Positions 1 to 20,972 of a stretch of DNA of 20,972 nucleotides are shown piece by piece; within the stretch, counting starts at the first letter, position 1; every line of letters begins with the position of its first letter. Both the position numbers and the translations under genes were made by a program. The DNA comes from a virus. Location of the stretch: positions 1 through 20,972 of the IMG/VR virus record IMGVR_UViG_3300006916_000502. One strand, 5' to 3'. Below the pieces are notes generated by a model. It was not told the DNA's origin and searched no databases. It worked only from the letters and a program-made list of their open reading frames with translations.

Positions 1-190
1 GGAACGAAAGAACCTTGTCGCCCTGACACTGAAAGCAGCGACCGCTTTCGTTGTGTGCGAAATACTCAAGGTAACCGGTGCCATTGCACTTAAAACATTC
101 CTCGCGACCGTAGCGCTTGTCGCCGTCCCAATAAGCGCTGCCGGTGTAAGGGGTGTCCGATGCGAAACGAAAAAAAGTCATTGCAGTCAT
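1..190 (-). CDS. Small zinc-ribbon protein, 3' end off the window
   Basis: An open frame starts with ATG at 190 and runs off the left edge after 63 codons. It was translated by hand. It shows two CxxC pairs, C32-x2-C35 followed by NGTG, and C52-x2-C55 followed by QGD, about 16 residues apart. This spacing resembles one zinc site of the DnaJ cysteine-rich domain, so a structural zinc site is likely. An SD-like GGGAGA lies about 7 nt upstream of the ATG, and a second in-frame ATG is at 181. It follows the 219-521 gene by 28 nt on the same strand and probably shares its promoter. The function is unknown. Small phage zinc ribbons may bind nucleic acid or a host protein, but nothing here decides that. 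Confidence 0.6.
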   Translation of the reverse strand, partial: MTAMTFFRFASDTPYTGSAYWDGDKRYGREECFKCNGTGYLEYFAHNESGRCFQCQGDKVLSF

Positions 191-218
191 CTCCAAATCT
201 CCCTAGTGAGCGGGGCCG

Positions 219-521
219 TTAGGCCGCCGCCCTTTTCAGTTCGCGCCTGACGCAGTTGATGACCATCATCATCCGGCGACGGTTACGGCGCTCGCTAAGG
301 TAACGCCAGTGAGCGTCACCGTTGGCCTTGTCTACGCTCGTCCAAACGTCCCAATGGTCTTGGCCGTTTTTGTACCAGCCGCGAACTACACGCGCCTTGT
401 AGGTTTCCCAGATGTTTTCGACCGGATCGGTTTGAATTTCGATAGTGAAGGTTTCAGCGTCTTGCTCCTTCGCGGCCAAGAAAGTTTTGCTGAAACCGTG
501 GCTAGTGAAATGGCGGATCAT
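219..521 (-). CDS. Hypothetical protein, 100 aa, first gene of a leftward operon
   Basis: I do not recognise this protein. It is rich in Trp and charged residues, has a WETYKARVVRGWYKNG stretch near residues 38-53 and a strongly basic tail (SERRNRRR, then RRELKRAAA). A GGGAGA Shine-Dalgarno sits about 5 nt before the ATG at 521, and a good promoter with an overlapping palindrome lies about 35-60 nt upstream. It is the first gene after the attachment site and terminator, so it belongs to a different transcription unit from the virion operon, possibly an early or regulated region. The basic C-terminus would suit nucleic-acid binding, which is inference only. Confidence 0.7.
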   Translation of the reverse strand: MIRHFTSHGFSKTFLAAKEQDAETFTIEIQTDPVENIWETYKARVVRGWYKNGQDHWDVWTSVDKANGDAHWRYLSERRNRRRMMMVINCVRRELKRAAA

Positions 522-553
522 TTTGTGTCTCCCTGTGTTTCTCTTACCCTCTC

Positions 554-582
554 AATATAAGGTGCTTATCGTTCAACGACAA
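554..582 (-). promoter_or_regulatory. Sigma70-like promoter, leftward
   Basis: Read on the minus strand, a -35 TTGTCG (577-582) and a -10 TATATT (554-559) are separated by exactly 17 bp. They match the TTGACA/TATAAT consensus at 4/6 and 5/6 positions. Transcription would start near 547, leaving a short leader with a GGGAGA ribosome-binding site before the ATG at 521. It sits just beyond the minus-strand terminator of the late operon, as expected for a fresh transcription start. Confidence 0.6.
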
Positions 583-584
583 GC
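564..584. promoter_or_regulatory. Operator-like 21-bp palindrome over the promoter
   Basis: The half-sites GCTTATCGT and ACGACAAGC flank a TCA centre, giving a 9-3-9 inverted repeat with one mismatch. It covers the -35 box and most of the spacer of the promoter at 554-582, so a bound dimeric repressor would block RNA polymerase. The size and position fit a helix-turn-helix phage repressor operator (CI/Cro type). The binding protein is not encoded in this window, so its identity is open. Confidence 0.5.
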
Positions 585-600
585 ATTAAACACAAAAAAG

Positions 601-619
601 GTACGGTTTTCGGTACGGT
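601..619 (+). repeat. Paired GTACGGT repeats, left arm of the attachment site
   Basis: The heptamer GTACGGT occurs at 601-607 and 613-619, a direct repeat with 12-bp periodicity. The same pair recurs at 834-850 on the other side of the tRNA-derived core. Short direct repeats flanking a tRNA 3' end at about 70-150 bp are what tyrosine integrases use as arm-type sites. Binding by the integrase or by an excisionase is inferred. Confidence 0.55.
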
Positions 620-623
620 CACC

Positions 624-659
624 AAAAAAAGAGCCGTCAAGGTGAAGACCCTGACGGCT
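624..659 (-). terminator. Rho-independent terminator, leftward
   Basis: On the minus strand a 12-bp stem (AGCCGTCAGGGT with ACCTTGACGGCT, loop CTTC) is followed by C and seven T (624-630). The one imperfect pair is G-U in minus-strand RNA but A-C in plus-strand RNA, which confirms the direction. It would end leftward transcription of the late operon before the next promoter. Because it lies about 30 nt after the tRNA 3' end, it would also serve the rebuilt tRNA-Pro gene in a lysogen. Confidence 0.85.
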
Positions 660-661
660 AT

Positions 662-853
662 TTATTCAATGATTACTGATGGATGGTGCTGGTCGGAGCG
701 AGAGGATTCGAACCTCCGACCCCCTGCTCCCGAAGCCGCTTTTTTGCGTATCTGATCCGTCAGAAACCGTTGAAAACCGTCATTTTCTGCAAAAAGACGG
801 TTAACACAGTGAGCCAGCATACGCCAGAAAAAGGTACGGTCGGGTACGGTCAT
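662..853 (-). CDS. Doubtful 63-aa ORF reading through the attP core
   Basis: The ATG at 853 overlaps the stop of the 850-1095 gene as ATGA, the same coupling used across the operon. This is the only reason to list it. Its second half (GGRRFESSRSDQ) is simply the translation of the tRNA segment, its first codons lie in the GTACGGT repeats, and there is no separate Shine-Dalgarno. Most likely it is incidental, although ribosomes finishing the upstream gene could re-initiate here. Confidence 0.2.
   Translation of the reverse strand: MTVPDRTFFWRMLAHCVNRLFAENDGFQRFLTDQIRKKAASGAGGRRFESSRSDQHHPSVIIE
690..736 (-). other. attP core: 3' part of a tRNA-Pro(CGG) gene
   Basis: The minus strand reads as the 3' half of a tRNA: anticodon loop TTCGGGA (728-734, anticodon CGG), 3' anticodon-stem strand GCAGG, a short variable region, T-arm with GGTTCGAATCC, acceptor strand and encoded CCA (690-692). 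The 5' side of the anticodon stem should read CCTGC but is only matched for its last two bases, and no D-arm or 5' acceptor strand follows. It is therefore a partial gene. This is the classic core of an attP that restores the tRNA after integration, with identity beginning at the anticodon loop. Confidence 0.85.
751..802 (+). repeat. Helically phased CCGT repeats and inverted AACCGTC/GACGGTT
   Basis: Three consecutive 10-mers at 751-780 each end in CCGT (at 757, 767 and 777), the last two as AAACCGT. This exact one-turn spacing places them on one face of the helix. The last copy also forms a perfect 7-bp inverted repeat, AACCGTC (775-781) with GACGGTT (796-802). They share the ACCGT core with the GTACGGT arm repeats in inverse orientation. 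A recombination directionality factor or integrase array is the natural reading, by inference. Confidence 0.5.
834..850 (+). repeat. Paired GTACGGT repeats, right arm of the attachment site
   Basis: GTACGGT occurs at 834-840 and 844-850, with 10-bp periodicity, matching the pair at 601-619. The second copy touches the stop codon of the last late gene (850-852). Together with the left pair it brackets the tRNA core, as arm-type integrase sites would. Confidence 0.55.
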
Positions 854-1095
854 CGAGCAAAGGTAGCGACGTTGGTGGGTTTGCCGCCCACGCCCTGGCG
901 GCGTGATCGCTTGCGGCGAACGGCTGAATCTCTTTCAGCCTTGGTCATGCGGGCAGCTTTCGCTGCCGGCACACATTTGGGATAGCCTCGTTTGCTTTTA
1001 GAGGCTGATGATCTGCCGCACTTCTGGAAGCCGCCGCCCTTTTTTGGGGCGCTAATGTCTACCCAGTCCTGCTTGAACCACTTCTTCAGGCTCAT
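850..1095 (-). CDS. Small basic Cys-containing protein, 81 aa
   Basis: The protein is strongly basic. It begins MSLKKWFKQDWVDI, followed by APKKGGGFQKCGR, SKRGYPKCVPAAKAARM and AVRRKRSRRQ. I recall closely similar small proteins from marine phages, but I cannot name a family with confidence. Cys26 and Cys41 lie 15 residues apart and might pair or bind a metal. The start overlaps the upstream stop as ATGA. It is the last gene of the late operon, and its stop touches the att arm repeats. The charge suggests binding to DNA or RNA. The role is unknown. Confidence 0.75.
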   Translation of the reverse strand: MSLKKWFKQDWVDISAPKKGGGFQKCGRSSASKSKRGYPKCVPAAKAARMTKAERDSAVRRKRSRRQGVGGKPTNVATFAR

Positions 1096-1265
1096 GGCTT
1101 TTTGCCTCGATACTTGCCGCCACGCTTTTTGTATTCACGCACCAGCCAGGCATTGGCATAGGCCGATGGATAAACATCGAACTTGCGCTTGGCCGCAGCT
1201 TTCACAGTGGCGTATAGCTTGGGGTTGGTTGGCTTGGGGCCACCTGATTTTTTCTTGGGAGGCAC
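1092..1265 (-). CDS. Small basic protein, 57 aa (DUF5872-like?)
   Basis: This gene was found by hand translation. The GTG start at 1265 is preceded by GAGG at 6 nt, and the stop TGA is at 1092-1094. The sequence begins MPPKKKSGGPKPTNPKLY, has a middle KAAAKRKFDVYPSAYANAW and ends EYKKRGGKYRGKKP. The FDVYPSAYAN..LVREYKKRGG core matches my memory of the DUF5872-type small domain in phages and environmental genomes, a memory I cannot verify here. It has about one-quarter Lys plus Arg. The stop overlaps the next start as ATGA, and the gene follows the 42-aa Arg-rich protein by 8 nt. Confidence 0.75.
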   Translation of the reverse strand: MPPKKKSGGPKPTNPKLYATVKAAAKRKFDVYPSAYANAWLVREYKKRGGKYRGKKP

Positions 1266-1273
1266 AACAGACC

Positions 1274-1402
1274 TCAGACGCGGCGCAGGCTACGGCCACC
1301 CATACGGCCGCCACGGCGGGCGGCTGTGCGACGGCTTGCCTTCTTGGCGCTGGCCTTTTTCGGCATGGCCTTCTTCTTCATAGTCTTACGCATACCCATC
1401 AT
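1274..1402 (-). CDS. Protamine-like Arg/Lys-rich peptide, 42 aa
   Basis: This gene was found by hand translation. The ATG at 1402 lies 8 nt after an AAGGAAGGA Shine-Dalgarno, and the stop is at 1274-1276. The peptide is almost wholly Lys, Arg, Ala and Gly, for example KTMKKKAMPKKASAKK followed by ASRRTAARRGGRMGGRSLRR. It overlaps the end of the upstream CPYA gene by 17 nt. In-frame ATGs at 1399 and 1393 are alternatives. A peptide of this composition would bind nucleic acid or membranes non-specifically. It could be packaged, condense DNA, or act in lysis. No function is established by the sequence. Confidence 0.7.
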   Translation of the reverse strand: MMGMRKTMKKKAMPKKASAKKASRRTAARRGGRMGGRSLRRV

Positions 1403-1901
1403 TGGCTTGTTCCTTCCTTGCTGAGATGTAGGAGAGATCGGCGTCAGAAAAGTTGGTGTAATACTCAGTCTTGCTGAGCTGGTCAGACGCCTGGGTTAAG
1501 TGATCGAGGGATTGAACCAAGATCACGCCGTAGTCACCCACAGAGCTTTCGATTTCAGTCTCTATCGGGTGGTCATCGCCAAGTGGATGAAAGCCCATCA
1601 TCCACACGCCATGATGCTGTTTGTTCTGTTCGTTGAGGTAGTCCTGCAAGCCTTCCGGTGTAACTTTGTGAACATCCATGAAGCAGATCACGATCACCGC
1701 CTCAGATGCGGGATCAAACTTCAACTTGTGTTCAGCCGCTCTCTCATGGCTGTCCACAACTTCAACCGCAACCAGGTTCTTCAGCACAGCAGATCTGGCG
1801 TAAGGACAAGGTGCCATGCCAGCGAAGTAGCCATCAGGCACCGACAAAACCTCATGCACCCACAGGCGCACCTCAGCCGCAACGGCCTCTAGCAGTCCCA
1901 C
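1386..1901 (-). CDS. Hypothetical protein with CPYA motif, 171 aa
   Basis: I do not recognise a named family with certainty. The visible landmarks are an N-terminal helix (EVRLWVHEVL), APCPYARSAVL at residues 30-40 with Cys32 as C-P-Y-A, a hydrophobic strand SEAVIVICFMD at 66-76, and GVWMMGFHPLGDDHP around 98-111. Helix, CPYA, strand and GFHP recall the DUF1415-like and phage proteins of the CP(Y/F)A type, possibly an alpha/beta thioredoxin-like fold. That placement is weak inference. The GTG start at 1901 overlaps the upstream gene by 13 nt and has no clear Shine-Dalgarno, so it probably depends on translational coupling. It sits between basic-protein genes after the lysis genes. Confidence 0.7.
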   Translation of the reverse strand: MGLLEAVAAEVRLWVHEVLSVPDGYFAGMAPCPYARSAVLKNLVAVEVVDSHERAAEHKLKFDPASEAVIVICFMDVHKVTPEGLQDYLNEQNKQHHGVWMMGFHPLGDDHPIETEIESSVGDYGVILVQSLDHLTQASDQLSKTEYYTNFSDADLSYISARKEQANDGYA

Positions 1902-2158
1902 TTACGCAGTGCCTTGTTGATACGACTATTCGGATCACGCGCCGTCTTCTTGCTGGTGAGCTTCTTCTTCATGCCACTCATCCGCGCACAGAAGGACTTG
2001 CGCCGTGCTGCCGCCTTGGGCGACTTCTTGGCCTGCTTTTTAGATACAGGCGCTTTCAGGTTCATGCCGGCACGCTTGGCCGATGCACGGCCCTTGCGGT
2101 TCAGACCACCAGACGGCGACTTGCCAGCCTTGCGTGTCCAGGCTGGTGACTTAGGCAT
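1889..2158 (-). CDS. Small basic protein, 89 aa (DUF6321-like?)
   Basis: The protein begins MPKSPAWTRKAGKSPSGGLN, continues with RKGRASAKRAG and KKQAKKSPKAAARRKSFCAR, then MSGMKKKLTSKKTARDPNSR and NKALRKW. The SPAWTRK..GGLN..GR and KSFCARMSGM..KLT motifs are typical of a small basic family I recall from marine phages, probably the one catalogued as DUF6321. I chose the ATG at 2158, with GAGGG 9 nt upstream. A TTG start at 2164 would add two residues. It overlaps the lysozyme gene by 8 nt. The charge implies nucleic-acid contact, and the function is unknown. Confidence 0.8.
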   Translation of the reverse strand: MPKSPAWTRKAGKSPSGGLNRKGRASAKRAGMNLKAPVSKKQAKKSPKAAARRKSFCARMSGMKKKLTSKKTARDPNSRINKALRKWDC

Positions 2159-2600
2159 TGGCAAGATCCCTCATGCGCTTGACCAAACGCTTGGCGCGAT
2201 TTGGCACCTGGTCGTGCCAGCGGGAATCGACCATCTCATCCGCAGCGGCGTCGAACCGGCGGGCATCGACCTCACGCTTCATACCGACGAATTTGCTCAG
2301 ACGCGGACGGCCCATATTGAACATCATATTTGCAATGATGAGCTGGGCTTCTTCTGGCAGTTCATCGAAATCATCGTAGAGGCTGCGGCAGTCTTCAATC
2401 GTCACAGCTATGTCCAAGGTGAACACCTGGCGCACCCGCTCCTCATCAACCGGCGTGCCTACTGGCTGGCCGTGTTCTGGGTCATCTTCTTTGACCAGGT
2501 GGCCTATACCAAATGTCGGCAGGCCGAGGTGATCGAGGTAGATTTCAAACTTGCAGCCCTCGTCCTCAGCCAGCTCCTCGCGCAGCTTGTCCTTGTTCAT
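2151..2600 (-). CDS. Endolysin, T4-type lysozyme (GH24 muramidase)
   Basis: This enzyme hydrolyses the MurNAc-GlcNAc bonds of peptidoglycan at lysis. The N-terminus carries the complete T4 lysozyme active-site spacing: Glu14, Asp23 and Thr29 (E-x8-D-x5-T), corresponding to Glu11, Asp20 and Thr26 of T4 gpe, followed by FGIGHL. A later AQLIIANMMFNMG segment matches the conserved helix of the C-terminal lobe. At 149 residues it is close to the usual length. There is no signal peptide or SAR anchor, so the enzyme should wait in the cytoplasm for a large-hole holin, encoded directly upstream with an ATGA overlap (2597-2600). Confidence 0.93.
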   Translation of the reverse strand: MNKDKLREELAEDEGCKFEIYLDHLGLPTFGIGHLVKEDDPEHGQPVGTPVDEERVRQVFTLDIAVTIEDCRSLYDDFDELPEEAQLIIANMMFNMGRPRLSKFVGMKREVDARRFDAAADEMVDSRWHDQVPNRAKRLVKRMRDLANA

Positions 2601-2968
2601 TTCTTTGCCTTCACCTTGCCAACAACGCCCTCAAGCATCCCGCCGCCAAAGTAAAAGGCTAGGATGGTCAGCATTGCTTCACCGAGATAGAAGTCATCTA
2701 TGACTTGCTTGATGTCAGGGATGTTGGTTTTGCCCAGTAACGTCATCACCAGCACCAGCGCGAAAGACGCCAAAAAGGTGGCAGTGAACATCAGGGCCAG
2801 ATAGCGCTGGGCCACTTTGAATGGGGCAAACGCCTTCATTGTGTCGATCTTGGCTTGCGCCTTTACACGCTCCATTTCTTCATCGGAGCTGTGGACATCA
2901 TCAATGAGATCCATGCCCTTCTTGATTACATCGCCATTGCCAAGAATGGATGCCAATACTCCAAGCAT
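2597..2968 (-). CDS. Probable holin
   Basis: The protein has 123 residues. It has a charged N-terminal helix (GMDLIDDVHSSDEEMERVKA), then two clear membrane segments at about 57-78 (LALMFTATFLASFALVLVMTL) and 95-116, and a basic C-terminus KVKAKK. The DD.HSSDEE motif followed by APFKVAQRYLALMF matches the phage holin type related to the GTA-holin/3TM group, where a short first hydrophobic helix may be the third segment. It would form the inner-membrane lesion that releases the lysozyme, whose gene it overlaps as ATGA. It starts by a TAATG overlap with the EF-hand gene. Confidence 0.8.
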   Translation of the reverse strand: MLGVLASILGNGDVIKKGMDLIDDVHSSDEEMERVKAQAKIDTMKAFAPFKVAQRYLALMFTATFLASFALVLVMTLLGKTNIPDIKQVIDDFYLGEAMLTILAFYFGGGMLEGVVGKVKAKK

Positions 2969-3288
2969 TACTTTTTGTCTCCCAGTTGCGTGAAGCCCAT
3001 GTAAGCGCCCACAACGCCGCTCAACGAGATGTAAAGCAGCGGGCTGACCTCACTGAGTAACTTGATGCGGGTGTCGGGTATGAAGGGCATGAACAGCAAG
3101 ATCGTGTAGACGCCCATACCCATCAGAGCGAACCGTGCCAGCCTGAGCTGCGCCAGGTGCTTGCGGCTTTTGTCTTCTGTCTCGCGTATCTCGCGGGCGC
3201 GTTCTATTTCTGCGTCTGTGACTACGCCATCATTGTCGAGGTCATAGCGATCAAACTCGCTCGACCTCTGCAGCTTTTTCTGGGCCAC
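2968..3288 (-). CDS. EF-hand membrane protein, possible lysis regulator or second holin
   Basis: A canonical EF-hand loop lies at residues 16-27 (DLDNDGVVTDAE: Asp16, Asp18, Asp20, Thr24 and Glu27 as ligands, Gly21 at the turn). It is followed by a charged helix and two membrane segments at about 51-70 and 82-101. I recall related EF-hand plus two-TM proteins from uncultured marine phages. The GTG start overlaps the upstream stop (TAGTG), and the downstream holin starts by TAATG. Its place directly ahead of holin and lysozyme suggests a holin partner or antiholin that senses Ca2+ or Mg2+. Only one EF loop is present, so binding might need dimerisation. Confidence 0.8.
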   Translation of the reverse strand: MAQKKLQRSSEFDRYDLDNDGVVTDAEIERAREIRETEDKSRKHLAQLRLARFALMGMGVYTILLFMPFIPDTRIKLLSEVSPLLYISLSGVVGAYMGFTQLGDKK

Positions 3289-5273
3289 TAAGGAACGTTT
3301 CTGCCCAACAGTTGAAGCGCCACATCGCCAGCGCCCATGTTGGATGCCGCTGTGCCAGCACCACCGGCTGCTGTTTGAGGGTTGATGATGATGCGTGTCA
3401 GGCGCGGCAGCAGGCTGGGCGCGTGCTTGCGAAGCACTGCCTTGATGCCAGTGCCACGCAGATCACGGCTGATCGCTTGCAGATTCGCACCATCTGTTTC
3501 AGTCAGCATTTTGGACAGCTCACTAGCGACCTCTGTCACTTGGTCTTGCTCCAGTGTTTTGAAGTCAGCGCTAATTGATCGACGCACCAAGTCGGTCAGG
3601 CCAGTCACAGGATCACGCGCAGCGCCTTCTTTGATGCGACCAGTAAACTCACCACGCAACGCCGTTTGACTTCCACCAAGCACCGCACGCGAGGTGTCAC
3701 GCATGATGATTTCATCGTTCAAGCGGCTTAGGAATTTATCAGCAGCCACCTTGCCTTCTTCTGTCTGCGGGAATGTAAGGCGCAGCAGCCGTTGGCGCAT
3801 GGGACTGCGGACAAGCCTGTTGGCTGCTGTCCGCTCAGCGCCACTGTCAATTTCGTTGATGATGCCTTGCATCGCGCCAAGCCGGAAACCTTCAAGCTCA
3901 GAGCCAGACATATTGTTTACCAAATCAGCCAGCTCATCAGGGTTGGCACGCAGGAAGGTGCGCCCAGTGTTCATCGCATCCATAACTGCAGATTTGCCAG
4001 ACCAATAGTTTCGGGCGATCCGGTAGCTGGGGTTGGCTTCATCAAGCAGCTCAATGAAGGCCTGGCGAGTATTACGCGCAGCCGCAGCATAATCACGACC
4101 TGACTGGCTGGAGATCGACCCAGCATTGAAAGCCTCATCGTCTAGGCCACGCTTGACATAGTGCATGAAGCGAGTCGGCAAAGTGCGGACAACCGTGCCT
4201 TTCGGGCCGATCAGTTTGCCGTTTGCAGCGACGTTAAACTTGGGCAAATTGACGCCTTCCTCAGCGGCAATGTCATAAGCCCGTTTCAGTGCGCCCTGTA
4301 CTGCAGGCCGGCTAAACAGCCCCTCAAGATCTTGATTGATCCTTACTGAGTTCCTGTAAGCGCGGGCATACAGCTTGTCGCCGGTCACCTTACGAGCCAC
4401 TTGTAGCGCCTTAAACTCATCAAAAAACGCGGCTCTACTGCCAAACGCATCCTGCAAGTCGGTAGACAGGCGCTGTAAGATACCTTGGTCACGCAGCCGC
4501 AGGAAGTTCTGCGCTTGCCCCTTGCCTGGCCCTGGCAGCACATTCACGGCATCAAGGAGAGCCTGACTGTTGGGGCCGAGGTCAGCCAGAGTGTACGGCT
4601 TGCCGGTTGTATTCTTGTTCAGCACATAAAGGACAGCTTCCTCAACCGACTGCGCGTCGTTTTCAAGGGCTTCCTGCAGCAGCTCCCTTGCCTGCTGACG
4701 TGCCAGCGCTTTAGGGCCGCGCAGGGTGCGCGTGGCTGCGGCGGCTACGTTTGCTATTGGCTTAGAAGCAAGCTCAACTGCCGGCGCAGTCACGCCGCCA
4801 GCAGCCATGCCAACCGCTGTATCAGGCAACCGCTCTGTTGGCGTGCCTTCACTAGCGCCGTAACCAAACGCGCCACCGTAGGCCATGCCTGGCAGTATTT
4901 GACCTGTTACGCCAGGTGTGGCTCCTCGACCGCGTGTTAAAGCCACGTTGCCAGCGGTGCCAACAAGCTGTTCAATCGTTGACGCGACTGGCCGCTCTGT
5001 AGAACTTTGCTCCAACTGGCCACGTTCAATCATCACTGCGTTGTTGTAGCTCAAACCAGGCGTGACCGCAGACCGTAGGTAACCTAAAATCTCGTCGCCG
5101 GTATTAAAGGTCAAACCCTGCAACAGATTTGCCACGCGAGGGCCAGTGACAGCGCCAGACTCAATCGCATCCAGAGTAGCTTTGCCCTCTGGGCTGAGGC
5201 GGTTGTCAAACTCTGCATCTTTGAGAGCTTGCCGATAGGTCTGCAACCTTTCAAAATTTGTCTTTTCGCTCAT
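3288..5273 (-). CDS. Internal virion / DNA ejection protein, 661 aa
   Basis: This is the largest of three consecutive proteins placed after the tail genes, where podoviruses encode their ejection proteins (T7 gp14-15-16, P22 gp7-20-16). It is mainly helical and has a glycine/alanine-rich stretch near residues 105-165 (GMAYGGAFGYGASEGTP, AVGMAAGGVTAPAV) that could insert into or cross the host envelope. The C-terminal half is highly charged and helical. I see no transglycosylase motif. It overlaps the upstream gene as ATGA at 5270-5273. The role is assigned by position and composition rather than by a recognised motif. Confidence 0.75.
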   Translation of the reverse strand: MSEKTNFERLQTYRQALKDAEFDNRLSPEGKATLDAIESGAVTGPRVANLLQGLTFNTGDEILGYLRSAVTPGLSYNNAVMIERGQLEQSSTERPVASTIEQLVGTAGNVALTRGRGATPGVTGQILPGMAYGGAFGYGASEGTPTERLPDTAVGMAAGGVTAPAVELASKPIANVAAAATRTLRGPKALARQQARELLQEALENDAQSVEEAVLYVLNKNTTGKPYTLADLGPNSQALLDAVNVLPGPGKGQAQNFLRLRDQGILQRLSTDLQDAFGSRAAFFDEFKALQVARKVTGDKLYARAYRNSVRINQDLEGLFSRPAVQGALKRAYDIAAEEGVNLPKFNVAANGKLIGPKGTVVRTLPTRFMHYVKRGLDDEAFNAGSISSQSGRDYAAAARNTRQAFIELLDEANPSYRIARNYWSGKSAVMDAMNTGRTFLRANPDELADLVNNMSGSELEGFRLGAMQGIINEIDSGAERTAANRLVRSPMRQRLLRLTFPQTEEGKVAADKFLSRLNDEIIMRDTSRAVLGGSQTALRGEFTGRIKEGAARDPVTGLTDLVRRSISADFKTLEQDQVTEVASELSKMLTETDGANLQAISRDLRGTGIKAVLRKHAPSLLPRLTRIIINPQTAAGGAGTAASNMGAGDVALQLLGRNVP

Positions 5274-6517
5274 TGCCCTGGTGCCTCCATCAAGCCCATG
5301 TTGACCAAATCGGCAATCGGATCATCTGCGGTCACAGATGCTGCCGGCGTGCCTGTCAGGCGCTCAAATTCTGCTTTGAGTGCATTGGCAGATTCTGTGA
5401 AAAGTGGGTTGGTTTGCTGAAATTCAAGCAAATGCTCACCGAGTTTGAAGCGGCCAGTTGGGTCTTCCATGATCTGTGGGTTGCTGCGAATGAATCGGTT
5501 GGCCTCTTGGAACAAGGCCACATTTCGCGCTTCACTAATTCTGATGGCCTGCAGAAGTAGCTTGTTACCGGCTGTTGAATTAGACAGTCTTGGCGAGGCT
5601 TGGCTAATGAAACGCAAGTCCGCGTCAGTTGGGTTGTAACCAAGCTGCTTGACACGCGGCAGCACTAGCTCATTTGCCGCCGCAAGGAATTGCTCTTTAC
5701 CGGCAACGTCTTTCAAATCAAAGTCTGGGTTGAAAAACTGACCAATGCGCTGGAAGGTCAGCGCTGTTTCTGCGCCGAAACCAGTGTCTATTTCATGAAG
5801 CAACCCAAGCATTTGATCGACACGAGACAAAGCTGTCGTCGAGGCCGTCGCTGCTTCTTCAAGGGTGTCAAACTTCTTCAGCAACCCTTTGCCGGATTCT
5901 TTGGCCATATCGACGTTGATGTTTGTTGTCGGTGCCGTGCCGCCGATCTGCGTAATTTTGTTGCTGCGATTTGATCGTTGGTACTTTTGACCTCTGCTTG
6001 TGTCCAGCCCGGCCTCTTTGGCTTGCTGGTCAGTCAATGGGCTAAATGTTTCTGGCGCAGCCCTGCGCTGCACAAGACTGCCGATATTAGTGCTTTGTGC
6101 GCCAGTCAGCGGGCTTGTCGTTTTATTTTGCACAAACGCCATGTCGCCCTTATCTACCACGCTTGACGTAGTGGTCGGCTGCAACAAGGCTGACATCATT
6201 GCCGGCTCGAAAGTACCAGGTGCAGCTTGAACCATAGCGCGGATTTGCGGCGATACGTTTTCTGGTAGCGCACCCATTAGCGCCTCTGTAGCCTGCGCCT
6301 CACGTTGCGCCTGACCTTCAAGCGCGTTGCGCTGCAGATACGCCCCGACAAGTGCGCTAGACAGCCTGCCAAGCCCCTGTAGAGGCGTCCTGACAGGTGC
6401 TGAGCTTGCACCCTGCTGAGCGAGTGCCTGGCCCATGATACGGCGCGGATCTGACTGATAAGCAGGGTTCAGCCGCTGGAAGCCAAACGTGGGCATTGCG
6501 CGTGGTCTAAGTGCCAT
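5270..6517 (-). CDS. Internal virion / DNA ejection protein, 415 aa
   Basis: This is the middle member of the ejection-protein trio. The N-terminal 100 residues are Ala/Gln-rich and helical (RRIMGQALAQQGASSAPVRT, GQAQREAQATEALMGALPEN). A Thr/Ser-rich linker spans about 110-200, and the C-terminal 200 residues are helical with a QANRFIRSNPQIMEDPTGRF segment. An AGAGGT Shine-Dalgarno lies 5 nt before the ATG at 6517. Proteins of this kind recur in marine podoviruses between the other two ejection proteins. The specific role within the ejection apparatus cannot be told from sequence. Confidence 0.7.
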   Translation of the reverse strand: MALRPRAMPTFGFQRLNPAYQSDPRRIMGQALAQQGASSAPVRTPLQGLGRLSSALVGAYLQRNALEGQAQREAQATEALMGALPENVSPQIRAMVQAAPGTFEPAMMSALLQPTTTSSVVDKGDMAFVQNKTTSPLTGAQSTNIGSLVQRRAAPETFSPLTDQQAKEAGLDTSRGQKYQRSNRSNKITQIGGTAPTTNINVDMAKESGKGLLKKFDTLEEAATASTTALSRVDQMLGLLHEIDTGFGAETALTFQRIGQFFNPDFDLKDVAGKEQFLAAANELVLPRVKQLGYNPTDADLRFISQASPRLSNSTAGNKLLLQAIRISEARNVALFQEANRFIRSNPQIMEDPTGRFKLGEHLLEFQQTNPLFTESANALKAEFERLTGTPAASVTADDPIADLVNMGLMEAPGQ

Positions 6518-6526
6518 TGTGTACCT

Positions 6527-7705
6527 CTATGAAAGCAAGTAAGCCGCACCCAGGTTGCCGGCCAGACCGAACAACCCGCCAAGGTTTGCAGAACGGTTCT
6601 GCATCGCCTGGTTGTAAGCATTAGCCTGCGCCGCAGACTGAGCGCCGTAAGCACCCATGACATCAACAGAACCAGGCGCAAAGAAGCTGGCCTGCTGCAC
6701 TTGCGGGCCACCGAGCAACGCTGCCAGCTCATTGAAGCCCTGGCTGCGTAGCGCTTGCCGCTCAGCGATCTGCCGGTTGCGGCTTTGATTAGCGATCTGA
6801 TTGCTCAGGAGCTGGTCAGCCACTTGCTGCTGGCGTGCAGCGTTCTGGAGCTGGGTGTTAGCTGCTGCCTGGCTGAACGCCTGGCCCTGACGTGCTAGGC
6901 CAAACTCACCAGTTGCGGCCCGCTCACCAAACTGCTGGGCGCGGATGTTGCGTGCCTGGTTGACCAGGCGATCAGATTCCTGACCCGCTGCCAGCGTGGC
7001 CTGCTGTGCGAGACGCTGCAGTTGTTCATTCTGCTGTGTCTCAAGCCGCCCAATAGCGCTGTCATAAGCCTCAGACGTAATCGGGATGCCACGGTCTGCC
7101 AGGTTCTGTTCTAGGCTGTTGCGCTGCCGCGAAAACTCTGGCTGCAGCAAACCGAGCTGCCTGTTGAACAGCGTTTGCTCAACATTGCTGCGGAAGCCCT
7201 CTGGATCGCTTGTGAGGGCTGTCAGGCCGCTTGTATCGAGTGTAGACGGCAGGGCTGCATCAGTGCTGATGTTTTGCTGGAACGCCTGCAAGCCAGTGGT
7301 TGGGTCAATCTCCTGTGCGGCGCTGATGCCAGACAGTGTGGGCGAGGTGCGGAAAGGGTTCTGGAAATCAGGGTCATCCGCAAAGATAGGTGAGCCATCA
7401 GGGTTTTGACCTATAACGGTCTGGCCGGTCACTCGCTCAAACGCCAGATTGCCAAGACCCAAACCAGTGCCTTCTGTAGCGGCGCGGAGCTGTGCCTGGA
7501 ACGGCGTTTCTTGCGTAAAGGCTGCAGACTGGAAATCGCTGTCTTCCGGCGCTTGCCCCTGCACAAACTGCCCCTGGTCACCGACATACCCGAACAGCAA
7601 ATTGCCGTAAGGGGTAAACTGCGTGATCCGGTTGGCGTCTGCCTGAGCTGAAATCAGCTCATTAGGATCAGGCGCTGGCGGTGGTGTAGGTGCGCTCTTG
7701 CCCAT
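6527..7705 (-). CDS. Virion / DNA ejection protein, 392 aa, single lysine
   Basis: It begins MGKSAPTPPPAPDPNELI, an N-terminus I have seen on structural proteins of many podoviruses. The middle has a conserved-looking LLQPEFSRQRNSLEQNLADR segment followed by GIPITSEAYDSAIGRLE. A long Gln/Ala-rich coiled-coil region fills about residues 215-330, and the C-terminus is hydrophobic and glycine-rich (NLGGLFGLAGNLGAAYLLS). The layout of coiled coil plus amphipathic tail suits a T7 gp14-like protein that enters the host membrane. In 392 residues there is only one lysine, Lys3, which follows Gly2. It overlaps the GNAT gene by 38 nt. Confidence 0.75.
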   Translation of the reverse strand: MGKSAPTPPPAPDPNELISAQADANRITQFTPYGNLLFGYVGDQGQFVQGQAPEDSDFQSAAFTQETPFQAQLRAATEGTGLGLGNLAFERVTGQTVIGQNPDGSPIFADDPDFQNPFRTSPTLSGISAAQEIDPTTGLQAFQQNISTDAALPSTLDTSGLTALTSDPEGFRSNVEQTLFNRQLGLLQPEFSRQRNSLEQNLADRGIPITSEAYDSAIGRLETQQNEQLQRLAQQATLAAGQESDRLVNQARNIRAQQFGERAATGEFGLARQGQAFSQAAANTQLQNAARQQQVADQLLSNQIANQSRNRQIAERQALRSQGFNELAALLGGPQVQQASFFAPGSVDVMGAYGAQSAAQANAYNQAMQNRSANLGGLFGLAGNLGAAYLLS

Positions 7706-8117
7706 CTGTTACTCCGATCCACTTACATTCTTGTTTCAACATTCCGAAAAGCACCGCGTCGTGCTTGCCGAACATCTTCCGCAGCCGGCCTTCCTCTACA
7801 AAGCCAAGCTGCCGGTTCATCTTCATCGCCTTGTCATTGGCCTCGCTGCACGTCACCAGCAGGCGCTTGGCACCCACCTGGATGAACGGATATGCAAACA
7901 GGCCAAACAGGACAGACCGATTTGCCCATCGCTGGGAGGAAGCAGCTATTGACGCCTCGATCTGCCCATCTCGATAGTCGTGATACACACAGGCCGCGAT
8001 GATCTCGCCGTCACGTTGCACCCCGATGGCCGTGCTAGGCCCGAATCCGTCAATGCCAATACGTTGAGCCGCCCAGCGCTTCAGGTAGTCATCAGCGCCA
8101 AAGATCAGACGGTTCAT
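7668..8117 (-). CDS. GNAT-family N-acetyltransferase-like protein, 149 aa
   Basis: The sequence shows the GNAT pattern: beta strands STAIGVQRDGEIIAACVYHD at about residues 28-47, a helix RSVLFGLFAYPFIQVGAKRL, the strand LLVTC, and the motif-B segment SEANDKAMKMNRQLGFVEEG at 91-110. The acetyl-CoA loop (usually Q/RxxGxG/A) is poorly preserved (ASSQRWANR), so catalysis is uncertain. Such proteins are common beside the ejection genes of marine T7-like phages and may modify a virion protein or act as structural parts. The start overlaps the upstream stop as TAATG. The last residues run 38 nt into the next gene. Confidence 0.8.
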   Translation of the reverse strand: MNRLIFGADDYLKRWAAQRIGIDGFGPSTAIGVQRDGEIIAACVYHDYRDGQIEASIAASSQRWANRSVLFGLFAYPFIQVGAKRLLVTCSEANDKAMKMNRQLGFVEEGRLRKMFGKHDAVLFGMLKQECKWIGVTDGQERTYTTASA

Positions 8118-8830
8118 TACTGACTTTCCTTTATGGCTTTGAGTACGTCATAGACGTTGGGTGGCGGCGGCTGATCCACCTCCCACTGACACAGATACTC
8201 ACGCGGCTTCCACTCGCCGCGCTTGAAGAACAGTGTTTCTTGCGTGTTGTGTGCGCCGCGATAAACGCAAACCTCTTGCGTCTTATCGAGCTTCATACAC
8301 TTCACCAGGCGGCACGTTGTCAGATCGTTTGCCCAGTCGTTTGCTTGTGCTGTGTGCGCCTTGAGAAGCAGCACAAAGCCTGTCAGCGTAGCCAAGCCGG
8401 CTCCTATCACGACCGTCCAAGCAATATACTCAATGATCTTCTGACGGCGCTGCTGGGCTGCGTAGATAGCTTCCTGACGCTGTTTCCTGATCTTGCCCTC
8501 TAGGGCGATCAGCTCGTCCCACGCTGCCACGCCCCTGGTCAGTTGGATCATTTGCTTCAGTTGATACCGCTGATCCTGAAGCTGTTTTTTTGCCGTGAAG
8601 GCTTCTAGCGCCAGGCTCTCAATGCTTTTGCCCTTGGTCAGCTTGAGGAACAGGCTGGGGTTCTTGGCGCTTTTTTCTAGGTGATCGACATCTGACACAG
8701 CCGACATCCACCGTGACAGATCCTGCGTCATTTGTTCTAGTTCGCGGCCCGCGGCAAAGCCTTTCTGCAAAACCTTAAATGCGCCTGTCGCCACCTGGAC
8801 AGCCGTGCCTATGGTGACTGGATCGAGCAT
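8117..8830 (-). CDS. Membrane-anchored helical protein, 237 aa
   Basis: The N-terminal 130 residues are helical and coiled-coil-like (LDPVTIGTAVQVATGAFKVL, then charged helices to QQRRQKIIEY). One clear membrane segment follows at about 134-157 (IAWTVVIGAGLATLTGFVLL). Beyond it is an 80-residue domain with four cysteines (173, 178, 188 and 214), which would be periplasmic and possibly disulfide-bonded. A positive cluster before the segment predicts N-in topology. I recall this type from marine phage genomes as a conserved unknown. A DNA-entry or envelope-spanning role, or lysis, would fit. The start is a TGATG overlap. Confidence 0.75.
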   Translation of the reverse strand: MLDPVTIGTAVQVATGAFKVLQKGFAAGRELEQMTQDLSRWMSAVSDVDHLEKSAKNPSLFLKLTKGKSIESLALEAFTAKKQLQDQRYQLKQMIQLTRGVAAWDELIALEGKIRKQRQEAIYAAQQRRQKIIEYIAWTVVIGAGLATLTGFVLLLKAHTAQANDWANDLTTCRLVKCMKLDKTQEVCVYRGAHNTQETLFFKRGEWKPREYLCQWEVDQPPPPNVYDVLKAIKESQ

Positions 8831-9036
8831 CAGTACACCTTCACTTTATCTGGATCTATGAGCTTAGGCAGGCAATAGGCCGTCACAAGCCCACTGCGTC
8901 CGCTTTGCTTTGACAAAGCGCGGGCAAAGTAGGTGCAGTCATCAACACTGCGGAAATAAAGATCGTTTGAAACAAGACGCTTGCCTGCCGATCCATCTTC
9001 CATAATGAAGACGAACAGCAGAAAAGCGTGGATCAC
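8830..9036 (-). CDS. Small hypothetical protein, 68 aa, hydrophobic N-terminus
   Basis: The GTG start at 9036 overlaps the upstream stop as GTGA. The first 11 residues (MIHAFLLFVFI) are hydrophobic but short for a membrane helix. They are followed by NDLYFRSVDDCTYFARAL and AYCLPKLIDPDKVKVY, with two cysteines (34 and 55). The hydrophobic start could be a secretion signal or weak anchor, putting a disulfide-bonded domain in the periplasm. I recall homologues next to membrane genes in marine phages. The function is unknown. Confidence 0.7.
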   Translation of the reverse strand: MIHAFLLFVFIMEDGSAGKRLVSNDLYFRSVDDCTYFARALSKQSGRSGLVTAYCLPKLIDPDKVKVY

Positions 9037-9203
9037 TGCCCCAGCAAAACGCCTACGAGCAGAACAATGGTGGTGCCGGCTGTGCCGATCATTATCGTCT
9101 CAATGCGCTTGATACGCAGGATGGTTTCCTTCCAACGCTCCGCACAGACCGCCTCATGGGTGTCGAGTTCAGCTTTGACAGATGTGACGGTAGGCTTAGA
9201 CAT
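9033..9203 (-). CDS. Small membrane protein, 56 aa
   Basis: This gene was found by hand translation. The ATG at 9203 forms a TAATG overlap with the upstream stop, and its TGA overlaps the next GTG start as GTGA. The soluble N-terminal 37 residues (MSKPTVTSVKAELDTHEAVC, then ERWKETILRIKRIET) are helical. One membrane segment at about 37-55 (IMIGTAGTTIVLLVGVLLG) ends the protein. This N-in, single-TM layout resembles small phage haemolysin/XhlA-like or pinholin-like proteins. The coupling at both ends makes it a credible real gene despite its size. The exact role is unknown. Confidence 0.75.
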   Translation of the reverse strand: MSKPTVTSVKAELDTHEAVCAERWKETILRIKRIETIMIGTAGTTIVLLVGVLLGQ

Positions 9204-9448
9204 TATGAGGCCGTGTAACCATTGCCTGCGGTGATAGCGGCATTGACCGCTGTCATGTCCTCGTCAGTCCAGTAGTCCTTTGCGACCATCAGTTCCAGAT
9301 GCTCGACGTTGCGATCTACACAGTCTTGCCTGTCGGCTGCATCGTCATCAGCCATCGTGTCGCCAGCGATGATGGCGTTGATAAGGGCAACGCTGTCACC
9401 CATCGCTGAGTAGTTTTGTGCGATTTGTTCGCTAGTGATTTCGTCCAT
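9203..9448 (-). CDS. Small acidic helical protein, 81 aa, next to the tail fibre
   Basis: It is acidic and predicted helical. It has two related segments, LINAIIAGDTMADDD (about 22-36) and AVNAAITAGNGYTAS at the C-terminus, and a middle NVEHLELMVAKDYWTDEDM. AGAGGAG lies 6 nt before the ATG at 9448. I recall it as a conserved unknown downstream of marine phage tail fibres. A fibre chaperone or accessory structural protein is the reasonable guess from position. Nothing in the sequence proves this. Confidence 0.7.
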   Translation of the reverse strand: MDEITSEQIAQNYSAMGDSVALINAIIAGDTMADDDAADRQDCVDRNVEHLELMVAKDYWTDEDMTAVNAAITAGNGYTAS

Positions 9449-9459
9449 TGTAATCTCCT

Positions 9460-12261
9460 CTAGCTGGACTCAAGTGTGGCTATACGTGCGTTAGCCTCAT
9501 CAAGTTGTTGCTTCAGTTCTTTGACAGCATTGACCAGATACCAAGTCATGTTGTCTGGGTCTACAGACATACATCCAGTGCTTTCTGTCTTCACCATATC
9601 TGGCAGCACTGTCTGGATTTCTTGGGCGATGACGCCAAGCTGTGCGCCTTGTTTGTCGATGGCACAAGTGCCTGACAGTTCTGTGATTTCATCTGCCGTG
9701 CGGTACTCAAAATTCCTGACTTGCACTTGCATGATTTCTGCAAGGCCGGTGTTGTTGTCTTCGATGTTCTTCTTGATGCGCCGGTCAGACGTAGTAGACC
9801 ACGATGAGGAGTTGTTGCCTTGATATACGCCACCACCTTGCGGGTTGATATATCCAGCACTGTTGCCCTTACCAATAGAACCGGGAGTGCCGACGATAAT
9901 ACTGTTTGTTACTCCCGCAGCATTTCCATTTGTCCTGTCGCCAATGAATACGTTTGAACTGCCTGTTGTCACAGACGTTCCATCAGCACCAGCCTGACGG
10001 CCAATCAAAATATTGTTAGCACCTGTTGTTAGGCCAGCACCTGCAAAAGAACCTAAAAGTGTATCTTGAGAAGCTGTGGTGATACTCTGTCCAGCCCTTT
10101 CACCAATAAGAGTATTAGCACCTCCTGTTGTCAGGGTAGTGCCAGCATTAAACCCTAAAGCGGTATTTTCTGTGCCAGTTGTACACGCATCAAGGACAGA
10201 GTGTCCTATAGCCGTGTTACTACCGCCACTTGTCAGTGCGGCAAGGGCGTTGTAGCCCACAGCAGTAGTATTACTTCCAGTTTGATTTGTTAAGGCGTTG
10301 TATCCGACAGCGGTGTTGTTTGCGCCAGTGGTGGTTGCGTCGAGTGCGTTTGCTCCTACGGCTGTATTCTGTGCGCCAGTTGTGTTTGCGCCAAGAGCAA
10401 CATGGCCTATCGCCGTGTTGTTGTTTGCTGTGGTATTCGCGTCTAATGCGCGTCGGCCCACTGCTGTGTTTTGACCACCCGTAGTGTTATTTTCCATAGC
10501 CCTACGGCCAATAGCAGTATTTTGGTCGCCAGTCGTATTTGCGGTTAGCGCACCCTCACCAACGGCAACAAGTTCAACACCCGATGTACTAGCATCAAGT
10601 GCGTTTGAACCAACCCCTGTATTGTTGTTGGCTGTGCTTGCAGTCAAGACGTTGTATCCAACTGCGGTGTTATTCGATTGAGTTGTGACTGCGTCGAGTG
10701 CGTTTGTTCCCACCGCAGTATTGAAAGAACCGGTGGTGTTGGAAAACAACGCCTGACGACCTATGCCGACATTCCAATCAGCAGAAGTATTGCTAGATAA
10801 AGCGTTGTATCCGACAGCCGTGTTGTTCGCACCGTCAATATTTGCGTCGAGGGTGTAGTTGCCAATGGCAATATTCTCACTGCCGGTGGTGTTTGCAGCG
10901 AGTGGATTGAAACCTACGGCTGTATTGTTGTTTGCGGTTGTGTTTGCGAACAACGCACCCTTACCGACAGCAGTGTTGTAGCTGCCAGTCGTATTTGTGT
11001 GTAACGCTTCATACCCAAGCGCAGTTCCGGCATCTCCTGTTGTATTAGATGTTGCGGCCTCATACCCAACTGCCACATTTCTTGGGCCGGTGGTGTTTGC
11101 GAACAATGCGCTATCACCCACAGCCGTGTTGTTGCTGGCAGTGGTGTTAGAATACAAAGCAACCGTTCCAATAGCCGTGTTGTTTGCACCTGATGAAGTG
11201 TTGTACCCCGCACTAGAACCGACTGCCACGTTGCGTGTGCCAGAAGTGTTAGTCTCTAGTGCTTGGTTGCCGACAGCCGTGTTGCTTGCGCCAGTGTTAT
11301 TCGTTAGCGCATTTGTGCCGATGGCAGTGTTGTAATTGCCTGTAGAGGCATCCAGAGCAGTATCACCCAACGCCACGTTGTTCGTGCCAGTCGGATAGTT
11401 ACCGTCCAGCTTAATCGTGCCGCCGTCCACGCTGACGTTGCCAGCAACGGTGAGGCCGTCTGTCGTGATGGTGCCGGTATTGTCAATATCGCCAGTGCCG
11501 GTGATGTTGTTGCTGTTCAGGTCGAGGTTGCCGCCAAGCTGCGGGGTTGTGTCCTCAGACACATTTTGCAGAGCTGAGTCAGCAGTCGAACCTTGAGCTG
11601 CTGTCGCGTAGTCAGCGGAATTAAAGGATTTGACTTGCGCTAGGTTGGTGACCTCGCTGTCCATCAACGCACCAGCAGCCGTCACATTGGCTGTGTCCGT
11701 AACATCAGCCGACGCCTCAATGCCATCGAGCTTAGAGCCGTCAGTGGCTAGGTCACGGCCATCGACCGTGCCGCCCACAGTGATATTGCCGGCGATTGCA
11801 GTTGTGCTGGACGCAGCGGTAGCGTTAGGGGTCAAGGTAAGCTGCGAGACAAAGCTGCCGCTGATCTTGCTATTTATGCTAAGCGTGCCACCATCCGCGA
11901 CGTTGACCTTCCACTGGTCAGCGTTGTCATCGCCCTGGTCAGCCTTCAGCACAACGCCGAGAGCCGCCCCTTCTACGTTGGCCGCGATCTCAAGTGCATT
12001 ATTGGTCGTCTCGTCATACTGGATGGTGACATCGCTGTCGGTGCCAAATACCAGGGTCTTGTCATCAGGGATGGTCAGACCTTCAGCAAAAGGTACAGCC
12101 GCAGTGCAAGTCTGAGTGCCGTCTTTTAGGATACAGGTGGACAGGCCAGTAGCCATGCCGTCAAATTCTTCATCCATGCGCGAGGCAAGGATTTTGACCC
12201 CATTGTCCCTGTCTGTCGTCCAGTCATAAAGACGCGAGAAAACGCCGCCGGAAAATGCCAT
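9460..12261 (-). CDS. Tail fibre/spike with 17-residue repeats and S74 autocleaving chaperone
   Basis: This is probably the receptor-binding fibre. Residues 1-60 (MAFSGGVFSRLYDWTTDRDN, then KILASRMDEEFDGMATGL) form the virion-attachment end typical of marine phage fibres. A beta-rich shaft runs to about 290. About 29 degenerate 17-residue repeats of the form NTAVGxxALxxNTTGxx fill 294-791. From Ser825 (SDRRIKKNI) to the end is a peptidase-S74 intramolecular chaperone. In this family the domain trimerises the fibre and then cuts itself off next to the conserved Ser. The terminal helix (AVKELKQQLDEANARIATL) is a coiled coil. The mature fibre would be about 824 residues. The start overlaps the hub stop as TAATG. 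Confidence 0.92.
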   Translation of the reverse strand: MAFSGGVFSRLYDWTTDRDNGVKILASRMDEEFDGMATGLSTCILKDGTQTCTAAVPFAEGLTIPDDKTLVFGTDSDVTIQYDETTNNALEIAANVEGAALGVVLKADQGDDNADQWKVNVADGGTLSINSKISGSFVSQLTLTPNATAASSTTAIAGNITVGGTVDGRDLATDGSKLDGIEASADVTDTANVTAAGALMDSEVTNLAQVKSFNSADYATAAQGSTADSALQNVSEDTTPQLGGNLDLNSNNITGTGDIDNTGTITTDGLTVAGNVSVDGGTIKLDGNYPTGTNNVALGDTALDASTGNYNTAIGTNALTNNTGASNTAVGNQALETNTSGTRNVAVGSSAGYNTSSGANNTAIGTVALYSNTTASNNTAVGDSALFANTTGPRNVAVGYEAATSNTTGDAGTALGYEALHTNTTGSYNTAVGKGALFANTTANNNTAVGFNPLAANTTGSENIAIGNYTLDANIDGANNTAVGYNALSSNTSADWNVGIGRQALFSNTTGSFNTAVGTNALDAVTTQSNNTAVGYNVLTASTANNNTGVGSNALDASTSGVELVAVGEGALTANTTGDQNTAIGRRAMENNTTGGQNTAVGRRALDANTTANNNTAIGHVALGANTTGAQNTAVGANALDATTTGANNTAVGYNALTNQTGSNTTAVGYNALAALTSGGSNTAIGHSVLDACTTGTENTALGFNAGTTLTTGGANTLIGERAGQSITTASQDTLLGSFAGAGLTTGANNILIGRQAGADGTSVTTGSSNVFIGDRTNGNAAGVTNSIIVGTPGSIGKGNSAGYINPQGGGVYQGNNSSSWSTTSDRRIKKNIEDNNTGLAEIMQVQVRNFEYRTADEITELSGTCAIDKQGAQLGVIAQEIQTVLPDMVKTESTGCMSVDPDNMTWYLVNAVKELKQQLDEANARIATLESS
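9889..11379 (-). repeat. About 29 degenerate 51-bp coding repeats
   Basis: The tail-fibre gene contains a tandem array with 51-bp (17-codon) period. Each unit encodes N-[TV]-A-[VI]-G-x-x-A-L-x-x-N-T-T-G-x-x. A few units are 15, 16 or 20 residues long. The units differ at many third positions, so the array is old or selected at protein level rather than freshly expanded. The regular period suggests a trimeric beta-roll or beta-helix in which each unit adds one turn. Confidence 0.9.
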
Positions 12262-13805
12262 TAGATCGGCCCTCCTGGTGCAAAGGTATAGTGTGCGGAG
12301 ATGAAGCTGATTGTTTGCGTACTGGTCGCCACCTTGACGCGCAGCGCCATAGAATATCCAAGCCTGTTGACTGCCTTGCGCCGCTTGGTGACGCCTGCGC
12401 CAGTCGTGTCAGCCCAGAAAAAATCGTCCCAAGTCGCCGTGTCCCAGGCGGCTAGGTTCGACTGAAAGGTTACAGGTGAGACATCAATCGCGGAAGCGGG
12501 CGCTTGGTCTACGCCGACGCCGAAACTGAACACAACGTCAGTCTCGCCCTCAAGCATGGGCTGGACACTGCTGAAGCGCTTGATGCCAGCACGGTCGTTG
12601 AAATAGTTGTAGCTGGTCACAAGGTCGCCAGTGATGTTGTCGCCATCGTCAGCGTCACCGCCAACCTTGAAAACTTTGCCACCGGAACTGCCAAAATATG
12701 TATCGCCGTTGAACTGGCCCCAAACCACCGCCGGCAGATTCTCAAAAATGCACCAAGCGCGGATGATCGGATTGAAAACGTGCTGGTTGTAGGGATCTGG
12801 CTCACCAGTCGGGAAGTTGAAATAAACCTTGTCGCCATCAGGGCTAACAAAAATCTGCCACCCTTTTGTCGTGCCGGTCGCTCTCACTTGCGAGATAACC
12901 GTGCCGCGTATCTTTTCAGAAATCGCTGCCGCCTTGTTGCCGATGATGTCCTGACGCACAACCTGGCTGAGCGGCAGATAGCCTTCTCTGGTCATCACGA
13001 TGACATCGCCGCCCAGCTTGGCAATGGCACGCTTTTCATTGATCGGCTCGGCTATGCGGTAGGTGCCAATCAAAGCAAAATTTGAGGCTGACGGATCTGA
13101 GCCGCTGTAGATCAGTACCTCGCCAGAACTCATAATGAGTGCCAGCAGATCATCAACGCCCTCACCACCGTCGATAGTCAGCGTCGAGATCATGATGAGG
13201 TTACCACCAAAGGTGCCAACCAGGCCGACTGGGAACTTGGTAAAGTTGCCCTGGAAAGTGTCTACCGTGGCCGAATAGTAAAAGTTCTGATCTGAGCCGG
13301 TGAAGTAGTAAACGCGGTTTTTGTAGGCATGAACACCGGTTAGCGTATTTGGGTTCGTGCTAGACAGCGTGATCGACAGGTCGCTGGCGCTTGTCCCATT
13401 CCAGCTAAAAGGCACGTTTGCCCCTGACGGCACAAAGATGGATAGATTGTTGAACTCAATGCTTTCGGCCCTGCCGTTTGCGAGGCCGGTCTTTTTGCTG
13501 ACAGCCGTGCCGCTATCAATCTGGTACAGCGTGCCATTGCTGCCGATAGCCAATAGCTGACGGTTTGCGCCAGCGTTATGCTCAACAAGCGTTTCAACAT
13601 CACCAGTGCCTATGCCGCTGCAAAACTCTGTGTAGCCATCGCGCAGGGTCACCTTCTCCACAGTCGGGAAAAAGTTGGACATCACGATGGCGTCCGTTGG
13701 CGGCATGGCGTCGATGCTGTCACGGCTATTTAGGCCACCTACAGGCGCTGGCACAGATGCCGCTTTGACGCGAAACCTAGAGGCTGTTGGCAGTGCCTGG
13801 AGCAT
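12261..13805 (-). CDS. Tail hub / packaged-DNA stabilisation protein (P22 gp10-like)
   Basis: This is a 514-residue beta-rich protein. Its N-terminus (VPAPVGGLNSRDSIDAMPPT, then AIVMSNFFPTVEKVTLRDGY) is the hallmark of the phage stabilisation/tail-hub family that closes the portal channel after packaging. Repeated beta motifs such as NRQLLAIGSNGTLYQID, KNRVYYFTGSDQNFYY and NGDTYFGSSGGKVFKVGG suggest a beta-propeller-like body. It sits between the adaptor and the tail fibre, the normal podovirus order. It starts by a TAATG overlap at 13805 and ends by a TAATG overlap with the fibre gene. Confidence 0.85.
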   Translation of the reverse strand: MLQALPTASRFRVKAASVPAPVGGLNSRDSIDAMPPTDAIVMSNFFPTVEKVTLRDGYTEFCSGIGTGDVETLVEHNAGANRQLLAIGSNGTLYQIDSGTAVSKKTGLANGRAESIEFNNLSIFVPSGANVPFSWNGTSASDLSITLSSTNPNTLTGVHAYKNRVYYFTGSDQNFYYSATVDTFQGNFTKFPVGLVGTFGGNLIMISTLTIDGGEGVDDLLALIMSSGEVLIYSGSDPSASNFALIGTYRIAEPINEKRAIAKLGGDVIVMTREGYLPLSQVVRQDIIGNKAAAISEKIRGTVISQVRATGTTKGWQIFVSPDGDKVYFNFPTGEPDPYNQHVFNPIIRAWCIFENLPAVVWGQFNGDTYFGSSGGKVFKVGGDADDGDNITGDLVTSYNYFNDRAGIKRFSSVQPMLEGETDVVFSFGVGVDQAPASAIDVSPVTFQSNLAAWDTATWDDFFWADTTGAGVTKRRKAVNRLGYSMALRVKVATSTQTISFISAHYTFAPGGPI

Positions 13806-14527
13806 TAGCTGCTGACCCCATATCCGCTGTCAGGCAGATTGTAAGAGTAAGGGCTGACCAAGTAGCGCCGCGCATCATCGAGCGTGATGATTGGCGCGCC
13901 GCCAGAACGGCTAATCGCCTGACGCAGCTCTAGCTGGTACTGACGGAAATCCTCATCATATGCGAGGCCGTGCGCCTGCTTGAAACGCCAGGTTGCACCC
14001 ATCTCAATGAGCGTTTCATCAAGGATGCCGACATCGGTATCAGCGGCAAAGGCAGCTTGCGAAGTGCCGCCACTGGTTTGGTTCCAATGGCTCGACAGAT
14101 ACTCAAAGCCGATTGTGTCGGCTGCAGTAGGGGTTGGAGTAATGTCGAACTTCAGCGCGTTGCTGCTTGCCTTGAGACGGAAGCGATCAACGATGCCGGC
14201 ATCTACTGTGCCGTGCCGATCCGATTGGAACTGCTGCGGCGTGATTGGGCCGACCATCTGATCGAGGTCGGTGCGATTGTAGGCTGTGCCACTGACAAAG
14301 CGGTCAAAATCGCTGGGCAAGTCATATGCCTGCGTGCCGTTGACCGTTGTGAAGGTATGCTCCTTCATCAGTATCGGCCAGTTAGTGGCCCGCATGAGCT
14401 GCTTGCCCTCGCGGTTGATTAAGACCAGGAGCTGACGTGCAATCGGATCTGTGTTGCCGACAACAGTGGTCGGGCGCTCAAATCCGGTAAAGTCAGCTAC
14501 CGTCTGTGCTATCGTCAGCAGGCTCAT
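13805..14527 (-). CDS. Head-tail adaptor / tail tubular protein A-like (T7 gp11-like)
   Basis: The protein has 240 residues. The N-terminal helical part includes DPIARQLLVLINREGKQLMR and TNWPILMKEHTFTTVNGTQA. Next comes AYDLPSDFDRFVSGTAYNRT, then a beta region and a C-terminal helix LAYDEDFRQYQLELRQAIS. The YDLPSDFDR turn after an LINREGK..R.TNWP segment is characteristic of podovirus adaptors that bind below the portal. The ATG at 14527 lies inside the upstream gene (35-nt overlap), with GAGGAAG 6 nt before it. It ends by a TAATG overlap with the hub gene. Confidence 0.82.
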   Translation of the reverse strand: MSLLTIAQTVADFTGFERPTTVVGNTDPIARQLLVLINREGKQLMRATNWPILMKEHTFTTVNGTQAYDLPSDFDRFVSGTAYNRTDLDQMVGPITPQQFQSDRHGTVDAGIVDRFRLKASSNALKFDITPTPTAADTIGFEYLSSHWNQTSGGTSQAAFAADTDVGILDETLIEMGATWRFKQAHGLAYDEDFRQYQLELRQAISRSGGAPIITLDDARRYLVSPYSYNLPDSGYGVSS

Positions 14528-14930
14528 CAGCTACTTCCTCAACCTTTGGCGCGGCTTTCTTGGCGGCGCGTTTCGGCTTTGCTTCCATGTGGAGCTGGGC
14601 GATCTTGCCAAGCTGCACATAAGGCTCACCCATCTGACGCAGCAGGGTTTCTCCAGCCGCCGCCAGTTCTTCAATGGTTTCGATGCCTTTAAGCTCAAGC
14701 TCAATACGGCGGGGCTCAGACATTCCAGGCACGTCGCTCAGACCGCCGCCCTTCTTCTTGGGCTTCTTCTTGCCAGCCTTGAACTCAGCCCAGGCTTCAG
14801 GAAAGCGGGCGAGATCTTCAGGGCGGGCTGGGCCTTCCCAAACGTCCTTTACGCCAGAGACGACGATGCGACAGAAGTCGCGCATCTGGCCGTTCAACTC
14901 GCGTTCAAAAAAGATACCTTTTGCGGGCAT
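14493..14930 (-). CDS. Small head protein with HhH-like segment, 145 aa
   Basis: The N-terminus is MPAKGIFFERELNGQMRDFC. A Lys-rich linker (AGKKKPKKKGGG) at about 52-63 leads into LSDVPGMSEPRRIELELKGI, then a helix ETIEELAAAGETLLRQMG. The latter segment reads like a helix-hairpin-helix. The C-terminus is Lys/Ala-rich then acidic (KPKRAAKKAAPKVEEVADEP). A perfect GGAGG lies 6 nt from the ATG. It lies between capsid decoration and adaptor genes, so a completion or head-joining role is possible. I know no named family for it. Confidence 0.65.
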   Translation of the reverse strand: MPAKGIFFERELNGQMRDFCRIVVSGVKDVWEGPARPEDLARFPEAWAEFKAGKKKPKKKGGGLSDVPGMSEPRRIELELKGIETIEELAAAGETLLRQMGEPYVQLGKIAQLHMEAKPKRAAKKAAPKVEEVADEPADDSTDGS

Positions 14931-14952
14931 TTATTCCTCCAGTTGTAGGGGT

Positions 14953-14978
14953 GAGAGGGCGACCGAAGCCGCCCTCTC
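14953..14978 (-). promoter_or_regulatory. UUCG-tetraloop RNA hairpin after the capsid genes
   Basis: On the minus strand GAGAGGGCGGC and GTCGCCCTCTC pair around TTCG, giving an 11-bp stem closed by the very stable C(UUCG)G loop. The single non-Watson-Crick pair is G-U in minus-strand RNA but A-C on the other strand, so the structure is built for the leftward transcript. It begins 8 nt after the stop of the decoration gene. No T-run follows, so it is not an ordinary terminator. Protecting the 3' end of the abundant capsid mRNA, or a processing point, is more likely. Confidence 0.7.
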
Positions 14979-14986
14979 CAGGGAGA

Positions 14987-15460
14987 TCACATCGGGAAAT
15001 CGCAGATGATTTCCTTGTCGCTGATGTCGCCAGCAATCGCACAGACGTTATCTGTGACGGCTGCGGAAACATCGAGCGTGCCGTCCGACGATCCAGTCGG
15101 GGTCAGCGGGTCGCCGTCTGCGCCTGCAGTGAGGGCAGTGTTCAGCGTTGCCGGGCCTTTGACCTGAACCCAGCAATACTGACCATCGGTCGGAGCGGAC
15201 TGCAGAACACCAGCGCCGATCTCTACGGAATCCGAGAGGTCGGAGGTCACCTGGTTGTTCTTGTAGCCATCAAGCGTGTAGTAGTACGCCACGTTGCCGG
15301 ATACGGCTGCAACCGAACCAGCGCCAGTGTCATACTGCACATACTTGAAGATCCGCGTACCGTTGGTGTCGTCAACGATGGCACCAAGCTGACCTAGCTG
15401 GAACTCAGGCGTGTCAGCGACTGCGGTGGGGTCAATCCCCATTACTGATGCAATAGCCAT
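14987..15460 (-). CDS. Probable capsid decoration (head stabilising) protein, 157 aa
   Basis: This beta-rich, almost lysine-poor protein follows directly after the major capsid gene. It has FQLGQLGAIVDDTNGTRIFK and YVQYDTGAGSVAAVSGNVAYYY near the start, LSDSVEIGAGVLQSAPTDGQ in the middle and SDKEIICDFPM at the end. Marine phages commonly encode such a protein downstream of the capsid protein, and it is usually taken as a decoration or cement protein. AGAGGAG precedes the ATG at 15460 by about 7 nt. A lambda gpD-like fold is possible but not shown. A stable hairpin follows its stop. Confidence 0.6.
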   Translation of the reverse strand: MAIASVMGIDPTAVADTPEFQLGQLGAIVDDTNGTRIFKYVQYDTGAGSVAAVSGNVAYYYTLDGYKNNQVTSDLSDSVEIGAGVLQSAPTDGQYCWVQVKGPATLNTALTAGADGDPLTPTGSSDGTLDVSAAVTDNVCAIAGDISDKEIICDFPM

Positions 15461-15472
15461 TACCAGTCTCCT

Positions 15473-16417
15473 CTAGGTATGGATGACGCCTTGCAGCGCA
15501 CGGTTGGAACAGGTCAGGTTGCCCGACCAGAACATCGGCGTTACAAGCGCATCTTGGTTGACGGACATCCGCGCCTCACCAGGCACGAAATCACGACCGG
15601 CAGCGACTTCCATCCGCAGATAATCTGTGTTCAGGAAGTACATACGGTCGGTGTTACAGGCGTCATCGAACACGACATCCGAGTTCAGATACTGGACGCT
15701 GGTGAAACCAGAGTTAGCCAGATCGTCGCTGGTGATGCGCTGGATGGCCTGCAGGCTTCCGAGGAAAGCCTTGTAGGCGTTGGTGCCGGCCATAACCAGG
15801 TCAGGCGAGTCAGCGCCGCGAACAAGCTGCAGATAGATGTTGTTCATATCTGCCTGCACGTTTGCTGTGCTGAAAGCGTTAGACGTGGCAGTGGTCTGCA
15901 CGTTTTGCCAGAAGGTGTAGGTCGAGGAGTTAATCCCGCCCACAGTGCCGGTGCCGGCATCAGCTACAACGAGCTGAAGGCCACCGACTTCCTTGCCGTC
16001 GCTGCCGGTGCCATCGGAGTAGATAGCAGTCGAAAGCGTGTTCATCATCGACTTCTCAAGGACGTTAACACGCGCCTCAAGCAGATTGATGATGGCCTCA
16101 GTGCCGGAGTTTTTGACTTGCTCCAGGCCGCTGATGGTGACGTTACCGGCAAGCTGCTTGTATTCAAACTCAGCAGCCGTCAGCACGTCAGACGGCGATA
16201 CATCGAGGGTTTCGTAGCCGCTGTAGAACTGAACAGTTCCGTTTGCAGCATACTCAAGTTCACGCACGATAGAACGGCCAGTCACAGTGGTCTGGTTGCC
16301 GTTTTCGCGCATCCGACGCAGCAACGCATTGTGGTTGCTTACGTTGTCAGAGAGCTGTCGTGACCGGTTGCGAAGCGTGGTCGTGACAATCTCTGAGAGG
16401 TTTGGGCTGGTTGCCAT
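15473..16417 (-). CDS. Major capsid protein
   Basis: The protein has 314 residues and follows the scaffold gene. The N-terminal region (NLSEIVTTTLRNRSRQLSDN, then NHNALLRRMRENGN) is a helical arm, followed by YANGTVQFYSGYETLDVSP, a long helix EAIINLLEARVNVLEKSMMN, and a C-terminal half with DLVMAGTNAYKAFLGSLQAI and VVFDDACNTDRMYFLNTDYL. The VVFDD....DRMYFLNT pattern near the C-terminus is typical of HK97-fold capsid proteins in this phage group. GGAAGGT lies about 6 nt before the ATG. It would self-assemble with the scaffold around the portal into the procapsid. Confidence 0.92.
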   Translation of the reverse strand: MATSPNLSEIVTTTLRNRSRQLSDNVSNHNALLRRMRENGNQTTVTGRSIVRELEYAANGTVQFYSGYETLDVSPSDVLTAAEFEYKQLAGNVTISGLEQVKNSGTEAIINLLEARVNVLEKSMMNTLSTAIYSDGTGSDGKEVGGLQLVVADAGTGTVGGINSSTYTFWQNVQTTATSNAFSTANVQADMNNIYLQLVRGADSPDLVMAGTNAYKAFLGSLQAIQRITSDDLANSGFTSVQYLNSDVVFDDACNTDRMYFLNTDYLRMEVAAGRDFVPGEARMSVNQDALVTPMFWSGNLTCSNRALQGVIHT

Positions 16418-16422
16418 AGGCT

Positions 16423-17514
16423 TTACCTTCCATTCTCAAGTTGTCGAATTGACGCCATGATGGTGTCACGGACAGACATCCCCGCTGGAAGCGCTTGTTG
16501 AGCTGGTGCGGCACTGCCTCTGACTTTCGACCTTTGCGCTTTTTTCGCTTTCTTCACGGCATCTGTCTTCACCGTGTCCTGCGACTTCTTCAGCGCGTAA
16601 CTGTCCATCTCTGCCTTCCGCAGCTCAGGGTCGGCGTAAACCGCCATTTCATAAGCTGTCTTCAGGTCTGGAGCGTTGCCGTTGCTGATGAACGTACCCA
16701 TTACAGACCGCACCTTTTCAAAATGCGGATGCGCTGGGTTACCGTTTGCATCAGTTTCAGCGGCAAACTGGTCGATCAAAGACTGCGTGCTTTGCTGGAC
16801 GCTTTGCTGTTGTTGTGTCTGTTGGTTCTGGATGAAGCCGGTGAGCTGAGCTACTTGCTGCTGCAACGCCTTCACTTGCGGATCTGCATACTCATCCTCT
16901 AGGGCGGCATCGTTACCGACTGCCCCGATATCCACGCCATACTGGTTGGCCAACCAAGCAATAGCGTTTTGAGGGTCTTTCTGCAGATATTCGTTAGCAG
17001 CCATCAGTTGCCTGACCGCTGCAACGTCATCCATGCCCGCCCTTGCGAATGTATCGCGGTGCGGCGCAAGAATCTCATCGAGTGCTTCTGAGCGCTTGCG
17101 GAGGGCCGCTACACCTTGGGTCTTCTTGGTGTAGTCGGCTTCCATCTCCTTGTAGCGCCGCATCATAAAGTGCTGCGCTGCAGGCTCCATAGAAGCAAAA
17201 TCATCTTTGAACTCAGCAGGCCAATGGTTCATTGGCTCCAGCGCCGCAAGCTCTGGCGCTTCTTCTGCCTCGCCTGTTTCGTCTAGGTCTTCTTCAGGCT
17301 CATCATCAGCCTCGCTGACCTCGACTGTCTCATCTGGCGCGGGTGGTTCACGCAGACCATCTTCTTGGTCGTCGCCGGCATCTGCGTTCAGTTCTTGCAA
17401 AGTCCTGGCAACTGTCTCGGCGACTGTTTCCGGCCTTGCTGGCTCGGCTGGTGCGGCAGCATCGGCTGCGGCCTCAGCGGGAGTGCTATCAAGCGGGAGT
17501 TCTTGTTCTGTCAT
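16423..17514 (-). CDS. Capsid scaffolding protein
   Basis: The protein has 363 residues. The N-terminal 95 residues are very acidic and Ala/Pro/Glu-rich, probably disordered. NHWPAEFKDDFASMEPAAQH at about 97-116 is a short conserved motif of marine phage scaffolds. It is followed by long helices (RRYKEMEADYTKKTQ), a Gln-rich coiled coil (QVKALQQQVAQLTGFIQNQQ) and a basic C-terminus (KKAKKAQRSKVRG) that would contact the capsid protein. It immediately precedes the capsid gene, with 5 nt between them. It is needed for procapsid assembly and should be absent from mature virions. The start is an ATGA overlap. Confidence 0.88.
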   Translation of the reverse strand: MTEQELPLDSTPAEAAADAAAPAEPARPETVAETVARTLQELNADAGDDQEDGLREPPAPDETVEVSEADDEPEEDLDETGEAEEAPELAALEPMNHWPAEFKDDFASMEPAAQHFMMRRYKEMEADYTKKTQGVAALRKRSEALDEILAPHRDTFARAGMDDVAAVRQLMAANEYLQKDPQNAIAWLANQYGVDIGAVGNDAALEDEYADPQVKALQQQVAQLTGFIQNQQTQQQQSVQQSTQSLIDQFAAETDANGNPAHPHFEKVRSVMGTFISNGNAPDLKTAYEMAVYADPELRKAEMDSYALKKSQDTVKTDAVKKAKKAQRSKVRGSAAPAQQALPAGMSVRDTIMASIRQLENGR

Positions 17515-17723
17515 TTGAATAGATGGTCTTGGCTAGTGCCTACCTCCACAAAGTTATTGCGCCGCAGAAACTCGCGGTGCTGGGAACGGCTGGTGATCCA
17601 GCCACGATCTTTCATATTCTGATAAGGCTCGATGTCGCTCAAAATGGAAACGCCGCCCTTGGGGGCGGCGCTTGCCTTGGGAACGATCTGACCGTCCCTG
17701 AACACAAATGTCTGCTTGCTCAT
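17511..17723 (-). CDS. Small conserved phage protein, 70 aa
   Basis: The central motif is ILSDIEPYQNMKDRGWITSR followed by SQHREFLRRNNFVEVG. I recall the SRSQHREFLRR..F.EVG pattern from many phage small proteins near the portal and scaffold genes, without an assigned function. It starts by ATGA overlap with the upstream gene and ends by ATGA overlap with the scaffold gene. A GC-rich 8-bp hairpin lies within its coding sequence at 17651-17670. The function is unknown. Confidence 0.75.
   Translation of the reverse strand: MSKQTFVFRDGQIVPKASAAPKGGVSILSDIEPYQNMKDRGWITSRSQHREFLRRNNFVEVGTSQDHLFK
17651..17670 (-). other. GC-rich intragenic hairpin upstream of the scaffold gene
   Basis: CGCCGCCC (17651-17658) and GGGCGGCG (17663-17670) form a perfect 8-bp stem around a 4-nt loop within the 70-aa gene, about 140 nt upstream of the scaffold start. 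It may only reflect the Ala-Pro-Lys-Gly codons encoded there. A pause or processing signal ahead of the highly expressed scaffold-capsid genes is possible. Confidence 0.3.
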
Positions 17724-17935
17724 CCCATGAGCATCCTTGCTGCCATGTCACGCTGCGCCTGATCCATCTTGCGGCGCGGCTTGTTCATGCTGCCAATCGC
17801 CTGCATCAGCTCAGGAAAGATCTTGCTCAGGACAGCCGCAAGCGGGCTATCCATCGCCTCGCGGATGATCTCTTTTTCTTGCTCTGACAAAGCCTGGTAG
17901 GCTTCATCAGCGCGTTCCATATCGACTTCCATCAT
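17720..17935 (-). CDS. Small helical protein, 71 aa
   Basis: Mostly alpha-helical by composition: MERADEAYQALSEQEKEIIR, then EAMDSPLAAVLSKIFPELMQ and a Met/Arg-rich end (KMDQAQRDMAARMLMG). Both ends are coupled by ATGA overlaps. It lies between a disordered virion-type protein and the scaffold cluster, so it is probably a head-assembly accessory. I do not recognise a family. Confidence 0.65.
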   Translation of the reverse strand: MMEVDMERADEAYQALSEQEKEIIREAMDSPLAAVLSKIFPELMQAIGSMNKPRRKMDQAQRDMAARMLMG

Positions 17936-18924
17936 GCAAAGTCCCTTGGGTTGCCAAAGATGTTGAGATTAGGCGCAGCCTGCTGTGGCTGCGTCATGCC
18001 GCGTGTTTGCAACAGATCAACCAATGTGCCGCCGGCATATCCATACGGCTGGTACAGGTTGCCTGTGCCGCTATAAAGATAGAACGGATTGAGCAAGTAA
18101 TTCGCTGCCAGATCGTCAATCACTTCTGGCGTCGTCGTGCCTGGGTCGGCAGGGTCTGCCGGTGCTGGTGGCGCTGCACGCTCATCGCTACCGCCACCAC
18201 CGCCGCCGGTCATCGCAGCATTGCTGGTCGCCGGCACAAATGTCGGGTCTTGCTGCATCCGCTGACGCTGACCAAAGGCAAAAGCTGCAGAATCTGCTGG
18301 GTCAGGCGCGTTGAAGATTTCTCCAATAATGCCGCCACCAAAAATTCGGTTCAGCGTAGTGCCAGGCGCTTCACCGCCGTAAAGCTCATCATAAGCGTCA
18401 GCATAAAAGCCGCTCATGGGGCTGCGGCGCGGGGGAGCCATAGTCGGCGTGACTGGATCGGGGCGATTGGGCCGTGAAAGGGATTCGGCAACGGCAGTGC
18501 GGATTTGGCCTGTAAGGTCTTGCCCACCAACCGGTATTTGATTGATCGCAATGGTTTCGCGGATAGCCGCATTGTCACGCTCAATGTCGGCAGCCGACCG
18601 ATTTTCTGGGAATGGATCGCGGCGGTAATTATCGCGTATGAGCTGCTGCTGTACCGGGTCTGCATTTGGGTTTAACACAGTCGCCGCAGCGGCAATATCC
18701 TGCTGCCGGCTTTGATCTACATCTTCATCTTCCTGACTAGAGCCAACCGGATCGAGTATTTGCCGGCTAGTGTCGATGAGGTTTGTCGTGCCACGCGCAA
18801 GCGGACGGCCTCGATCATCAGTCTGTGCCGGCGTTGCTGTCTCACGCGCATCATCGGCGGCGCTGCCGCCATTGCCATCGCCGTCGTAGCAGATGCGGTT
18901 TTCAATCAGGTAAGACCGAAGCAT
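17932..18924 (-). CDS. Lysine-free, partly disordered protein, 330 aa
   Basis: I do not recognise this protein. It is rich in Asp, Gly, Ala, Pro and Gln, with a six-glycine run (AAMTGGGGGGSDERAAPPAP), a Pro-rich region, and two more ordered stretches: SPMSGFYADAYDELYGGEAP, and near the C-terminus LAANYLLNPFYLYSGTGNLY. It contains no lysine at all, though arginine is common. I chose the ATG at 18924, with GAAAGGG 6-7 nt upstream. A GTG at 18957 would add 11 residues including two lysines. It overlaps the acyltransferase gene by 19 nt and ends by ATGA overlap. A structural or portal-associated role is plausible. Confidence 0.7.
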   Translation of the reverse strand: MLRSYLIENRICYDGDGNGGSAADDARETATPAQTDDRGRPLARGTTNLIDTSRQILDPVGSSQEDEDVDQSRQQDIAAAATVLNPNADPVQQQLIRDNYRRDPFPENRSAADIERDNAAIRETIAINQIPVGGQDLTGQIRTAVAESLSRPNRPDPVTPTMAPPRRSPMSGFYADAYDELYGGEAPGTTLNRIFGGGIIGEIFNAPDPADSAAFAFGQRQRMQQDPTFVPATSNAAMTGGGGGGSDERAAPPAPADPADPGTTTPEVIDDLAANYLLNPFYLYSGTGNLYQPYGYAGGTLVDLLQTRGMTQPQQAAPNLNIFGNPRDFA

Positions 18925-19307
18925 TGCTTGCCCTTTCTTGATCTGAAGCCCCTGCACTCAACGCCCTTGCCAAGCACCGAGCGCAGATGCTCCCTGCCCT
19001 CGCGCACCATCTGGCCGACGCCGCCCCAGGGCGCTATAAAATCAACAATCCAGAGACGGTCGCCTGCGTTCCAATCATCAGGCTGCAGCTTTCTGGTTCG
19101 CTTAACATAGCCCTGTTCAATCTCCTCATTGAACAAGCCCCAGGTAACAAAGCCGACCGGCTGATGCTCCACTTGCCAGATTCTAAATTGCTTCAGAGCA
19201 ACAGGCGGCAAGATCAGCCGGTGAACGTCGTGTATTGTCCAATTGCAGTGCTGTTCACTCTGGCCCATGAGCCAGGTCATCATGCCAACTGCCTCAGTGT
19301 TCTTCAC
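18906..19307 (-). CDS. HlyC-type RTX toxin-activating lysine acyltransferase homologue
   Basis: HlyC-family enzymes move a fatty acyl chain from acyl-ACP to internal lysines of a protein, classically pro-RTX toxins. The 133 residues align over the core of HlyC: TWLMGQSEQHCNW (His20, matching HlyC His23), LILPPVALKQFRIW, PVGFVTWGLFNEEIE, then DDWNAGDRLWIVDFIAPWGG with Asp89 (matching Asp92). Both catalytic residues are present. It is shorter than HlyC (170 aa), lacking the C-terminal part. The GTG start overlaps the portal stop as GTGA, so it is made with the capsid proteins. No RTX toxin is encoded nearby, so the substrate is unknown and might be a virion protein. Confidence 0.88.
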   Translation of the reverse strand: MKNTEAVGMMTWLMGQSEQHCNWTIHDVHRLILPPVALKQFRIWQVEHQPVGFVTWGLFNEEIEQGYVKRTRKLQPDDWNAGDRLWIVDFIAPWGGVGQMVREGREHLRSVLGKGVECRGFRSRKGKQCFGLT

Positions 19308-20972
19308 TGCGTCACCACCTTGGCCGCATCAATCTCCAGCTTCTGCTGCTTAAACTGGGCATCTTGCGCCGCCTTCTGCTGATCGAGCTGCAGACGCGCT
19401 ACCTTCACCTGGGCATCAGCAGCAGCTTGGTCTGCCTGCGCCTGTACCTTGGCAGCTTCAACCTCAACCAGTTTATCAGCCGGGTTGGGCCTGCCCTGCG
19501 GGGGCTGGATTGCCTCAAGCGTGTCCTCAAGATCACGCGCACCAGGGAACGCCCTGGCAGCAAACAGCAGCATCTGCTTGGCTTGCTCAAAGCCAATGGC
19601 ACCAGAGCTGACCATCGGGCCAATCGCCTGCAGAAACTGCACTGTCGCTGTCAGAAACTCTGTGCGGCGCTGCTGTTCAATCGCGCTGTCTACGGCTTGG
19701 CTTTCGTCAGTGTCGATGCTGATGCGATAGCTACGCAAACGCTCATCACGCATCAATGCAACCGCCTCTGGCGATACCGGAACGCCGGTAATGCGCGAAA
19801 GCAGCTCAGGCTCCAGGTTCTCGACCATCAGCTCAGCCTTCAGCTCCAGAATCTGGTCAAGGAACATCTCAATGCAGCGCTGGCGGTTCACCAGGCGCAT
19901 CGCACCGAACTGACCCTTGATACGCTGGGCTGTCGCTGTCTCACGGCTGGCACTAGAGCCACGCATAATGTCCGAGATGCCAGTGATCTCATAGATCGTC
20001 TGGATTACGATCTGACGCGACTGATAGAGCTGCGCCAGAGCCTTGATAAGATTATCAAGCGGCGCTTCCTGCATCACATTGGCAAGACCGCCACCAGCCT
20101 GCAGCATGGCCATGTTGTCCACCGGCACAAACTCATTGTCCGATGCACCCGCAAGACGCTGCAGCTCTTGGAACGATGCGTCATATACACCGCGCCGCTT
20201 CAGCGCTTCTGTCAAATTAGCAATCCGCTGCGTAATCAGATCAAGCTCATAGAGCTGATCCTCATAGGTCAGGATCTCAGGGACAGGAAGCGTAGTATCG
20301 GTGGTCGATACGGCATACAGAGGCTCTGGAATAGGCCAGAAACCGTCCAGATTGTACGGATCATCGAACTCCTCAAGCAACTCATCATAGTCGGCAGCAA
20401 TAAAGATCTGCTTGCCTGACCGCTTGTCCCAAATCTCATAGATTTCAGCCCGATCCGGCTGCTTGTTGTCCTCGTAGGCGTCACCCTCATCGCCGCGATA
20501 GCTCAGCGGGATCATTTCGCCTTTTGGGCCGTAATAATCGACCAGTTCCTGCCTGGTCATAAGGTGACGGAAGCCAATCCACGTTACATCAGGCCAGCCA
20601 CGCGCCGGCGACATCACAAAGTCTTCCCAATGCACATATTCGCACCGGATTGACTGTTCACCGACATATTCGACCGGCTCACCCAGCACATACGGCCCCA
20701 TTGGGCCTTGCATGACCATGCCGGCGTCTACCTGGTTGCCTTCAGCGTCTACAAACGCGCTGCCGATCGGCACATCACCGATCTGGCCTGGCGCAACCTC
20801 ACCGATGCCAGTGATTGGCTGCTGGCGCACCGGGATCATCTCAGGATCACCCTCGACCACCACCGGCTCATAGGTAACCCGCAGAACACCGCGACCAACG
20901 ATTAAATAGTCCTCAATCGCCCGCCGAACAGCCATGTCAAAGTTGTAGACATCGAGCTGATACTGCAGCCCA
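19304..20972 (-). CDS. Portal protein (P22-like), N-terminus off the window
   Basis: The reading frame is open to the right edge. The ATG at 20935 is internal, because 12 further codons precede it (GLQYQLDVYNFD). At least 555 residues are visible. Podovirus portal landmarks include EDYLIVGRGVLRVTYEPV, SIRCEYVHWEDFVMSPARGW, a stem and wing region, TIYEITGISDIMRGSSASRE and TATAQRIKGQFGAMRLVNRQ. The C-terminal 70 residues are one long Ala/Gln/Lys helix (QAAADAQVKVARLQLDQQKA), as in the P22 portal barrel. It forms the dodecameric DNA channel at one capsid vertex. The terminase should lie just upstream, beyond the window. The stop overlaps the acyltransferase start as GTGA. Confidence 0.92.
   Translation of the reverse strand, partial: GLQYQLDVYNFDMAVRRAIEDYLIVGRGVLRVTYEPVVVEGDPEMIPVRQQPITGIGEVAPGQIGDVPIGSAFVDAEGNQVDAGMVMQGPMGPYVLGEPVEYVGEQSIRCEYVHWEDFVMSPARGWPDVTWIGFRHLMTRQELVDYYGPKGEMIPLSYRGDEGDAYEDNKQPDRAEIYEIWDKRSGKQIFIAADYDELLEEFDDPYNLDGFWPIPEPLYAVSTTDTTLPVPEILTYEDQLYELDLITQRIANLTEALKRRGVYDASFQELQRLAGASDNEFVPVDNMAMLQAGGGLANVMQEAPLDNLIKALAQLYQSRQIVIQTIYEITGISDIMRGSSASRETATAQRIKGQFGAMRLVNRQRCIEMFLDQILELKAELMVENLEPELLSRITGVPVSPEAVALMRDERLRSYRISIDTDESQAVDSAIEQQRRTEFLTATVQFLQAIGPMVSSGAIGFEQAKQMLLFAARAFPGARDLEDTLEAIQPPQGRPNPADKLVEVEAAKVQAQADQAAADAQVKVARLQLDQQKAAQDAQFKQQKLEIDAAKVVTQ

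Follow-up and report, generated by a model that had tools for sequence, protein, structure and literature searches.

Tyrosine integrases that insert phage genomes into tRNA genes have been characterized in several systems, and the mycobacteriophages of cluster K are among the closest to the locus described here. In that cluster, attP lies 5' of the tyrosine integrase gene, paired arm repeats flank a core derived from the 3' end of a tRNA or tmRNA gene, and a stem-loop terminator is located between core and arm (PMC3203893). Arm sites and integrase N-termini of these phages (CrimD, Anaya and Adephagia; Pixie versus Tweety) change in matching fashion, including between close relatives with the same core, through a few substitutions within K1 or between integrases that are only 44% identical (Pixie/Tweety) (PMC3203893). 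A related case was described for the IntF and IntB-F prophages of Oenococcus oeni, whose integrases are 92% identical and differ mainly within their first 66 aa; distinct direct repeats flanking a common attB core led the authors to propose co-evolution, and the case presented there is one pair at one target (PMC8074189). tRNA fragments have also been used for host prediction, as uncultured marine phages were given hosts by an exact tRNA fragment beside the integrase (some to SAR116), with the authors warning that such calls are broad (PMC3861242).

The locus analyzed here, positions 601-850 of a linear 20,972-bp fragment that constitutes an entire IMG/VR record (hereafter, the window), shares the cluster K arrangement of attP, arm repeats, core and terminator, as well as the occurrence of close relatives with the same core, differing arm sites and matching N-terminal changes. 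Unlike in cluster K, integrases can be identical here except for an entirely different N-terminal domain, with both arms differing as well, and arm types are combined with different target tRNAs. The integrases resemble Lambda and Tn916-type recombinases (classified in PMC8138268) in the order of a putative N-terminal DNA-binding domain followed by core-binding and catalytic domains, with a predicted strands-plus-helix N-terminus.

The attP locus and its phage

A sequence-only reading of the window had noted a 47-bp tRNA segment bracketed by GTACGGT pairs, which was confirmed by an exact match to tRNA-Pro(CGG) and by four repeats (Table 1). The window contains no complete tRNA according to ARAGORN and Rfam, and 690-736 (minus-strand sequence GCTTCGGGAGCAGGGGGTCGGAGGTTCGAATCCTCTCGCTCCGACCA) is therefore a half gene. 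The same reading had proposed a search for the segment within complete tRNA-Pro(CGG) genes, and of the 80 listed genome stretches (alphaproteobacteria), 77 contain the identical 47 bp inside a complete gene called by ARAGORN. The exact core is also present in six further viral contigs and is common to five related phage contigs. When an attL was simulated by joining a host 5' half to the core and the phage left flank, ARAGORN reported tRNA-Pro(CGG), and no tRNA was reported for the simulated attR or for attP. The core is thus the 3' part of a host-type tRNA gene that is restored in silico upon integration, which supports the proposed integration specificity for tRNA-Pro(CGG).

Table 1 Features of the attP locus and neighboring genes (window coordinates unless a contig is named).
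Feature	Position	Strand	Description
5' part of 207-aa gene	2..196	-	ORF; complete at L007:5326-5949, followed by the integrase
100-aa gene between attP and integrase	222..521	-	ORF; no PHROG or Pfam match
Promoter-like site TTGTCG-17-TATATT	554..582	-	Bare consensus match; 1 found, 0.2 expected; weak
P arm, two putative arm-type repeats GTACGGT	601-607, 613-619	+	12-bp step; near-fixed distance to core in all related attPs
Intrinsic terminator	632..659	-	AGCCGTCAGGGTCTTCACCTTGACGGCT then CTTTTTTT; terminator scan; fold z-score -4.4
attP core	690..736	-	47 bp, exact 3' half of tRNA-Pro(CGG), anticodon loop (5' side) to CCA
P' arm, two putative integrase arm-type repeats GTACGGT	834-840, 844-850	+	10-bp step
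81-aa basic protein	853..1095	-	phrog_23735, 3.6e-25; last late gene before attP
Major head protein	15476..16417	-	phrog_9953, 2.6e-94; marks right side of attP as late genes
Portal protein, Mx8-like	19304..20935	-	phrog_12082, 1.2e-115; tblastn matches to Myxococcus phages Mx8 and Mx9
Tyrosine integrase	L007:4130-5299	-	PF00589, 4.6e-25, above cut-off; outside window; 1,143 bp from core

GTACGGT occurs on either strand of the window only at these four positions, compared to an average of 0.9 per window after shuffling. On the tRNA strand, the terminator immediately follows the tRNA end and precedes the P arm, and visual inspection of the other related attPs revealed a T-run hairpin in the equivalent position; an inserted phage would therefore supply the terminator of the tRNA. 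The promoter-like site, the sole such site before the integrase side, reads toward the 222-521 gene and the integrase. It is overlapped by an imperfect dyad at 563-585 (TGCTTGTCGTTGAACGATAAGCA), a possible repressor operator, and similar dyads are present in contigs L002 and L003.

The window itself has no integrase because the record is a 20,972-bp fragment. Contig L007, which is 99.9% identical to window positions 1-7643 and extends it by 5.75 kb, carries the tyrosine integrase that had been expected in the rest of the phage, and whose absence from the phage genome had been named as counter-evidence. The integrase is accompanied by a small HTH_17-like putative excisionase and a Cro/CI-type repressor. 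On the other side of attP, late genes (portal, head, tail, lysozyme) read leftwards to the core and show a distant likeness to Mx8/Mx9-like phages. With both arms around a single core, phage genes on either side, and the integrase, putative excisionase and repressor of L007, window 601-850 is an intact, non-integrated attP, in line with the earlier view of a virion or circular form and not a prophage end. Its owner is an uncultured marine temperate phage of alphaproteobacteria. GenBank contained no near-identical phage, and all integrase relatives found there were less than 60% identical.

Several neighboring genes were noted separately. In the phage with the second arm type described below (L002), the 222-521 gene is replaced by a different gene of 78 aa (L002:6549-6785). 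The product of positions 9460-12261 is 933 aa long, contains numerous near-repeats (NTAVG...NNTA) and carries a Peptidase_S74 chaperone at its C-terminus; it is a predicted self-trimming tail spike or fiber. A GNAT-like acyltransferase gene (7671-8117, phrog_4470) lies amid the virion genes.

Arm types, integrase types and their exchange

A search of viral sequences with the L007 integrase yielded 46 loci and approximately 40 related attP/integrase pairs, and the same layout was found for every related attP with an integrase. Layout statistics were calculated for 38 attPs with a readable core using 200 shuffles per site; L136, with a core outside the search pattern, was read separately. These 38 attPs have two to three direct repeats on each side of the core in 10-12-bp steps; the distances from the core to the repeat starts are 89-124 bp on the upstream side and 69-94 bp on the downstream side, an arrangement matched by 0 of 200 shuffles per site. 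The distance between attP and integrase ranges from 160 to 1,143 bp among the relatives. Nine arm types were distinguished: type A of the window (ACCGTACC), type B (ACTGTCTC, with the repeat DNA GAGACAGT as counterpart of the type A GTACGGT), and TCCAGTT, TGTTATAG, TGTCCCAG, TGTTGTAG, TTGTTCCAG, TTGTACTAC and TGTTCGCA. In L126-L129 and L131, the 7-mer scan chose TTTTGTT instead of the arm motif, and their GTTATAG repeats were read separately. The cores derive from tRNA-Pro(CGG) and tRNA-Ala(TGC) and, by hand reading, also from tRNA-Asp, -Trp and -Glu. Wherever both could be read, each arm type is paired with one integrase N-terminal type without exception; for type A, the P' arm motif and its distances recur in contigs with the corresponding N-terminus. 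From this co-variation, we infer that the repeats are sites of the integrase N-terminal domain.

An alignment of 25 integrases showed that the Arg boxes, the MGH motif and the Tyr in RQYGH of the catalytic domain are all kept. Tyrosine recombinases usually have HDLRH at the HxxR site, whereas all 25 aligned integrases have GDMRH, with Gly at the position of the His. The N-terminal domain also sets them apart from Lambda and Tn916-type proteins, as it matched no Pfam model, including those for arm-binding domains. Arm-binding domains of this class consist of three strands and a helix. For the N-terminal 65 residues of the present integrase, strands (10-13 and 18-21) and a helix (42-57) were predicted with a pLDDT of 83; the best structural match was a weak one to an AP2 DNA-binding domain (Z 3.7), and Foldseek returned nothing below E 0.001. 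The predicted fold is consistent with an arm-binding domain, without proving it.

Pairwise comparisons of relatives revealed how the two specificities are distributed. The Pro core is common to L099 (arm A; the L007 phage) and L100 (arm B; the L002 phage). The last 310 residues of their integrases are identical, whereas the first ~50 residues are only 57% identical and the arms differ (ACCGTACC versus ACTGTCTC). The same pattern is found for L105 (A) and L107 (B), both with the Ala core. Conversely, L100 and L107 have identical N-termini, but their bodies are 83% identical and their cores are Pro and Ala, respectively. Each of the cores Pro and Ala is thus found with each of the arm types A and B, and a third case of exchange was identified on Ala (L117/L119 versus L126/L127). 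At the DNA level, the N-terminal change stops near codon 46 and is followed by a shared stretch to about codon 79, past which a second change divides Pro from Ala bodies. Within attP, the outer blocks with the arms distinguish A from B, whereas the inner core-terminator block goes with Pro or Ala. Labeling the N-terminal tree by arm type required 8 changes, the fewest that nine types allow, compared to 10 for the body tree; labeling by core required 5 changes for the body tree compared to 8 for the N-terminal tree. Support for the N-terminal tree, which is short, is weak. Judging from these comparisons, the integrase behaves as two exchangeable units, with the N-terminus (~aa 1-46) going with the arm repeats and the body (~aa 80 to the end) with the core.

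Altogether, we are highly confident in assigning window 601-850 to an intact attP that belongs to a temperate tailed phage with an L007-type integrase that would use the arms and the tRNA-Pro(CGG) core. The integrase N-terminal domain would bind the GTACGGT arm repeats, and its core-binding and catalytic domains would bind the tRNA core. Strand exchange would take place near the anticodon loop of the host tRNA-Pro(CGG), as judged from the integrase family; the phage copy of the 3' half would then complete the tRNA gene, and the phage terminator, coming next, would stop transcription of the restored tRNA.

Excisionases and repressors likewise bind direct repeats in the vicinity of att sites, and the operator-like dyad is close to the repeats of the window. 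It is nevertheless improbable that the repeats are sites of one of these proteins and merely hitch-hike with the integrase types, as the arm motif tracks the integrase N-terminus across independent bodies, and the repeats flank the core on both sides at near-fixed distances in the manner of integrase arm sites. The putative excisionase is 98.6% identical between L099 and L100 although their repeats differ; the repeats do not follow it, and it was rejected as their binder. An assignment of 690-736 to a prophage end or a chance tRNA remnant, and not to a working attP, would fit the lack of an integrase in the window and the failure of limited searches to find integrated relatives. This we regard as extremely unlikely, given that several contigs show both arms with phage genes on either side, that core and arms are conserved in phages differing around them, and that the linked open integrase gene keeps most catalytic-box residues.

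The exchange of modules, though not attP itself, would be affected if the swapped N-termini were assembly chimeras of co-occurring phages, since every contig was assembled from metagenome data and the modules lie between homologous stretches. Such chimeras are very unlikely to be the cause: arm B with the Pro core was recovered from two metagenomes (3300018039 and 3300020054) and arm A with the Pro core from several others, and a chimera is not expected to alter both arms and the N-terminus in matching fashion. Moreover, the genes of L099 and L100 differ by ~4% of their DNA throughout the body, so that no strain was simply spliced.

Target gene and probable host

The sequence-only reading had regarded the core as a direct way to find the host. 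It points to the probable integration target, but is a poor host pointer by itself, as the Pro core has exact matches in at least 120 genome stretches, mostly of Rhodobacteraceae by title, and the cores of sister phages point elsewhere. The Ala core of the sister phages was absent from 20 Pro-core genomes and from 395 genomes of one of their families, and the host call to Rhodobacteraceae from the Pro core alone was therefore dropped. Among 385 genomes sampled from the alphaproteobacterial class, 3 contain the Ala core, and two of these 3 belong to one family. Among the 61 genomes of this family, the Pro core is exact in 7 and the Asp core was found in 32 (18 exact and 14 with one change, CCAGAGG, which is also carried by phages L122-L125). 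As the Pro, Ala and Asp cores all occur in this family, the comparison of cores makes it a more likely host group than Rhodobacteraceae. The logic of host prediction is the same as that used for the marine phages mentioned above, and the warning in that study about broad calls is borne out by the present case (PMC3861242).

Searching with the integrase alignment revealed no integrated prophage of this kind in GTDB contigs, the 395 genomes of one family or the 61 genomes of the likely host family, in a limited search with no positive control and a sparsely sampled likely family. A search of the 61 genomes with the head protein phrog_9953 gave no match, nor did it match in control genomes.

Other copies of the core were recorded alongside. 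L005 (G004; 16,761 bp) is another element altogether: an integrase of its own lies close to one end and, unlike the half gene of the window, a complete tRNA-Pro(CGG) with the same core lies close to the other. In Gemmobacter lanyuensis (L147:3788-3834), an exact core without a preceding tRNA 5' half is probably the distal boundary of another element inserted in tRNA-Pro(CGG). In genome G876 of the likely host family, two contigs (L280, C22:1-47; L279, C20:3021-3067) have the 47-bp core as their terminal sequence and would be joined through it, a break that looks as if the core also occurs in another context (phage or integrated element).

Implications of separate arm and target modules

The attP itself is ordinary and intact, and the natural module exchange behind it is unusually clear. 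Relative to the smaller-scale precedents found among open-access papers, outside which a prior description may exist, it adds whole-domain exchange in several target backgrounds. We tentatively suggest, as a possibility rather than an expectation, that arm specificity and target specificity reside in interleaved cassettes that can be exchanged independently (with P' arm, core, P arm, N-terminus and body of the integrase alternating as arm, core, arm, arm, core) and for which the flanking conserved DNA could guide recombination. Arm types may then diversify so that the integrase of one phage spares the att sites of relatives on the same tRNA, and the approximately nine natural pairs might represent a ready-made recognition code for orthogonal integrases.

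For the biology of these phages, the analysis connects an uncultured group with lysogeny, with a target gene and with a probable host family, and serves as a warning that a single tRNA core can indicate the wrong host group. As matched N-terminal domains and arm repeats on common bodies and cores amount to a domain swap performed by nature, sole control of arm specificity by the N-terminal domain is a directly testable rule, and the matched set could supply orthogonal integrases.
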